From the NCBI GenBank assembly GCA_030832185.1, contig JAURJQ010000008.1, positions 1 to 64,000 of the forward strand: a stretch of 64,000 nucleotides of DNA, written 5' to 3'. The stretch comes from Chitinophagales bacterium. Its GTDB lineage: Bacteria > Bacteroidota > Bacteroidia > Chitinophagales > JADJOU01. The notes below the pieces were generated by a model. It saw only the letters and a program-made list of their open reading frames with translations. It was not told the DNA's origin and ran no database searches. Shown one piece after another: positions 1-64,000 of the stretch; the stretch's first letter is position 1; every line of letters starts with the position of its first letter. Position numbers and translations under genes: made by a program.

Positions 1-690
1 AAACGTTACCCCATTGGCCGTAGTAGCAATACTGTACGTTCCTGCAGTGGTTACGGTAGCCGTAATGGTTTGGGTTACGCCTGATACGGCAGTACCTGCT
101 ATCATAGTGCCTGCCGAAGCAGTGGAACATGTATATGCTGAAACGACTGCAGTGCCGTTTGCGCTAGGGGTCTTTATTAAATTAATCCATTGGGTGCCAT
201 TGTAATATTTAACTACATCGGCAGTAGTATTGTAGTATAACATTCCACCTACGCCTGTTGGGTCTACAGTGCTTCTGGGCAACAAAACGCCTTTGGTAGT
301 TGAGATCACATCCAAAACGGCATTGGCATTTGGAGAGGCAGTTCCTATACCTACTTTCCCTGTGGATGTAGTTGTTCCAGAGGCAACAGCAGTCGTCGTT
401 CGAGCGACTACATTCACCCACAATGAGTCGCTGATGCATACTTCTAATGCATTGGTTGTGGTATTATAAATGAGCAAACCCGCGGTAGGCGACTTTACAC
501 TAGCATCGCGCTCTGCAGCAGTCAGCCTTGGCAGCAATAAACCAACCGCTGAGCCGCTGGCTGTAATGTCTAATGCTGCAGAAGCATCTGGAGTATTGGT
601 TCCTATGCCTATTTGCGCATTTACATTACTAAAAAATAGGGCTAATAACCCCAAGATCATTATAAATGGTTTTAATGTTGTACTTTGCAT
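1..690 (-). CDS. Secreted repeat protein, C-terminus beyond window
   Basis: The reading frame starts at the ATG whose last base is 690 and stays open for 230 codons to the window edge, so only the N-terminal part is visible. Residues 1-26 form a signal peptide (hydrophobic stretch MILGLLALFF, then NVNA before Gln27). Two related blocks follow, each beginning with a GIGT-x-(S/T)P motif, then a (A/V)LD(I/V) step, a G(L/V)LLPR motif and a (L/M)xYN(T) strand: one at about residues 28-95, one at about 103-160. This block type is common at the start of large Bacteroidetes surface or fibre-like proteins whose remainder is low-complexity repeats. The visible remainder (from about 165) is Thr/Ala/Val-rich, as in beta-strand repeat domains. 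No catalytic motif is seen. The function is unknown; a surface fibre or adhesin is an inference. Confidence 0.75.
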   Translation of the reverse strand, partial: MQSTTLKPFIMILGLLALFFSNVNAQIGIGTNTPDASAALDITASGSAVGLLLPRLTAAERDASVKSPTAGLLIYNTTTNALEVCISDSLWVNVVARTTTAVASGTTTSTGKVGIGTASPNANAVLDVISTTKGVLLPRSTVDPTGVGGMLYYNTTADVVKYYNGTQWINLIKTPSANGTAVVSAYTCSTASAGTMIAGTAVSGVTQTITATVTTAGTYSIATTANGVTF

Positions 691-1036
691 TTTTGCTTTT
701 TTTACAGCTATTGGCTATCTTCGCTCCTACTTTGAGTTAAACAAATTCACCTTGCTCTATACAATTTTCGAGCCAAACCATGTCATTTATAGTTTCATTC
801 AGTACTTAAGTAGTATCTTTAAAGTATTTAGTCGAGGCTTTTTTACTCATTTAATGCTTTATATTTGCATTAATTTGATAAGTACTAAAATTAAAAACTA
901 GAGAAGAAGTTTATAAGATAGTGGTTGAGATTTATTGGCAAATAGGGTAAAGTGCCAATAATGAAATGAAGGATAAAACATATAGTGTTACAAAATAAAT
1001 ACAAAGGTGTGTGTCATTGTAATCACTTTTATTTCA

Positions 1037-1053
1037 TTGCTTCAATGAAGCAA
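1037..1053. repeat. Inverted repeat upstream of XRE regulator
   Basis: TTGCTTCA and TGAAGCAA flank a single central A, giving eight-base arms. It lies 155 bases before the regulator start. It could be an operator for the downstream HTH protein; this is inferred from position and symmetry only. Confidence 0.4.
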
Positions 1054-1120
1054 CTGATTTAGACGAAGGCAGAATCTCACACAAAACTAAAAAAATAAAC
1101 CTACAGTATATTGGGTGCAA

Positions 1121-1141
1121 TAGTCCAAGAAAAATGGACTA
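1121..1141. repeat. Inverted repeat upstream of XRE regulator
   Basis: Arms TAGTCCA and TGGACTA pair perfectly around a seven-base A-rich spacer, 67 bases before the regulator ATG. The symmetry suits either a dimeric HTH operator or a small hairpin. There is no U-tract, so a terminator is less likely. Confidence 0.4.
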
Positions 1142-1207
1142 AACACAAACTAACACGGTATTATTCCAGCTAGTATCGATCTATTATAAAATTTAAAAAG
1201 CAATGCA

Positions 1208-1588
1208 ATGACAGTAAAAAATATAATAGACCAAATCATAGAGTGGCGCATGAGCAAGCGACAATATAGCCAATCTTATCTAGCTCAGCGAATGGGTATG
1301 ACTCAGAAAGCCTACTCCAAAATAGAAACAGGTGAAACGAAACTCACTGTCTATCATCTCATTCAGATAGGGGAAATACTAGAAGTGGAGATCAATGAGT
1401 TAATAGACCCGGAAATCAGTGCAGTCTATTACGGTCACCACACCCATAATGAAAAAGGTATAGCGATGACAAAAAAACCAAATGATGATTTGATAGAACT
1501 ATGCGAAAAGCAAATAGCCAGTAAAGATAGGGAGATAGATATGCTGCATAAATATATAGCAAGATTGGAGAAGGGGGAGAATCAGTAG
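1208..1588 (+). CDS. XRE-family helix-turn-helix regulator
   Basis: A 126-residue protein. Residues about 5-65 are a Cro/C1-type HTH: the core reads SYLAQRMGMTQKAYSKIETG, followed by the hydrophobic helix of the fold (YHLIQIGEILEVEINELID). The C-terminal 60 residues are charged and helical, possibly a short coiled coil (heptad-like IASKDREIDMLHKYIARLEK), which would suit dimerisation. The gene stands alone, running toward and ending 12 bases from the stop of the convergent uppS. Two inverted repeats upstream (1037-1053, 1121-1141) are candidate autoregulatory operators. Targets cannot be predicted. Small XRE proteins with a C-terminal coiled coil are common in Bacteroidetes. Confidence 0.85.
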   Translation: MTVKNIIDQIIEWRMSKRQYSQSYLAQRMGMTQKAYSKIETGETKLTVYHLIQIGEILEVEINELIDPEISAVYYGHHTHNEKGIAMTKKPNDDLIELCEKQIASKDREIDMLHKYIARLEKGENQ

Positions 1589-1599
1589 TAGAAGAAAGT

Positions 1600-2337
1600 T
1601 TAGTGAATCTGTGCGCTCGTTTTGCCAAATCGGCGTTCTCTTTGCTGAAAGTCCCGCACACACTCCCAGAGATGTTCTCGTTTAAAATCAGGCCAGAAAA
1701 TAGGCAAAAAGAAGAGTTCAGCATAGGCTAGCTGCCAGGTTAAGAAATTCGAAATGCGCATTTCATTCGAAGTTCGGATCATGATCTCAGGATCAGGAAA
1801 GTCTTTTGTGTAAAGATGTTTTGCTATGCACTTTTCATCAATTTCATCTGACTTTATAGTGCCGTTCTTTATGGATTCTGCTATAGATTTCATTGCTTGA
1901 GTGAGCTCTTTCTTGGAGCCATAATTCAAAGCTAAAACTAAAGTCAATGATTGGCAATGAGCTGTATTCTTCTTGGCCTGCATCAGATGCTGGAAAGATG
2001 ATTCGGGCAGCTCGTCAATAGCGCCGATAGTCTCTAATCGAATATCATTTTTAAGTAACTCAGGCGTTTCGCCAGCTATAGCTTCTACGAGTAAATTCAT
2101 CAAAAAATCAACTTCCTCCTTTGGCCTATTCCAGTTTTCTGTAGAAAATGCGTATAAAGTCAGATACTTCACACCAATTTCCATGCATCCTTTTATAGCT
2201 TCACGCACAGATTCTACCCCACTCTGGTGGCCAAACGTTCGGTCCTTTCCCTGACTCTGCGCCCACCGTCCATTTCCATCCATAATGATCGCAATATGCT
2301 GAGGAACTTTCGTTTTATCTATTTCACTGGTTATCAT
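1600..2337 (-). CDS. uppS: Isoprenyl (undecaprenyl) diphosphate synthase
   Basis: A cis-prenyltransferase that adds isopentenyl units to farnesyl diphosphate to make the undecaprenyl carrier for peptidoglycan and O-antigen synthesis; cytosolic or membrane-associated. The family motifs are in order: MDGNGRWA with the catalytic Asp, the ALNYG strand, and the C-terminal IRTS-x-E-MRISNFL segment with the diphosphate-binding arginines. The usual SGE there reads SNE, and NYGG reads NYGS; both are mild changes. I place the start at the ATG ending at 2337 (245 residues) rather than at the TTG at 2349, because a TAnnTTTG element at 2357-2364 would put the transcript start close to that TTG. It is convergent with the XRE gene and divergent from the S41 protease gene. 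Confidence 0.93.
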   Translation of the reverse strand: MITSEIDKTKVPQHIAIIMDGNGRWAQSQGKDRTFGHQSGVESVREAIKGCMEIGVKYLTLYAFSTENWNRPKEEVDFLMNLLVEAIAGETPELLKNDIRLETIGAIDELPESSFQHLMQAKKNTAHCQSLTLVLALNYGSKKELTQAMKSIAESIKNGTIKSDEIDEKCIAKHLYTKDFPDPEIMIRTSNEMRISNFLTWQLAYAELFFLPIFWPDFKREHLWECVRDFQQRERRFGKTSAQIH

Positions 2338-2356
2338 TTCTATACTCAAGATAAGG

Positions 2357-2364
2357 CAAAGTTA
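2357..2364 (-). promoter_or_regulatory. -7 element for uppS
   Basis: On the minus strand it reads TAACTTTG, a full match to the Bacteroidetes TAnnTTTG element, ending 19 bases before the uppS ATG. No TTG at the -33 position was found. Confidence 0.5.
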
Positions 2365-2417
2365 AAATATTTGAGATTAAAAAGAATTAATTTAATCAAT
2401 CATACTGAACATTCTTC

Positions 2418-2425
2418 TATTTTTG
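2418..2425 (+). promoter_or_regulatory. -7 element for the S41 protease run
   Basis: TATTTTTG matches TAnnTTTG and ends 29 bases before the ATG at 2455. No clear -33 TTG is seen. Confidence 0.5.
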
Positions 2426-2454
2426 TAGATACCAATAAAAATGATTGTATTTAA

Positions 2455-4116
2455 ATGAAAAAATTAAAACTAGGACTGGCAGGTATATTCTTTTCTATCG
2501 CAGCCTTTTTCGCCATATCTTTCAAAGATGTAGACTATTTTGAGATATCCAAAAACATAGATATCTTCGTGACCCTTTTCAAAGAACTGAACATTCAATA
2601 CGTAGATAAGGTTGAGCCAAGCCGTGCTATACGAGTGGCGATAGATGCCATGCTCAAAGACCTGGATCCCTATACAGAGTTTTATTCCGAAGCAGAAACT
2701 GAAGACTTTAGAATTCAAACAACGGGAAAATATGGAGGCATAGGAAGCTTGATATCTCAACGCGAAGATTATGTCATAATTGATGAACCTTATGAGGGTA
2801 TGCCTGCCCAATTAGCAGGACTCATACCTGGCGATAGAATTGTAGAAATCGATGGCAAATCGATGAAAGGCAAGAAAACGGATGATGTTAGTAAACTTCT
2901 TAAAGGACAGGCCGGCTCTTCTTTTAAACTGACCTACGAAAGGCTGCAATCAGATGGTAGTTATAAAAAAATGTCTACTGACATCATGCGAAAGGAAATC
3001 AAACTAAAAAATGTACCCTATGCAGGTATGATCTCCACCGATGTAGGATATATTAAACTAGAAAGTTTTATGGAAAACGCTGGGAATGATGTCAGGACTG
3101 AATTTCTCAAGCTTAAGGAAGCTAATAAAAATATGAATGGAATCATCCTAGATCTAAGAGGGAATCCGGGAGGATTGCTACATGAAGCGGTTGATCTGAC
3201 CAATTTATTCATAGATCAAAACAATGAAATAGTCAGTACCAGAGGAAAAATTCAAGAAATGCAATCTACGCACCGAACTAAACGAAGAGCGGATGACTTG
3301 AATATTCCACTTATAGTGCTCACCAATGGGGGTTCAGCCTCCGCTTCTGAGATAGTGGCAGGAGCAATTCAGGACTATGATAGAGGGGTCATACTGGGAG
3401 GGAAAACCTTTGGAAAAGGCCTCGTCCAAAATACAAGGCCACTGCCTTATAATACGCAGATGAAAGTAACCACGGCTAGGTACTATATTCCTTCAGGAAG
3501 ATGTATACAAGCTATAAATTATGCTGAAAAGAACCCAGATGGCTCTGTGAAAAAAGTAGCAGATTCATTGAAAATGCCGTTTAAAACGAAAGCAGGTAGA
3601 ATAGTTTATGACGGTGGAGGTATAGACCCAGACTTGAAAACAAAAAGTGCTTTTCTAGCCCCCATAGTCTACTACCTAATGGCAAAAGGAATGACCGCTG
3701 ACTTTGCGAATCAATATGTATCTAAAAATCCTAAGCCTGCATCGGCTAAATCATTCCGCCTTCCTGATGCTGAATATGAAAAATTTATTCAATATACGAA
3801 AGCTAAAAACTTCTCCTACGAATCAGAGGTAGATAGTGAATTGAAAAGTCTGAAAGAAAAAGCTGAAAGTGAAAAGCTCATGCCGAGTATCCAAAAAGCT
3901 TATGACGAACTAGCGACTAAATTAAAAGAAGCCAAGGCAAATGAATTTTATATTCACAAAAAAGATATCCATGCATATCTAGAAGGAGAAATCATTCGCC
4001 GTTATTTTTATAGAAAAGGAGTGGTAGAGCATGACTTTGAGCACGACGAGGATATTAAAGAATCCCTCAAGCTATTTGCTAATAAAGCAGAATACAATAA
4101 ACTTATAAAAAAATAA
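2455..4116 (+). CDS. S41 C-terminal processing protease
   Basis: A periplasmic tail-specific protease of 553 residues. Residues 1-25 form an N-terminal signal anchor. A PDZ domain (about 85-180) contains the GLIPGDRIVEIDGK core. The S41 catalytic domain (about 185-390) carries LDLRGNPGG, the SASASE serine box at residues 294-299 and the catalytic Lys321 in TFGKG. The C-terminal 150 residues are Lys- and Glu-rich helices, as in Bacteroidetes Ctp proteases. Both catalytic residues of the Ser-Lys dyad are present, so it should be active. It heads a co-directional run with the DoxX-like gene (6-base gap), the orphan KorA and the M28 protein. Its substrate is unknown; T9SS C-terminal domains are removed by a different enzyme (PorU), so no link to T9SS is implied. 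Confidence 0.92.
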   Translation: MKKLKLGLAGIFFSIAAFFAISFKDVDYFEISKNIDIFVTLFKELNIQYVDKVEPSRAIRVAIDAMLKDLDPYTEFYSEAETEDFRIQTTGKYGGIGSLISQREDYVIIDEPYEGMPAQLAGLIPGDRIVEIDGKSMKGKKTDDVSKLLKGQAGSSFKLTYERLQSDGSYKKMSTDIMRKEIKLKNVPYAGMISTDVGYIKLESFMENAGNDVRTEFLKLKEANKNMNGIILDLRGNPGGLLHEAVDLTNLFIDQNNEIVSTRGKIQEMQSTHRTKRRADDLNIPLIVLTNGGSASASEIVAGAIQDYDRGVILGGKTFGKGLVQNTRPLPYNTQMKVTTARYYIPSGRCIQAINYAEKNPDGSVKKVADSLKMPFKTKAGRIVYDGGGIDPDLKTKSAFLAPIVYYLMAKGMTADFANQYVSKNPKPASAKSFRLPDAEYEKFIQYTKAKNFSYESEVDSELKSLKEKAESEKLMPSIQKAYDELATKLKEAKANEFYIHKKDIHAYLEGEIIRRYFYRKGVVEHDFEHDEDIKESLKLFANKAEYNKLIKK

Positions 4117-4122
4117 TATCCT

Positions 4123-4539
4123 ATGAATATAGATCCTACCAGCATTATACTTGGACTTATTAGTCTATTTTTCGCTATCACATTTCTGCAATCTGGGCTA
4201 GATAAAGTATTTCAGCATAGTGGAAACCTATCTTGGTTTAAATCTGTCTTTGAAACTAGCTTTATAAAACCAATAATTGCGCCCCTTTTTTATTGGATAA
4301 CTATCCAAGAATTAGTCATAGGCGGGTGGATGCTAATCGCTACTTTTTCTTATTTCTTTCTTGATTGTTATTGCGGAGTCATTGCAGACTTGGGCTTCAT
4401 TCTGTGTCTAGCTCTACTTATCCAGCTTTTCACAGGACAGCGCATAGCCAAAGATTATGCAGGAGCATCCGGCATAATACCTTATATAATAGTAGCACTT
4501 ATAGCTCAGGGTCTATTTACCCAGTGTTGTTGTGCCTAA
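4123..4539 (+). CDS. DoxX-like membrane protein
   Basis: A 138-residue integral membrane protein with four predicted membrane helices (about 7-25, 45-72, 82-100 and 115-133). The opening helix followed by FLQSGLDKVFQH resembles the DoxX/DoxD family start, where a conserved short helix leads into S-x-x-DK. It ends in a Cys-rich tail (QCCCA), and a DCYCG pair sits in the middle helix region; clustered cysteines are unusual for the family and could bind metal or form disulfides. It lies 6 bases after the S41 protease and 12 bases before the KorA-like gene, so it is probably co-transcribed. The role is unknown; DoxX-type proteins are linked to quinone-dependent redox chemistry in some species. 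Confidence 0.7.
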   Translation: MNIDPTSIILGLISLFFAITFLQSGLDKVFQHSGNLSWFKSVFETSFIKPIIAPLFYWITIQELVIGGWMLIATFSYFFLDCYCGVIADLGFILCLALLIQLFTGQRIAKDYAGASGIIPYIIVALIAQGLFTQCCCA

Positions 4540-4551
4540 GAATTTTTATAG

Positions 4552-6339
4552 ATGAGAAAATTTGTAGTAACCATAGCCGGTGACTCTGGAGACGGTATTC
4601 AGCTTCTGGGCAATGCCTTTTCAGACAATGTAGCTCTAAAAAATTTAGATCTCAATACCCTCCCTGATTTTCCCGCTGAGATTCGTGCACCCGCAGGTAC
4701 TATCCATGGTGTATCTGGCTTTCAGATTCAGTATGGAGGTGAGAAAATTAATACGGCAGGCAATAAATCCGATGTATTTATCGCCTTCAACGCAGCCGCT
4801 TTGAAGAAATATTTCAAGACCTTAAAACCAACCGGAGTTTTAATTTATGATTCTGCAGGATTTGATGCTAAAAACTGCAAACTGGCAGGATTTGATTTGG
4901 CTGAATTAGACACTATCCCCAATAAGAAATTGGAAGTGGCCTTCTCATCTATGACTAAAGAAGCGCTCTCCGGCTATGGAGTAGAAGATAAAGCCAAGGA
5001 TAAAAATAAAAACATTTTCGCTTTAGGTTTCCTAGCATTTGCCTTAGATACTTCGATAGAAAAAACGAAGACCATACTTAAAAACAAATTTAAGGGGCCT
5101 CAATTAGAAATGATGGAAATCGTTCTAAAAAAAGGGTATCACTATGCAGAGACTATTGAGTTTGCTCTAGAAAAACTAGATGAGAAAGCTCAATTTAAAA
5201 AAGGCTATTATCGAAATATCACTGGAAATTCTGCTATAGCTTTGGCCATACTCTCGGCTCCAAAAATTTTCGGCAGAAATGTATTTTTCGGTGGCTACCC
5301 TATTACTCCTGCATCGGAGATTCTGCATGAGCTGGCCAAGCAAAATTTAAAAGAGGTCATAGTAAAACAAGCAGAAGACGAAATAGCTGCGGCGACCATG
5401 GCACTTGGTGCCGCTTATGCTGGTCATATCGGTATAACGGCATCCGCAGGGCCTGGTATCGATCTAAAACAAGAAGCCATCGGTCTGGCACACATGGCTG
5501 AGCTTCCTCTGCTCATCATAGATGTGCAACGCGCCGGACCTAGCACCGGACTGCCCACTAAGGTAGAGCAGTCAGATCTGAGCCTAGTACTAAACGGAAG
5601 ACATGGAGACTGCCCTGTTCCTGTAGTCGCTATTCGCAATCCATCGTCAGCATTTGAGACTACTATTCAGGCTATTGAGATGATGATAAAATTTCAAACA
5701 CCTATCTATTTACTTAGCGATGCGATGATAGCAAATGGAAGTGAATTGTGGGAGATACCCAAGATAGAGCCTAAGGCGCCTCATCAATATTCAGATATGA
5801 GCCCCTACAATAGATCTGATGACACTATGGCAAGACCCTGGACTGAACTAAGACAGGAGGGCGTAAATTACATAGCTGGCGGACTAGAAAAAGATTATCT
5901 AACAGGTGCTATTTCCTATGAGGGAATTAATCATCAAAAAATGGTTGAAACTAGATTTCAAAAAATCATGAACATGTCAGAGCATATTCCTCTTTGTGTA
6001 CTTGAAAAAAATAGTTCTTCCAAAGGAACATTAGTTCTGAGCTGGGGTTCGACCTATGGAGCGGTGAAGGAAGCCTTTCATGCAATAAATAAAGACGTAA
6101 ACGATATTGCTCATTTACATTTAGATTGGATTTTCCCATTCCCTAAAAATTTCCAATCCATCATAAATCACTATGATCGAATTATAGTGCCTGAACTCAA
6201 TCATGGTCAATTTGCAGATTATCTAGCCGCTCATTATAAAAAATCTATATTTAAGATAAATAAAATCCAAGGGACTCCTTTCTTTGAAGATGAATTAATC
6301 AAATCAATCATTGATATACTAAAGCTTGAGACTCTTTAA
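4552..6339 (+). CDS. 2-oxoacid:acceptor oxidoreductase, alpha subunit (gamma-alpha fusion), no adjacent beta
   Basis: A 595-residue subunit of the KorA type. Residues 1-180 are the gamma domain (AGDSGDGIQLLG motif, coenzyme A side). Residues about 230-430 are the pyrimidine-binding alpha domain, with GGYPITPAS, QAEDEIAA, SAGPGIDLKQE and QRAGPSTGLPT. The remainder is the C-terminal domain II. Such enzymes oxidatively decarboxylate 2-oxoacids with CoA and reduce ferredoxin, but they need a thiamine-diphosphate-binding beta subunit. None lies next to this gene; the only beta subunit in the window is at 17.1-18.2 kb, beside its own alpha. The last 14 bases overlap the following M28 gene. The substrate is not readable from the sequence. 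Confidence 0.88.
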   Translation: MRKFVVTIAGDSGDGIQLLGNAFSDNVALKNLDLNTLPDFPAEIRAPAGTIHGVSGFQIQYGGEKINTAGNKSDVFIAFNAAALKKYFKTLKPTGVLIYDSAGFDAKNCKLAGFDLAELDTIPNKKLEVAFSSMTKEALSGYGVEDKAKDKNKNIFALGFLAFALDTSIEKTKTILKNKFKGPQLEMMEIVLKKGYHYAETIEFALEKLDEKAQFKKGYYRNITGNSAIALAILSAPKIFGRNVFFGGYPITPASEILHELAKQNLKEVIVKQAEDEIAAATMALGAAYAGHIGITASAGPGIDLKQEAIGLAHMAELPLLIIDVQRAGPSTGLPTKVEQSDLSLVLNGRHGDCPVPVVAIRNPSSAFETTIQAIEMMIKFQTPIYLLSDAMIANGSELWEIPKIEPKAPHQYSDMSPYNRSDDTMARPWTELRQEGVNYIAGGLEKDYLTGAISYEGINHQKMVETRFQKIMNMSEHIPLCVLEKNSSSKGTLVLSWGSTYGAVKEAFHAINKDVNDIAHLHLDWIFPFPKNFQSIINHYDRIIVPELNHGQFADYLAAHYKKSIFKINKIQGTPFFEDELIKSIIDILKLETL

Positions 6340-7306
6340 ATCTGTTTATAAAATTAATAAGCCAATATCATTAGCTTTACTTTTAATGATATGCCTTCTA
6401 TGTAGGGCACAAAATGGGGTAGATTTTAAAGACATACTCGAAATTCAAAACATTAATCTCACCAAAAGCATTATCTCTACCCTTACCTGTCCAGAATTCG
6501 AGGGAAGAGATATAGAGCGTGAATCTATATCTAGGAGTATAGTCTATATCGAAAGCCTCTTGCGTGCTTACAATATCAAACCTTACTTCGAATCGTATCG
6601 TATACCATACAAAATAAACAATAAACGCATAGGCTACAATATAGTAGCGCTCTATCGAGGAAATCTTCGAAAAAAATCTGCCATTCTTATCACCGCAAAT
6701 TATGACAACCTAGGGTTAACTAAAAATCGAACCACAGCAGATAGCTTTTTAAAAGGCGCGAATGATAATGCTACTGGTGTATCCGCAGTGCTTCAACTGG
6801 CCTTATTTTTCAACAAAATAAAGCCTAGAGAAAATATCATATTTGCATTTACATCGGGCAAACATAAAAATATGATGGGGGCGGGTTTCCTGGCTGATAC
6901 ATTTACTAAATTTGACTATCTAGATATAAAATACGTAATCAATCTAGATATGCTGGGAAGACCATTTGAAACTGGTAGAAATAATTTACTATGCATACAG
7001 GATACGGCCAATACTATCAGCTCCCGATTAAATAGCTATATAAATCCTGAATTCATAACCATAGCCCAAGGAGAGGCATTTACTGAATCTGCAGAATGTA
7101 CACCATTTTACAATATTCTCAAAGTACCCAGTGTAACTTTGACTTCTTTCAATTTTGAAAATGATAAATATTATCTAACCGAGAAGGATGATATGGACAA
7201 CCTATATGTAGATTACTTGCATCGCACTACTGCTAGATTAACTCTTGCCTTGTATTCTTTGATTACAGATGCGCGAATAGTAAAGCTTGGACAGGAAGAG
7301 GACTAA
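6326..7306 (+). CDS. M28-family peptidase homologue, metal site degenerate
   Basis: A 326-residue exported protein of the M28 aminopeptidase fold, probably starting at a TTG that overlaps the KorA-like gene; no ATG gives a full signal peptide. The signal peptide ends at CRA before Gln29. Fold motifs are recognisable, but metal and catalytic positions are changed. The first His ligand in AHYD is Asn125 (TANYDNLG). The EE pair (catalytic base plus ligand) is Gly178-Lys179 in FTSGKHK. The final His of the YHTP motif is Tyr283. Asp147 (GANDN) and Asp208 (NLDMLG) are kept. I therefore expect no zinc peptidase activity; a binding or scaffold role is possible. Compare the intact M28 protein at 57.2 kb. 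Confidence 0.8.
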   Translation: MRLFKSVYKINKPISLALLLMICLLCRAQNGVDFKDILEIQNINLTKSIISTLTCPEFEGRDIERESISRSIVYIESLLRAYNIKPYFESYRIPYKINNKRIGYNIVALYRGNLRKKSAILITANYDNLGLTKNRTTADSFLKGANDNATGVSAVLQLALFFNKIKPRENIIFAFTSGKHKNMMGAGFLADTFTKFDYLDIKYVINLDMLGRPFETGRNNLLCIQDTANTISSRLNSYINPEFITIAQGEAFTESAECTPFYNILKVPSVTLTSFNFENDKYYLTEKDDMDNLYVDYLHRTTARLTLALYSLITDARIVKLGQEED

Positions 7307-7441
7307 TCATTGTATTGCAATCTAAATCTAGTGCATTACTAGTTGTTTTAAAACGATAATTCTAATAGATTCAAACGATTTAACAATAGATTCTGCTATT
7401 GCTAAAATAGAATGTAAAAAGTCCATTGGAAAATAAAAAAG

Positions 7442-7516
7442 TGGGCAATAATGGATTCGAACCATCGACCCCTACGTTGTCGACGTAGTGCTCTGAACCA
7501 GCTGAGCTAATTGCCC
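7442..7516 (-). tRNA. tRNA-Val (GAC)
   Basis: The minus strand folds into a full cloverleaf of 75 nt including discriminator A. The acceptor is GGGCAAT with ATTGCCC, the D stem GCTC/GAGC, the anticodon stem CTACG/CGTAG with loop TCGACAA, the variable loop GGGTC, and the T arm GATGG-TTCGAAT-CCATT. The anticodon by position is GAC (Val), and discriminator A fits Val. Position 33 is C, where U is almost universal. No CCA is encoded. A T-run follows directly (7435-7440 read on the minus strand), and a promoter with both elements lies upstream at 7533-7565, so the gene is probably expressed. Confidence 0.9.
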
Positions 7517-7532
7517 TTGAGAATTAGGAGTG

Positions 7533-7565
7533 CAAATATAGGAAATTATTGTATTTAATGGTCAA
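7533..7565 (-). promoter_or_regulatory. Promoter of the tRNA-Val gene
   Basis: Minus-strand TTG (7563-7565), 22-base spacer, TATATTTG (7533-7540), ending 16 bases before the tRNA 5' end. It overlaps the 3' end of the PAP2 gene. Confidence 0.55.
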
Positions 7566-8290
7566 AAACCTTCATGGATTTTCGGAATCAGATAGCCCAA
7601 GCCAGCCCCTATAGCATATCCTATGAAAATATCCGTAGGGAAATGTTTTCCCGCTTTCCAGCGAAGATAACCCTGCACTGCGGGCAGAATAGCAGCACTA
7701 GACCATATTATCGGTGCTAAGTCCTTATTTTGACCATTAGCCGCAAACATAGATGCTGTGAAAAATGCCGAACTAGCAGTGAAACTGGTATGCCCAGAGA
7801 AAAATGACATGCGGGCATCTGCTTTTAGTTTTTCAGAAAGGGGGGCATTTTCATTATATACAAATGGTCTAGTCCGCCTCACCAAGGATTTGACCAATAA
7901 GGTTGTCCCAATATTAATGAGATAAGTCTGAGCGAGCATAGTTCCTTTCTCACCAAATTGATTTCGTTGATATGGTTCTATCATAAGTATGGTGGGCAAG
8001 AATAAAGAGCCAATTAATAGCTTATCACTGGCATACCTGGCCTTGGTAGAATAATTATATGTAGCAGTTTTATCCAATCCATCCAAATCACTTCTATCCA
8101 GTTTCTCAATATCCTCTACCTTTAAAATAGAGATGTTTCTACTCTGAATATACCCGAGAGCATTGAAGCTGATCCCTGCTGAAAATAAAGCAACTTCTCT
8201 AGCAGGGCTAAGAGAATAGGTGACTCCCTGTCCTAGCATGTTTTGAAGCATACATAAGCTTATTACATGAATAATCCAACTTCGTATCAT
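7562..8290 (-). CDS. PAP2-family phosphatase
   Basis: A 242-residue membrane phosphatase of the type 2 phosphatidic acid phosphatase superfamily. The three active-site motifs are in order: KSLVRRTRP (KxxxxxxRP), FFSGHTSF (the PSGH motif with Phe-Ser for Pro-Ser) and RWKAGKHFPTD (RxxxxxHxxxD). An N-terminal signal ends near LGQ, and several membrane helices surround the motifs. Likely substrates are undecaprenyl diphosphate or other lipid phosphates in the periplasm; the family does not tell which. It lies upstream of and on the same strand as the tRNA-Val gene. I saw no -7 element before it. Confidence 0.88.
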   Translation of the reverse strand: MIRSWIIHVISLCMLQNMLGQGVTYSLSPAREVALFSAGISFNALGYIQSRNISILKVEDIEKLDRSDLDGLDKTATYNYSTKARYASDKLLIGSLFLPTILMIEPYQRNQFGEKGTMLAQTYLINIGTTLLVKSLVRRTRPFVYNENAPLSEKLKADARMSFFSGHTSFTASSAFFTASMFAANGQNKDLAPIIWSSAAILPAVQGYLRWKAGKHFPTDIFIGYAIGAGLGYLIPKIHEGF

Positions 8291-8378
8291 TCAACAAAAA
8301 TCTGAAAAATGAAATTAAACGACCTAGTTCAATTATACAATTTTTATGACTAGGAAAAAATATGAATAAACCCAAAAT

Positions 8379-8424
8379 CAGTACCATACGTACGGTACTG
8401 ATTCGTATTCCCGCACGTGCGGGA
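8379..8424. repeat. Two adjacent palindromes before leuS
   Basis: At 8379-8400 a near-perfect 22-base palindrome begins CAGTACC and ends GGTACTG. At 8409-8424 TCCCGCACGTGCGGGA is a perfect 16-base palindrome. A third short one, GGGTTAAACCC, lies at 8469-8479. They sit in the 280-base gap between the divergent PAP2 and leuS genes, more than 120 bases before the leuS -7 element. They could be protein-binding sites or cruciform/hairpin elements; no U-tract follows. Confidence 0.55.
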
Positions 8425-8544
8425 TTGTATTTCAATCTTTTAGAAATATTGAAACAAAATCTATCACGGGGTTAAACCCACTTAGCGCCTCAGTCTTCTC
8501 CGTCGTCAAAGCCTAATGCGTAATGTGGGATAAAAATTTTCATG

Positions 8545-8552
8545 TACATTTG
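8545..8552 (+). promoter_or_regulatory. -7 element for leuS
   Basis: TACATTTG matches TAnnTTTG, ending 18 bases before the leuS ATG. No -33 TTG is evident. Confidence 0.5.
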
Positions 8553-8570
8553 TAAGCTATTACATTACCT

Positions 8571-11336
8571 ATGCAATATTCACCAAATAGAATCGACCAA
8601 TTAGCCAAAAAAATATGGGAGGATAAGGACGTATATCGAGTAGAAAATGACATTTCTAAGCCCAAGCATTATGTCTTAGAAATGTTTCCCTATCCGAGTG
8701 GTGCTGGTCTTCACGTAGGCCATCCGCTAGGGTATGTAGCAGGTGATATCTATGCACGATTCAAGCGCATGCAGGGATTCAATGTCCTTCACCCAATGGG
8801 ATTTGACAGTTTCGGACTGCCTGCTGAGCAGTATGCCATAGAGACTGGCAAAGATCCCAGAGACACTACGAGAGACAATATAGAAACCTATAAAAAACAA
8901 TTTAATAAAATAGGTTTGAGTTTCGACTGGTCCAGAGAAGTAGTCACCAGTAGTCCCGAATACTATAAGTGGACACAGTGGCTTTTTATAGAAATGTTTA
9001 ATTCTATTTATTGCTATGAAAACCGGTGCGCCTATTCCGTGAATGTGCTGATAAAGCATTTCGAAGAACATGGCAATCATAATAATACCGCTTTCACCAA
9101 TAATACTGTCAACGCGTTCTCAGCCGAAGAATGGAAAAACTATTCTGAAAAAGAGAAAAGTGATATTCTGATGAACTATCGCCTCATCTACACCAGTATG
9201 GGCGAGGTCAACTGGTGTGAGGCTCTGGGGACCGTATTAGCGAATGATGAGGTCATCAATGGCAGAAGTGAACGAGGTAATCATCTTGTAGTCAAAAAGA
9301 AAATGCGTCAATGGTCACTGCGCATGACTGCCTATGCAGATAGACTATTGCAAGGATTGGAGGAAATCGGTTTTTCTAATTCACTGAAAGATCAACAGAG
9401 AAACTGGATAGGAAAATCAACAGGCGCGCTCGTCAATTTTCAAATCAAAGATTTGAAAATTGACGTCTATACCACTCGCCCCGATACAATTTTCGGAGCT
9501 ACCTTCCTAGTGCTAGCTCCAGAGCATGTGATTATAGAATCTATAATCACTGAAGAATATAAAGAAGATATTGAAAAATATAAAGTCTACTGTAAATCTA
9601 AAAGCGATATCGATCGTCAAGCAGAGAAAGAGGTCAGTGGTCAGTTTACAGGAGCCTATGCTATACACCCATTCACAGGTAAGCAGCTACCTATATATAT
9701 AGCGGAATATGTTCTTATGGGCTATGGCACAGGAGCTATCATGGCAGTGCCCGCAGAAGATGAGCGAGATAGAAAATTTGCGGAAAAATTCGAAATAGAA
9801 ATTGTTGAACTATTTGATAAATCTGGTATAGAAAAAACAGAAATTGGAGATAAACAAGGAAAATTAATCAACTCTGACTTTATCAATGGACTATCTTGGA
9901 ATGAAGGATTTGACATGGTATTAGCTAGATTAGAAGATAATGAAATAGGTGAACGAAAAACACAATTTCGCCTTCGCGATGCTACCTTTAGTCGTCAGCG
10001 TTATTGGGGTGAACCGATTCCCATTCTATGGAAAGATGATATCCCTTATCCATTAGAGGTATCTCAATTGCCACTGCTCAATCCAGATGTAGATTCATTT
10101 CTCCCCTCAAAAGACGGCTTAGCGCCCAATGCGCGCAACCAAGAATGGGTGAATGAAGTAGAGGGCTATACCCGTGAAGTAGATACTATGCCTGCGTTTG
10201 CAGGGTCTTCGTGGTATTTTCTCCGCTATATGGATCCGCAAAATGATGGAGAGTTTGTAGCCAAAGATTTGGTCAACTACTGGGGACAAGTAGATCTTTA
10301 CCAAGGCGGCTCTGAACACGCCGTAGGACATCTTTTATATGCGCGCTACTTCAATCATTTTCTCTATGATAGAGGTTATATCGCACATAAAGAGCCTTTC
10401 AAACGTTTGATTAATCAGGGGATGATACAAGGCAGAACTCAATTTGTGTATCGTTCGAATAAAAACGAAAATCTATTCCTGTCTAAAGGATTGATAAAAA
10501 ACGAATCTGATGTCACTCCCATCCGCATAGATGTCAATATAGTGGACAATGATATTTTAGATGTAGAAGCATTCAAAAAATGGAGACAAGAATTTACCAA
10601 TGCAGAATTCGAACTAGAAGATGGGAGATATATCTGTGGATGGGAAATCGACAAAATGAGCAAACGCTATTACAATGTAGTGAATCCAGATGATATTATA
10701 GACAAATATGGAGCAGACTGCTTTAGAATGTATGAGATGTTTCTAGGACCTATAGAGCAGTCCAAGCCGTGGAATACTGCGGGAATAGAAGGAGTGTCTA
10801 AGTTTCTTCGACGATTTTGGAATTTGTATTTTGATGAAAATGGACATTCTAAACTGACTAAAATTGATGCGACGACAGATGAGTTAAAATTGCTTCATCG
10901 AACTATTGATAAATTAACTAAGGATATTGAGAACTTCTCATTCAATACCAGTGTAAGTGCGCTCATGATAGCCTTGAATGAATTCAATACCCTCAAAACG
11001 ACGAGCGAATCTCTTTTAATTCCATTGTTAAAATCTATCTGTCCTTTTGCTCCCCATACCGCAGAGACTATATGGTCTAGCTTAGGAAATCTAAATTCTA
11101 TAGTAGTACAAGAATATCCGCGTGTCGATGAGTCCTATCTAGTAGATGATACTATAGAATATCCCATATCTATTAATGGAAAAATGCGCGCCAAAATAAG
11201 TTTAGCGGCAGATGCGGATGAAGCCATTGCGAGGAAATCCTCTCTGTCTAATGAAACTATTCAGAAATGGCTAGAAGGGAAAGAGGTTAAAAAATTTATT
11301 TTCGTAAAATCAAGAATGATAAACATAGTAATATAA
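8571..11336 (+). CDS. leuS: Leucyl-tRNA synthetase
   Basis: A class I aminoacyl-tRNA synthetase of 921 residues that charges tRNA-Leu in the cytosol. The HIGH motif is HVGH (residues 48-51, within PYPSGAGLHVGH). The CP1 editing domain (about 245-430) has the TTRPDTIFG and GYGTGAIMAVPAED signatures. The KMSKS loop reads KMSKR (695-699), with Arg in place of the final Ser; the two lysines are kept. The anticodon-binding domain and C-terminal domain (about 760-921) end normally. A Bacteroidetes-type insertion near residues 160-210 lengthens the catalytic domain. The DUF502 gene follows after 2 bases. Leucine leader peptide or T-box features were not seen upstream. Confidence 0.96.
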   Translation: MQYSPNRIDQLAKKIWEDKDVYRVENDISKPKHYVLEMFPYPSGAGLHVGHPLGYVAGDIYARFKRMQGFNVLHPMGFDSFGLPAEQYAIETGKDPRDTTRDNIETYKKQFNKIGLSFDWSREVVTSSPEYYKWTQWLFIEMFNSIYCYENRCAYSVNVLIKHFEEHGNHNNTAFTNNTVNAFSAEEWKNYSEKEKSDILMNYRLIYTSMGEVNWCEALGTVLANDEVINGRSERGNHLVVKKKMRQWSLRMTAYADRLLQGLEEIGFSNSLKDQQRNWIGKSTGALVNFQIKDLKIDVYTTRPDTIFGATFLVLAPEHVIIESIITEEYKEDIEKYKVYCKSKSDIDRQAEKEVSGQFTGAYAIHPFTGKQLPIYIAEYVLMGYGTGAIMAVPAEDERDRKFAEKFEIEIVELFDKSGIEKTEIGDKQGKLINSDFINGLSWNEGFDMVLARLEDNEIGERKTQFRLRDATFSRQRYWGEPIPILWKDDIPYPLEVSQLPLLNPDVDSFLPSKDGLAPNARNQEWVNEVEGYTREVDTMPAFAGSSWYFLRYMDPQNDGEFVAKDLVNYWGQVDLYQGGSEHAVGHLLYARYFNHFLYDRGYIAHKEPFKRLINQGMIQGRTQFVYRSNKNENLFLSKGLIKNESDVTPIRIDVNIVDNDILDVEAFKKWRQEFTNAEFELEDGRYICGWEIDKMSKRYYNVVNPDDIIDKYGADCFRMYEMFLGPIEQSKPWNTAGIEGVSKFLRRFWNLYFDENGHSKLTKIDATTDELKLLHRTIDKLTKDIENFSFNTSVSALMIALNEFNTLKTTSESLLIPLLKSICPFAPHTAETIWSSLGNLNSIVVQEYPRVDESYLVDDTIEYPISINGKMRAKISLAADADEAIARKSSLSNETIQKWLEGKEVKKFIFVKSRMINIVI

Positions 11337-11338
11337 TT

Positions 11339-11965
11339 ATGGCATTGAAAAAATTTGACTACAAACAATTAGGAGCATATTTACTTAGAGGCACATTCAT
11401 CATTGCTCCTGTATTTTTCACGTTCTACGCCCTTTGGATGATACTGGCTAAAATAGACTCCCCTGTACAGGAGATTTTCTACTCCATATTTGGATTTAGG
11501 ATCTATGGTTTAGGTCTTATCACGATTGTCATTCTTCTCGTAGCTGTCGGGTATCTGGGTACCAGTATATTGATGGATAGACTATTCAAAGCCTTGGAAT
11601 CGCTTATTCTGAAAGTACCCATCGTCAAAGAAGTATACAAGGCTATCCGCGATGTGATCGGCGCTTTCGCATCTGATAAAAAGAAATTTGAGAAACCGGT
11701 CCTCGTCAAAGTTAGTGAGGGAATACACCGTATAGGATTTATTACTACGGAAGATTTGGCAGAATTTGATATTACTTCTAGGCTCGTCTCCGTTTATTTT
11801 CCACTTTCCTACGCTTTTACAGGCGAACTCTTATTGGTAGATCAGACACTTTTATCTCCGTTAGACACTAAAGATGTCAAGAATTTAATGAAATTTGTTA
11901 TATCAGGAGGGATTGTGCACGGAGAGACTAAGAAGTCAACCTCTAGCTCTTCAGTATCTCACTAA
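11339..11965 (+). CDS. DUF502 membrane protein
   Basis: A 208-residue protein of the DUF502 family. There are two N-terminal membrane helices (about 15-38 and 55-80), the conserved amphipathic segment KALESLILKVPIVKEVYKAIRDV after the second helix, and a soluble beta-rich C-terminal half ending in a Ser-rich tail. The family function is unknown. It starts 2 bases after leuS and is probably co-transcribed. Its last 23 bases overlap the convergent TerB-like gene. Confidence 0.85.
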   Translation: MALKKFDYKQLGAYLLRGTFIIAPVFFTFYALWMILAKIDSPVQEIFYSIFGFRIYGLGLITIVILLVAVGYLGTSILMDRLFKALESLILKVPIVKEVYKAIRDVIGAFASDKKKFEKPVLVKVSEGIHRIGFITTEDLAEFDITSRLVSVYFPLSYAFTGELLLVDQTLLSPLDTKDVKNLMKFVISGGIVHGETKKSTSSSSVSH

Positions 11966-12359
11966 TTTTAGCTATCGTCACCAATTCGGATTTATTGACG
12001 CCTGCATAGGAGTCCGCTATAGCAATAGCAGAATCCATTATTTTATTATTGAGGGCCTTCGTAAAAAAACGAGGGTGAGCTGCTTTAAACTCCGCGAATT
12101 CATCCAATATATCGAAGCTATTAATTTCTTCATGTTCTTCGAGAAGAAAATCAAAAACAATCTCAATCTGGCGAGTCGCTTCTTCGCCATATTCATCTTC
12201 GGTATGGTCTTTGTGCAGCCATGCTTTTCGATATGTTTCTTGTAATTGCTTTACCTCATTAGCATGTATTTTCTTATCTGCAAATGCCACTGCAAACAAG
12301 AGCTTACCTATTTCCTGATAAGCTCTTGTTTTAATGTCTATTAAATCTTCTTGGTCCAT
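11943..12359 (-). CDS. TerB-like protein
   Basis: A 138-residue all-helical, acidic protein. Two helical repeats are visible: LLFAVAFADKKIHANEVKQLQ near the N-terminus and AIADSYAGVNKSELVTIAKI near the C-terminus, each with the ADG-x-(I/V)-x-x-x-E type turn typical of TerB-like (tellurite resistance B) folds. No signal peptide or membrane helix. It follows pntB by 66 bases on the same strand, with a seven-base-period tract between them, and overlaps the DUF502 gene at its 3' end. TerB-fold proteins bind divalent metal in some cases; the role here is unknown. Confidence 0.6.
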   Translation of the reverse strand: MDQEDLIDIKTRAYQEIGKLLFAVAFADKKIHANEVKQLQETYRKAWLHKDHTEDEYGEEATRQIEIVFDFLLEEHEEINSFDILDEFAEFKAAHPRFFTKALNNKIMDSAIAIADSYAGVNKSELVTIAKISEILKS

Positions 12360-12388
12360 TATATCGTATGTTTTATCAAACTCCTCTG

Positions 12389-12423
12389 AGACTTTCTACT
12401 TTTATCTTTGACTTTTTACTTCC
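12389..12423 (-). repeat. Degenerate heptamer tract
   Basis: Read on the minus strand, five seven-base units of A-rich sequence with an AAGT or AGAT core follow one another without a gap, for example AAAAGTC and AAAGTAG. It fills most of the pntB to TerB gap. Confidence 0.5.
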
Positions 12424-12425
12424 AA

Positions 12426-13805
12426 TTACATTGCCTTCAATTCTGCCACCAATTTGGTCAATACATCCTTGGCATCGCCGAATAGCATAGATGTCTTAGG
12501 ATTATAGAATAAATGATTATCGATACCTGCATATCCTGCATTCATCGAGCGTTTGTTGACTATGATGTGTTTGGCCTGCTCTACATCCAAGATAGGCATA
12601 CCGAAAATAGGTGAGGCTGGGTCATTCTTGGCAGCAGGATTTACCACATCGTTAGCGCCTACTACTATGACCACGTCTGTATTAGGAAATTCAGGATTAA
12701 TATCATCCATCTCTACCAGTTTTTCATAGGCTACATTAGATTCTGCTAATAATACGTTCATATGACCTGGCATACGTCCTGCTACTGGGTGAATAGCATA
12801 TTTCACTTCCACACCATTAGCTTCTAGTGTTTTTTCCAACTCATGAATGATATGCTGGGCTTGAGCTACTGCTAATCCATATCCTGGCACAATCGTTACT
12901 TTATTAGCATAATTGCATAATACCGCGGTGTCGTATATAGAGATATCTTTAATACTACCCTCGATATCTTGTGCTGGACCACTTGCTCCACCTCCAAATG
13001 CACCAAAAATGACATTGGAAAGTGGTCTATTCATAGCCTTACACATAGCCAAAGTCAAAATAGTACCTGCTGAGCCTACAAGAATACCTCCTGTGAGCAT
13101 TACTTGATTATCGTATAGAAATCCGCCAAATGCTGCGGCGAGACCCGTAAATGAGTTTAGCAAGGAAATGACAACAGGCATATCTGCGCCACCAATTGGG
13201 AAGACAAAAAGTAGGCCATAGATTACAGCTACACCGAAGAGGGCATAGGCCATAGATTCTGGCTGACCTGTCATCACTACCCAGACAGACATAGCTGCTA
13301 GGCCAAGCATAACAATCGAATTGATAATATTATAATATGGCAATCGAATCGGCTTATTCATTGTGCCATTCAATTTTAGGAAGGCTACAATAGAACCTGA
13401 AAAAGATATTGAGCCAATAATCATACCAGCTACTATAGTGGCTAGACTCATAGTATTTCCTAAATTGGCACCATATTCCATCAAACCTATCAAGGCAGCA
13501 CATGCTCCTCCCATTCCATTGAACAAACATACCAACTCTGGCATTTTCGTCATTTCTACACGCTTGGCGGTAATCCAACCAGCTATCGTACCTACAGCAA
13601 TACCCCCGAAAATCCATATCAACTTAGTAGAATAATCTTCGCCGTGATGTCCATAAAGAAATATAGTAGCCAAGATAGATACTAACATGCCGAAAGCTGC
13701 TACAAGATTGCCTTTTCTAGCTGTATCTGGGTGGCTTAGCATTTTTAGACCTACGACAAATGTGACTGAGCCAATAAGGTAAGAGAGTATGAGAAGTGTA
13801 TTCAT
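12426..13805 (-). CDS. pntB: NAD(P) transhydrogenase subunit beta
   Basis: The proton-translocating transhydrogenase beta subunit, 459 residues. About nine membrane helices (domain II, residues 1-270) are followed by the NADP(H)-binding domain III (about 285-459). The latter carries VPGYGLAVAQAQ, HPVAGRMPGHMNVLLAE, VVIVVGANDVVNPAA and KRSMNAGYAGIDN. With PntA it couples hydride transfer between NADH and NADP+ to the proton gradient in the inner membrane, normally feeding NADPH pools. It is third in the minus-strand order pntA1, pntA2, pntB, with a 101-base gap from pntA2 that holds an inverted heptamer tract. Confidence 0.95.
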   Translation of the reverse strand: MNTLLILSYLIGSVTFVVGLKMLSHPDTARKGNLVAAFGMLVSILATIFLYGHHGEDYSTKLIWIFGGIAVGTIAGWITAKRVEMTKMPELVCLFNGMGGACAALIGLMEYGANLGNTMSLATIVAGMIIGSISFSGSIVAFLKLNGTMNKPIRLPYYNIINSIVMLGLAAMSVWVVMTGQPESMAYALFGVAVIYGLLFVFPIGGADMPVVISLLNSFTGLAAAFGGFLYDNQVMLTGGILVGSAGTILTLAMCKAMNRPLSNVIFGAFGGGASGPAQDIEGSIKDISIYDTAVLCNYANKVTIVPGYGLAVAQAQHIIHELEKTLEANGVEVKYAIHPVAGRMPGHMNVLLAESNVAYEKLVEMDDINPEFPNTDVVIVVGANDVVNPAAKNDPASPIFGMPILDVEQAKHIIVNKRSMNAGYAGIDNHLFYNPKTSMLFGDAKDVLTKLVAELKAM

Positions 13806-13817
13806 TTTAATTAGATT

Positions 13818-13892
13818 ATTAGATATGGGATTTTAGATGTGAGATATGACATAAACCATGATTTTTAAAAAGTCTATAATCTCATATCTCTG
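13818..13892. repeat. Inverted pair of heptamer tracts inside pnt operon
   Basis: Bases 13818-13852 hold five contiguous seven-base units, four ending in GAT and the last in CAT (ATTAGAT, then ATGGGAT and so on). Bases 13872-13892 hold three units in the opposite orientation (GTCTATA, ATCTCAT, ATCTCTG). The halves pair through GAGATATGA (13841-13849) and TCATATCTC (13882-13890), giving a possible stem between pntA2 and pntB. Confidence 0.55.
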
Positions 13893-13906
13893 TACTATTT
13901 TATGAT

Positions 13907-14218
13907 TTATTTCTTCTTCTTTTTACCAAACATTTCAAGCATTCTATCAGTGACTACAAAACCTCCGACCACATTTAGCGTACCTAAAATTACTGCCAAA
14001 AACCCGAGTATCATACCTAGCGTATTATTCACATCGATATGAAGCATGACTATAATTGCTCCAACGATAACCACGCCATGTATAGCGTTAGCTCCTGACA
14101 TAAGCGGCGTGTGCAAGACTGCAGGTACCTTCTCGATTAACTCTACTCCTACAAATATCGACAATATGACGATATACACCATTTCTATATGCTCTGCTAA
14201 AAAACTAAAGATTTCCAT
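13907..14218 (-). CDS. pntAB: NAD(P) transhydrogenase alpha, membrane part
   Basis: A 103-residue protein corresponding to the C-terminal membrane segment of PntA in organisms where alpha is split. It has three membrane helices (about 10-30, 43-62 and 65-90), the VELIEKVPAVLHTPLMSGANAIHG type motif conserved between helices, and a Lys-rich C-terminus. It lies 33 bases after pntA1 and 101 bases before pntB. The split three-gene arrangement is usual in many bacteria. Confidence 0.9.
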   Translation of the reverse strand: MEIFSFLAEHIEMVYIVILSIFVGVELIEKVPAVLHTPLMSGANAIHGVVIVGAIIVMLHIDVNNTLGMILGFLAVILGTLNVVGGFVVTDRMLEMFGKKKKK

Positions 14219-14251
14219 GTTATGTTATTTATTTGAATTGAAAATTATGAA

Positions 14252-15373
14252 CTATGATGTTTGAACTAAAGAAGGATGAACGACCTTACCATTATGCACC
14301 ATAAGTGACCCTTTGGTAATTTCTTCGTCTAGTTCCCATTTAAATCCATCCTTAGTCGCTAGGTGTGTGATAAAATCGAGTACATTTTTAGCAAAAAGAT
14401 CGGAAGCATTTAGCGGAAGCATTGAAGGAATATTTGGCTCCCCTACTATCGTCACCCCATTCTTCACTACAATTTTTCCATATTCACTGCATGCACAGTT
14501 TCCACCTTGCTCTACCGCCATATCTACAATCACAGCACCATTCTTCATTTTAGATACTTGCTCTTCGGAAATTAAAACTGGAGCTTTCCTTCCCGGAATC
14601 AAAGCCGTAGTAATGACTAGATCTGCTTCTGAAAAATGTTTATTTAACACTTCTTGTTGCTTTCTTAAGAAATCATCCGAAACTCCTTTGACATAGCCTC
14701 CTTCCAATTTGACAGAATCATCTTTTGGCATCTCTATAAATTTTCCGCCTAAAGATTCCACTTGCTCTTTAGTTTCTGGTCTAATATCCGAGACTTCCAC
14801 GATAGCGCCTAATCTCTTGGCCGTAGCAATAGCTTGCAGACCAGCAACCCCAGCACCCATAATTACGACTTTGGCTGGCTTCAACGTACCTGCAGCAGTC
14901 ATCAATAGTGGAAATATTTTGCCTAAATGATAGGCACCTATAATCACGGATTTGTAACCCGCTAGATTGGCTTGTGAACTCAATACGTCCATTTTCTGTG
15001 CACGTGAAATACGAGGGATGGCATCCACCGAAAATGCGCTGCAACCCTTAGCCGCTAGAGCAGATATAATATCAGGCTGCGTCTGGGCATACATAAGAGA
15101 GATACAAGTCACTTTCTTATCTAGACCATCGATTTCTTCTTTTGTAAATGGATTTACTTTCAAAATGATATCACACGAAGTGCTTATCGTTTTCTTATCT
15201 GTAATGAGAGCACCTGCTTCCGAATAACCTTGATTGGTGAGGAAAGAAGCTTCACCCGCTCCTTCTTCTATGAGACATTCAAAGCCTTTTCCTATTAATG
15301 TCCTACAAACATCAGGGGTAAGTGCTACACGCTTTTCATATTCCTTACTTTCTTTTATTACACCTATTTTCAT
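14252..15373 (-). CDS. pntAA: NAD(P) transhydrogenase alpha, NAD-binding part
   Basis: The soluble domain I of the transhydrogenase, 373 residues, with the alanine-dehydrogenase/PntA fold. The N-terminus IGVIKESKEYEKRVALTP is characteristic. The NAD-binding Rossmann motif is VIMGAGVAGLQAIATAKRLGA (about 170-190), followed by the acidic residue in VEVSDIRPE that binds the adenosine ribose. The VEQGGNC and VGEPNIPSMLP loops are present. It heads the pnt run; the 483-base upstream gap holds a nested hairpin but no TAnnTTTG element that I could find. Confidence 0.95.
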   Translation of the reverse strand: MKIGVIKESKEYEKRVALTPDVCRTLIGKGFECLIEEGAGEASFLTNQGYSEAGALITDKKTISTSCDIILKVNPFTKEEIDGLDKKVTCISLMYAQTQPDIISALAAKGCSAFSVDAIPRISRAQKMDVLSSQANLAGYKSVIIGAYHLGKIFPLLMTAAGTLKPAKVVIMGAGVAGLQAIATAKRLGAIVEVSDIRPETKEQVESLGGKFIEMPKDDSVKLEGGYVKGVSDDFLRKQQEVLNKHFSEADLVITTALIPGRKAPVLISEEQVSKMKNGAVIVDMAVEQGGNCACSEYGKIVVKNGVTIVGEPNIPSMLPLNASDLFAKNVLDFITHLATKDGFKWELDEEITKGSLMVHNGKVVHPSLVQTS

Positions 15374-15856
15374 GTGTCAAGTTTATTTTTATTGTTGATC
15401 GATTTCATTCTATATCCAATTATCTATTTCTAACAAGATATAATGTTTGATGTAAGCAAAACGAACTCTTTAAAACTTGCCGAAAGTAAACAAATAATCT
15501 CAACTAGTTGTAAAATTTAATTTCTACTCAATACTTTAGGCTATATTTATGTTTAATTGATTATCCAAAGCAATTTGCCTTGCAAAAACCGCTATACCGG
15601 GCGCATTGAATTGCTTAAAGAGCTATTGTTTAGGAATCACAACAGCGAATTACGTTATGGTCTATGAATTGCCGAAATCATAGAGCTTCAATAGCGTAAT
15701 AATTTTTCTTTCCTTGCTGAACAAGTATCATGTTTGAATTCAATAAAGCAGAATAGCTTCCTGCATATATTATAAATAAAATAGAAATAAGAGCGTATAA
15801 GCCGACTACTGCATTTCCGAATTACTTAGACTAATTAAAGTCACTTGCGACTCGAT
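15374..15856. other. Intergenic region with structured elements
   Basis: A 483-base AT-rich gap between the di-heme peroxidase stop and the pntAA start. No open frame is convincing. The central part (15568-15700) holds two stem-forming pairs, one of them nested (15649-15700). An eight-base inverted pair, AAGCAATT (15568-15575) with AATTGCTT (15609-15616), lies just before it. This is more structure than the other gaps show. Confidence 0.5.
15649..15700 (+). ncRNA. Nested stem-loop, candidate small RNA or terminator
   Basis: The outer stem ATTACGTTAT (15649-15658) pairs with ATAGCGTAAT (15691-15700), ten pairs with one G-U. The inner stem CTATGA (15662-15667) pairs with TCATAG (15678-15683). 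A 3/7 internal loop separates them, and the terminal loop is ten bases. A T-rich run (15703-15710) follows on the plus strand, so it could end a plus-strand transcript. No known RNA family is recognised. Confidence 0.3.
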
Positions 15857-17053
15857 CTATTTAAATGGATTGCTCCACTTAGGATCAGTGTAGATGTTCT
15901 TACCTGTAAGTGTCCTAAGAAATGCAATGAGCGCATTAACTTCTTGTGCATTAAAATTTAATTTCTGACCTATACCGTTTGGTTTCAATTTAGGATCCAA
16001 TCTCGCATTATTCGGATTGGCATTGATATTGCCATAATGACCTATAGCTGCCTGTAGAGTTGTAATGACTCCTGTATGCATCATGGGGCCATTCGGGGTG
16101 CCCGATATATTCGCCAAATCTCTCAAGGAAGGGGCACGTGTATTGGCCTGGTCTTGACCACCAGCTAGACTCCCTATAATACCATTATTGCCAGAAATAG
16201 GCGCAATATCAAACTCTGGTGCACCATGACAGCCGTTGCAGCCAGCGCCACCGCTAGTTCTAGTGCTGGTAGCATCAAAGACAGGTGGAGATAGAAATAG
16301 GTTCTTTCCTTGATTCTCCTGAGCGGTGAAGTTCGGAAAATTCACATTATCGTTGGCCACTTGAGCTCTACCTACGTCATATTTAGAGTCAAATGACTGA
16401 ATACTTCGAATAAACTGCGCTAAGCATTCTTGCAATCTAGCCTCGGTTACTGCTTTATCACCATATACAAACTGAAAAAGCTCATTGTAATAACCCAGAG
16501 AACTTAATCGAGTCAATAAATCATTGAGTGCCGGTCTACCAGACTGTCCGCTAAAACCCATCTCAGCATGATCTTGAATAGGTTTAGTCGTTTGAGCCTC
16601 TAAAGTGGCAGCTCGTTCATCCCAAAAAAACTTAGTCTCTGTCGCAAATCTCGAATTGACCAATCGCATAGAATGTCTCCCCGTCAATCCACTAGCTACA
16701 CCTCTACTAGCTATAGCCGTATCACCAAACGCAAATTGCTGGATATGACAACTGGCGCACGCTACAGAGCTATCTATACTCAATCGCTTATCATAAAAAA
16801 GCACTCGTCCTAAGGTCGCCTTTGCATTCGTGATTCCATTATTACCTGTATTATCTTTTACAATGTAGCTAGGTTTTGCCTGCCCTGCATAATCTACTAA
16901 ATTATTTAAATCTATATTACTACCAAAAGCAGCTAGCACATTGGGGTAGCTAGCAGTTGAATTATTGTTTGCTGGACTATCCTTCGCGCACTGCACCAAG
17001 AAAAAACTCAGAAGAAGACCTCCACCAATAAATAAAAACTGAGTTTTTTTCAT
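15857..17053 (-). CDS. Di-heme cytochrome c peroxidase (MauG/CcpA family) lipoprotein
   Basis: A 398-residue periplasmic lipoprotein; the lipobox is FLVQC with Cys22 lipidated. Two c-type heme sites are visible: CASCH (99-103) and CNGCH (272-276). Conserved segments of the family include ATLGRVLFYDKRLS, the GRHSMRLVNSRFATETKFFWDERA stretch between the heme sites, and HTGVITTLQAAIGHYG near the C-terminus. The family reduces hydrogen peroxide with electrons from small cytochromes, or in MauG-like members carries out other oxidations. It follows korB by 60 bases on the same strand, so it may be co-transcribed with the ferredoxin oxidoreductase genes; that link is inferred from position. Confidence 0.9.
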   Translation of the reverse strand: MKKTQFLFIGGGLLLSFFLVQCAKDSPANNNSTASYPNVLAAFGSNIDLNNLVDYAGQAKPSYIVKDNTGNNGITNAKATLGRVLFYDKRLSIDSSVACASCHIQQFAFGDTAIASRGVASGLTGRHSMRLVNSRFATETKFFWDERAATLEAQTTKPIQDHAEMGFSGQSGRPALNDLLTRLSSLGYYNELFQFVYGDKAVTEARLQECLAQFIRSIQSFDSKYDVGRAQVANDNVNFPNFTAQENQGKNLFLSPPVFDATSTRTSGGAGCNGCHGAPEFDIAPISGNNGIIGSLAGGQDQANTRAPSLRDLANISGTPNGPMMHTGVITTLQAAIGHYGNINANPNNARLDPKLKPNGIGQKLNFNAQEVNALIAFLRTLTGKNIYTDPKWSNPFK

Positions 17054-17113
17054 ACTTTATGATTTAAATGACAACGTGGAAACTAAAATACTATTTCGTG
17101 AAGTAAAATTTTC

Positions 17114-18166
17114 TTATCTCAAATCCGCATTAATTTCTGCCAAGGCCATATTGCCAGGGCACAATGTTGATTGACTAAGCTGATTAAGAGGAGTCTTACT
17201 CGTCTGAATCAATTCGTGGGTCTCTAAACTTTCTGGGTTGATATAAATCAAGCCTGTTAGGAATTCATTATTTTCTTTCGCATTGAGCATAGCATTCATC
17301 GCCGAACTTCTATTCGTCGGATCCCAATCTTTGGTCAGTTTGTTCAACTGAATCAAACTCCCATCATGCATAGCGATTTGCTTAGTTTCTCCTTCAGAAT
17401 AATCTGTTTTTATTTCTGTCATCTCCGGCACAAAGTCAAATGTAGAAGTTGCTTCTATATGCTCACGGATATAGTCATAGGATTTGGTCGAGCCTACATT
17501 ATTATTAAACGTCACACAAGGGGAAACTACATTGATCAAAGCGAATCCAGGGTGAGCCATAGCTGCTTTAATCAGTGGAACCAACTGGCCTTTGTCGCCC
17601 GAAAAACTCTGCGCTACAAATCCCGCGCCGAGCTCTAAACCTAAACTCACTAAATCTATTCCTTCATATAAATTGATATTACCTGATTTATTCTTAGATC
17701 CACAATCTGCCGTAGCAGAGTCTTGCCCTTTGGTCAGCCCATAGCAACCATTATTCATGACTAGATAGACCATGTTGAGATTTCGGCGTATCACATGAAC
17801 AAACTGACCCATACCAATACTCGCCGTATCACCATCACCTGATACACCGAAGTAAATCAAATCGCGATTAGCCATATTGGCGCCGGTAGCTACGGATGGC
17901 ATACGACCATGTACGGAGTTAAATCCATGCGAATTGCTCAAAAAATAAGCCGGTGTCTTGCTTGAGCAACCAATACCAGACATTTTAGCCACTTTGTGCG
18001 GCTCAATATTCGCTTCAAAACAAGCGCGAATAATAGCGCCGCTGATACTATCATGTCCACAGCCCGCGCAGAGCGTAGAAAGAGAACCCTCGTAGTAGTC
18101 TATCGTATAGCCTAGTTTATTTTTCTGTAAATCTGGATGTCTAAATTTGGGCTTTATATAAGTCAT
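17114..18166 (-). CDS. korB: 2-oxoacid:ferredoxin oxidoreductase beta subunit
   Basis: The thiamine-diphosphate and [4Fe-4S] subunit, 350 residues. Cluster cysteines are CAGCGH (Cys33, Cys36), GIGCSSK (Cys67) and a later PCVTFN cysteine. The ThDP motif is GDGDTASIG with NNGCYGLTKGQ about 25 residues on. GCYGLTKGQ with SATADCGSK resembles 2-oxoglutarate-type KorB, which is the likely substrate, but pyruvate cannot be excluded. It lies 65 bases after korA. The pair would reduce ferredoxin while making succinyl-CoA, providing an alternative to 2-oxoglutarate dehydrogenase. Confidence 0.93.
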   Translation of the reverse strand: MTYIKPKFRHPDLQKNKLGYTIDYYEGSLSTLCAGCGHDSISGAIIRACFEANIEPHKVAKMSGIGCSSKTPAYFLSNSHGFNSVHGRMPSVATGANMANRDLIYFGVSGDGDTASIGMGQFVHVIRRNLNMVYLVMNNGCYGLTKGQDSATADCGSKNKSGNINLYEGIDLVSLGLELGAGFVAQSFSGDKGQLVPLIKAAMAHPGFALINVVSPCVTFNNNVGSTKSYDYIREHIEATSTFDFVPEMTEIKTDYSEGETKQIAMHDGSLIQLNKLTKDWDPTNRSSAMNAMLNAKENNEFLTGLIYINPESLETHELIQTSKTPLNQLSQSTLCPGNMALAEINADLR

Positions 18167-18231
18167 TATAGAAAATGGTTAGTTAGTAGTAGGAAAATTA
18201 CTGATTTTGTATTTTAATATGTATTTATTAT

Positions 18232-20040
18232 CTATGTATTCGAAACTTGTGCCTTAAAACTAGAAGCTATCTGATTAAATATAAAATCCGCCGTAATCGG
18301 CATCCCATCAAAGTTCAAAACGGAATGAAGCTTGGAAGCCTCTGTTCCGAGTTCTATCATCATTAAGCTCTTGAGCTGTGCATCGCGGTTTTGTTCGATG
18401 ACGAAGATTTGTTTGTGGGAGGATACGAATTCTTCAAACGCTTTGTCAAAAGGAAATCCTCTCAAACGCAGCGCATCTACATGAATATTTTTCTCTGCTA
18501 ATTTATCCATAGCTTCTTCTGCGGAATAGGTAGATGTACCGAAGAAAATAACTCCTGTGTCCGATTTCTTTTTGGACGGATACACGATAGACGATGGAAC
18601 CAAAGTCTTAGCCGTATCCCATTTTTTTAGCAAGCGCTCCATGCCTTTTCGATATTCATCTGAGCTCTCCGTATAGGCTGCATATTCTGTGTGGGAACTA
18701 CCTCTTGTGAAGAAAGAACCTTTCTCTGGGTGTGTGCCAGGCAGCGTGCGATAAGGTATCCCATCGCCATCCACATCTAAATATCTTCCCCACTGCTGCG
18801 CTGCATCTAGACCCTCGGCAGTCAGCACTTTTCCTCTATTATATTGTCTCAAATCGTTCCATTCATATGGCTCTGAGATATGATCATTCATACCCAAGTC
18901 TAAATCAGTGAGCATAATGATTGGTGTTTGCAAATGCTCCGCTAAATCGAACGCATCCGCAGTCATATCAAAACACTCTTTAGGATTAGAAGGAAATAAC
19001 AAGACATGCTTGGTATCTCCATGTGAGGCATAAGCTGCCTCCAATACATCAGATTGCTGCGTTCGCGTAGGCATTCCCGTACTAGGACCTGTGCGTTGCA
19101 CATCTATTAATACTGCAGGTATCTCTGCGAAATAAGCCAAGCCTAAAAATTCATTCATTAGAGATAAACCTGGGCCACTGGTAGAGGTAAAAGCTCTCGC
19201 ACCATTCCACATAGCACCTAAGACCATACCCATAGCCGCTAGCTCGTCCTCTGCCTGCACTATAGCATAATTTTTTCTGCCCGTTTCCTTATCGATTCTA
19301 AATTGTTTACAATAATCTGCATAACCATCTATGACCGAAGTAGAGGGGGTTATGGGATACCAGGCCGCAAATGTAGCTCCACCATAGACAGCACCAAGGG
19401 CACAAGCAGCATTTCCTTCTGCTAATATTTTACTCTTCAATAAATCTCTTCGTTCTACTTTTATATTGAGCGTATTTGGATAATGCTCTTTGATGTAATT
19501 CATACCTAACTGCAGGGCTGTGACGTTGAGTGGAATTAGTTTTTCCTTACCTTTGAACTGCTCTGCAAATAAATCTTCAAAGACATTAAATTCTATTTTT
19601 AGTAATTCGCAAAGCGCTCCTACGTAAATAATATTTTTAAATAACTGTCTCTGTCGCGCGTCAGAATAGTTTGAATTACTGATTTCCATCAATGGAATCT
19701 CAATATAGTTAATATCATCTCTTAGAAATTCTTTGGCTAGTTTTTTCGTGCTATCATAGAGGAAATAGCCTCCGGATTTCACACTAGCTACATCCTGTGC
19801 GAAACTCTGCGGATTGACAGCTACCATAAGGTCTATGCCCTCTCTTCTGCCTAGATATCCCTTCTCACTCACACGCACTTCATACCATGTAGGTAGTCCC
19901 TGAATATTAGATGGGAAAATGTTTTTTGGAGTGACGGGCACTCCCATTCTAAAAATAGCCTTAGTAAAAAGGTAGTTCGCCGAAGCTGAACCGGTTCCAT
20001 TTACATTGGCGAAGCGCACTACGAAATCGTTAATATTCAT
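18232..20040 (-). CDS. korA: 2-oxoacid:ferredoxin oxidoreductase alpha subunit (gamma-alpha fusion)
   Basis: A 602-residue subunit. The N-terminal gamma domain (1-190) is divergent: it opens RFANVNGTGSASANYLF where the orphan paralogue has the usual AGDSGDGIQ. The alpha domain (about 205-420) has AAWYPITPSTS, QAEDELAAMG, STSGPGLSLMNEF and VQRTGPSTGMPTRTQQSD. Domain II closes the protein. It is encoded directly before korB and after the GltD-like flavoprotein (113-base gap), all on the minus strand. The gamma and alpha domains bind CoA and the pyrimidine ring of ThDP. Together with KorB it forms a complete enzyme. Confidence 0.93.
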   Translation of the reverse strand: MNINDFVVRFANVNGTGSASANYLFTKAIFRMGVPVTPKNIFPSNIQGLPTWYEVRVSEKGYLGRREGIDLMVAVNPQSFAQDVASVKSGGYFLYDSTKKLAKEFLRDDINYIEIPLMEISNSNYSDARQRQLFKNIIYVGALCELLKIEFNVFEDLFAEQFKGKEKLIPLNVTALQLGMNYIKEHYPNTLNIKVERRDLLKSKILAEGNAACALGAVYGGATFAAWYPITPSTSVIDGYADYCKQFRIDKETGRKNYAIVQAEDELAAMGMVLGAMWNGARAFTSTSGPGLSLMNEFLGLAYFAEIPAVLIDVQRTGPSTGMPTRTQQSDVLEAAYASHGDTKHVLLFPSNPKECFDMTADAFDLAEHLQTPIIMLTDLDLGMNDHISEPYEWNDLRQYNRGKVLTAEGLDAAQQWGRYLDVDGDGIPYRTLPGTHPEKGSFFTRGSSHTEYAAYTESSDEYRKGMERLLKKWDTAKTLVPSSIVYPSKKKSDTGVIFFGTSTYSAEEAMDKLAEKNIHVDALRLRGFPFDKAFEEFVSSHKQIFVIEQNRDAQLKSLMMIELGTEASKLHSVLNFDGMPITADFIFNQIASSFKAQVSNT

Positions 20041-20153
20041 TGCTAAAATTTTTTAACCGCATAGTATATTTTAAGTCTGCAGGTCTCTTGATTATATGTT
20101 TTTTCTTTGTTAATCTTTGTGTGTTATTTATTAAACCATTAAGGATTCATCTT

Positions 20154-21947
20154 TTAAGCGGTACAGCCAGTATGCGTCTTCGTGACATTATACAGAAACT
20201 TCTGCATATCCCACGCCGATGTGGGACAGCGTTCAGCACAGAGACCACAGTGCAGGCATACATTTTCATCCTTGACCATCACCCGCTTAGTTTTAAGTTC
20301 AGCGGATACATATAAATCTTGGGTGAGTTCATTAGCAGGCACAGTCAGTTTTTGTCTTAACACTTCTTCTGATTCTTCATTCTCCGTAAAGGTAATACAC
20401 ATGGTAGGACATATATCTACACAGGCATCGCACTCTATGCATTTGTCTTCGGTGAATACCGTCTGCACATCGCAGTTGAGGCATCGCTGTGCTTCTTTAA
20501 ACCCTGTCAATTTATCGAATCCAAGCTCTACTTCTAGTTTTCTATCTGAAAGCGCTTTTTTCTTATCTGCTATAGGCACGATAAATCTATCGTCTATAGT
20601 GACTGGACTATCATAGGCCCACTCATGTATTCCCATTTTCATACTGTGCAGATTGACCATAGGATCTAGTCGGTCCATCAGATTCTTCCCTTGGCAAGCC
20701 AGGTCTATAGATACTGCGCCCTGATGTCCATGCGCTACTGCTGTGATGACATTCTTAGGTCCAAAGGCGGCATCACCCCCGAAAAATACCTTAGGATGCG
20801 TCGATGCAAACGTCGTTTCATCTACCTTAGGCATACCCCATTCATCAAATTCTAAACCCAAATCTCGCTCTATCCATGGAAAAGAATTTTCCTGACCTAT
20901 AGCGATTAACACATCATCTGCCTCTATAAATACAGGTGGCTCACCTGTGGAAACTAATTTTCTTTTTCCTTTATCATCATACGTAGCATGCACCTTATCA
21001 AACATCATTCCAGCTAGTTTACCATCTTTGATTACGAATTCTATTGGCACATGATTATCTAGAATAGGAATGTCTTCATGGATGGCATCTTCTTTCTCCC
21101 ATGGAGAGGCTTTCATTTCAGAAAAAGGACTTCTTACACATACCTTCACCTCATCTCCTCCTAATCTGCGCGCTGTGCGACAACAGTCCATAGCAGTGTT
21201 TCCTCCCCCTAGTACAATGACTTTCTTACCTATTTTATCTATATGCTCAAAGGCCACGGATGAGAGCCAGTTAATACCTAAATGTATATTTGCTTTTCCT
21301 TCTTCTCTACCGGGTACGTTAAGGTCTCTTCCTTTCGGAGCGCCAGATCCTATGAATACTGCGTCGTAGCCCTTATCTAATACCTCCTTGAGGGAAGATA
21401 CATAATGATTAAACTGTGCATGAATCCCTAAATCTAATATATAATTGACCTCATCATTGAGTACCTCTTCCGGAAGCCTGAATGAAGGAATTTGCGAACG
21501 CATGAATCCGCCGCCTAGTTTCTGCTCGTCGTAAAGATGAATTTCATAGCCAATAGGTGCTAAGTCTCTAGCTACTGTGAGCGATGCTGGCCCTGCACCA
21601 ATTAATGCCACTTTTTTACCATTCGGCTTGAAAGGTCCTTTTGGCATTAGAGACTTTACATCATCTTTATTTTTATTATCTGCAGCTACTCTCTTAAGTC
21701 TGCATATAGCTACGGGCTCTTCATCTACTCGTCCTCTTCTGCAGGCAGGTTCACAGGGTCTATCGCAGGTTCTGCCTAGTATTCCTGGGAATACATTCGA
21801 GTCCCAGTTGACCATATAGGCCTCTGTATAGCGCTCCTGTGCTATTAGGCGAATATACTCTGGTACAGGCGTATGCGCAGGGCATGCATACTGACAGTCT
21901 ACTACTTTGTGAAAGTATTCTGGGTCATTTATATCTGTTGGTTTCAA
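20154..21947 (-). CDS. GltD/NfnB-like FAD-NAD(P)H oxidoreductase with ferredoxin domain
   Basis: A 597-residue flavoprotein related to the small subunit of glutamate synthase. An N-terminal GltD-type [4Fe-4S] region (Cys18, Cys22 and the RTCDRPCEPACRR cysteines near 59-68) is followed by an FAD Rossmann motif (VALIGAGPASLTVARDLAP, near 113), an NAD(P) motif (VIVLGGGNTAMDCC, near 243) and a C-terminal two-cluster ferredoxin domain (CIECDACVDICP and CLHCGLCAERCP). There is no glutamate synthase large subunit here. It is encoded directly upstream of korA, so it probably passes electrons between KorAB and NAD(P)H. The start is a TTG; in-frame sequence back to the upstream stop has no ATG. Confidence 0.88.
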   Translation of the reverse strand: MKPTDINDPEYFHKVVDCQYACPAHTPVPEYIRLIAQERYTEAYMVNWDSNVFPGILGRTCDRPCEPACRRGRVDEEPVAICRLKRVAADNKNKDDVKSLMPKGPFKPNGKKVALIGAGPASLTVARDLAPIGYEIHLYDEQKLGGGFMRSQIPSFRLPEEVLNDEVNYILDLGIHAQFNHYVSSLKEVLDKGYDAVFIGSGAPKGRDLNVPGREEGKANIHLGINWLSSVAFEHIDKIGKKVIVLGGGNTAMDCCRTARRLGGDEVKVCVRSPFSEMKASPWEKEDAIHEDIPILDNHVPIEFVIKDGKLAGMMFDKVHATYDDKGKRKLVSTGEPPVFIEADDVLIAIGQENSFPWIERDLGLEFDEWGMPKVDETTFASTHPKVFFGGDAAFGPKNVITAVAHGHQGAVSIDLACQGKNLMDRLDPMVNLHSMKMGIHEWAYDSPVTIDDRFIVPIADKKKALSDRKLEVELGFDKLTGFKEAQRCLNCDVQTVFTEDKCIECDACVDICPTMCITFTENEESEEVLRQKLTVPANELTQDLYVSAELKTKRVMVKDENVCLHCGLCAERCPTSAWDMQKFLYNVTKTHTGCTA

Positions 21948-22017
21948 ATCTAGAAGTTTTATAACCTCACGAAAATAAATGATTATTCGAAAAAAGGTGA
22001 ATAAATTTATAATTCCT

Positions 22018-22025
22018 TATTTTTG
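22018..22025 (+). promoter_or_regulatory. -7 element for the small membrane protein
   Basis: TATTTTTG matches TAnnTTTG and ends 21 bases before the ATG at 22047. Confidence 0.45.
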
Positions 22026-22046
22026 AGATATCAAATAACTTAATTT

Positions 22047-22457
22047 ATGAATCCAATTTTAAAAAACAGCCTCATCTTTATTGGATCTATAATTTTAGGC
22101 GTTCTTGCCAATTCAGCAATCGTGACTATTAGCCCCTTCTTTATGCATCTTCCTGAGGGGGTAGATGTCAAAAATATAAAGAGCATAGCTGATATTATAT
22201 CACTATATGAACCTAAACATTTTATAATGCCCTATCTAGCGCACGCCATTGGCACCTTTTTAGCAGCCTATTTCGTGAGCTTTGCGGTGAATCATCAGTT
22301 TAAATTAGCAATGCTGTGTGGAGTGCTTTTTCTTATAGGGGGAATCTTGGCTGTAAGAATGATCCCCAATTCTCCGATGTGGTTTAATATCTTAGACCTT
22401 GTCACAGCTTATGTTCCTATGGCATGGATTGGTTATAAACTTGGATTTAAGGCTTAG
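22047..22457 (+). CDS. Four-helix membrane protein, unknown
   Basis: A 136-residue hydrophobic protein with four predicted membrane helices (about 6-30, 60-82, 88-107 and 112-132). A short periplasmic or cytosolic loop between the first two carries LPEGVDVKNIKSIADIISLYEP. The sequence resembles small uncharacterised membrane proteins found across Bacteroidetes, but no named family or catalytic motif is seen. It stands alone between two minus-strand genes and has its own -7 element. Confidence 0.75.
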   Translation: MNPILKNSLIFIGSIILGVLANSAIVTISPFFMHLPEGVDVKNIKSIADIISLYEPKHFIMPYLAHAIGTFLAAYFVSFAVNHQFKLAMLCGVLFLIGGILAVRMIPNSPMWFNILDLVTAYVPMAWIGYKLGFKA

Positions 22458-22634
22458 ACTTTGATTATTCTTTAGTTAAATATTTAAAGAAAATCGATGA
22501 GGGCTTTAGGAATAACTAGTCATTTTAAAAATTATAAACACTGATAAGAAAAGCACTAAATAATCAGTAATATAGGTTTAAATACAGCCATCGAAGTAAA
22601 ATCTATATCTGTTTTTAGAATTACCTTTACATGC

Positions 22635-23288
22635 TTAGGAGACTGATGGGGCGGAAGAGAGTGCAAGGAGCACGTCTATGTCTTCTTTCTGCTTACTTGA
22701 ATACAACGGGTGATGAAAAGCATCCAATTTTGTGAGTATATGATAAAGATCATTTTTCTCCTCTAAGGCTAGTTCGCAGGTAATTAGCTGAGCTATTTTC
22801 CTAGTCATTGTCTTTAATGAGAAAAAGGTCTCCTCACCTTTAGGAGTTAAACTTAGGCGAATACTGCGCTTATCTATTTTATCTTTTGACTCCTCTACGA
22901 TTCCGCTCTTAACGAGGCGTCGAATCACTTCAAGTCCAGTGGTTTTATCATGAATATTCATTTCGATTAGTTGAATTTTTGTGAGACTAGTTGCACGCTT
23001 TAAAGCAAATATATAGGTAAAGTCTTCTTGATTCACTTCTTCAAAATCTGCTAAATAGGTCTTCAAATGACTTTTGGAATATCGATACATCACAACTAAT
23101 AATCTACTTATTTCTTCTTCGATTTCATTTACAGATATTAAATCCATATTGGCAGTAGCTTTAGGTTTTGATTTAGCCTCCTCTCGCTCTATCAGCCAAT
23201 GAGCAAATTCTGAAGGACTATTGCTAACATGGTTTTCTTTTTGATATTCTAAAATAGACTCTAAAATTTGAGTATAGGTTTCCTGCAT
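22635..23288 (-). CDS. MarR-family regulator of the carotenoid cluster
   Basis: A 217-residue protein with a MarR-type winged helix at about residues 85-185: recognition region SLTKIQLIEMNIHDKTTGLEVIRRLVKSGIVEESKD and wing DKRSIRLSLTPKG. An N-terminal extension of about 60 residues precedes the fold. I start it at the ATG ending at 23288; the TTG at 23300 would add four residues and lies inside the operator palindrome. The gene is divergent from crtI with a 97-base gap that contains the palindrome 23299-23314. MarR proteins next to crt genes occur in several Flavobacteriia, so a repressor of crt expression and of itself is the likely role. The effector is unknown. Confidence 0.85.
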   Translation of the reverse strand: MQETYTQILESILEYQKENHVSNSPSEFAHWLIEREEAKSKPKATANMDLISVNEIEEEISRLLVVMYRYSKSHLKTYLADFEEVNQEDFTYIFALKRATSLTKIQLIEMNIHDKTTGLEVIRRLVKSGIVEESKDKIDKRSIRLSLTPKGEETFFSLKTMTRKIAQLITCELALEEKNDLYHILTKLDAFHHPLYSSKQKEDIDVLLALSSAPSVS

Positions 23289-23296
23289 AATATAGG

Positions 23297-23336
23297 ACAA
23301 TTTCGTGCGAAATTAAATATTTTTAAACAATTTCGT
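23297..23336. promoter_or_regulatory. Candidate MarR operator, full site plus half site
   Basis: AATTTCGTGCGAAATT (23299-23314) is a perfect inverted repeat with seven-base arms and a TG centre. The ten bases ACAATTTCGT occur at 23297-23306 and again at 23327-23336, exactly 30 bases apart (about three helical turns). The second copy lies where the crtI -33 region should be. Confidence 0.6.
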
Positions 23337-23355
23337 TCCATTATTTTATTTTTCT

Positions 23356-23363
23356 TATTTTTG
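23356..23363 (+). promoter_or_regulatory. -7 element for crtI
   Basis: TATTTTTG matches TAnnTTTG, ending 22 bases before the crtI ATG and 19 bases after the operator half site. Confidence 0.55.
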
Positions 23364-23385
23364 CTATGTCTTAATTTAGGCATGC

Positions 23386-24870
23386 ATGTCTCAAAAAAAA
23401 ATTGTCATTATAGGCTCAGGATTTTCTGGCCTTTCTTCAGCCTGTTATTTAGCCCATCAGGGTTATTCTGTAACTGTACTAGAAAAAAACAGTCAAGTAG
23501 GAGGCCGAGCAAGACTATTTGAAGCGGAAGGATTCAAGTATGATATGGGGCCTAGCTGGTATTGGATGCCGGATGTATTTGAGCGATTTTTTAATGATTT
23601 TGGTAAAAAGGTTGAAGATTTTTATACTCTAGAAAAATTGAGTCCGGGGTTTCAAGTCATTTTTCCTGATCGATCATCCTTTCCCATATCGAATCAGCCC
23701 GAAGAGCTAGAAACATCCTTCGAAAATATAGAGAAAGGTAGTGGCTTGAAATTGAGAGATTTTCTTAAAAATGCGGAATATAAATATCACATTAGTATGA
23801 CTGACTTGGTCTACAAACCATGTCATAGTCTATTGGAATTTATTCGGTGGGATATCATAAAGCAAGTATTTAAAACCAATTTATTTAGCCCTTTAAGCTA
23901 TGAAGTTAGGGGCCTTTTTCGACATGAAAAGCTGAGACAGATTGTAGAATTTCCGGTCATTTTCTTAGGAGCTATGGCAGATAAAATACCTGCGTTATAT
24001 AGCATCATGAATTACGCAGCAATGAAGCAGGGCACCTTCTACCCAATGGGAGGCATGGCAAAGATAGTGGAGGGAATGACTCAACTTGCCACAAGTCTTG
24101 GAGTAGAAATCATCACAGATGCCAATGCAGAACAAATAATAGTAGAGAAAGGTCTAGCAATTGGAGTCAAAATAAACGGCGGACAAATAGATTGCGATAT
24201 TGTTTTATCCTCGGCAGATTATCACCATACGGAAGCCAAACTTTTAGAGAAAAAGTACAGAAATTATACTGAAAAATACTGGGCGTCCAGAGTTTTTGCT
24301 CCTTCATCTATTCTTTTCTATCTAGGTTTTAATAAGAAAATAGATAAACTCATACATCACAATCTATTTTTCGATACAGATTATGAGGCACACGGAGCTG
24401 ACATATACCAAAATCCTCAATGGACCAAAGAACCTCTTTTTTATGTCTGCTGTCCTTCTAAAACAGATGAGACTGTCGCGCCAGAAGGCTGCGAAAATGT
24501 ATTTATTCTTATTCCACATGCTATACAGTTAGAAAAATCTGAAGAGCAGCTAGACTCATACTACGAGAATGTTATGAATAGAATAGAATTATACTGTGGT
24601 GAAGATTTGCGGTCTAGCCTGATTTATAAAAAAGAATATACCGCTAAGAATTTTATAGAAGACTATAATTCCTACAAAGGCAATGCCTATGGCTTAGCCA
24701 ATACATTGTTACAAACAGCATTTTTAAAACCAAAAATAAAGAATAAAAAAGTACCCAATCTATTCTATACTGGTCAGTTAACAGTTCCTGGCCCAGGTGT
24801 GCCACCTGCTATTATTTCTGGAAAAATAGTAGCCAAAGAAATACGCTCTTATTTTCAATCTAAATATTGA
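23386..24870 (+). CDS. crtI: Phytoene desaturase
   Basis: An FAD-dependent desaturase of 494 residues that introduces double bonds into phytoene toward lycopene, at the membrane surface. The FAD Rossmann motif IIGSGFSGLSSACYLAHQG (8-26) is followed by LEKNSQVGGRA and the DMGPSWYWMP segment typical of CrtI. The C-terminal FAD motif LFYTGQLTVPGPGVPPAIISG (about 463-483) is intact. It heads the crt run, with crtB starting 3 bases after its stop. Bacteroidetes CrtI usually performs four desaturations, but step number cannot be read from the sequence. Confidence 0.95.
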   Translation: MSQKKIVIIGSGFSGLSSACYLAHQGYSVTVLEKNSQVGGRARLFEAEGFKYDMGPSWYWMPDVFERFFNDFGKKVEDFYTLEKLSPGFQVIFPDRSSFPISNQPEELETSFENIEKGSGLKLRDFLKNAEYKYHISMTDLVYKPCHSLLEFIRWDIIKQVFKTNLFSPLSYEVRGLFRHEKLRQIVEFPVIFLGAMADKIPALYSIMNYAAMKQGTFYPMGGMAKIVEGMTQLATSLGVEIITDANAEQIIVEKGLAIGVKINGGQIDCDIVLSSADYHHTEAKLLEKKYRNYTEKYWASRVFAPSSILFYLGFNKKIDKLIHHNLFFDTDYEAHGADIYQNPQWTKEPLFYVCCPSKTDETVAPEGCENVFILIPHAIQLEKSEEQLDSYYENVMNRIELYCGEDLRSSLIYKKEYTAKNFIEDYNSYKGNAYGLANTLLQTAFLKPKIKNKKVPNLFYTGQLTVPGPGVPPAIISGKIVAKEIRSYFQSKY

Positions 24871-24873
24871 TTT

Positions 24874-25815
24874 ATGGGGTTAGCCATAAAGAATCAGCCC
24901 ATTACTATTTCTCCTTCGTTTGAAGAAAAATCATCAGTTACCACTATGTCCTTAACAGCCGCAGAACTATCAAGTCAAAAATCTCTATATGATGCTATAT
25001 CCCTGAAGGCCTCTAAAGATATTACGAAAAAATACAGTACCAGTTTTTCTATCGGCATACTATGTCTAGATCGCAGTATTCGAGACGCTATCTATCAGAT
25101 TTACGGATTCGTGCGCGTAGCGGATGAAATCGTAGATAGTTTTCATGGTTATGAAAAAGAGGTTTTGCTCGATGAGTTTGAAGTAGAAACTTTTAAAAGT
25201 ATAGAGCGAGCAATATCTACCAATCCGGTATTAAATAGTTTCCAATTAGCCGTCAATAGATATAATATAAACTTAGATCTCATAAAAAGTTTTTTATATA
25301 GCATGCGAATGGATCTGAATGCTAAAAACCATGATAAAACTTCATATGACACCTATATATATGGATCTGCTGAAGTAGTAGGGTTGATGTGTCTCTATGT
25401 TTTTGTAGATGGCAGGATGGAAGACTACACTCGCCTGAAACCTAAGGCTATGAAACTTGGATCTGCATTTCAAAAAATTAATTTTTTACGAGATATAAAA
25501 GAAGATTCTCTTGCCCTAGATAGGGTTTATTTTCCGCACTTAGATCTTACTCGTTTTGATAATGATACTAAAAATCAACTGCTAGAAGAAATAGAATTAG
25601 AATTTGAAGAAGCTCTCAATGGCATTAGAGAGCTGCCTGCCACCTCCCAATTTGGCGTCTATGTAGCTTATCTATATTACAAAGAACTTTGCAAAACTAT
25701 ACGCCAACTGCCTGCCAAAGAACTTTTGATAAAAAGAGCGCGCGTCAGTACATTTAAAAAAACTTGTTTACTTTTGAAGGCTTATTTAATGAGAAAATTC
25801 AATTTCAATATTTAA
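24874..25815 (+). CDS. crtB: Phytoene synthase
   Basis: Condenses two geranylgeranyl diphosphates to phytoene. 313 residues of the squalene/phytoene synthase fold. The first Asp-rich motif is VADEIVDSF (about 77-85) and the second is FLRDIKEDS (about 206-214), followed by DRVYFP. Residues 1-25 precede the usual N-terminus; an in-frame ATG at residue 25 (MSLTAAELS) is a possible alternative start. Coupled to crtI by a 3-base gap. Confidence 0.94.
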   Translation: MGLAIKNQPITISPSFEEKSSVTTMSLTAAELSSQKSLYDAISLKASKDITKKYSTSFSIGILCLDRSIRDAIYQIYGFVRVADEIVDSFHGYEKEVLLDEFEVETFKSIERAISTNPVLNSFQLAVNRYNINLDLIKSFLYSMRMDLNAKNHDKTSYDTYIYGSAEVVGLMCLYVFVDGRMEDYTRLKPKAMKLGSAFQKINFLRDIKEDSLALDRVYFPHLDLTRFDNDTKNQLLEEIELEFEEALNGIRELPATSQFGVYVAYLYYKELCKTIRQLPAKELLIKRARVSTFKKTCLLLKAYLMRKFNFNI

Positions 25816-25885
25816 TCTCTTGTATTTCTGTATTTTGGAAGTTTCAAAGCTCGGCGAAGGAAAGAATAACTAAAAAGAACTCTAT

Positions 25886-26341
25886 ATGAAAAAGTTAATT
25901 GCTTTTTGCCTCTTTTTAATTTATAGTCTCTTCATTTCAGCCAATGAAATAAGGCAAGAATTGGATATAGCATGGAAAGATGAAAAGACAGCCAATATGC
26001 TTATAAAAAAGCTCGAAGCGAATTTAAAAACTGAGACTAAAGGCTATCTAGCGGCGGCATATATGATGAAATCAAATCATGCCTCTATGCCGTGGACCAA
26101 ACTAAACTTTTTTTACAAAGGAAAAAAAATGCTAGATCAATCAATCATAGAACAGCCTGAGAATATCGAATGGAGATTATTTCGCTATGAGGTACAGATT
26201 AGAATTCCTAAAGGATTAAATTACGATAATACAAAGGAAGACAAAATTATGTTACAAAATTATATATCAAACCCTCAAAATAAAAAAAAGGACGAGAGCC
26301 TTTATAATAAACTAATAGCATTAAATCTTCCAAAAAGATGA
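25886..26341 (+). CDS. Small exported protein in the carotenoid cluster, unknown
   Basis: A 151-residue protein with an N-terminal signal peptide (KKLIAFCLFLIYSLFISAN). The rest is helical and Lys-rich, with TPR-like spacing (ETKGYLAAAYMMKSNHASMPWTKLNFFYKGKKMLDQSI). No catalytic motif. Its stop overlaps the crtZ start as ATGA, so the two are translationally coupled. The position inside the crt run suggests a helper role in pigment synthesis or placement, but this is inference. Confidence 0.75.
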   Translation: MKKLIAFCLFLIYSLFISANEIRQELDIAWKDEKTANMLIKKLEANLKTETKGYLAAAYMMKSNHASMPWTKLNFFYKGKKMLDQSIIEQPENIEWRLFRYEVQIRIPKGLNYDNTKEDKIMLQNYISNPQNKKKDESLYNKLIALNLPKR

Positions 26342-26793
26342 ACATTTTAATTATTATGACCACCTTCATCTCCATGGAAGGCATTACATGGTGTACCCAC
26401 AAATTTGTCATGCATGGTTTTCTTTGGAATTTACATTTCGATCATCACAATAAAAACAAAAACAGATTCCTTGAAAAAAATGATTGGTTTTTCGTCTATT
26501 TCGCTATTATTTCGATGAGTTTGTTTATCATAGGATCTCGAATTCCTAATTATGAATTTTTAATTTATATTGGGCTAGGTATTCTTTGCTATGGATTAGC
26601 ATATTTTCTTGTACATGAAATCATTATTCATAAGCGTCTATTTTCGAACTGGAAGCAAGACTTTTTTTATTTTAAGGCACTACAAAAGGCTCATAGAAAG
26701 CACCACTCTCATCTAAGTCCAGAAGATGGAGAGTGCTTTGGTATGCTATGGGTGCCTTTTCACTACTTTAAAGAAGCGTTTGCGAATAGATAA
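26338..26793 (+). CDS. crtZ: Beta-carotene hydroxylase
   Basis: A di-iron membrane hydroxylase of the fatty acid hydroxylase superfamily, 151 residues. The histidine clusters are HKFVMH, HFDHH, HEIIIH and HRKHH, in the order and spacing of CrtZ. Two to three membrane helices lie between them. It would hydroxylate beta-rings, giving zeaxanthin, which requires a cyclised carotenoid; no lycopene cyclase gene is in the window. The ATGA overlap with the preceding small gene suggests coupling. Confidence 0.93.
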   Translation: MNILIIMTTFISMEGITWCTHKFVMHGFLWNLHFDHHNKNKNRFLEKNDWFFVYFAIISMSLFIIGSRIPNYEFLIYIGLGILCYGLAYFLVHEIIIHKRLFSNWKQDFFYFKALQKAHRKHHSHLSPEDGECFGMLWVPFHYFKEAFANR

Positions 26794-26818
26794 TCTTAAA
26801 ATTTAACGTCCCTACTTC

Positions 26819-27505
26819 ATGAAAAATATTTTAATTATTGGTGGTTCGAATGGCATAGGAAAGGCATTAGCCAATATGCTAGCTGAAGACCACACTGTTA
26901 TAGCTTCTTTCTTTAAATCGGAAACCAAACACCCTCATATTCATTATTTTTATCATAATGCACAGGAGTCTTTAAATTTAGACTCGTTACCTGAAACTAT
27001 TGATGGGCTAGCCTATTGTGTTGGAAATATTTCTTTAAAGCCCTTTCATCGATTTACCGAAGAAGAGTATCTTCAAGACTATAAAACTCAGGTAGTCGGA
27101 GCTGTCAAAGTAATTCAAGATATACTTCCTCGTCTTAAGCTATCCGTCTCATCTTCTATTGTACTCTTCTCTACTGTAGCAGTGCAGACAGGATTTAATT
27201 TTCACAGTTTGATATCAGCTAGTAAAGGCGCTATAGAAGGACTGACTAAAGCACTAGCGGCCGAACTAGCTCCTAAAATACGTGTCAACTGTATAGCTCC
27301 CTCTATCACGCAAACGCAACTAGCTAATTCTCTGCTAAATACCGAAGAAAAAATAACGGCTAATGGACAACGGCACCCCCTAGGAAGAATAGGACAGGCA
27401 GAGGATGTAGCATCCTTAGCTGCCTTTCTATTGAGCGATTCCTCCTCATGGATCACAGGTCAAATCATACACGTTGATGGCGGTATATCTACTTTAAAAA
27501 AATAA
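26819..27505 (+). CDS. Short-chain dehydrogenase/reductase lacking the catalytic Tyr
   Basis: A 228-residue SDR. The cofactor motif GGSNGIG (8-14) and the catalytic Ser118 (LFSTVA) are present. The YxxxK motif reads ISASK, with Ile132 in the Tyr place and Lys136 kept. C-terminal SDR motifs (RVNCIAPS, GRIGQAEDVASLAAFLLSD, ITGQIIHVDGG) are normal. The preceding residues FHSL may supply another group, or the protein may not catalyse a classical reduction. It follows crtZ by 25 bases and precedes the SRPBCC gene by 11 bases. In marine and freshwater Bacteroidetes, SDR and SRPBCC genes are often found near pigment or photolyase genes; its substrate is unknown. Confidence 0.85.
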   Translation: MKNILIIGGSNGIGKALANMLAEDHTVIASFFKSETKHPHIHYFYHNAQESLNLDSLPETIDGLAYCVGNISLKPFHRFTEEEYLQDYKTQVVGAVKVIQDILPRLKLSVSSSIVLFSTVAVQTGFNFHSLISASKGAIEGLTKALAAELAPKIRVNCIAPSITQTQLANSLLNTEEKITANGQRHPLGRIGQAEDVASLAAFLLSDSSSWITGQIIHVDGGISTLKK

Positions 27506-27516
27506 TATTTTTTCTC

Positions 27517-27981
27517 ATGTATCAGCTCCGTTTCGAACAAAAGATTCCTACAAATATTGAAAATGTTTGGAATTTTATCAGCGACCCCCGCAACCTAAAG
27601 AAAATTACTCCTTCTTACATGGGATTCCAAATTACAAATGAACCTATAGCTGAAAAAATGTATGCAGGAATGATAATTGCCTACAAAGTAACCCCTCTGC
27701 TTAGTATACCGATGCAATGGGTGACTGAAATAACTCATGTGCAGGAAATGGAATACTTTGTAGATGAGCAGCGAATTGGCCCCTACTCGCTTTGGCACCA
27801 CCAGCATAGAATATCAGAGATTGAAGGAGGCACTTTGATGCAAGATATCGTATCCTACAAGCCGCCATTCGGTCCATTAGGGATTCTGGCAAATAGTTTG
27901 ATTATAGAAAGTCAATTAAAGTCTATTTTTGAGTATAGATTCCAGGCTGTTGTTAGAGAGTTTGGGGTATTTAGTTCATAA
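27517..27981 (+). CDS. SRPBCC-fold lipid-binding-type protein
   Basis: A 154-residue protein of the START/Bet v 1-like superfamily. The N-terminus LRFEQKIPTNIENVWNFISDPRNLKKITP is the typical opening strand-helix, followed by the WVTEITHVQEMEYFVDEQRIGPYSLWHHQHRI sheet. No signal peptide. These proteins bind hydrophobic ligands in a cavity or act as cyclase/dehydratases; a role with carotenoids is an inference from location. It is the last gene of the crt run. Confidence 0.8.
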   Translation: MYQLRFEQKIPTNIENVWNFISDPRNLKKITPSYMGFQITNEPIAEKMYAGMIIAYKVTPLLSIPMQWVTEITHVQEMEYFVDEQRIGPYSLWHHQHRISEIEGGTLMQDIVSYKPPFGPLGILANSLIIESQLKSIFEYRFQAVVREFGVFSS

Positions 27982-28043
27982 AATTGATTTTTCTTGATAC
28001 TAATCAAAGTTTGAACAGACTGATTAATTCTAAAATATTTTTA

Positions 28044-28051
28044 TACCTTTG
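28044..28051 (+). promoter_or_regulatory. -7 element for threonine dehydrogenase
   Basis: TACCTTTG matches TAnnTTTG, ending 15 bases before the ATG at 28067. A separate promoter here supports ending the crt run at the SRPBCC gene. Confidence 0.5.
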
Positions 28052-28066
28052 TGTCAAATGTGAACC

Positions 28067-29020
28067 ATGAACCAGCATAATATACTAGTGATAGGAGCGG
28101 GCGGTCAAATAGGAACCGTACTCGTCGAGAAATTGAGAACTATATATGGTTCTTCAGCCGTTTTTGCTACGGATTTAAAAGAGAATCCTGACAAGCATAT
28201 CCAGATTCTCGATGTCATGGACAGAGAAGGTTTGGAAAAATTTATAGATAAAAATAAAATTCGGGAAATTTATCATTTGGCCGCTATCTTATCTGCAAGA
28301 GGCGAACAAAATCCTAAGTGGGCCTGGGATATTAATATGGGCGGATTATTTAATGTACTAGAATCAGCCGTAAAGTATAAGGTAGAAAAAGTTTTCTATC
28401 CAAGTACTATCGCAGTATTTGGCAAACATATTCCTCTCGAAAACACACCTAATCACGTGCCTCTCACTCCCGCTACAGTCTATGGCATCAGTAAAGTAGC
28501 GGGCGAATTATGGGCCGAATATTATTTTAATAAACACGGACTCGATGTAAGATCCGTGAGGTATCCTGGTGTGATAGGTTATCAGTCGCTGGCGGGCGGG
28601 GGCACTACAGACTATGCCGTCGATATATTTCACGCCGAAGCCAAAAATGAAGTATTTGAATGCTTCCTAGCGCAAAATACTAAACTGCCTATGATCTATA
28701 TGGACGATTGTATTCAAGCCACCATAGATATTATGCGTGCTCCAACAGAGAATATCAAATGTCGAACAAGCTACAATCTAGCAGGCATGAGTTTTTCGCC
28801 AGTAGAGATAGCGAGTGAGATTCAAAAAAGAAATCCTAATTTTAAAATTGTATATCAGCCAGATTTCCGTCAAGCAATTGCTGCTTCATGGCCACAGAGC
28901 ATCGATGATTCGGAGGCGAGAAAAGACTGGGGATGGAAACCGAAATATGACCTCGCAGATTTAGTAGATATTATGATGACCGAGGTGCGTAAACTATACA
29001 CTACGAACCCAAATTCTTAA
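28067..29020 (+). CDS. L-threonine 3-dehydrogenase (epimerase-type)
   Basis: An extended SDR of 317 residues. NAD motif VIGAGGQIG (7-15), the catalytic YGISK, and the GGGTTDYAVDIFH segment distinguish the short-type threonine dehydrogenases from sugar epimerases. It would oxidise L-threonine to 2-amino-3-oxobutyrate. The 3' end overlaps aroD by 20 bases, convergent. Alternative: another NAD-dependent epimerase; the DYAVDIF motif makes threonine dehydrogenase more likely. Confidence 0.88.
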   Translation: MNQHNILVIGAGGQIGTVLVEKLRTIYGSSAVFATDLKENPDKHIQILDVMDREGLEKFIDKNKIREIYHLAAILSARGEQNPKWAWDINMGGLFNVLESAVKYKVEKVFYPSTIAVFGKHIPLENTPNHVPLTPATVYGISKVAGELWAEYYFNKHGLDVRSVRYPGVIGYQSLAGGGTTDYAVDIFHAEAKNEVFECFLAQNTKLPMIYMDDCIQATIDIMRAPTENIKCRTSYNLAGMSFSPVEIASEIQKRNPNFKIVYQPDFRQAIAASWPQSIDDSEARKDWGWKPKYDLADLVDIMMTEVRKLYTTNPNS

Positions 29021-29642
29021 CCATAAGATCAAATTCTTTATAACTCAGTTGTCCTTCAGCGGTTTTATTCTGGCTTAAAAAATAAATATAAGTAAAGGGA
29101 CTGCCGAGAAATAAAGCTGTCACTCTGGTAAATTTAGCATCATCGCCCATCCCAAAAGCGATTAAATTTTCCTCCCCTTCATATAAATTAAAAAGGGTCA
29201 AACAATCATTTCTAAAATTTACTTTCGTTGCTATTTTTACTAAATCAGCTCCTTTCTGTCTTGCCTTTGATATGATTTCTTTAAGCTCTTCTATACGAGG
29301 TGTCTTTTCATAATTGTGATAGGAAATTATAACTTTAACCCCATATCCTTTAGCATGTATTATGAGTTCTTCTTGCTGCTTTTCATCGAGCTCTATCTCA
29401 ATATCTATATACTTAGCTCCTAATTCAATAGCCGCTTTAAATTGATCCATTTTATGATTGCTTGCCTTAGATGAATCCTCTCTATACGTAGCTATTATTT
29501 CTTTGCCTAACGCAAAGATTTCCTTGAGATGACTCGTTTTAAATCCGCAAATATCCAGCCTAAGCTCAATGAGATCAAACATTTCCACGATAGAAAGCGC
29601 ACGTTTTACCCTGCTCTCCGTCAAAACCAAACAACCTTTCAT
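29001..29642 (-). CDS. aroD: Type I 3-dehydroquinate dehydratase
   Basis: The third step of the shikimate pathway, using a Schiff-base lysine. 213 residues, short for type I. Motifs: IELRLD near the N-terminus, IISYHNYEKTP with the catalytic His, DLVKIAT with the Schiff-base Lys, and TRV with LGSPFTY near the C-terminus. It is the last of the minus-strand aroB, aroA, aroD series, 12 bases after aroA. Confidence 0.92.
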   Translation of the reverse strand: MKGCLVLTESRVKRALSIVEMFDLIELRLDICGFKTSHLKEIFALGKEIIATYREDSSKASNHKMDQFKAAIELGAKYIDIEIELDEKQQEELIIHAKGYGVKVIISYHNYEKTPRIEELKEIISKARQKGADLVKIATKVNFRNDCLTLFNLYEGEENLIAFGMGDDAKFTRVTALFLGSPFTYIYFLSQNKTAEGQLSYKEFDLMVKNLGS

Positions 29643-29654
29643 TTTTGCTATTAT

Positions 29655-30935
29655 TTAATAAATTAAACTGCCGCCCAATCTTTCAAAATCAAGAAAAAAG
29701 TCTGGGTATGATTTTTGGCTGGCAGTAATACCTTTCAACTTGCCTCCATTCAAAAATACTGCCAAAATAGCACTAGACATGACCATTCTATGATCATTAC
29801 AGCCTTCAAAAACATTCTGGGCTTTGGATTCCATGCAATAATTTATTTTTGATTTGCCAACAATTGTTAAAATATCGCCATCTAAATTGTATGGTATTTT
29901 CAACAATTGTAACCACTTTATTATACCATTTAGTCGGTCACTTTCTTTAAATTTAAGGCGATTAACACCTTGAATGATCGATTTACCTTCTGCAAATATG
30001 GCCAAAACAGCCAAGATAGGAATTAGATCTGGCGAATGATTTGCGTCTACTTGGAATGGTAGATTTTGACTAGACTGAATCACCAATTGGCTCTCCTGCC
30101 ATGTTACCTTTGCTCCATAGCTTTGAATGACTTCCATAACCATAGCGTCGGCCTGCAATGAATGTCGATTCAGACCGTTTAGAGACACACGACCCGAAAT
30201 AGCAGCAGCAACTATCCAGAAAGCTGCCGCACTCCAATCGGCCTCTATATTGAGCTCTACATCTGATTGCAGAAGGCTAGGTTTGATAACAATCTCCCCT
30301 CCTTTCCATGCTAGATCAGCTCCTATCTCGCCTAGCATTTGCATAGTCATATCCAGATAAGGTTTGCTCTTTACATTGGAAATTGATAGACTTAATGGAT
30401 TATGGTGTTTTAGCCCTACCATATAATATAATAGTCCTGTAATGAACTGTGAACTCAAAGCACCATCTATCTTTAGGTCTAATGGTAACCTCTTGCCTCT
30501 ATATCGTATAGGTAGATATTGATTCGCGGATTCATAATCGATCCCTAGTTGACCAAAAATAGAAAATAAGGGAGTCATCGGCCTAACGTTAAGACTATCT
30601 TGTCCTATTATAGCAGTTTCTCTTTGATTTAACATGAATAAACAAGCAAACAGTCTTGCCGCTAGACCTGATTCACCACAGTCCAGTTTAATATCCTTAT
30701 TAAAATCAAATCTTGTTTCAATTTCTACTACCCCACTCCCTAGCGAAGTTAGCTTGGACCCACATGCTCGTATTATCTGCAGCGCGACTAGTTCATCCGC
30801 TGATTTGCCCAGATTACTTATCTTGGACCTAGAAACCAATAAGGAAGCTGCCAAGGCACGCTGACCATAACTTTTAGAAGGTGGTATATTAATTTCACCC
30901 TCTAATTTTTCTCCTGCTTGTATCAGCACATCCAT
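29655..30935 (-). CDS. aroA: EPSP synthase
   Basis: 3-phosphoshikimate 1-carboxyvinyltransferase, the sixth shikimate step. I start it at the ATG ending at 30935 (426 residues), where MDVLIQAG matches the family N-terminus; an upstream ATG ending at 30974 lies deeper inside aroB. Motifs: PPSKSYGQRAL, DCGESGLAARLFA, LNVRPMTPL, SSQFITGLL, KFKESDRL and NDHRMVMS. The start overlaps the aroB stop by 13 bases, suggesting coupled translation. The GESG in place of the usual GTSG is a divergence in the loop next to the phosphate-binding site. Confidence 0.93.
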   Translation of the reverse strand: MDVLIQAGEKLEGEINIPPSKSYGQRALAASLLVSRSKISNLGKSADELVALQIIRACGSKLTSLGSGVVEIETRFDFNKDIKLDCGESGLAARLFACLFMLNQRETAIIGQDSLNVRPMTPLFSIFGQLGIDYESANQYLPIRYRGKRLPLDLKIDGALSSQFITGLLYYMVGLKHHNPLSLSISNVKSKPYLDMTMQMLGEIGADLAWKGGEIVIKPSLLQSDVELNIEADWSAAAFWIVAAAISGRVSLNGLNRHSLQADAMVMEVIQSYGAKVTWQESQLVIQSSQNLPFQVDANHSPDLIPILAVLAIFAEGKSIIQGVNRLKFKESDRLNGIIKWLQLLKIPYNLDGDILTIVGKSKINYCMESKAQNVFEGCNDHRMVMSSAILAVFLNGGKLKGITASQKSYPDFFLDFERLGGSLIY

Positions 30936-31981
30936 TTCTCTCTTTCCGCTGTATTTAAATACTCCTTTAAACATGTCAACGAAATTTTTTCTATTCGTGC
31001 TCGTCCTATTTTTTCTAACATCACAAAATGTATGTCTTCGTTTTCTCTCTTCTTATCAGAAACTATTTTCTGAAAAATGGCCTGTGCAGAAAAGACTTCC
31101 AACCTTATCGGCAAGTTATAGGCAGGTAAAATTTGCCTGATTTTTTCAGCTAAATTTAAATCTAGTCCATAAAATATTTCAGATAACTTGGCTGCAAAGT
31201 ACATACCTAAACCCACTGATTTTCCGTGAGATAAGCCATAAATGCTCTCTACAGCATGCCCTATGGTATGCCCATAGTTCAAAATAAGCCTTCGGTCATA
31301 TTCAAAGGGGTCTTCTTTCACTATATTTGATTTATGTATAATACAACTATTTATTATATCATTAAGATCCTCTTTATTTCCTATAATTTTCTCCAAACTC
31401 CTCGCTTCCAATTTTTCAAAGAGTCTCTGATCTAGAATGAGTCCATACTTAATAGACTCTGCAAAACCGTCTGCCATTTCGTCTATAGGCAAATGAGCTA
31501 TGAGCCCAGGTAGATAGTAAATAGATGAAGGCTGATGGAGAGTGCCCAGCTGATTCTTTTTGGTTGCATAATTAATACCATTCTTTCCTCCCATACTTGC
31601 ATCGATAAGACTGAGAAACGTAGAGGGAACTATAGAAAAAGAAATCCCTCGTAGATAGACAGAAGCTACATAACCCACCAAATCAGATATAGAGCCTCCA
31701 CCAACCGCGACTATATGTCCGGTTCTATCCAACTCCATATCTGCTAATAATCTCACAAGCTGCTCAAAACCGCACAAGGTCTTGCATTGCTCTCCACCGT
31801 CAATTTCAATAATTTTATCGAGGCTATCCAGTGAAATAAGTGGTCGAACTTTTTTATCTATTACCCAGAGGACTTTAACATAGTTTTTTCGAACAGACAC
31901 TATGATTTCTTCCCAGCTACTCGCCTCTAATATCAGGGTCTCTGATTTTTTAATAACAGTATATTCTTGTATCGTTTTCAA
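30923..31981 (-). CDS. aroB: 3-dehydroquinate synthase
   Basis: The second shikimate step, an NAD- and metal-dependent enzyme, 352 residues. Motifs: AVGGGSISDLVGYVAS, DASMGGKNGIN, KNQLGTLHQP, the metal ligands in GFAESIKYG, GHTIGHAVE and LSHGKSVGLGM. The start is a TTG that overlaps the stop of the HsdR_N-like gene (TTGA); the next Met is about 80 residues in, after conserved sequence. It is followed by aroA with a 13-base overlap. Confidence 0.93.
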   Translation of the reverse strand: MKTIQEYTVIKKSETLILEASSWEEIIVSVRKNYVKVLWVIDKKVRPLISLDSLDKIIEIDGGEQCKTLCGFEQLVRLLADMELDRTGHIVAVGGGSISDLVGYVASVYLRGISFSIVPSTFLSLIDASMGGKNGINYATKKNQLGTLHQPSSIYYLPGLIAHLPIDEMADGFAESIKYGLILDQRLFEKLEARSLEKIIGNKEDLNDIINSCIIHKSNIVKEDPFEYDRRLILNYGHTIGHAVESIYGLSHGKSVGLGMYFAAKLSEIFYGLDLNLAEKIRQILPAYNLPIRLEVFSAQAIFQKIVSDKKRENEDIHFVMLEKIGRARIEKISLTCLKEYLNTAEREKWMC

Positions 31982-32403
31982 TATATTGATGTCAATTCGT
32001 ATGCCCTATTATCTCTTATTTCCATCCCAGTATGCTCTAGCCCATTAGTCACTATAAATATTTGAGCGCCTAAAGCCAGATTATATCTTGACAATTGTTC
32101 TATTACTTTTGTGTCTAATTTCTGATTCGGTGCCTTGCACTCTATCAGAATATGGGGAATAGCAGAAGTATTAAACGTACAAATATCAAAACGCTTCATG
32201 CGTTCATTGATATAAAACCCTTTCTCAACCGCTATCTTGGAAGTAGAAATTTTCTTATCATAAACTAAGTAGTGAAGCCATAACTGCCTTACCTCCTCCT
32301 CTGGAGTGCAGACTACCCATTTCATGCGCACTATATCATATACGAACTTCTTATTGTCCCTATACTCTAGATTAATGTTGTACTGTCCAAAAATTACAAT
32401 CAT
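31978..32403 (-). CDS. HsdR_N-type PD-(D/E)xK domain protein
   Basis: A 141-residue protein matching the stand-alone type I restriction R-subunit N-terminal domain (HSDR_N_2) that is common in Bacteroidetes. Nuclease-fold residues are visible: EEEVRQLWLHYLV opening helix, RFDICTF with Asp, and ILIECKAP with the E-x-K pair. No helicase, methylase or specificity gene is nearby, so this is not a restriction system. ATGA overlap with the upstream TPR gene and TTGA overlap with aroB place it inside the operon. The substrate is unknown; a nucleic acid is likely. Confidence 0.82.
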   Translation of the reverse strand: MIVIFGQYNINLEYRDNKKFVYDIVRMKWVVCTPEEEVRQLWLHYLVYDKKISTSKIAVEKGFYINERMKRFDICTFNTSAIPHILIECKAPNQKLDTKVIEQLSRYNLALGAQIFIVTNGLEHTGMEIRDNRAYELTSIY

Positions 32404-34211
32404 GACTCATCTTCAAGTTTTTCCCCTCTTAGTTTTCTCAGGCGTTTTCGAGCATCGGTGACGAATACAGAATCTTTGTATTTTGTCAATAAATTTAGAT
32501 AGGCCTCCTTGGCTGTCTCTGGATTGTTAAATATCTCCTCTTCCATTTTTGCCCACTCATAGAGCGCTCGATCCGCGAGAATAGAAGTGGGATATTTTTC
32601 ATATAAAAACTTATATAGTCGAGAGGCACTTGTATCGTTTTCTACTGTCCTGTCATAGTTAGCCTCTATCAATATCACATCATCAATAAGACTAGAATTT
32701 GGAAAAACTTTTTTCAATGAATTTAGAGTTTTAATCGCTTCCTCCGGTCTATTTTGATAGAATAGTAGCTCTGCACTAGATACGTCTTTCATGGCCATTT
32801 CCTTCGCTTCATCGCCTTGATTCTCCTGAATAAATACGGCCAACTGAAGCGCATCATTCGCGATCAATTCACTCGTTGATGATTTCAAAATAGATAATAA
32901 ATCCTCTGCCAACTCATAATCACCATTGAAGTAAAATACCTTAGAATTTTTATAGCGAGCTTCTTCTCCCATAGGACCATCCAATTCGTCCTTATCCACT
33001 TGACCATAGAGTAGGGAAGCTTCCCAGATATCGTTCATGGCCAGCTTTACATCTGCTAAATCTAATTTAGCTCTAGAAACGTAACGCTTGGGCAGCATAG
33101 GTATTTCTAGCATTTTTTGTAATAAATTAGAGGCATTGTCCATGCGCTTGAGATACTTCACCGTAAACTCTGCATAAGCAAGTTGAATATCAGCGGTGTT
33201 CTTTGTAAAGCCATGCTGAGCTATATAATTCATAAACTCTAAATTCAAAAGACCTGTATGAACTGAATCTCTTAATCTTCGCTTCTTGACTTTGCTAAAG
33301 AAAGTCATTATCTTTCTTTCTTGTGCTAACTTACTTAAATCCGCTGAAGAATTTTTTATCAAATAATCATAGCCTTGTATAGCTAGATCATGTTCTTGCT
33401 CTGCAGCTGCTATTTCAGCTATCTGATAGATCTGATGTCCTTGTCCTCCTGTTCTTTTTTCATACGCTTTGGCTAATTGCAATGCTTGATCATAATCCTT
33501 GACTGTCATAGCCATCTGTATAGCCAGTTCGCTCCACTTATTGCTATTAGGTTCCTGGCTGATCTTGGAAAATACTTTTTTTTCCATAAGCCGCTGTGCC
33601 GTATGACTAGTCTGTAAAAAATCATAGGATGCATAGCTTCCTAAATAGCTGGTCTGATCTTTTTCCAACTGAGAAAATGCCAGTTGAACTGCCTCATCTA
33701 GCTTATTTTGCTTTGTATAAACATGAAGTTGGTGAGAGAAAAAAGCCTCTTTATTTTTAGTTTTAGCCTGATACTTTAGGATTAAATCCTCTGCCATAGA
33801 CCAATTTCTAGCCTCTATATATCGCTGAAGATAATTATTAACTTCGTATTCATTATCCTTCAGCTTGTCATTAATATATTGCCATTCTTTCTTAGACAGC
33901 ACCGTATCTCGTGACTTCTCATAAACTAGACCTAGATTGTATCTATACTCTATATTTTTATCATTAGACTTCACCATTTTGCGCGTCACATCAATTGCCT
34001 CTTTATATTTGCGCTGCTGTATATATGTTTTGTAGAGGTAATCATAAAACTTAGTTGGTTTGAGGTCAAACTGCTTTTGAAGCAATACCTCCGCCTTGTC
34101 ATATTCTCTGAGTTGAAAGAACTGTATAGCTAATCGCTCGTCTTCAGACGACTGTGCAAAATTATCAATAAAAAATAATAATAGAATGAAACTAAGACTA
34201 AGCTTATTCAT
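32400..34211 (-). CDS. Exported TPR protein
   Basis: A 603-residue protein with a signal peptide ending at NFA before Gln20. Nearly the whole mature part is helical, with tetratricopeptide-type repeats (for example YRYNLGLVYEKSRDTVLSKKEW and ERLAIQFFQLREYDKAEVLLQ). No enzymatic motif. The C-terminal third has a YfiO-like series of repeats (LYKFLYEKYPTSILADRALYEWAKM, then LLTKYKDSVFVTDARKRLRKL). It lies 13 bases after pyrH. TPR proteins of this kind act as periplasmic scaffolds; the partner is unknown. Confidence 0.8.
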   Translation of the reverse strand: MNKLSLSFILLLFFIDNFAQSSEDERLAIQFFQLREYDKAEVLLQKQFDLKPTKFYDYLYKTYIQQRKYKEAIDVTRKMVKSNDKNIEYRYNLGLVYEKSRDTVLSKKEWQYINDKLKDNEYEVNNYLQRYIEARNWSMAEDLILKYQAKTKNKEAFFSHQLHVYTKQNKLDEAVQLAFSQLEKDQTSYLGSYASYDFLQTSHTAQRLMEKKVFSKISQEPNSNKWSELAIQMAMTVKDYDQALQLAKAYEKRTGGQGHQIYQIAEIAAAEQEHDLAIQGYDYLIKNSSADLSKLAQERKIMTFFSKVKKRRLRDSVHTGLLNLEFMNYIAQHGFTKNTADIQLAYAEFTVKYLKRMDNASNLLQKMLEIPMLPKRYVSRAKLDLADVKLAMNDIWEASLLYGQVDKDELDGPMGEEARYKNSKVFYFNGDYELAEDLLSILKSSTSELIANDALQLAVFIQENQGDEAKEMAMKDVSSAELLFYQNRPEEAIKTLNSLKKVFPNSSLIDDVILIEANYDRTVENDTSASRLYKFLYEKYPTSILADRALYEWAKMEEEIFNNPETAKEAYLNLLTKYKDSVFVTDARKRLRKLRGEKLEDES

Positions 34212-34224
34212 AAGTTTTCCTCAT

Positions 34225-34929
34225 TTAACTCACGAGTGTACCTATCGCTTCACCTTTTAATATCCTGACTAAATTACCAGCGATATTCATATCAAATACC
34301 ATAATTGGCTTTTTATTCTCTTCGCAAAGCGTAAAAGCGGTCAAATCCATGACCTCATATTTATTTTCATAGACCTCTTTAAAACTAAGTTGATCAAACT
34401 TCACAGCATTTGGTTCTTTACGCGGATCCGCTGTATATATACCATCCACATTGGTGCCTTTCATGACAATATCTGCATTGATCTCTATAGCGCGAAGAGC
34501 TGCTGCTGTATCGGTAGTGAAATAAGGATTGCCAGTACCTGCACCGAAAATTATCACTCGCCCTTTCTCCATGTGGCGGACAGCGCGTCTTCTAATATAT
34601 GGCTCTGCTATCTGATCCATGCGCACTGCGCTTATGAGTCTTGTATAAATACCTAAATTTTCTATAGAACTCTGTAAAGCTAAACCATTTATTACCGTAG
34701 CTAGCATACCCATGTGATCTCCCTGCACCTTATCTATTCCTATTTCCGATGCATCTTTACCACGAAAAATATTTCCACCACCTATAACAAGTGCTAGCTC
34801 TATTCCTAAGTCTACCGCCGACTTTATATCAGCTGCATATTGCTTTAATTTATCCGGGTCTAGGCCATACTGCCTGCTACCCATCAATGCCTCGCCACTC
34901 AGCTTTAGTAATACTCTTTTATACTGCAT
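34225..34929 (-). CDS. pyrH: UMP kinase
   Basis: Bacterial amino acid kinase-fold UMP kinase, 234 residues, making UDP from UMP. Motifs: [58 protein letters not shown] and [11 protein letters not shown]. All hexamer and catalytic segments are present. It lies 30 bases after the anti-sigma gene. pyrH more often neighbours frr and tsf; its location behind a sigma/anti-sigma pair is less usual. Confidence 0.95.
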
Positions 34930-34959
34930 CTGTATCTATTTTACCTTGTCTTATGTAGT

Positions 34960-35214
34960 TTAGAAGCTAAGAATCTCATTTATTTTTCCTTTGATAGATT
35001 CCTTTAGTCTCTGCACATCGCACCGGCAAATATAATTATCCTTCAACTTTTCGCAGATTTTAGTCTTTAAATCTTGTTCGTGACAAATATATTCCTGACA
35101 ATCCGCACATTTATTAATATGCCCTGCCAGCCAGATTCGCTTATCTTCAGACAATTCATTGTCTATATAAAACATAACTTGATTCCTTACGTCTTGGCAC
35201 AGATTATCCGTCAT
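34960..35214 (-). CDS. Zinc-binding anti-sigma factor (RsrA-like)
   Basis: An 84-residue soluble protein. Cys6, His32, Cys36 and Cys39 form the zinc anti-sigma (ZAS) pattern: 26 residues from Cys to His, then HxxxCxxC. That spacing equals the C11-H37-C41-C44 ligands of Streptomyces RsrA as I recall them. Two further cysteines (IC-R-C, near 62-64) lie in the C-terminal part, where RsrA also carries cysteines. No membrane helix. Its start overlaps the sigma gene stop (ATGA). It probably binds and inhibits the ECF sigma factor and may release it on thiol oxidation; the latter is inference. Confidence 0.8.
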   Translation of the reverse strand: MTDNLCQDVRNQVMFYIDNELSEDKRIWLAGHINKCADCQEYICHEQDLKTKICEKLKDNYICRCDVQRLKESIKGKINEILSF

Positions 35215-35849
35215 AATTCATCATTTTTATTGCGTTTATCTTTATAACCCATTTTAGTTCCATAAAGTTGCAGTTTTGTTTTGAGTAAATTTCTAGCTCT
35301 GAAAAGTCTCGACCTTACCGTTCCTATAGGTATCTCCAGTATATCGCTGAGTTCCTCATAAGTAAATTCTTCGAGATCTGCTAGAACTATGATTTGTCTG
35401 TAATCAGCAGGCAATCTCTCTAAAGCAGTGGTGACCTCATCGCCTAGCATCGCTTTGAAATGATCAGAGTTGTCTCGAATTTCTACTCCATCTATATTTT
35501 GGGATGTATTATCATCATTAGAGTCTCCATCGTTAGTCTCTATGATATTGTCAAATGAATAATGAGTAGGCTTAGAAGACTTTTTGCGATAGTCATTTAT
35601 AAAACCATTCTTCATGATTTTAAATAACCATGCCTTCTCGTTGGTTCCTTCCTGAAAATTGTCCATGAAACGAAACGCCTTGACAAAGGTATCTTGTACT
35701 AAATCATTAGCATCTTCTTCGTCTTTGGTTAGATAAAATGCATAATTAAATAAAGTACTAAGGTGAGGAAAAAATTTATCATTAAAATAAATTTCCCTCT
35801 CCTTCTGAGTGCGGGAGTTGATCTTATAAAACTCTACTTCCTCTTCCAA
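35211..35849 (-). CDS. ECF RNA polymerase sigma factor
   Basis: A 212-residue sigma-70 family, group 4 protein. Region 2 (about 25-95): LFNYAFYLTKDEEDANDLVQDTFVKAFRFMDNF and AWLFKIMKNGFINDYRKK. An acidic linker (about 100-130) rich in Asp and Asn separates it from region 4 (about 137-190): ERLPADYRQIIVLADLEEFTYEELSDILEIPIGTVRSRLFRAR. It begins at a TTG 10 bases after the giant adhesin stop and ends in the ATGA overlap with the anti-sigma gene. Upstream in-frame sequence to the stop has no ATG. Targets are unknown; the divergent and adjacent surface genes are candidates. Confidence 0.93.
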   Translation of the reverse strand: MEEEVEFYKINSRTQKEREIYFNDKFFPHLSTLFNYAFYLTKDEEDANDLVQDTFVKAFRFMDNFQEGTNEKAWLFKIMKNGFINDYRKKSSKPTHYSFDNIIETNDGDSNDDNTSQNIDGVEIRDNSDHFKAMLGDEVTTALERLPADYRQIIVLADLEEFTYEELSDILEIPIGTVRSRLFRARNLLKTKLQLYGTKMGYKDKRNKNDEL

Positions 35850-35859
35850 GCCGTTGGGT

Positions 35860-38800
35860 CTACTTTTCTATTTGAAGTTTTAAAGATGTATTGATATCAT
35901 CTTTTGATAGAATAAGTTGATAAATACCATTCGCTAGATTTGGAATCGATATGGGATAGTTATCCGCCTGACTTATCAATTTAATATTTGTTTTATATAG
36001 TGTTTGACCAAGGTTGTTCACTAATGTTATATCCATCAGGCCTAGTGTTTTAGAATCCACATTTAGGTTAAAGACTCCTGCATTCGGATTTGGACTAATA
36101 CTCGCGTGAATACCTATATTTCCGCTTTGAACAGACCCTAAAAACCGTGTGCCACCTTTAAACATATATACCGCTGAACCTCCGCCTATATTCTGAACGT
36201 CTTTAAATATAAAATACTTAACGCCATTCTCAGTGCCGTCTTGATACTCTCCCAGAACCACAGAGTCAAAAAAGAATCTATTACCTCTAATGCCACCTAA
36301 TAAAGAATTCGTAAAAGGCATATCTTTTGTTTTGAACCATCTCACATCTTTATTTTCTAATTTCATTTGATCTGTATACAAGTTTTCTATTTCCGACTTC
36401 TTGTCATCTAGCTCCTTCAGCTCTGCCTGATTTAGATAAAACTTGACATCAATAGGGCTATTCATCGCTCCCGATTCTACTTTATAATTCCAAAAACGTT
36501 TCAGCATGAGTGTAGCTGAATATTCCTTGCCTGTATTATTTACACTAACGAAGGTATTCGGTCTCACTACAATATCAGCTTTACCTATGATATTATTGCC
36601 CTTTTTATTCACTGCGAAAAGATATTTATTTGGCTCTTGTCTCGTAGCATAATAAGTCCAATTATCAGCGTCTGTGCATTGCTCTTCAGCGTTATAAATA
36701 GAAACTAAGGAAATCGCAGCATTCGATTGTCCTGAGCGGTGAATCACTGCAGCTGTATCTGATATAATCGGAAGACAAGGAGCTGTAGCGTTGATCCTTA
36801 CCCAATATTTACCGCTATTGCTTCCTGACAAATTGTTTAACACTAATTGATTGTTTGTAGCACCTGGCACCAAAATGCCATCTTTAAACCATTGATATCC
36901 CGTCGCAAAACTTGCATTGGTTACCAATTGGACTGTTTCGCCCATACAAGCGGTCTGACCCTCTGGCTGAAGCTGAATGGATGGTTTGGATTTAATATCT
37001 ATTACAAAATTATTCGAGGTCACCTCAGGGCACACAGGATCGCTATTTACCGTGACGTGGTATCTACCATTATCTCTCTCAGATAAAAACTGAATATAAA
37101 ATTGAGAATCAATTTTTCCTTGTATAGGTGCTCCATCCTTATACCATTGATAGATATTTCCATTGTTAGAACTAAATCCAAATTTAAACTCTCCATCTTG
37201 ACAAGCTATTAAAGCAGATCTTGTCCCTGAAACTGAAGGCTTTTTAAACACTTTTACATCTATTGTATCTGAGGCTAAATCTATACATTTATTTAAGGCC
37301 TTGACTCTAAAAGAATACTTACCCGCATTACTTAATCCAGCAGGCGCTGCTATAAATGAATCTAAACTACTCACTAAGGTATTTCCTCTGTACCATTGAA
37401 TTTGTTGTCTATTTAACGCACTAGCTTCTAGCTTCAACTTTTGACCTTCACAAAATTTCATCTGCGCTGGGTAAAAGCCTTGAATGATAGGACTAGGATT
37501 AACGAGGAGTTTGACTGGATTAGAGACAGCATCTGGACACCCTGGATAACTAGATGCTACTAACCTGTAGCTGCCAGAATCCGTTATTCTAGAGGAGAAT
37601 AAAGTTAAAGAGTCCTTAATAAAATTATTCATTATACCGTTGTCTTTAAACCATTGATAGCTCAGTGAATTGATAGGGGTGGTTTTAATCACATAGCGCT
37701 GACCTACACAGATCACAGTATCTATTGGCTGGGTTACGAATCGAGGGGTATCGTGCACTGTTACCTTGACCATAAGCGATTTTACATCTCTACATTTATT
37801 ACTATCCGTAGCTATTACATGGTAAATGCCCGACTCAGAGAAACTGGCATTGTTTATTGAATACTCAGATTTAGTAGTGTCTGCCGCAGTTATAAGATTG
37901 ACAGTATCCTTATACCATTTATAAGTTGATGCATTCTTTACTGAAGCTGATAATTTAGCTCCTCTATTAAGACAAACATTAATTGGGGATAAATTAATGT
38001 CAATTTGAGGTTCTTTATGAAAGGAAACTCTTACCTCCCTTGAGAACGTATCACTTGTGCAGAACTTAGTGCTAAAAATTTTCACTTGATATAGACCGGT
38101 ATCCTGGGGCTTGGATATTGGCACTCTATAGAAAGAATCATTAAATGTATCTGAAGGAGGAGATACTGAGAAATTTTGTATCACATTCCCGTCTTTTAAC
38201 CAGACAAACCTATTTCCAAAGGTATCTGATTTAACTTTTATATTGAGGGTATCGTCTTTACATAAAAGGGTATATTTTAAATCTTCAAATAATTTTGGTA
38301 CTATTGGTGGGGTTACTTTTGCGGTAGTAGTATCTTTCTCCCCAACACAAAGCCCTCTCTGAACGCGTATATTGTAAAAATAAAAATAGTTGTTTAAGGT
38401 AGGATTAGACACACTGAATGCCCGTCTCAAAATAAGTGGTTTGGCGACTGAGAATGGAAATGCAAAACCGGTCTGATGAACTCGCAGCCCTGTAAGACCT
38501 GTCTGCGACAGTAAAACTAATCGATACCCTGTATCTGGATTGGTAATCACAAAATTAAGATTGACTAAGGTCGGCAAGGTAATATTCGCTGCAATAGACG
38601 GAGATATAACTCCTGTTTCGGCTACTATCGTGCCATACTTATCTAGAAGAGCTACATTGATAGTAGAAGCGGCAGGGCCTTCTAAATACATCCAACAGTT
38701 CCGAATGATGACTGGCTCCTGAGCATCAAATTGTATCCCTGAAAGTGGAAAAAAAGTATTTGTAATGCTAGTACCCGATTGGTCCAGTTTACCTACTGAA

Positions 38801-41800
38801 TCTGCCGATGACCTGGCGGCAGCTACGTAAAAATCTCGCGTGGCGTTTAAGGTAGGTGTAGTATAGGTCCTACCCATAAAATCAAATGCAAAAGGAGAAG
38901 CTGTAGCTGATTGATACCAGTATGCAGAATCCGTATTAGCAGACATAGTGGCAGTAATATTTGCCGTGCCTCTATTACAAATTATAGTCGTATCCGGCAC
39001 GGTTAATCTTGGGTTATTAGGAAGAATTGTTGCTACTCTTGAAAAATTTGTACCATTTCTATCCGTTGCCGTTACTGTGAGGAATAAGGTATCTTTTAAT
39101 AGCGTTACAACCTGCGTAGGAGTGTTTATAGAAGTATTATTGGTCCAACTATACGTATATGGAGGACAGCCTCCTGTAGCGTTAGCGCGAATCAATACAG
39201 GTACGTTATAGCATGATCTTACTGGTGCAGTAAGTGTCACATTCAAGCCCCCAGTAGACGAAGTAATACTTAACGCATTCGAGGCATTACTACATCCGCT
39301 TGAATCTGTCAACTCTATGTATACATTAGAAGGCAGGGTTGTAATAGTGAAATTTTGAGGATTTCCTGCGCCTATGGTTGAGGCCCCAATCTTCCATATG
39401 GTCTCCAATGGTCTGATATAAATAGAATAATCTTCAACCTCACCTCTGAGAATATTATTGAAAGAATTGATGATAGGAGCATGACTGCAAATCAATCTAA
39501 TACATGTCTTTCCTGGCCTGGCGTTCGGCGGTATATAAAGGCTAAAATTTTCCGTTCTGCTCCCTGAAGTTCTAGCCTGTACGGTGGTAAAAACGGTTTC
39601 ATTTGCACCAGTAAAATTTCCATCACCATTTAGATCTACAAAAGCGGCAAAGTACAATTTCACATTCGCAGTGCTAGTCCCTGTAAAACTAATTGGATAA
39701 CTTCTTCCAAGACCGACTGTATCTGTTCCGAAATTTCTAAAATTAGAATAGGCACCTCGAATACCCGTTGCAGTCCCTATAGTGCCTACTAGAGAATTAG
39801 TGGCCGGTGTTGTATTGTCTATGGTTGTTAGTCTTACATTCGTAATATTCGTCTGCATGACCGTATCAATTACTGTAGGCGGAATAAAAAATCCTGTAGG
39901 ATCGGGTAGAAACTGATAGGAAAGCTGCACAGTGCTGGAAACACAGGCCTGAGGAGGATTCGAAGTCAACGTTGGGATTAGTGCTACAGATGCCGTATTG
40001 TCATTATAGCTAAAATAATTAGACGATACTGTATCATTGAGTCGAGTAATAGCTAAAACTCTATATCGCACAATAGCGTTTAATGGGGTAACCGCAGGAA
40101 TAACTCTTGTAAATCCTAATGCGGAAACAGCATTCATTCTTAGATATTGATTCGCGCCACCATTGATAGTATACTCTACCATGACACTGTCTAAAGCATT
40201 TCCCACGGTAGTAAAAAGAGCTTGCACCGTTCTAGCAGTTGCGGTAGCACAACTTTGAGTTATCGGCGTATGATTCACATTCAGGATTACAGGTGCTACA
40301 AAGGCAGTACCTGCAAACTCATCTGCTCCTATATCTGTGGGGTTAGGGCGTGCCTGTACATCTACATCGAACGCATATCCAGAAGGAGCAGCATTACTCT
40401 CTAGTCGTGTCACAGCGCCTGCAGTTATGTGTAAATCATTCATAGAAACAAACGGTGGATTCTCGATAAAGCTATTTTGATCGCGACCCGTCAATGCTTG
40501 CCAATTAGGCAAGTTGGTAGCAGTATTGGCTAAAGCCCCGTTGGGAAAGAGATAGCAATTCTTATCCAAAACGGTATTCGCAAATGGTGACATATTGGTC
40601 ATAGTGCCTACACAATAGGCATTAGTAGATGAATTTCTATTTACAATGATATTATTGTTAAACTCCAATAAATTGGTAGCACCCATAAAAGTTACTCCAG
40701 CACTGACAGTATTGGTTCCGGTACCTACATAGTTTACTTGATTCAAAGCGATAGTGTTATGGTTGAATCTCAGCGAACCTACACCGTTGAAATACATTCC
40801 ATAATTGGCATCTAAGAAATTGGCTGTCTGCTTTCTAGCACCTATCACATCCTTTACAAAATTATTATTGATATCCAAGTTTGTATTGGCTGCACCAAAG
40901 GCAAACAAACCCACAATCAACCCACCCCCAGCAGTCAAAGAGTTGTTGTTCATTATGTCAGTAAGCCTATTATATCTTATAATTGTTGACGGATTTCCAT
41001 TTCTCAATGAGATGCCTAATGTATTATCATTAAATCCAGAGGTCGTATTGGTTCCCACTCTTATTTCATTACCTTCAATAATTAAAGGCGCAGCCGCAGT
41101 AGATGCTCCTTCACAATCTATGCCCATACTTCCTACAAAGTCGTTGGCCACTCCCGTTATCCCTATTTGGTTATTTCTAATTCGAATATTTGAAAATGCA
41201 TTCGCAGGTGTGAGAGATGAGGAGTAACAACCGATACCATTGTAGCAGCGAATAAAAGTATTATTTTCTATCAGTATATCCCTATTTCTAATTCCGAAGG
41301 TTAAGAAGTTACCTGTATTGTTTGAGGCTATCACGATTCCGTAGTTCACTGAGGTGCTAGTTGAACTTGGCCTTGGACCTACTATATTACAGTTTTTCAC
41401 CGTGATACTTGCCGCAGAATCTGAGGGAGTAGCTACGGATCCTATTCGTATCACCGCTGTATTATTAAACGAAGCGGTGCCCCCATAAAATCCTATTGTC
41501 AAACTTCTATCTACACCAGATACTGCAGGATCGTCTCCGTCAATTTCTACGTTTCTAGCTCCAAATAATTGTATAATCCCTCTGTTTGTATTGAGATTAG
41601 TTATACCAATAGTGCGAACACCCTGCGGTCTTATCTTTACGCTTGAGTATCCACTTGCTGCAGGCTTCAATAAGGCAGAAGGCACGGTAGGTTCTGTGGT
41701 GTTAGCAGTGATAGTCAAGACGATATCTCCCGAATGTCTGGCGGAATTGATTGAATCAAAAGCCTCGCTGACTGTGGTATACGTACCAGTAGCTACACCC

Positions 41801-41913
41801 GCCGTGGCCGTGAGCGAGACCTGAGCTTGCGAATAGATAAAAGACATAGTCATCAGCCATAGTAGCAACTGATTTTTATAATTCAATAGTCTGTCTGAGT
41901 AGTATTTTCTCAT
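35860..41913 (-). CDS. Giant T9SS-secreted surface protein with beta-helix, GEVED and Ig-like repeats
   Basis: A 2017-residue exported protein. The signal peptide ends at SQA before Gln31. Residues about 80-500 are parallel beta-helix-like, with many N-x-(F/I) ladders and one-turn repeats (for example DIIGARKQ and NNNFVKD). A GEVED-type domain with FVDLNGDGNF lies near 759 and ends in GEVEDYSIYI. From about 1240 to 1700 six Ig-like modules recur every 84-90 residues, each with a W-x-(K/R)-(D/G) turn such as YQWFKDG. The C-terminal domain (about 1935-2017) has ISPNPNAGVFNLNV and GIYQLIL, the type A sorting signal, so it should cross the outer membrane through T9SS and be anchored or released. 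A -33/-7 promoter lies before it. It probably acts as an adhesin. Confidence 0.9.
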   Translation of the reverse strand: MRKYYSDRLLNYKNQLLLWLMTMSFIYSQAQVSLTATAGVATGTYTTVSEAFDSINSARHSGDIVLTITANTTEPTVPSALLKPAASGYSSVKIRPQGVRTIGITNLNTNRGIIQLFGARNVEIDGDDPAVSGVDRSLTIGFYGGTASFNNTAVIRIGSVATPSDSAASITVKNCNIVGPRPSSTSTSVNYGIVIASNNTGNFLTFGIRNRDILIENNTFIRCYNGIGCYSSSLTPANAFSNIRIRNNQIGITGVANDFVGSMGIDCEGASTAAAPLIIEGNEIRVGTNTTSGFNDNTLGISLRNGNPSTIIRYNRLTDIMNNNSLTAGGGLIVGLFAFGAANTNLDINNNFVKDVIGARKQTANFLDANYGMYFNGVGSLRFNHNTIALNQVNYVGTGTNTVSAGVTFMGATNLLEFNNNIIVNRNSSTNAYCVGTMTNMSPFANTVLDKNCYLFPNGALANTATNLPNWQALTGRDQNSFIENPPFVSMNDLHITAGAVTRLESNAAPSGYAFDVDVQARPNPTDIGADEFAGTAFVAPVILNVNHTPITQSCATATARTVQALFTTVGNALDSVMVEYTINGGANQYLRMNAVSALGFTRVIPAVTPLNAIVRYRVLAITRLNDTVSSNYFSYNDNTASVALIPTLTSNPPQACVSSTVQLSYQFLPDPTGFFIPPTVIDTVMQTNITNVRLTTIDNTTPATNSLVGTIGTATGIRGAYSNFRNFGTDTVGLGRSYPISFTGTSTANVKLYFAAFVDLNGDGNFTGANETVFTTVQARTSGSRTENFSLYIPPNARPGKTCIRLICSHAPIINSFNNILRGEVEDYSIYIRPLETIWKIGASTIGAGNPQNFTITTLPSNVYIELTDSSGCSNASNALSITSSTGGLNVTLTAPVRSCYNVPVLIRANATGGCPPYTYSWTNNTSINTPTQVVTLLKDTLFLTVTATDRNGTNFSRVATILPNNPRLTVPDTTIICNRGTANITATMSANTDSAYWYQSATASPFAFDFMGRTYTTPTLNATRDFYVAAARSSADSVGKLDQSGTSITNTFFPLSGIQFDAQEPVIIRNCWMYLEGPAASTINVALLDKYGTIVAETGVISPSIAANITLPTLVNLNFVITNPDTGYRLVLLSQTGLTGLRVHQTGFAFPFSVAKPLILRRAFSVSNPTLNNYFYFYNIRVQRGLCVGEKDTTTAKVTPPIVPKLFEDLKYTLLCKDDTLNIKVKSDTFGNRFVWLKDGNVIQNFSVSPPSDTFNDSFYRVPISKPQDTGLYQVKIFSTKFCTSDTFSREVRVSFHKEPQIDINLSPINVCLNRGAKLSASVKNASTYKWYKDTVNLITAADTTKSEYSINNASFSESGIYHVIATDSNKCRDVKSLMVKVTVHDTPRFVTQPIDTVICVGQRYVIKTTPINSLSYQWFKDNGIMNNFIKDSLTLFSSRITDSGSYRLVASSYPGCPDAVSNPVKLLVNPSPIIQGFYPAQMKFCEGQKLKLEASALNRQQIQWYRGNTLVSSLDSFIAAPAGLSNAGKYSFRVKALNKCIDLASDTIDVKVFKKPSVSGTRSALIACQDGEFKFGFSSNNGNIYQWYKDGAPIQGKIDSQFYIQFLSERDNGRYHVTVNSDPVCPEVTSNNFVIDIKSKPSIQLQPEGQTACMGETVQLVTNASFATGYQWFKDGILVPGATNNQLVLNNLSGSNSGKYWVRINATAPCLPIISDTAAVIHRSGQSNAAISLVSIYNAEEQCTDADNWTYYATRQEPNKYLFAVNKKGNNIIGKADIVVRPNTFVSVNNTGKEYSATLMLKRFWNYKVESGAMNSPIDVKFYLNQAELKELDDKKSEIENLYTDQMKLENKDVRWFKTKDMPFTNSLLGGIRGNRFFFDSVVLGEYQDGTENGVKYFIFKDVQNIGGGSAVYMFKGGTRFLGSVQSGNIGIHASISPNPNAGVFNLNVDSKTLGLMDITLVNNLGQTLYKTNIKLISQADNYPISIPNLANGIYQLILSKDDINTSLKLQIEK

Positions 41914-41944
41914 AACTAAGAAAAATTTTTAAGGTTTGAACTTA

Positions 41945-41975
41945 CAAAGATATAAAAAAAATTCTTTTTTTTCAA
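41945..41975 (-). promoter_or_regulatory. Promoter of the giant surface protein run
   Basis: Minus-strand TTG (41973-41975), 20-base spacer, TATCTTTG (41945-41952), both elements of the Bacteroidetes promoter. It ends 31 bases before the ATG. Confidence 0.6.
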
Positions 41976-42055
41976 TAATAATAACGGGTTCGACGATTAT
42001 TTTCCAGTTTTATATATTTCCCTGCTTAAAACCTAGTTTTTTGTCTAAAAAATCG

Positions 42056-42063
42056 TAGATTTG
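42056..42063 (+). promoter_or_regulatory. -7 element for PorP/SprF
   Basis: TAGATTTG matches TAnnTTTG and ends 28 bases before the TTG start. A TTG at 42041 is only 12 bases upstream, too close for the usual -33 spacing. Confidence 0.5.
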
Positions 42064-42091
42064 TCATAAGCAGTATACAAACATCGGTACT

Positions 42092-43081
42092 TTGAAGACA
42101 ACGTGGTGGCTTAACTTTTTCTTTTTTTCTACTTCATGCCTCGTGGCACAGGACATCCATTTCTCTCAGTTTTGGGAGCCTTCCGCTTTTGCTAACCCTA
42201 CCCATATTGGAAATTTTGATGGAAACTTAAAATTGAGCGGACAATACCGGAATCAGTGGTCTCAGTTTAATACACCACTTACAACCATATACGGAGATGC
42301 TACGTTAAAATTAGACAGAGAAGACCATTATTGGGCTTTCTCCGTATCATTTCTTAGAGACCAATTAAGCGCACTTATGTATCACCAATTGCGTTTTGCT
42401 GGCAGCGTTTCTTATCAAAAACGCTTTTCGAGAACTATTTTAGGAGGCCTAGGCTTTCAGACAGGAACACGCATGACTGCGATAGACTATAGTCGTCTCA
42501 CATACGATAGGCAGTGGGATCCCAGCACAGGACAATTTCAGCAGTCTACACCTCATCTAGAAAACTTTAATAATGAAAACATCTATACTCCCTTTCTTGG
42601 ATTAGGCGCTAGCATCAATATTCAAAAATCGAAAATGCTGCACACCATCGATCTGGCAACCCTCTATATATCTCAGAATAAAAGCTCTGACTTTGTTTTT
42701 TACCAACCCTTTAAAATCACATTTAACTACCACAACTATTTTCAACTAAAAAAGAATTTGACTCTAATGCCTAAACTAGGGGTTATACATACGGCTAGCA
42801 CGAATAGTATAAACTCAGGCATCTTAGCTAAATTTATTCTAACAGAGGACATAGACGTCTTCGGTGGGCTGCTCTATAGATGGGGCGTGGATAGAAATGG
42901 CGATGCTATTATTCCGGTGGTGGGCGCTAAGCTAAATAAATTTCGAATCGGCTTTAGTTATGATCAAGTGACCTCTGGGCTCAACCAGGAAGGTATAAAA
43001 AACGTTTATGAACTATCGCTCTCATATATTTTCAAAGCACCCAAACACCAATACTATTCAATAGACTGTCTGAGATTATAA
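42092..43081 (+). CDS. PorP/SprF-family T9SS outer membrane protein
   Basis: A 329-residue outer membrane beta-barrel of the PorP/SprF family. The signal peptide ends at LVA before Gln20. The N-terminus of the mature part reads DIHFSQFWEPSAFANPTHIGNF, matching the family signature (hFSQ-x-(2)-NP-x-(4)-G). Alternating beta strands follow (for example GFSYDQVTS near the end). The start is a TTG with no in-frame ATG nearby. SprF assists secretion of SprB-type adhesins in Flavobacterium johnsoniae; this one probably assists the divergent giant protein. Its stop overlaps the next ATG by one base. Confidence 0.9.
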   Translation: MKTTWWLNFFFFSTSCLVAQDIHFSQFWEPSAFANPTHIGNFDGNLKLSGQYRNQWSQFNTPLTTIYGDATLKLDREDHYWAFSVSFLRDQLSALMYHQLRFAGSVSYQKRFSRTILGGLGFQTGTRMTAIDYSRLTYDRQWDPSTGQFQQSTPHLENFNNENIYTPFLGLGASINIQKSKMLHTIDLATLYISQNKSSDFVFYQPFKITFNYHNYFQLKKNLTLMPKLGVIHTASTNSINSGILAKFILTEDIDVFGGLLYRWGVDRNGDAIIPVVGAKLNKFRIGFSYDQVTSGLNQEGIKNVYELSLSYIFKAPKHQYYSIDCLRL

Positions 43082-45093
43082 TGCGTTGGTTATTTTATAT
43101 TGTACTTTTCTTTTGTCCTTTATTTCTTATTAGTCAGGAACAGGTAGATATAAAGATGCCTAGTTCCAGAACTAAGATTTATAAGCAGGCCATGAAGGCT
43201 ATCGATTTAAAGGACTATTTTTTAGCGAAGTATTATTTTGATGTACTCATAGAAAAGGGTATAGAAAGTGATGCTCAGAAATTTGAATACGCTAAACTAC
43301 TATATAAATTAGGTGAAAATAAAGCATCTCTTCTGGTCATTCAAGAACTTATCAAAGAAAAATTTGATCATCCTCTGCTCTATTATTACGCTGCTATCCT
43401 ATTCAATAGTGATAAAGAGCCAAAAAAGGCACGAGATTATGCCTTATTTTTTCTAAAGAAAAAAGGTATGTTTGCAGAGTACAAGGCGGAGCATGCGCAT
43501 ATGTCTAATCTTAAGCTTTATTTAGACTCTTTCGGAGGAAGGGCAAGTGACACCATATCTTCTAGAGTCTATACTCTAGAAGGTCCAGTGAACGCTCCAG
43601 GCGCTGAATTTAATCCGTTAATTACCAATGACGGAATCATTTTTGGCTCTCAAAATATGAAGGCGGTGAACTATTATAAATCTACCAAACTAGATAAATC
43701 TAAAATTAATGCCACACGAGGTATATATATGGCGAAAGGCACTAAGGAAGTATTTAGTGAGATTTCCGACTTTCCGTTAGAAACACCCAATATGGAAATT
43801 AGCAGTTTTTCTTTTAGCCTTGATAAGCGGGTACTATATCTCAGTGGATGCAAATATATAGAAGAATTAAAAAAATATAAATGTGATATCTATCAGTCTA
43901 AATTGAAAGATAAGGTCTGGACAATGCCCGAAATCATCCCTGAATTGACTACTCCCGAATCCTCCAATACTCATGTAAGCATAGGTTTTGATGCGGTGAG
44001 AAATGCTCCTTTTGTGTTCTTTTCTAGCGATAGAGAAGGTGGGAGAGGTGGATACGATATATACATGAGTTTTTATAACGCCCGTGCGCTCAAATTTAGT
44101 ACTCCTAGAAATCTCGGAGGCAAGATAAACACACCTAACGATGACATTACTCCAAACTACCATACCCCTACAAATACGCTTTATTTTAGCTCCAATGGAA
44201 GAGGCGGAAAGGGCGGTCACGACGTATACTACAGTGTATTGAAAAGCAGTCTATTTGAAAATGTAGCTACGTTTGGAGAAGAAATCAATTCCCCTCAAGA
44301 TGATGTATTCTTCACTCCCAGCAAATCAGTCAGTGATGGCTACCTAGTATCCAATAGATATAGCGAAAATTCGCTCATCAATCCGCATTGTTGCGATGAT
44401 ATTTTTTATTGGGAAATGACGTCTATTCAACGAAATAAAAAAACTGGAAAGATTAAAGTTCAAGCAATCAATAAAAAAACAAAGGAACTCATCCCAGGAT
44501 TTACCTATGAATTATATAAAATAGACTCCAATGATCTTTCGTTTATAGAAAATGGCGTAGGACAAGATACGGCCGTCATCAAAGATTTATTGATAAAAAA
44601 GACCTATGAAATAGAAGTCTATGCCCCCAAGTTTTATCGTAAAAAAGCCCTGATTGAGGTCAAAAATGATTCGCTTTACATCGTGGAATTTGAGCTAGAA
44701 CCTATAGATTTTAACCCTATTTTGCTACCATTAGTCGAATTTGAGTTTGATAGTTTTATATTGACCCAAGAGGCAAAAAGAATTATTGATTCATTAGTAG
44801 TTCCTGTTTTAAGATCCAACCCGACCTTGAAAATAGAACTAAGTGCGCATACTGATAGTCGAGGAACGGATGAATATAATGAATTTCTAAGCCAACGCAG
44901 AGCAGAAGCTATTCACTTTTACTTAATTGACAATAAAAAAATATACCCGGAAAGACTCACCAGCAAAGGATACGGCGAATATGTGCCTATAGCACCCAAT
45001 GAAAATGCAGACGGAACTGATAATCCAGAAAATAGGCAACGCAATAGACGCTGCGAATTCAGGATTTTGCAGGAAGAGTATGACCCCTATTAG
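43081..45093 (+). CDS. PorE-like OmpA-family protein (TPR, PD40, OmpA)
   Basis: A 670-residue exported protein; the signal peptide ends at LIS before Gln. Domain order: TPR-like helices (about 25-130), a beta-propeller of PD40/WD40-type repeats (about 165-440, with YFSSNGRGGKGGHDVYY), a carboxypeptidase-regulatory-like domain (about 455-540), and an OmpA peptidoglycan-binding domain (about 555-665; ELSAHTDSRGTDEYN, SQRRAEAI, NRRCEF). This order matches Porphyromonas PorE, which ties T9SS to peptidoglycan. Coupling to the PorP/SprF gene supports that role. Confidence 0.9.
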   Translation: MRWLFYIVLFFCPLFLISQEQVDIKMPSSRTKIYKQAMKAIDLKDYFLAKYYFDVLIEKGIESDAQKFEYAKLLYKLGENKASLLVIQELIKEKFDHPLLYYYAAILFNSDKEPKKARDYALFFLKKKGMFAEYKAEHAHMSNLKLYLDSFGGRASDTISSRVYTLEGPVNAPGAEFNPLITNDGIIFGSQNMKAVNYYKSTKLDKSKINATRGIYMAKGTKEVFSEISDFPLETPNMEISSFSFSLDKRVLYLSGCKYIEELKKYKCDIYQSKLKDKVWTMPEIIPELTTPESSNTHVSIGFDAVRNAPFVFFSSDREGGRGGYDIYMSFYNARALKFSTPRNLGGKINTPNDDITPNYHTPTNTLYFSSNGRGGKGGHDVYYSVLKSSLFENVATFGEEINSPQDDVFFTPSKSVSDGYLVSNRYSENSLINPHCCDDIFYWEMTSIQRNKKTGKIKVQAINKKTKELIPGFTYELYKIDSNDLSFIENGVGQDTAVIKDLLIKKTYEIEVYAPKFYRKKALIEVKNDSLYIVEFELEPIDFNPILLPLVEFEFDSFILTQEAKRIIDSLVVPVLRSNPTLKIELSAHTDSRGTDEYNEFLSQRRAEAIHFYLIDNKKIYPERLTSKGYGEYVPIAPNENADGTDNPENRQRNRRCEFRILQEEYDPY

Positions 45094-45094
45094 A

Positions 45095-45129
45095 GACTAG
45101 TTGTCAGATATTAGAAGTCAGATGTTAGA
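45095..45129 (+). repeat. Degenerate heptamer tract
   Basis: Five contiguous seven-base units, the last four with a (T/C)AGA end: TGTCAGA, TATTAGA, AGTCAGA, TGTTAGA. It begins two bases after the OmpA-family stop codon. Confidence 0.6.
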
Positions 45130-45197
45130 TTCTTATTAATTTCGCACTTTAGCATTATAAAGAAGAGTTATTATTCTTTATTAATTAATTATTAGAA

Positions 45198-46532
45198 ATG
45201 GCATTCATAGAAGTATTACTCCCGGCTATGGGGGAAGGAATCATAGAGGCAACACTTATCTCCTGGATGAAAAACGAAGGCGATACCGTAGCTATAGATG
45301 AAAATCTAATAGAAGTGGCTACAGACAAGGTCAATAGTGAAGTGCCATCAACAGCAAGTGGAGTTTTGCATAAAAGATTATTTTCAGAGAATGAGATCAT
45401 AAGCGTAGGAAAACCTTTTGCCATTTTATCTACAGGCGGTTCAGAAGAACAAGCTCCTGCACCTATTCTTACAGAGAAAAAAGTAGAAGATCTGGTAAAA
45501 ACAGAAGTCGCCCAAATAGAGTCTAATATATCGCCGCCTGTTGTCTTGATAAGTAACGAAGATAGATTTTATTCTCCACTGGTAATGAATATGGCCAAGG
45601 AAGAAGGTATCTCCCAAGCCGAGCTAGATAGTATATCGGGCACTGGTCAGAGTGGTCGTGTAACCAAAGATGATATGATCCTCTATCTAAAAAGTAGAAC
45701 AACTGCTCTGCCAGAAAAACAAATTCTTTCTACCTCAGTAAAAACAAGTGTAGAGGCTGGTAATCAAAAAAATGTGTTTGGATCTAATCCTGAAAAAATA
45801 AATACTCCTATTGATTTTGGACCAAACGTAGAGGTGCAAAAGATGGATAGAATGCGCAAACTAATCGGTGAACACATGATGAAATCCGTGCAGACTTCTG
45901 CGCATGTATGCAGTTTTGTAGAAGCAGATATGACCAATATTGTGTTATGGAGAAATAAAGTAAAAACCAAATTCAAAGAAAAATACGGAGAAAATCTAAC
46001 GTTTACGCCTATCCTTATAGAAGCTATAGCAAAAGCCTTGATTGAATTCCCAATGATTAACTCGTCTATCGATGGGGACAATATATTACTAAAAAAGGAA
46101 ATTAATATAGGCATGGCAGCTGCTCTTCCTGATGGAAATCTCATAGTACCGGTCATCAAAAATGCTGATATGCTCAACCTACTAGGGCTAGCGAAGAAAG
46201 TAAATGATTTAGGTCAACGCGCTAAGAAAAACCAACTTAAGCCAGATGAAATCCAAGGAGGCACTTATACGATGACTAACTTGGGTTCGTTTGGAAATCT
46301 ATTCGGCACTCCAATCATAAATCAGCCTCAAGTAGCTATACTTGGTGCGGGTGCTATAGTCAAAAAACCCATAGTAATAGAATCTCCGGAAGGTGACACG
46401 ATAGGGATTCGATCCATGATGTATCTATCACATAGCTACGACCATAGAGTGGTAGACGGCATGCTAGGAGGGACTTTTGTTAAAAGGTTAGCTGAAATTT
46501 TAGAAGGATTTGATGTGAATAGAGAGGTTTAA
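45198..46532 (+). CDS. 2-oxoacid dehydrogenase E2 acyltransferase
   Basis: A 444-residue dihydrolipoamide acyltransferase. The lipoyl domain is at 1-76 with the lipoyl-lysine Lys44 in ATDKV. The peripheral subunit-binding domain is at about 115-155 (FYSPLVMNMAKEEG and TGQSGRVTKDDM). The catalytic domain is at about 210-440, with the HxxxDG motif at His416 to Gly421. The substrate class (acetyl, branched-chain or succinyl) cannot be told from these motifs. No E1 or E3 gene is nearby. Confidence 0.92.
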   Translation: MAFIEVLLPAMGEGIIEATLISWMKNEGDTVAIDENLIEVATDKVNSEVPSTASGVLHKRLFSENEIISVGKPFAILSTGGSEEQAPAPILTEKKVEDLVKTEVAQIESNISPPVVLISNEDRFYSPLVMNMAKEEGISQAELDSISGTGQSGRVTKDDMILYLKSRTTALPEKQILSTSVKTSVEAGNQKNVFGSNPEKINTPIDFGPNVEVQKMDRMRKLIGEHMMKSVQTSAHVCSFVEADMTNIVLWRNKVKTKFKEKYGENLTFTPILIEAIAKALIEFPMINSSIDGDNILLKKEINIGMAAALPDGNLIVPVIKNADMLNLLGLAKKVNDLGQRAKKNQLKPDEIQGGTYTMTNLGSFGNLFGTPIINQPQVAILGAGAIVKKPIVIESPEGDTIGIRSMMYLSHSYDHRVVDGMLGGTFVKRLAEILEGFDVNREV

Positions 46533-46558
46533 TTCTATGTTTTTTATTAACGCTATCC

Positions 46559-47476
46559 ATGGTTAATATGCAAGAATTTATTCTTAGAAATAAAGGTTTA
46601 ATTCTTAATAAAAAACTAAAAGTGCGCGAGTTCGATGAAGAATCAAAAGGTGTATTTATTGCATTTGTAGATGAGGGTAAAGAATCCTACGATGTACATC
46701 TTTCTATTGATGATAAGAATGAATTAGTAAAGCAAGAGTGCGATTGTGAAACTAAAAAACCATGTTTGCATCAAGTATTTTTGGCAGAATTTATTTCGAA
46801 TAAAAAACAAGTTTTTACCAAAATAAATAAGACAAAAAGGGTCAAAAAAACGCCTGAACATCACGCGATCATTGACAATTTAGATGAAAATACAGCGAAG
46901 GATTGGCTTAAAAAAGTCACGGATAGTAATAAGGCGGTGAAATTTGAATTTATGCTTGATTTCAAAGAGAAATCATATTCTCTAGATAATCTTGAGGAGA
47001 ACTTGACCGAAGCGATTAGCTCTACCACGAATAATAGAAAAAAATTGGACCAATTGCAAATTAAAAATCTCCTCAATCTATTTGACAAAATAAATCAACC
47101 GATTTATGATACTATCAAAGAATCAAAAGATTTGCAGGGATCTGTTTTGTTAATCGTTAGAATTTCAAAAATATTGAACAGTCATTATAATTTAATTAAG
47201 TCTAATTCAAAAAAATACGAAGCATATTTAGATAATTTATTTCCATTACTAACCGAATCTTTTATTAAAGCCGCGCCAGAGTTGTTTGATACTTCCATAG
47301 ATTTATTTATCCAAAAAGTAAAAAAAGAACGAAGTATAAAGAGTCGCTCATTTGAATATTTATATTCGCTTTGTGACATTGTAGACATGAGAAAAAGACT
47401 CATTTTAAAAAGCCATTTAAATTTAATTGAAAAGTTTGCTACCTATTCTATACCTAACTTTTCTAAATCCATTTAA
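46559..47476 (+). CDS. SWIM zinc-finger protein
   Basis: A 305-residue protein. The SWIM motif CxCx5CxH is at Cys61, Cys63, Cys69 and His71 (CDCETKKPCLH). The rest is helical and Lys-rich, with no enzymatic motif, and is shorter than many SWIM proteins of about 400 or more residues, though no broken frame is visible. The SWIM motif suggests nucleic-acid or protein binding. It lies 26 bases after the E2 gene and ends 8 bases before the ABC transporter. An alternative start at Met4 is possible. The role is unknown. Confidence 0.75.
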   Translation: MVNMQEFILRNKGLILNKKLKVREFDEESKGVFIAFVDEGKESYDVHLSIDDKNELVKQECDCETKKPCLHQVFLAEFISNKKQVFTKINKTKRVKKTPEHHAIIDNLDENTAKDWLKKVTDSNKAVKFEFMLDFKEKSYSLDNLEENLTEAISSTTNNRKKLDQLQIKNLLNLFDKINQPIYDTIKESKDLQGSVLLIVRISKILNSHYNLIKSNSKKYEAYLDNLFPLLTESFIKAAPELFDTSIDLFIQKVKKERSIKSRSFEYLYSLCDIVDMRKRLILKSHLNLIEKFATYSIPNFSKSI

Positions 47477-47484
47477 TATAGATT

Positions 47485-49290
47485 TTGAATTCATACCTAA
47501 CGCTCCTTCGCCACATTCTACCGCATAAAAAACTCGTTTTTTTATTTACTGTATTTAGCGTATTGACTGTTTTATTTTCCCTCGTCAGCCTCGTCATGTT
47601 AGTGCCTTTTTTAGAGCTCCTATTTGACAAAACTCCTATGGTGCTCAGCCAGCCAAACTTCAATTTTTCTAAAACTTATTTTATAGACTCATTTTACTAC
47701 TTTCTCTCTACCCAGATTCAGCAGAGCGGCAAAGTAGCTGCCTTGGGATTTTTCTGTGGAGTAGTATGCGTTGTGTTTTTATTGAAGAATCTTTTTCGTT
47801 ATTTAGCATTGTATGTGCTGGCTCCGCTTCGAAATCATATGATTTACGATCTTCGTGATGCTATGTACCGTAGACTAGTCCAATTGCCTATTTCCTATTT
47901 TCAGAAGAACAACAAGGGAGATATTCTGACGAAATTTACTTCGGATCTATCTGAAATAGAATATAGCATTATCAATACCTTAGAAACATCTATCCAGTCT
48001 CCTCTGAATATCATTTTATTCCTAGCGGCTATGCTTACAATGAGTGCTAAGCTGACCTTGTTTGTATTTGCTATGATATTGTTTATGGCCTTATTCATAG
48101 GTCGTATAGGAAAGAGTTTGAAAAAAGAAAGTATTGAAGGTAAAGAGGTAACTGGTCGTCTGACCTCTATCCTAGATGAATCCATTTATGGCATTAAAAT
48201 CATACAAAGTTTCTTTGTACAAAACTGGATCTATGCAAAATTTAGCCGAGAAAATAAGAACTATTTTGAGACCTATAATCGTATGTATCGCAAACGCGAT
48301 CTATCTTCTCCATTGACAGAGTTTTTAGCTATTACTGTTGTCTGTATAGTCTTATGGTTTGGCGGCCAAATTGTATTAAATAACGAAGGTCTCACTGCGT
48401 CTAACTTCATTGCTTTTATGGTCGTCTTTTCTCAGCTCATACCGCCAGCCAAGAGCTTCTCTTCGGCATTTTATGAGATAAAAAAAGGAATGGCGTCCTA
48501 TGAACGAATACTGACTATACTGAAAGCAGAAACTGTAGATTTAAGAACAAATAAAAATTCAATCGCTAGTTTTAGTGAATCTATCGAACTAAAGGATGCG
48601 AGCTATCTGTATGAATCTAGTGAGAATTTCGCACTTAAAAATATAAACTTTAAGTTTGAAAAAGGGAAAAAATATGCTTTAGTAGGACAAAGCGGTGCTG
48701 GAAAATCTACGCTCTTAGATTTGATTCTAGGCTTTTCTCAACCCTCTAATGGTGCTATTTACATAGATGGAAATTCAATCGGCGAATTCTCTCTTGAATC
48801 CTACCGGTCACTTTTCGGCCTAGTGCCTCAGGAGTCTATCCTATTTAATGATACTGTAGAGAATAACCTCTCTTTTGGATTAGCCGATAGAGACAAATCT
48901 AATCGAGCGCTTATCATAGGTAATGCACTAGAATTCGCTCAAAAAATCTCCCAGCTACCCATAGGCGAGCGAGGTGGCAAGCTAAGTGGTGGCGAAAAGC
49001 AACGCTTGACTATCTCGAGAGTAGCCTTTCGCAATCCGGAAATCGTGCTTATGGATGAAGCTACCTCAGCCCTAGATAGCCAGAACGAAAGTGAGGTGCA
49101 AATGGCCTTAAATGAATTGCTCAAAAACAAAACAAGTATCATAATAGCCCATAGACTCAGCACGGTTAAAAATTCTGACTGCATAATTCTCATGGATAAA
49201 GGTGAAATCAAAAACTACGGAACACACGACCAGCTTTATGCGTCAGATGATTTGTATAAAAAAATGGTTGATTTACAGAGCTTGGGATAA
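47485..49290 (+). CDS. ABC exporter (MsbA-type), fused permease and ATPase
   Basis: A 601-residue half-transporter. Six membrane helices (about 20-325) precede the nucleotide-binding domain (about 355-595): Walker A GQSGAGKST, Q-loop VPQESILF, signature LSGGEKQRL, Walker B EIVLMDEATSALD and the His switch IIAHRLST. MsbA-type proteins flip lipid A or other amphiphiles. The start is a TTG 8 bases after the SWIM gene; the next Met is 38 residues in, inside the first helix. The substrate is not readable. Confidence 0.9.
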   Translation: MNSYLTLLRHILPHKKLVFLFTVFSVLTVLFSLVSLVMLVPFLELLFDKTPMVLSQPNFNFSKTYFIDSFYYFLSTQIQQSGKVAALGFFCGVVCVVFLLKNLFRYLALYVLAPLRNHMIYDLRDAMYRRLVQLPISYFQKNNKGDILTKFTSDLSEIEYSIINTLETSIQSPLNIILFLAAMLTMSAKLTLFVFAMILFMALFIGRIGKSLKKESIEGKEVTGRLTSILDESIYGIKIIQSFFVQNWIYAKFSRENKNYFETYNRMYRKRDLSSPLTEFLAITVVCIVLWFGGQIVLNNEGLTASNFIAFMVVFSQLIPPAKSFSSAFYEIKKGMASYERILTILKAETVDLRTNKNSIASFSESIELKDASYLYESSENFALKNINFKFEKGKKYALVGQSGAGKSTLLDLILGFSQPSNGAIYIDGNSIGEFSLESYRSLFGLVPQESILFNDTVENNLSFGLADRDKSNRALIIGNALEFAQKISQLPIGERGGKLSGGEKQRLTISRVAFRNPEIVLMDEATSALDSQNESEVQMALNELLKNKTSIIIAHRLSTVKNSDCIILMDKGEIKNYGTHDQLYASDDLYKKMVDLQSLG

Positions 49291-49449
49291 AAAAATTTAA
49301 CCCTAGTTAATCATCATTAGAAAGATTTTATCTTTAAATTAATTGAAGTGCAACCAAATGTAGTTGATTGAAAACACAATCAGTATTAGTGGTTAAGAAC
49401 AACTAGCTTAGCATACATACCGCTATGAAGCATATTGAGTAATTTAGGG

Positions 49450-50847
49450 CTATGCAAAAAATTCTTGATGCAATTTTGGTATCTCCACAAAATCATAACC
49501 TATTTTGATGAGTTTATTTTTCCAATTCAATTGTACATCTTCCTCTCCATGCACCAAGAACATTTTTTCTACCTTCTTAGGATCTTGACAAGATAAAAAC
49601 TGAAGCATATCTGAATAGTCCCCGTGCGCAGAAAACGATTTTATTTTTTTTATTTGTGCGTATTTATTTAGATATTGACCAAAAATTCTCACCTGCGGCT
49701 CATCTTTTAGTAGTCGAGCACCTAAACTATTAGGTTCGCAATACCCTACTATCAAAATCGTATTCTTTTCATTCTCCAGATTATGAGCTATATGGTGCTT
49801 CACACGGCCAAACTCAGCCATACCAGAGGCTGAAATGATAATGCAAGGGTCTTTATATTCATTGAGGACTTGGGAATCCAACTTCTCGCTTACATATACT
49901 AAGTTTTTAAAATCAAATGGATCCTTATCTTTTTCCATTACTTTGAGAATATGTCGGTTAAAACACCCCTTATTCTTTTTAGTTATTTCCGTGGCTGCTA
50001 TGGAAAGCGGACTATCAACAAAAACTTTGATCGGCGGAAGCTTTCCAGCTAAATCTAACTTATTGAGTGCATAAACGATCTCTTGGGTTCTTCCTACACT
50101 AAAGGCTGGTATGATTAACTTGCCTTTGCGCTCCACACAGGTTTCTTGAATTATTTCATAGAAAATATTTTCATTTAAAGCTGCATCGTCATGCAGAGAA
50201 TCACCATAAGTACTTTCACAAATGATAATATCTGCCTGAGGAAATTTCTCTGGGTTTTTTAGAAATGGATGAGAATAACGACCTATATCACCGGTAAAAC
50301 ATATGTTTTTAGTCTTTCCTTTATCTGTTATCTTAAGGTTCACGGCGCAGCTGCCTAGTATATGTCCGACTTCAGTATACATACATTCTATACCTGGAAT
50401 AACTTCAAAATAATAGTTTAATTTTCTATCCACAAACCTAGAAAGCGCTATTTCAGCATCTTTCATTGTATAGAGAGGTTTAAGGGGTTCAAGATCAGAA
50501 GAATGTCGGCGTTTGTTGATAAATTTGGTGTCCTCTTCTTGTATTTTCGCACTATCCTTCAGAAGAATTTCCGCCAAATCAGCTGTAGCAGGAGAGCAGT
50601 ATATGGGTCCAGTGAAGCCCTCTTTCACCAATTTAGGCAAAAGTCCCGAGTGATCTATATGAGCATGAGATAGCACCACGGCGCTTATATCAGAAGGTTC
50701 AAAACCAAAATCGTGATTGAGCCCTTGAAGTTCTCTACCTCCTTGAAACAATCCACAGTCTAAAAGAATTTTTCTATTATCTGATAAGGTCAGGACGTGC
50801 TTACTACCGGTAACTGTTCTAGCAGCACCGTGAAAGGATAGTTTCAT
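49450..50847 (-). CDS. Metallo-beta-lactamase fold hydrolase with beta-CASP domain
   Basis: A 465-residue protein of the RNA-processing MBL/beta-CASP group. Metal motifs: SHAHIDHSG (HxHxDH), GHILGSCA, FTGDIGR, and the C-terminal SAHGDYSD and LVHGEED. The beta-CASP insert (about 180-360) includes IIPAFSVGRTQE and ISASGMAEFGR. Such enzymes are RNA endo- or exonucleases, or have unknown substrates. It follows the second PorE-like gene by 9 bases on the minus strand. No signal peptide: cytosolic. Confidence 0.9.
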   Translation of the reverse strand: MKLSFHGAARTVTGSKHVLTLSDNRKILLDCGLFQGGRELQGLNHDFGFEPSDISAVVLSHAHIDHSGLLPKLVKEGFTGPIYCSPATADLAEILLKDSAKIQEEDTKFINKRRHSSDLEPLKPLYTMKDAEIALSRFVDRKLNYYFEVIPGIECMYTEVGHILGSCAVNLKITDKGKTKNICFTGDIGRYSHPFLKNPEKFPQADIIICESTYGDSLHDDAALNENIFYEIIQETCVERKGKLIIPAFSVGRTQEIVYALNKLDLAGKLPPIKVFVDSPLSIAATEITKKNKGCFNRHILKVMEKDKDPFDFKNLVYVSEKLDSQVLNEYKDPCIIISASGMAEFGRVKHHIAHNLENEKNTILIVGYCEPNSLGARLLKDEPQVRIFGQYLNKYAQIKKIKSFSAHGDYSDMLQFLSCQDPKKVEKMFLVHGEEDVQLNWKNKLIKIGYDFVEIPKLHQEFFA

Positions 50848-50856
50848 TTTTACAAT

Positions 50857-53016
50857 TTATTTTATCAGTCTGACTTCCGTTCTTCTATTCTTTTTCAAAT
50901 CTTCATTGGAGCAGTCATAGTTATTCGCTCCATCGCAGTGGCAATTATTAACAGGCTTTTCCTCGCCGAAATATCGACCTATGATTTGAGACTCATTCAC
51001 ACCTCTAGAGAAGAAAAGTTTTATAGCTTCCGCTAATCGCTGCCTTGATAGAACGAGGTTGACTTTAGAGTCACCCTGACAGTCTGTATGAGAACTCAAC
51101 TCCAATTTATAATTTGGATTTCGATTAAGTTCTCTCACCACATATTGAATCTGCTTTTCTAATACATCCGAAATATACCACTGAGTAGTTTCATAATAAA
51201 TTGTGAATCGATCACTCATGTTCACCTGAACTATAGGAGCCTTTTCAGCCTCTCGTGTTATTTCTCTTTTCACAGGCAAATCGCTCGTCACAAAAATTTT
51301 GTTTTTCTCCGAAGTGAACTTAATTATAGGGCTCACATAGCCTAATTCAGGCACTTCCATTTTATATTCTTCAGCGCTATAGAGCGCCACTTGGCCTATG
51401 CCAGCTTCGTCTGTATAGCCAGAATAATTAGAACAATCGGCAGTATTGGTTATTTTATAAAATACATTAGGATATGCATTTTCAAAAGGATACGATAATA
51501 GAGAAAATGTGACCACATCATTAGCAAGATTTCTTCTAGCAACAACATTCAATCTGTTTTCAAAAGGATAAAGACTGGTATCTACTAATTGATGCTTATC
51601 TCCAGATATTACTACTTTTTTATAACCTATTGGCGATACAGAAGCCGTAATTTGCCCTAATTGATTGGTCTTCATTTCTACGTTTGCACTTGGAATAGAA
51701 ACCTTCATTCCACTCACTGGCCTATTGAGTTCATCTTTCACCGTGATAGTAACCTTCATCTTATCGAAAGATTGTTTATATATTCTATCCAAATTATTCT
51801 CACATTTATTTAGATACCTATTGGATGTAAAGTAACCTACATTTTTCTTCTGATGATAAAATAAAGCATAATCATCGTTTACAGAATTAAAATTACTACC
51901 TAGGTTATAGGTTTTATTGAATCGATTTCCTTTTCCTCTCACGCCTGCATAAATATCTAAATTGCCTAATCCAAAGTGACCATTAGAAGCAAAAAATATA
52001 ACTTTATCATCGTAGATAGTAGGAAAACATTCGTCTCCTGGCGTATTGACATATGTGCCAAGGTTTTTTATGTTCTTGAGTTTAGTTCCATTTTCTATTT
52101 CTCCTATCCATAAATCATAGCCTCCTAGACCACCAGGCTGGTTACTAGAAAAAATAAGATGTTTTTCATCGCTTGTAAGCATAGGATGAATGTAATCGAA
52201 GCCTCCTTTGTCTATCTCGATCTCTAATAAATTAAAGTTTCTCCAGCTAATGTTTTCTTCAGAAATTTCGCGAGTAGAGGTGTAAATAAACATTCTATCT
52301 TTTTCTTTATCTAATTTAGTGACGTAAATAGTTTTTTTGTCCTTTGAAATAGTATAGGGTCCATAACGATGTCCGCCTGCTCTATCAGGCTGCTTTTTGT
52401 GTTTCACATCAAAAAACATAAAATCATGACAAGAATAATTATAAGTCAGATGTTCTCTGAAATTAATGGCCTTGGAATTCTCTTTACATCCTAATTTGAC
52501 ATTAAGAGTTTGAATTTTATTATCATCCATTATATACGAATATGACTCTGTCTTATTAGATTCATAGCCCATAAGCTCCGGCTCTTTGATCGGTCGGCTG
52601 TATATAAACTTATTGCTCTGACCGCCTGGAAGAAGATCAGATTTCACACAAGTTGGACACAGATTTATATATCGGATGAAGGACTCCTTCGCGAGGGCAG
52701 TATAACCGGTCACTGAATAAAGATGATACATGTCAAAGTGATAATTCATACTATCTTTCATCACTTTATTCGCCTTTTCCATATGATATATAGACTCCGC
52801 GTAATCATTTTGGTTAAAATAATTCTTGCCAATTTTATAATGTAAATACTCATTGTCGGGGTCATTTTCTATAGCAGTCTTGTAGTGCTTTATGGCCTTA
52901 CAATACTTATAATCTCTCTCGGCCTTCATTGCTTTCTGTAAAGTAGCATAATCCTGCCCAAGGAGTTTTGATGCCGAAATACAAAGGAATAATAAGTTAA
53001 AATAAATCTTATTCAT
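50857..53016 (-). CDS. Second PorE-like OmpA-family protein
   Basis: A 719-residue exported protein; the signal peptide ends at LLG before Gln. TPR helices (about 25-115: KHYKTAIENDPDNEYLHYKIGKNYF), PD40-type propeller repeats (about 250-400: FSSNQPGGLGGYDLWIG, FASNGHFGLGNLDIYAG), a CarboxypepD_reg-like domain (about 425-480) and an OmpA domain (about 605-719: LELSSHTDCQGDS, LVLSRQRLAEAI). The OmpA domain has an unusual Cys- and Asn-rich insertion (NCHCDGANNYDCSNED). It resembles the gene at 43.1 kb in architecture but lacks a neighbouring PorP. The upstream TAnnTTTG lies at 53037-53044. Confidence 0.88.
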   Translation of the reverse strand: MNKIYFNLLFLCISASKLLGQDYATLQKAMKAERDYKYCKAIKHYKTAIENDPDNEYLHYKIGKNYFNQNDYAESIYHMEKANKVMKDSMNYHFDMYHLYSVTGYTALAKESFIRYINLCPTCVKSDLLPGGQSNKFIYSRPIKEPELMGYESNKTESYSYIMDDNKIQTLNVKLGCKENSKAINFREHLTYNYSCHDFMFFDVKHKKQPDRAGGHRYGPYTISKDKKTIYVTKLDKEKDRMFIYTSTREISEENISWRNFNLLEIEIDKGGFDYIHPMLTSDEKHLIFSSNQPGGLGGYDLWIGEIENGTKLKNIKNLGTYVNTPGDECFPTIYDDKVIFFASNGHFGLGNLDIYAGVRGKGNRFNKTYNLGSNFNSVNDDYALFYHQKKNVGYFTSNRYLNKCENNLDRIYKQSFDKMKVTITVKDELNRPVSGMKVSIPSANVEMKTNQLGQITASVSPIGYKKVVISGDKHQLVDTSLYPFENRLNVVARRNLANDVVTFSLLSYPFENAYPNVFYKITNTADCSNYSGYTDEAGIGQVALYSAEEYKMEVPELGYVSPIIKFTSEKNKIFVTSDLPVKREITREAEKAPIVQVNMSDRFTIYYETTQWYISDVLEKQIQYVVRELNRNPNYKLELSSHTDCQGDSKVNLVLSRQRLAEAIKLFFSRGVNESQIIGRYFGEEKPVNNCHCDGANNYDCSNEDLKKNRRTEVRLIK

Positions 53017-53036
53017 ATCGTTTTTAAACTAATGGA

Positions 53037-53044
53037 CAAATTTA
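53037..53044 (-). promoter_or_regulatory. -7 element for the second PorE-like gene
   Basis: On the minus strand TAAATTTG matches TAnnTTTG, ending 20 bases before the ATG. Confidence 0.45.
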
Positions 53045-53324
53045 ACAAATTATCTTATAAATGACCGTAATTTTAGACGTTTAAGAAGATTTTCTAAGCT
53101 TTAAATACCGATATGTTATCTTTTAGATATTAATGGTTTTTATGATTAGCCAATGCCATAGCGATTTCTAGCCTAGGCCATAAAATATCCGGAACGAATT
53201 GTATGCTTGGCTGTTATTAAATCGATAACTGTTTAATAGAAGGTTAAGATTAATGCGTGAAGGCTTTCGTGCCTGCATTATATCTATTTAACTAAGTTCT
53301 GAAGGCAGATTAAAATCAAGTCTC

Positions 53325-53332
53325 TACTTTTG
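53325..53332 (+). promoter_or_regulatory. -7 element very close to truA
   Basis: TACTTTTG matches TAnnTTTG and ends only 7 bases before the truA ATG, which would leave almost no leader in the mRNA. Confidence 0.45.
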
Positions 53333-53339
53333 TTTATAT

Positions 53340-54104
53340 ATGTCGGGTTTAAAGCGCTATTTTATAAGATTAACCTATGATGGCACGAACTTCTGCGGCT
53401 GGCAAAATCAGCTAGCACAAGAATCCGTGCAAGGGACTATTGAAGCGGCACTAACAAAGCTCTATAGAAATCCCCAAAAAATAGTGGGATGTGGGCGAAC
53501 AGATACGGGCGTGCATGCAGATGACTATTTTGCGCACTGGGATTATGAAGGAATACTAGATGATACGGTCTGCACAAAGCTTAATTCTATTCTGCCTCGC
53601 AGTATAGCTGTAAAAGAGATTTTTGAAGTAAGTCCCGAATGCAATAGCCGCTATAACGCTACCAAAAGAACATATCACTATTTCATTCATACACATAAAA
53701 ATCCTTTTCTAAGATTACATAGCTATGAATACCCACATCATACTCTTCGTCTAGATCTTATGGCACAAGCAGCCGAAGAACTTTTAAATTATTCAGAATT
53801 TCTGCCACTCATAAAACTGGATAAGGAAAAAGGGAAAACAAGCTGTACGCTCTTTTCTAGCAAGATAGAGTGTATCGAGCCCCACTACTATAGGTACGAA
53901 ATATCAGCCAATCGATTTCTTCACAATATGGTGAGAAGAATTGTAGGTATGCTCATACTCATAGGAAGAGAGAAACTAAGCCTAGATGAATTTAGAGAGA
54001 GTATGCAGAACCAAACCCCTATGCGATTAATCAATCTTGCTCCTGCCAATGGGTTGCATTTAGTTCATATCGAATATCCCTTTTTAAATCATGCAAAAAT
54101 CTAA
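53340..54104 (+). CDS. truA: tRNA pseudouridine synthase A
   Basis: A 254-residue TruA that modifies U38-40 in tRNA anticodon arms. The catalytic segment is GCGRTDTGVHAD (usual GRTDAGVHA) with the essential Asp. The opening RYFIRLTYDGTNFCGWQ and the C-terminal FLHNMVRRIVG are family signatures. The ATG lies 7 bases after a -7 element, so the transcript may be nearly leaderless. The last 14 bases overlap the ABC exporter gene. Confidence 0.93.
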   Translation: MSGLKRYFIRLTYDGTNFCGWQNQLAQESVQGTIEAALTKLYRNPQKIVGCGRTDTGVHADDYFAHWDYEGILDDTVCTKLNSILPRSIAVKEIFEVSPECNSRYNATKRTYHYFIHTHKNPFLRLHSYEYPHHTLRLDLMAQAAEELLNYSEFLPLIKLDKEKGKTSCTLFSSKIECIEPHYYRYEISANRFLHNMVRRIVGMLILIGREKLSLDEFRESMQNQTPMRLINLAPANGLHLVHIEYPFLNHAKI

Positions 54105-55836
54105 AAGTCTTTTTAACCATATTGTACACGAAGCACTTCCTTATAAACATTGGTTTATTGGCTGCTTTATTCTAGCGATAATAATATCTGGTCTCACGCC
54201 TATTCGGCCTTATATTTTACAGCAAATCATAGACCTCGATATCAAATCGGGCCAGAAAAAAGACTTAGTTTTTCATACTAGTATTTTATTTGGATTATTA
54301 ATTTTAGAATCTTCCTTACGCTATATTTTTGTTTACGCCACATCTTTTTTTAGTCAGAACATAGTCAATAACCTGCGAAAGAAAGTATTCTCCCATCTTA
54401 TGCGCCTTCATGTGCAGTATTATGATGAAACCCCTGTGGGTCGACTTACTACTAGAACTATTAATGATGTAGAAACGATCAATGAGGTGTATTCTGATAA
54501 TTTTTTTACCATCGTTTCCGATATTCTGACCATTATTTTTGTCCTCGGGTTCATGCTCTATACTAATGTTACACTAACGCTTATTTCCCTTGTAACCTTG
54601 CCTTTCCTATATATAGCTACCTATATTTTTAAAGAAAAAGTAAAGGTGGTCAACGAAAAACTGAGAGATAAGATAGGAGAGTTAAATGCTTTTGTACAAG
54701 AGCATCTCATGGGTTTCAAAATAGTAAAAGCCTTTGCTGCTGAGGAAAAAGAAGAAAATAAGTTTAAGGAAATCAATAAAGAATTTACCGCATTAAATAT
54801 CAAGAGTATTTGGTACTACTCTTGGTTTTTCCCAGTATTAGAGACCCTAATAGCTGTCAGTATTGGACTGGTAGTTTCATATGTAGCTATAAATAGTTTT
54901 GAAACTCGAGACTTATCGGCAGGGGTTATTACCTCCTTTTTACTTTACCTCAATCTGCTCTTTAGACCCATGCGATTTATTGCTGATAAATTTAACTCCA
55001 TTCAAATGGGATTTGTTGCTTCAAAGCGGGTATTCGAGCTCCTGGACACCCCAAGTTTAGAAGAGAATACAGGCCAACTGAAAGACTCTAAAATAAATGG
55101 AAATATATCTTTTGAAAATGTCGAATTCTCCTATGTAAAAGATGTTCCAATCTTAAAAAAAATAACTTTTCATATAATAGCAGGGCAATCTTTGGCTATA
55201 GTAGGTGCCACAGGATCTGGAAAGACGAGCATCATCAATATTCTCAATAGATTCTACCCCTTTCAATCTGGAACTATAGCCATAGATAATCACAATATTC
55301 TCGATTATGATATAGACTTTCTGAGATCACAGATAGCCATGGTTCTTCAAGATGTTTACCTTTTTTCTGGAAGTATTATTGATAATATAATAATCGAAAA
55401 CTCAGCTGCTACCAAAGAGGATATTATTGAAATGGCCAAACAATTAGAAGTCCATGAGTTTTTTATGAAATTACCGATGAATTATGATTTTGAAATTAAA
55501 GAACGAGGAAACTCTCTATCTCATGGTCAGAAACAAATCATATCGCTCTTTAGGGCTATAGCTAAAAAGCCAAGTATTCTAATCCTAGATGAGGCTACTT
55601 CTTCTATAGACTCCAATACAGAATATTACATTCAAAAACTTATAGCGCAAAGTATAAAGAACAAAACCTCTATAGTCATCGCGCACCGCCTATCTACAAT
55701 TATGCAGGCCGATAAGATTCTAGTGCTAGACCAGGGGATCATTGTAGGAGAAGGAACACATGACAGCTTATTAAAAACAAACAGTCATTATCAAAAATAT
55801 TTCGAAACCATCGAAACTCAAAAAAACTTATCTTAG
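54091..55836 (+). CDS. ABC exporter, fused permease and ATPase
   Basis: A 581-residue half-transporter. Six membrane helices (about 18-300) precede the ATPase (about 335-575): Walker A GATGSGKTS, Q-loop VLQDVYLF, Walker B SILILDEATSSID and the His switch IAHRLST. The signature reads LSHGQKQ instead of LSGGQ; this resembles the altered signatures of MdlB-like exporters. It overlaps truA and is followed by the rhodanese lipoprotein after 20 bases. The substrate is unknown. Confidence 0.9.
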   Translation: MQKSKSLFNHIVHEALPYKHWFIGCFILAIIISGLTPIRPYILQQIIDLDIKSGQKKDLVFHTSILFGLLILESSLRYIFVYATSFFSQNIVNNLRKKVFSHLMRLHVQYYDETPVGRLTTRTINDVETINEVYSDNFFTIVSDILTIIFVLGFMLYTNVTLTLISLVTLPFLYIATYIFKEKVKVVNEKLRDKIGELNAFVQEHLMGFKIVKAFAAEEKEENKFKEINKEFTALNIKSIWYYSWFFPVLETLIAVSIGLVVSYVAINSFETRDLSAGVITSFLLYLNLLFRPMRFIADKFNSIQMGFVASKRVFELLDTPSLEENTGQLKDSKINGNISFENVEFSYVKDVPILKKITFHIIAGQSLAIVGATGSGKTSIINILNRFYPFQSGTIAIDNHNILDYDIDFLRSQIAMVLQDVYLFSGSIIDNIIIENSAATKEDIIEMAKQLEVHEFFMKLPMNYDFEIKERGNSLSHGQKQIISLFRAIAKKPSILILDEATSSIDSNTEYYIQKLIAQSIKNKTSIVIAHRLSTIMQADKILVLDQGIIVGEGTHDSLLKTNSHYQKYFETIETQKNLS

Positions 55837-55856
55837 CCCATAATAACTCCTGTCTT

Positions 55857-56555
55857 ATGCAAAAACAATTCGCAATTTTTATTTTACTAACTCTTTTTCT
55901 TTCTTGTGAAGGTCAGCAGACGTTGCTTCAGGCAGTAGCTTTCTCAGATAAGATAAAAACCACAGAGACCAAAAATATCATCGATGTGCGCACACCAGAT
56001 GAGTTTAACGAAGGCTATATTAAAAACGCTAAAAATATAAATTGGAATTCCAGTCAATTTGAAAAAGAACTTGGGAATCTAGACCGATCAACACCTTTAT
56101 TCCTATATTGTCTCAGTGGTGGCAGAAGTGGAAATGCGGCCAAAAAAGCAGTAGAAATGGGATTTAAGTCCATCTATGCATTAGAGGGCGGGACTATGGC
56201 ATGGCGAACGAACAATCTTCCTTTAGTAACCCTAAACAATACTAAAAAAGAAGGAATGACCATCCAAGAATACGAGGCGCTCTATAAAGGCAAAACGAAA
56301 AAAATATTAGTCGACTTCTATGCAGACTGGTGTATGCCTTGTCAGAAAATGAAGCCCTTCCTAAAGAAAATATCTGAAAAAATGGCTCAGGAAGTCGAAG
56401 TAATAAGACTCAACGCTGACCACCATCCAGAGCTCTGCCAAAAACTAGGTGTCTCTGGCTTGCCCTACCTTGTCCTATATCAAAATGATAAAGAAGACTG
56501 GAAAAGACTGGGCTATATGAGTGAAGAAGAATTGACTAAACTTCTCAAAAAATAA
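55857..56555 (+). CDS. Rhodanese-thioredoxin fusion lipoprotein
   Basis: A 232-residue lipoprotein; lipobox LFLSC with Cys17. The rhodanese domain (about 25-125) has NIIDVRTPDEFNEGYI and the active Cys85 in LYCLSGGRSG. The thioredoxin domain (about 135-232) has WCMPC (Cys159, Cys162) and GVSGLPYLVLY with the cis-Pro. Both active sites are intact. It should face the periplasm and could shuttle sulfane sulfur or disulfides. Rhodanese-thioredoxin fusions occur in Bacteroidetes; the substrate is unknown. Confidence 0.9.
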   Translation: MQKQFAIFILLTLFLSCEGQQTLLQAVAFSDKIKTTETKNIIDVRTPDEFNEGYIKNAKNINWNSSQFEKELGNLDRSTPLFLYCLSGGRSGNAAKKAVEMGFKSIYALEGGTMAWRTNNLPLVTLNNTKKEGMTIQEYEALYKGKTKKILVDFYADWCMPCQKMKPFLKKISEKMAQEVEVIRLNADHHPELCQKLGVSGLPYLVLYQNDKEDWKRLGYMSEEELTKLLKK

Positions 56556-56562
56556 TCTCAGA

Positions 56563-57135
56563 TTGAAATCTTTCTTTTTTCTATTTACACTGTTTCTATG
56601 TGCAAATGCAAATTCGCAAATAAAAACCCTCATTCCCGCAGACGAAGAAGTGAATTTACCCACCAATGATGATAAAAAGATAGGGATCACCACTACCTTG
56701 GACGAAACTGTATTGGACAGGCATAAAATGGCTGGACTTTTCGCACGATATATCATGAATAATATGAATGCAGATAACTACTATATCATAGACTCCAGTT
56801 CTAATTTCATAGAATTATTCGTTGTATATCCATGTAAAGGTTTTAATCTTAATGATATCCATGCGCACCAGATAATCAATGAAGGTCTTATTAGCTCTAC
56901 CATACTTATAAATTTTAAAGACTCAAGTTATGATATCCATCTCAAAGATTATCAATGGGTCAATAAAAGCAAAAAACGATTTAGTATAGATGATATCTAT
57001 AAAACCTATCAGAGAAATGATGATCTACCCTATAAAATTAAGCATTATGGCATCTTGAAATCTTGCGAATATTCTATAGCCGAATCACTAAACAATATTA
57101 TTCTAATTATAGATGACGTGATAAAGGAGAAATAG
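56563..57135 (+). CDS. Exported protein, unknown
   Basis: A 190-residue protein with a signal peptide ending at NANS before Gln19. Start TTG, 7 bases after the preceding stop; no ATG fits the signal peptide. The mature part is mixed alpha/beta with LFARYIMNNMNADNYYIID and FIELFVVYPCKGFN. No known motif. It is probably co-transcribed with the rhodanese-thioredoxin gene; the following M28 gene has its own promoter. Confidence 0.7.
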   Translation: MKSFFFLFTLFLCANANSQIKTLIPADEEVNLPTNDDKKIGITTTLDETVLDRHKMAGLFARYIMNNMNADNYYIIDSSSNFIELFVVYPCKGFNLNDIHAHQIINEGLISSTILINFKDSSYDIHLKDYQWVNKSKKRFSIDDIYKTYQRNDDLPYKIKHYGILKSCEYSIAESLNNIILIIDDVIKEK

Positions 57136-57150
57136 ATCATGAATACCAGC

Positions 57151-57181
57151 TTTGTAGTTAAAAAATTTTATTGTACTTTTG
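57151..57181 (+). promoter_or_regulatory. Promoter of the glutaminyl-cyclase-like gene
   Basis: TTTG (57151-57154), a 19-base spacer and TACTTTTG (57174-57181) fit the Bacteroidetes promoter exactly. The 3' TTG of the -7 element is not a start codon for the gene. Confidence 0.65.
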
Positions 57182-57202
57182 TTTAATGCAAGTTTGACTG
57201 CT

Positions 57203-58210
57203 ATGTTTAGAATTTATTTAGGCCTTCTTATCTCTTCTACCTTATTTATAAGCTCTTGTCAAAATAAAGACGAATCCCCCTCTGAGCAGCATACTTCTGA
57301 TACCAATGCCCAGCCGATTGGATCGGCTTTACTAAGTTTTGACGAAGCGCTCGCCTATAATTATATAGATACACAAGTGGCCTTCGGTCCACGAAAACCA
57401 GGATCTAAAGGTCACCGCGAGTGCGCTCTATGGTTAGTCAAAACCCTGTCCGAACTCTCCGATACCGCTTATGTCCAAGAATTTGATGCTATAACCTTTG
57501 ATGCCAAAAGGCATAAAGGAAAAAATATTCTCGGAAAACTCAATCCTAGAAATCCACAAAGAATTCTGCTTTGCGCGCACTGGGATACGAGGCCTATGGC
57601 TGATCAAGATATCAAGGCGCCTCACCTCCCTATTTTAGGGGCGAATGATGCAGGCAGCGGTGTGGGCGTCATTTTAGCTCTTTTAAAGTCCCTTAAAGAA
57701 AAACCTATCTCCTTAGGGATAGATATCGTCTTTTTCGATTTAGAAGACTATGGTCAGCCACAGAATAGTGGACTGCCGCCTATGAAAGATGACTGGTGTC
57801 TTGGCTCCCAGTATTGGGCAAAAAACACCCAGCATACTTTTCTACCGCGTTGGGGTATTCTGCTGGACATGGTTGGAGGCAAAGATGCCACATTTCTCAA
57901 AGAAGAAACCAGTGTGACCTATGCCGCCAACTTGGTGAACCGAGTATGGGGACATGCCCAATCTCTAAGCTATAGCCATTACTTTCTTAACGAGCCTATG
58001 GGTGCCATCACAGATGACCATCTGTATATTAATACTATAGCTGGAATTCCCACCATAGATATTATACATTACAAATTAAACAATGGCGGATTTGCCGATT
58101 ATTGGCATACCCACCTAGACAATATGCAGTCTGTAGATAAACCTACACTAAAAGCCGTAGGAAAGACTCTGCTCTATACAATTCATGAAGAGGATAAATA
58201 TATGCAATAA
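57203..58210 (+). CDS. M28-family glutaminyl-peptide cyclotransferase-like lipoprotein
   Basis: A 335-residue lipoprotein, lipobox FISSC with Cys19. I start it at the ATG at 57203; a TTG 24 bases earlier lies inside the -7 element. Metal and catalytic residues are intact: His126 (CAHWD), Asp149 (GANDAGSG), Glu181 (FFDLED), Asp222 (LLDMVGG) and the His of YWHTHLDN near the C-terminus. The FFDLEDYG and DDHLYIN segments point to type II glutaminyl cyclases rather than aminopeptidases. It would convert N-terminal Gln of exported proteins to pyroglutamate. Confidence 0.88.
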   Translation: MFRIYLGLLISSTLFISSCQNKDESPSEQHTSDTNAQPIGSALLSFDEALAYNYIDTQVAFGPRKPGSKGHRECALWLVKTLSELSDTAYVQEFDAITFDAKRHKGKNILGKLNPRNPQRILLCAHWDTRPMADQDIKAPHLPILGANDAGSGVGVILALLKSLKEKPISLGIDIVFFDLEDYGQPQNSGLPPMKDDWCLGSQYWAKNTQHTFLPRWGILLDMVGGKDATFLKEETSVTYAANLVNRVWGHAQSLSYSHYFLNEPMGAITDDHLYINTIAGIPTIDIIHYKLNNGGFADYWHTHLDNMQSVDKPTLKAVGKTLLYTIHEEDKYMQ

Positions 58211-58242
58211 TTTTAATCCTTTTTTGTTTCTTATAGTATAGT

Positions 58243-59706
58243 ATGCATACTTCATTTATCCTTTTGTTTCTTTTTTTTAGTGCTACATCTTATGGTCAGC
58301 GATATCTAGGGAATCACATAGGCGGCTATTCTGGGGTCTATGGTATCCAAGAGAATCCTGCTAGCTTCGTCTATAAAAGACCAAAATGGGACATCAATAT
58401 TGTTGGTAATGGCTTATTTGCTTATACAGAATATGGCTACTTAAAAGATGAGACCTTTTTCTCAGCGCTCAATAAAGAAATCACCAATGGCATGGATACT
58501 ATTCCTCTAGGTTTTAATGGGGATGAAAATTCTGTTTTCTTTGCCAATACCTACGACCAAAGCCTCAATGGACTGATGTTTCAGCAGACTATACACCTGC
58601 CCTCGTTTTGTTTTAAATTAAATCGATTCTCCCTAGGAGCCTTTTCCAATGTAAAACTTGCTGCCGATGCCTTAGAGGCTCCCAATTTTTTTAATTATAA
58701 AAATCTAGAAAGAATTATAGATTTTGACCCTTATACTGTCACTCCATTCTCTGTCAATGCTATGGCATGGGGAGAAATAGGGTTGCATTTCGGCTATGCG
58801 CATGAATTAGAAAACGGTCATACATTGGCTGTAGGTGTAAATCCTAAATATCTTCTAGGATTCGAAGCTGGATATATCCAAAATAAATCGGACTATAGTT
58901 TCTATAGAGAGCGAGATACATTTTTCGCCTCTACAGCCAGCGTTGCTATGGGCTTCGCTTCAGGAGCTTCTCGCACATCTAAAGATTACAATTTTGGCAT
59001 ACAGGGCACAGGACTTGGGCTGGATTTAGGTGCGGAATACATCATACCCAATCAAGACGACGATGAAGACAATCCAAGCCCACATTATATGAAATTCGGG
59101 GTGGCTATAAAGGATTTAGGATCTATCGCCTTCAATAAAAATACGGAGCAACATAATTATGGAGTCAAGAACGCAGACTTTGGTGTATTAAACTCTATCA
59201 ATAAAAATCTAAACCATAATTATGATATAATAAAACGACTATCTGCTGCAATATACCAGGGAGATTCGCTCATATCAAAAGTTGCTGATGACATGACGTT
59301 TTATACCCCCACCTCACTTAATTTATCATGGGACTATAATTTCCGTAAGTATTTTTATATGAACGCCTTTGTGAGTCGTAGACTTAAAACTATGGAAAGA
59401 CAGATAGCTGCCCCCAATGTCATGGCAGTAGGAGCGCGCTTCGAGCAGCGATGGTTAGAGGCCGGAGCCTCCGTATCTTTGACAGAAGACAAATGGTTTG
59501 GTATTGGCACCTATGTAAGACTTGGATTATTGACCATTGGCTCTGATCATATCAATGCCCTTCTTTTCGGTCAGCCTAGACTGAGAGGTGCGGATATCTA
59601 TATGAGTCTTAAAATTATGCCATTCGGCAGCGGAGAATATAAAGATCCAGGAATGGACAATATTGGAAATAACAGAGGACGCAGAGCGGGATGCTATAAT
59701 CAGTAA
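58243..59706 (+). CDS. DUF5723-type outer membrane protein
   Basis: A 487-residue exported protein; the signal peptide ends at SYG before Gln19. The N-terminus of the mature part (RYLGNHIGGYSGVYGIQENPAS) matches the DUF5723/PorV-like start where an NPA motif begins the barrel. Long alternating beta-strands follow, and the C-terminus is Gly- and Arg-rich. A beta-barrel in the outer membrane is likely. Function unknown. It lies 32 bases after the cyclase-like gene. Confidence 0.78.
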   Translation: MHTSFILLFLFFSATSYGQRYLGNHIGGYSGVYGIQENPASFVYKRPKWDINIVGNGLFAYTEYGYLKDETFFSALNKEITNGMDTIPLGFNGDENSVFFANTYDQSLNGLMFQQTIHLPSFCFKLNRFSLGAFSNVKLAADALEAPNFFNYKNLERIIDFDPYTVTPFSVNAMAWGEIGLHFGYAHELENGHTLAVGVNPKYLLGFEAGYIQNKSDYSFYRERDTFFASTASVAMGFASGASRTSKDYNFGIQGTGLGLDLGAEYIIPNQDDDEDNPSPHYMKFGVAIKDLGSIAFNKNTEQHNYGVKNADFGVLNSINKNLNHNYDIIKRLSAAIYQGDSLISKVADDMTFYTPTSLNLSWDYNFRKYFYMNAFVSRRLKTMERQIAAPNVMAVGARFEQRWLEAGASVSLTEDKWFGIGTYVRLGLLTIGSDHINALLFGQPRLRGADIYMSLKIMPFGSGEYKDPGMDNIGNNRGRRAGCYNQ

Positions 59707-59788
59707 CCCATTTTTTAGTGAATCTCACCTTAGTGCCTTAATAGTAAAATAATTCCAAATTTTCTTCTTAAAAGAATTCTGTCTCGAC

Positions 59789-59796
59789 TACCTTTG
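59789..59796 (+). promoter_or_regulatory. -7 element for uvrA
   Basis: TACCTTTG matches TAnnTTTG and ends 17 bases before the uvrA ATG. Confidence 0.5.
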
Positions 59797-59813
59797 TTGT
59801 TTTTCACTTTCTG

Positions 59814-62564
59814 ATGCAGGATATAATAATCAAGGGCGCTAAAACGCACAATCTAAAAAATATAGATGTCACCATACCCCGCAATAAACTTGTGGTGATT
59901 ACAGGAGTATCGGGATCAGGCAAGTCCTCCCTAACTATTGATACCCTCTATGCAGAAGGTCAGAGAAAATATATAGAAAGCCTCTCGAGCTATGCCCGTC
60001 AGTTTCTCCAGAGAATGAATAAGCCCGATGTAGAATATATCAAAGGCCTCTGTCCAGCCATAGCTATTGAGCAGAAAGTGGCAGGCGCTACGAATAGATC
60101 TACTGTGGGCACCATGACAGAGATTTATGATTATCTCCGACTGATGTATGCTCGCATTGGCAAAACCTATTCTCCTAAATCTGGAAAAATAGTTTCAAAA
60201 GATGAGGTCTCAGATGTCATTCAATATATAAAGGATCAAAAGGAAACGGATAAATGGTTTATTGGCTTCCAACTCAAGATAGATAAAAATCTGGAGCAGC
60301 AGTTGTCCGTATTGTTATCCAAAGGGTTTAGTCGTCTTTATTGGAAAGAAGATTTCTGTAAAATAGAAAATGTTTTAGAGACACTGGGTGATTGGAAAAA
60401 AGAAAAACAACTCACCGTGGTGGTGCAGCGATTTTCTGCTAGCGACGAACTGACAGACGAACTCTACCAGCAGTTAGCAGATAGCGTTCAATCCTGTTTT
60501 GAAGAAACACATGGAGAGTGTATTCTTTTCAATCTCACTACACTGAAATCTGCAGAATTTAATAATCGATTCGAAGCCGATGGCATTCTCTTCGAACAAC
60601 CTAATCCTCAGTTTTTCAATTTCAATAACTCCTACGGCGCTTGCCAGACCTGCGAAGGCATGGGCAATGTATTAGGTATAGACGAAGACCTCGTCATACC
60701 AGATAAGACGCGCACCTTATTTGAAGAATCTGTAGCTCCATGGAAAGGAGCTAAATCAAAGGAATATCATACGGCATTTCTAAAAAAAGCGGAGGCCAAT
60801 GGATTCCCTATTCACAGGCCTTACCACCTCTTGACCAAGAAAGAACAAGAACTCCTCTGGAATGGGAATAAAACCACCAAAGGAATCAATGACTTCTTTA
60901 AAATGGTAGAAAGCAATCTCTATAAAATAGAATATAGAATTATGTATTCTCGGTACAGAGGCAAGAGTCTCTGCAAAGACTGCATGGGTCATAGAATCCG
61001 CAAAGATGCCTTCCATGTCAAAATTGACAATAAACATATTGGAGATCTGCTCTCCATGTCTATTTGGGAACTCATAGATTATATTCAAAATCTAAAATTA
61101 TCCAAAACAGATGCTGAAATAGCTAAACGTATTTTATTTGAAATAGACTATCGTTTAGGCTTTATGAACGATGTAGGTTTGGGCTATTTATCTCTCAATA
61201 GATTGGCCAATTCATTGAGTGGTGGTGAGTGCCAGCGTATCAATCTCACCAGAACACTGGGAAGCAATCTGACGGACTCTATGTATATTCTTGATGAGCC
61301 ATCTATAGGATTACATCCGCGTGATACGAAAAAATTGATTACCGTGCTTCGCAAGCTCCGAGACCTCAATAACACAGTCATCATCGTAGAGCATGAAGAA
61401 GATATCATCCGTGCCAGTGATTATATCATAGACATAGGTCCTAGAGCAGGCATTCATGGTGGAGAAGTAGTCTACGAAGGGGATTTTGATAAGCTATCTG
61501 CCAATAAAAATAGCCTCACCACACTCTATCTCACCCAGATAGAAAAGGTAAAACGAAGCGAATACTTTCATAGCTTTAGAAAATATATAGAAGTCATAGG
61601 CGCTAGCCATCACAATCTTAAAAACATCGATGTCAAAATACCATTAAACTGTATCGTAGCTGTATCCGGAGTTTCTGGCTCTGGTAAGACGACATTGATA
61701 AAAAAAATCCTCTATCCTGCCCTGATGCTCAAGCTAGGAAACCCAGTGGAGAAACCAGGGCTTCATAGTGAGGTTAAAGGAGATATAAAAAGTATAGAAC
61801 ACCTAGAACTAATAGATCAGAATCCGCTAGGACGCAGCAGCCGCAGCAATCCTGTGACCTATGTCAAGGCCTATGATGCTATTCGAGATTTATTCGCCAA
61901 TCAGCCTGCATCTAAGTTGCTCAAACTAGCTCCAAAAGATTTTTCATTCAATGTAGTCGGTGGACGATGCGAAGCCTGCAAGGGCGATGGGGTGCAGACG
62001 GTTTCTATGCAATTTCTAGCAGATGTAGAATTAGTATGTGAAGAATGTAAAGGCCAGCGATTTCAAACTCACGTATTAGATGTGACCTACGAGGAGAAAA
62101 ACATTTTTGACATATTGGAAATGACTATAGAAGAAGCTGTCAGTTTTTTCCAAGGGCATAAGGCTATAGTAGATAAGATAAAACCTCTCGACGAAATAGG
62201 CTTAGGCTATCTAAAACTAGGCCAGTCGAGCTCTACCCTCAGTGGAGGGGAAGCTCAGCGCGTCAAACTAGCCAGCTACCTTGCCAAAAATACGGGTATG
62301 GCCAAGCACCTTTTCATCTTTGATGAACCTACCACAGGGCTACACTTTTTTGATGTACAGAAGCTGCTCCTAGCTATGGAAAAATTGGTCAGAAACGGAC
62401 ATTCCGTCATCGTCATTGAGCATAATATGGATGTCATTCGCAATGCAGACTATGTCATAGACCTAGGACCAGAAGGTGGCGACGGAGGGGGCACCCTGCT
62501 ATTCCAGGGATTAGTCGCGGACTTAAAACGCTGCAAATCTAGTTATACGGCGAAGTTTATTTAA
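59814..62564 (+). CDS. uvrA: Excinuclease ABC subunit A
   Basis: The damage-recognition ATPase of nucleotide excision repair, 916 residues. Two ABC cassettes: Walker A GVSGSGKSS (33-41) and VSGVSGSGKTT (about 620-630), signatures LSGGECQRI and LSGGEAQRV, and Walker B MYILDEPSIGLHPRD and LFIFDEPTTGLHFFD. Zinc-binding pairs CQTCEG/CKDCMG and CEACKG/CEECKG are present. It ends next to an inverted heptamer tract facing the partial minus-strand gene. No uvrB or uvrC is nearby. Confidence 0.96.
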   Translation: MQDIIIKGAKTHNLKNIDVTIPRNKLVVITGVSGSGKSSLTIDTLYAEGQRKYIESLSSYARQFLQRMNKPDVEYIKGLCPAIAIEQKVAGATNRSTVGTMTEIYDYLRLMYARIGKTYSPKSGKIVSKDEVSDVIQYIKDQKETDKWFIGFQLKIDKNLEQQLSVLLSKGFSRLYWKEDFCKIENVLETLGDWKKEKQLTVVVQRFSASDELTDELYQQLADSVQSCFEETHGECILFNLTTLKSAEFNNRFEADGILFEQPNPQFFNFNNSYGACQTCEGMGNVLGIDEDLVIPDKTRTLFEESVAPWKGAKSKEYHTAFLKKAEANGFPIHRPYHLLTKKEQELLWNGNKTTKGINDFFKMVESNLYKIEYRIMYSRYRGKSLCKDCMGHRIRKDAFHVKIDNKHIGDLLSMSIWELIDYIQNLKLSKTDAEIAKRILFEIDYRLGFMNDVGLGYLSLNRLANSLSGGECQRINLTRTLGSNLTDSMYILDEPSIGLHPRDTKKLITVLRKLRDLNNTVIIVEHEEDIIRASDYIIDIGPRAGIHGGEVVYEGDFDKLSANKNSLTTLYLTQIEKVKRSEYFHSFRKYIEVIGASHHNLKNIDVKIPLNCIVAVSGVSGSGKTTLIKKILYPALMLKLGNPVEKPGLHSEVKGDIKSIEHLELIDQNPLGRSSRSNPVTYVKAYDAIRDLFANQPASKLLKLAPKDFSFNVVGGRCEACKGDGVQTVSMQFLADVELVCEECKGQRFQTHVLDVTYEEKNIFDILEMTIEEAVSFFQGHKAIVDKIKPLDEIGLGYLKLGQSSSTLSGGEAQRVKLASYLAKNTGMAKHLFIFDEPTTGLHFFDVQKLLLAMEKLVRNGHSVIVIEHNMDVIRNADYVIDLGPEGGDGGGTLLFQGLVADLKRCKSSYTAKFI

Positions 62565-62565
62565 T

Positions 62566-62681
62566 AGTGGTCAGTAATCAGTGACTAGTCGCAGTTAGCA
62601 GTATAAAAACTCTGCATACTTTGCGCCTCTGCGGTAAACAATCTGCTGAAAAAACTGCCTACTGCCCACTGCCCACTGACT
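62566..62681. repeat. Inverted pair of heptamer tracts between convergent genes
   Basis: Bases 62566-62606 hold six units starting AGT (AGTGGTC, AGTAATC and so on; one is six bases). Bases 62654-62681 hold four units ACTGCCT, ACTGCCC, ACTGCCC, ACTGACT, the opposite orientation. The second part runs through the stop codon of the minus-strand gene. A hairpin between the halves is possible. Confidence 0.65.
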
Positions 62682-64000
62682 TCAACTCCTCCCACCGCTC
62701 TTGCACCCACTGCTTCTCTGTGAAGTATGGTGATGTCTGGAGAAGAGCGTTTTCTATTCTCTTTTTCATATAGCCGGTCAAGTATTCATAGCGCGCTTCG
62801 GTGAGATACTCTGCGTATTTTATGAATAACTTATGCCGGCGCTTTTCATCGTTTTGGATATTTTTATGTGCGTTTATATATTTATAAAAATTCTCCTGCT
62901 CTGCGTTCAGTCTATCGATATCGGCTAGCATGATATAGGATTTTATCAGCATGATTTTATACTGCGGATAGTAGTAGATAGAATCCGCCGGATTGATAAT
63001 ACTAATTTTCCGCAGTGCCAGCTTATAGTCCTGCTTAGCGAAGGCTATTCTAGACTCTATCAGATACTGAAACGAATCCTTCTGACTTGGAGCTATTACT
63101 TTTAAACTCTCTTCGAGGAGATGCTCGGCTTTTTCTATGTTACCATAGCGGAGTTCAAGACGGATGTAATTAAACAATCTAGCCCCAGAAAAAAATCCTT
63201 GCTTAAATAAAAATTCTTTTTCATCGACAATTGAAAAAATATGATAATTTTCCATATCAAATTCTTCCTGACCTTTCATTTTCTTGTCTGTTCCATAGTT
63301 AATCAGCGCAGGAAAAAGTTGATTTCGTATCTCATCTGAAAAGTCATTAATTCTATCTGTAAAAAAACTTTTTAAGTAATGAAAGCTATCTTTTTCATAA
63401 TCCAAACTCAAATTTAAACTTAAGGCTCGTATCTTTACTAACTCGTTATTTGTATTCAAATTTTCATTAGCTAATTGCTTAAAGTAACTTACTTGCTTAT
63501 CTATATTATAGTTTACTTGTTTAGATAAGGTGATTAATGAGTTTCCTGTTTCTAATAAGTAATAAATATAGTAATCTAGAAAGGAATTTATTTGTTCAAT
63601 TTGACTTCTAATCAAATGAGAGTAATTTTTTTTTGTTAAAGTTAAATATTGATAGAAAAAAAATTCTCTCTGATGAAAAAACTTCTTCATTAAAGCATAA
63701 CTATCCCTATATAGGTCAAATTTAAAATTGGTCAGCTTGAGAAGGAGATTTCGCTTGAGTCTTCGCTCTATCAAGATCTCCCCCCAAAGGGTTTCTGTGT
63801 AAATATTTTTTTCATGTATTTTTGACAAAAGCAGATAATCCTTTATATGATTGGTTAATAGATTGTTATACGTAGTCAATTTCGATACACTTTTACTATC
63901 GCCGCCGAAGAGTTCAGATTTGATATCCTCCGTCTCTAGCTTGTCTAGTTGCTTAGCCTGCTTGGCTTGGCAGATAAATTTGTGCAGGGCCAGGATGGTA
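62659..64000 (-). CDS. Helical repeat protein, unknown, N-terminus beyond window
   Basis: The frame runs from the window edge to the TAG at 62659, giving 446 visible residues; no ATG is needed inside, because the frame stays open back to base 64000. It is almost all helix, rich in Lys, Tyr and Leu, with TPR-like spacing in the C-terminal half (ARLFNYIRLELRYGNIEKAEHLLEESLKV and ESRIAFAKQDYKLALRKI). No catalytic or membrane motif. The last six residues and stop come from the heptamer tract. A conserved Bacteroidetes protein of unknown function is likely. Confidence 0.75.
   Translation of the reverse strand, partial: TILALHKFICQAKQAKQLDKLETEDIKSELFGGDSKSVSKLTTYNNLLTNHIKDYLLLSKIHEKNIYTETLWGEILIERRLKRNLLLKLTNFKFDLYRDSYALMKKFFHQREFFFYQYLTLTKKNYSHLIRSQIEQINSFLDYYIYYLLETGNSLITLSKQVNYNIDKQVSYFKQLANENLNTNNELVKIRALSLNLSLDYEKDSFHYLKSFFTDRINDFSDEIRNQLFPALINYGTDKKMKGQEEFDMENYHIFSIVDEKEFLFKQGFFSGARLFNYIRLELRYGNIEKAEHLLEESLKVIAPSQKDSFQYLIESRIAFAKQDYKLALRKISIINPADSIYYYPQYKIMLIKSYIMLADIDRLNAEQENFYKYINAHKNIQNDEKRRHKLFIKYAEYLTEARYEYLTGYMKKRIENALLQTSPYFTEKQWVQERWEELKSVGSGQ

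What the first reader, a model, noticed from the sequence alone, without database searches (positions are those of the whole stretch)
7442..7516. tRNA-Val with C33 instead of U33
Seen: anticodon loop TCGACAA with GAC at 34-36 puts C at position 33, where U is almost universal because it forms the U-turn. The stems pair perfectly, the promoter (7533-7565) and T-run look functional. The stem-loop also contains the palindrome GTCGAC.
Basis: partly seen in the sequence, partly recalled or inferred. Interest (0 to 1): 0.5.

Follow-up and report, generated by a model that had tools for sequence, protein, structure and literature searches.

The report
Valine tRNA without universal U33
A valine transfer RNA gene carries C where nearly every tRNA has U in the turn of its anticodon loop, and the same exception recurs in the same tRNA across many bacterial phyla, so it looks like a real, tolerated alternative and not an error.

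Summary
Confirmed: window 7516-7442 (-) is an intact tRNA-Val(GAC) with loop TCGACAA and C33 at base 7482. It is the only Val(GAC) found in a 98.95% complete genome, where 33 of 34 ARAGORN tRNAs have U33. Three congeners carry the same C33, so assembly error and local decay are unlikely. The exception recurs in this same tRNA: 21 of 396 genomes of the order, 44 of 99 Planctomycetota, and 117 of 117 loci from a truncated scan of named genomes. In four phylum samples searched for any non-U33 tRNA, all 73 matches were C33, 63 of them Val(GAC). C33 and U33 versions never co-occurred in the two sets compared. C33 goes with a different base 38; at one orthologous locus the arms differ only at 33 and 38. 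Best reading: a working auxiliary G34 tRNA of a four-codon box in which C33, with a suitable base 38, is tolerated. My searches found no paper on it. Decoding and possible editing are untested.

The parts
7442..7516 (-). tRNA-Val(GAC) gene, positions 1-73 (A73); no CCA encoded
   Evidence: ARAGORN, Rfam RF00005 65.1 bits
7472..7488 (-). anticodon arm 27-43: CTACG TCGACAA CGTAG
   Evidence: read; same arm in G001, G002, G003
7482..7482 (-). C33, in place of U33
   Evidence: 33 of the other 33 ARAGORN tRNAs of the genome have T33
7479..7481 (-). anticodon GAC (34-36), reads GUU and GUC
   Evidence: codon assignment from the standard code
7477..7477 (-). A38, the base that goes with C33 in most relatives
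7533..7540 (-). TATATTTG, resembles the Bacteroidota -7 element TAnnTTTG (consensus recalled)
   Evidence: conserved in G001, G002, G003

Best explanation
The gene makes a working elongator tRNA-Val(GAC) in which C33 is a stable alternative to U33. Shown: the gene is intact, conserved in the genus, the only Val(GAC) seen in the genome, and the same C33 recurs in the same isoacceptor in many phyla, in place of (not beside) the U33 form, together with a different base 38. Inferred: C33 still gives a usable turn, perhaps because the contact of the ribose 2'-OH of residue 33 with N7 of the purine A35 does not depend on the base at 33, and the cell tolerates any loss of efficiency because Val(GAC) is an auxiliary G34 tRNA: the U34 isoacceptor of this four-codon box can in principle read GUU and GUC as well. 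Selection still acts, since only C (never a purine) was found, stems stay paired and base 38 changes along.
For: Intact and conserved. Sole Val(GAC), beside one Val(TAC). Specificity: any-anticodon C33 in 247 Bacteroidota genomes gave 7 matches, all GAC; any non-U33 in 25 C33 genomes chosen from many phyla gave exactly one match each, all Val(GAC); in four phylum samples 73 matches, 73 C33, 0 A33 or G33, 63 GAC, 5 GGT, 3 GGC, 1 TAC, 1 TGT, all four-codon-box anticodons. Replacement: 21 C33 and 179 U33 genomes in the order, and 44 and 33 in Planctomycetota, without overlap. Coupling: by distinct arm, A38 in 13 of 20 C33 arms against 2 of 40 U33 arms; G239 against G150, G331, G373 of one genus, syntenic loci, 55-nt match differing only at 33 and 38. 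Auxiliary: 54 of 60 near-complete order genomes with neither strict pattern gave no match to a relaxed Val(GAC) pattern; plastid trnV-GAC knock-outs had no visible phenotype in standard light (PMC3499367, passages); G34 tRNAs of four-codon boxes classed as auxiliary in 319 bacteria (PMC4041420, passages).
Against: No measurement of expression, charging or decoding. U33C in a yeast tRNA-Gln gave a phenotype read by its authors as poor decoding (PMC3664417, passages). GUU plus GUC make up 36.5% of Val codons in the window's 39 long ORFs (366 of 1003), so the tRNA is not idle. If mere tolerance were the cause, C33 might be expected as often in other auxiliary G34 tRNAs; it was found in Thr(GGT) and Ala(GGC) only in Actinomycetota, though the survey pattern matches only 14 of the 34 tRNAs of this genome, 12 anticodons. 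The link between 33 and 38 has no confirmed physical cause.
Confidence: 0.6

Rival explanations
1. Adaptive tuning: C33 with A38 or C38 sets the ribosome affinity of Val(GAC) to a wanted level, as 32-38 pairs do in other tRNAs, so the pair 33/38 is selected and not merely tolerated.
For: Joint change of 33 and 38; long persistence and predominance in Planctomycetota, 44 C33 against 33 U33 genomes of 99; a review passage says that changing 32:38 lets tRNA-Ala read GUC (PMC11415595).
Against: The U33 partner differs by clade: mostly G38 in the order (108 of 150 listed rows), U38 in Planctomycetota (30 of 35), so no single affinity target is evident. Nothing measured.
Confidence: 0.22
2. C33 is changed to U33 after transcription by a C-to-U edit, or carries a modification that restores the turn.
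For: None direct; it would explain conservation despite the loss of U33.
Against: It would need a site-specific editor in many phyla that acts on one isoacceptor; it does not explain why base 38 changes along. I know of no C-to-U tRNA editing at 33 in bacteria (recall).
Confidence: 0.07
3. C33 keeps a wrong synthetase away, for example IleRS, since Val(GAC) differs from Ile(GAU) at position 36 in the anticodon; it works like G33 in the Candida tRNA-Ser(CAG), which lowers leucylation.
For: Precedent of position 33 as anti-determinant (PMC1991585, passages); the isoleucine tRNA of this genome has the loop CTGATAA with A37 A38, like the C33 valine loop at 37-38.
Against: Not tested; most U33 Val(GAC) tRNAs manage without it.
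Confidence: 0.06
4. Pseudogene, sequencing error or assembly artefact.
For: Such exceptions often are; eukaryotic tRNA annotations with broken conserved positions are mostly pseudogenes (PMC9023262, passages).
Against: Full score, paired stems, conserved in three congeners and syntenic, recurrent, no other Val(GAC) in the genome.
Confidence: 0.02

Closest known systems
C33 of the metazoan initiator tRNA-Met (PMC9023262, passages)
   Same: C33 stably fixed in one functional tRNA
   Different: an initiator that enters the P site; here an elongator with anticodon GAC
C33 of tRNA-Cys(GCA) in Sulfolobales (PMC7668247, passages)
   Same: elongator with G34 and C33, limited to a clade
   Different: archaeal, a two-codon box, with a G27-U43 pair; here bacterial, four-codon box, many phyla
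G33 of Candida tRNA-Ser(CAG) (PMC1991585) and A33 of bacterial tRNA-ProX (PMC11415595), passages
   Same: natural exceptions at 33 in elongators
   Different: purines at 33, tied to codon reassignment or mistranslation; here a pyrimidine and ordinary Val anticodon and body
Auxiliary G34 tRNAs of four-codon boxes (PMC4041420) and plastid trnV-GAC (PMC3499367), passages
   Same: Val(GAC) is the dispensable partner of Val(UAC)
   Different: those passages do not mention C33

Membership tests
functional bacterial tRNA-Val(GAC) | cloverleaf with paired stems, 7-nt anticodon loop, anticodon GAC | tested here: met
functional bacterial tRNA-Val(GAC) | A73, A35, C36 (valine identity, recalled from E. 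coli) | tested here: met
   sequence (ends GCCCA); charging itself not tested
functional bacterial tRNA-Val(GAC) | U33 | tested here: not met
   C33; a near-universal feature, not by itself defining, since 117 of 117 fetched Val(GAC) loci break it too
functional bacterial tRNA-Val(GAC) | transcribed, charged with valine, reads GUU and GUC | not testable with these tools
   no RNA or protein data
auxiliary G34 tRNA of a four-codon box | a U34 isoacceptor for the same box is present | tested here: met
   tRNA-Val(TAC), loop TTTACAC
auxiliary G34 tRNA of a four-codon box | absent from many relatives | tested here: met
   54 of 60 selected near-complete genomes without strict match gave no relaxed match; one of the six matches (L207) was not called a tRNA by ARAGORN
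tRNA pseudogene | mismatched stems or low score | tested here: not met
   65.1 bits, stems paired
mistranslating tRNA (ProX or Candida kind) | body of one amino acid with anticodon of another | tested here: not met
   nearest own-genome relative is Val(TAC), 80% over 70 nt; body and anticodon agree

The most novel reading that the evidence does not exclude
Bacteria hold a second, repeatedly evolved solution for the anticodon turn, in which residue 33 is C and base 38 is adjusted, used almost only by tRNA-Val(GAC) (and at times Thr(GGU) and Ala(GGC)). The 'U-turn' would then be a constraint that depends on anticodon and codon box, and C33/N38 would be a natural handle on decoding by G34 tRNAs.
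Probability: 0.35. Interest if true: 0.75.

Novelty: new variant of a known kind. Interest (0 to 1): 0.55.

Why it matters
U33 is treated as close to invariant because it makes the U-turn. A bacterial isoacceptor that breaks the rule again and again, in intact single-copy genes and with a linked change at 38, gives a natural experiment on why U33 is needed, and pairs of congeners (G239 against G150, G331, G373) that differ in the arms at 33 and 38 only. It also warns against treating C33 as a mark of a pseudogene.

Tried and rejected
Pseudogene or error: rejected.

Palindrome GTCGAC as a feature: incidental, a result of G31.

Triloop avoidance: the idea that C33 is needed with A38 because U33-A37 and U32-A38 would close the loop to three bases. 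ViennaRNA gives P(33-37) of 0.67 for UUGACAA and 0.00 for UCGACAA, but also 0.56-0.57 for UUGACAG, the commonest U33 loop in the order. So the model does not explain the linkage. tRNA-Gly(GCC) of this genome has the loop TTGCCAA, also against it.

Limits of the survey: the pattern matches 14 of the 34 ARAGORN tRNAs here (12 anticodons), so specificity is shown only for tRNAs of that shape. The centre genomes had been chosen for their C33: without them the counts are 43 of 98, 21 of 99, 0 of 100 and 0 of 99 genomes. Many records are metagenome bins, so named taxa are as titled. The 33/38 test by distinct arms reduces, but does not remove, shared ancestry; the U33 rows of the order are the 150 listed, a capped list. 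One of the 25 Actinomycetota matches (TGT, G759) has a mismatch at 27-43. In 184 loci, 67 distinct non-GAC tRNA sequences all had T33 (20 anticodons in that output, GAC included), but these lie mostly beside Val(GAC) genes, a chosen sample.

Literature: ten searches in an open-licence library found no paper on C33 in bacterial tRNA-Val(GAC); papers were seen as search listings or as passages only, and the main paper on the uridine of the U-turn was not held.

Full report
What is there. On the minus strand, 7516-7442 holds an intact tRNA-Val(GAC) (ARAGORN; Rfam 65.1 bits) between a Peptidase_M28 gene (6326-7306, +) and a PAP2 gene (7562-8290, -). The anticodon loop is TCGACAA, C33 at base 7482. 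The genome (2.22 Mb, 31 contigs, 98.95% complete) has 35 matches to the tRNA family. All were fetched: ARAGORN tRNAs, with one Val(GAC) and one Val(TAC); 33 of the 34 have T33. The 35th match is a damaged tRNA-Ala copy (see noticed).

Conservation. G001 and G002 of the same genus are identical over 78 nt and G003 95% over 76 nt, all C33; G004, 62% complete, gave neither form. The other genus of the family in the sample, G005, has the U33 loop TTGACAG. The neighbourhood aligns with the window in G001-G003 and the TATATTTGCA element before the gene is kept.

Recurrence. With one pattern for C33 and one for U33, 21 and 179 of 396 genomes of the order match; no genome is in both sets. The 21 lie in 11 of 164 genera and 7 of 22 families. 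A relaxed pattern on 60 near-complete genomes that had neither form found matches in six: four more C33 genes in an eighth family, one U33 gene, and one match that ARAGORN did not call a tRNA; 54 gave none. In Planctomycetota 44 of 99 genomes have C33 and 33 have U33, again without overlap. A scan of named genomes stopped at its limit with 117 stretches; 117 of 117 are ARAGORN tRNA-Val(gac) with C33. By title they include Planctomycetota, Bacteroidota, Actinomycetota, Bacillota, Campylobacterales, Chlamydiae, Aquificales, Alpha- and Deltaproteobacteria, Spirochaetes, Verrucomicrobiae, Elusimicrobia, Nitrospiraceae and others, many of them metagenome bins.

Specificity. C33 with any anticodon in 247 Bacteroidota genomes: 7 matches, all GAC. 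Any base but T at 33, any anticodon, in 25 of the C33 genomes: one match each, always Val(GAC). The same in phylum samples: Planctomycetota 46 matches in 44 of 99 genomes, all GAC; Actinomycetota 25 in 22 of 100, being 15 GAC, 5 GGT, 3 GGC, 1 TAC, 1 TGT; Bacillota 1 of 101 and Pseudomonadota 1 of 100 genomes, in each case the centre genome picked for its C33. All 73 are C33; none has a purine at 33. The pattern reaches only 14 of the 34 tRNAs of this genome, which bounds this claim.

Linkage with base 38. C33 loops have A38 or C38, less often U38, and no G38: 72, 36, 9 and 0 of 117; 20 and 1 of 21 in the order; 34, 10 and 2 of 46 in Planctomycetota. U33 loops have G38 in 108, U38 in 41 and A38 in 1 of the 150 listed order rows, and U38 in 30, C38 in 4, A38 in 1 of 35 in Planctomycetota. 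By distinct arm, A38 occurs in 13 of 20 C33 and 2 of 40 U33 arms, Fisher p 1.2e-6, not corrected for ancestry. Within genus g83, G239 (C33/A38) and G150, G331, G373 (U33/G38) differ in the 55-nt match only at 33 and 38, and the loci are syntenic over about 2.3-2.5 kb at 69-72% identity. In g26, G096 (C33/A38) and G064 (U33/A38) differ at 33 and 25; there only the 3' flank aligns.

How it most likely works. Shown: an intact, conserved, sole Val(GAC) with C33, recurrent and exclusive with the U33 form. Inferred: it decodes GUU and GUC with a turn made by C33. A review passage says the turn is held in part by the 2'-OH of residue 33 and N7 of a purine at 35 (PMC5372741); A35 is present here. Val(UAC) may cover losses: in plastids trnV-GAC is non-essential with no visible phenotype in standard light (PMC3499367), and G34 tRNAs of such boxes count as auxiliary (PMC4041420). 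GUU and GUC are 366 of 1003 Val codons in 39 long window ORFs, so the tRNA has work to do. Against easy tolerance: U33C in yeast tRNA-Gln gave a phenotype (PMC3664417).

What is known. Exceptions at 33 that I saw in passages: C33 in metazoan initiator tRNA, C33 in Sulfolobales tRNA-Cys, G33 in Candida tRNA-Ser, A33 in bacterial tRNA-ProX. Ten searches found nothing on C33 in bacterial tRNA-Val(GAC); the library is partial, and tRNA databases, which must contain these genes, could not be consulted. I file it as a new variant of a known kind.

Noticed in passing
L038 (G001:C61 6845-9922, same genus): At the locus syntenic with the window, tRNA-Val(GAC) carries hairpin-forming inserts inside its loops, two in the D-loop and one in the T-loop, with stems and C33 anticodon loop otherwise kept; an intact C33 copy with its own TATATTTGCA element follows, then several tandem 3'-half copies with the T-loop hairpin. 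They recall palindromic elements inserted in genes of Rickettsia (recalled).
   Followed up: partly
L011 (G000:C6 about 65-140): In the window's own genome a tandem copy of tRNA-Ala(GGC) has the palindrome TCCCGCACGTGCGGGA in place of its T-loop, next to an intact copy, at a contig end.
   Followed up: partly
G771, G799, G834, G845, G786, G777, G792 (Actinomycetota sample): C33 also in tRNA-Thr(GGT), loop TCGGTAA, and tRNA-Ala(GGC), loop TCGGCAG; one C33 Val(TAC) in G786.
   Followed up: no
order sample: Many genomes of the order seem to lack Val(GAC) altogether: 54 of 60 tested near-complete genomes without strict match gave no relaxed match.
   Followed up: partly
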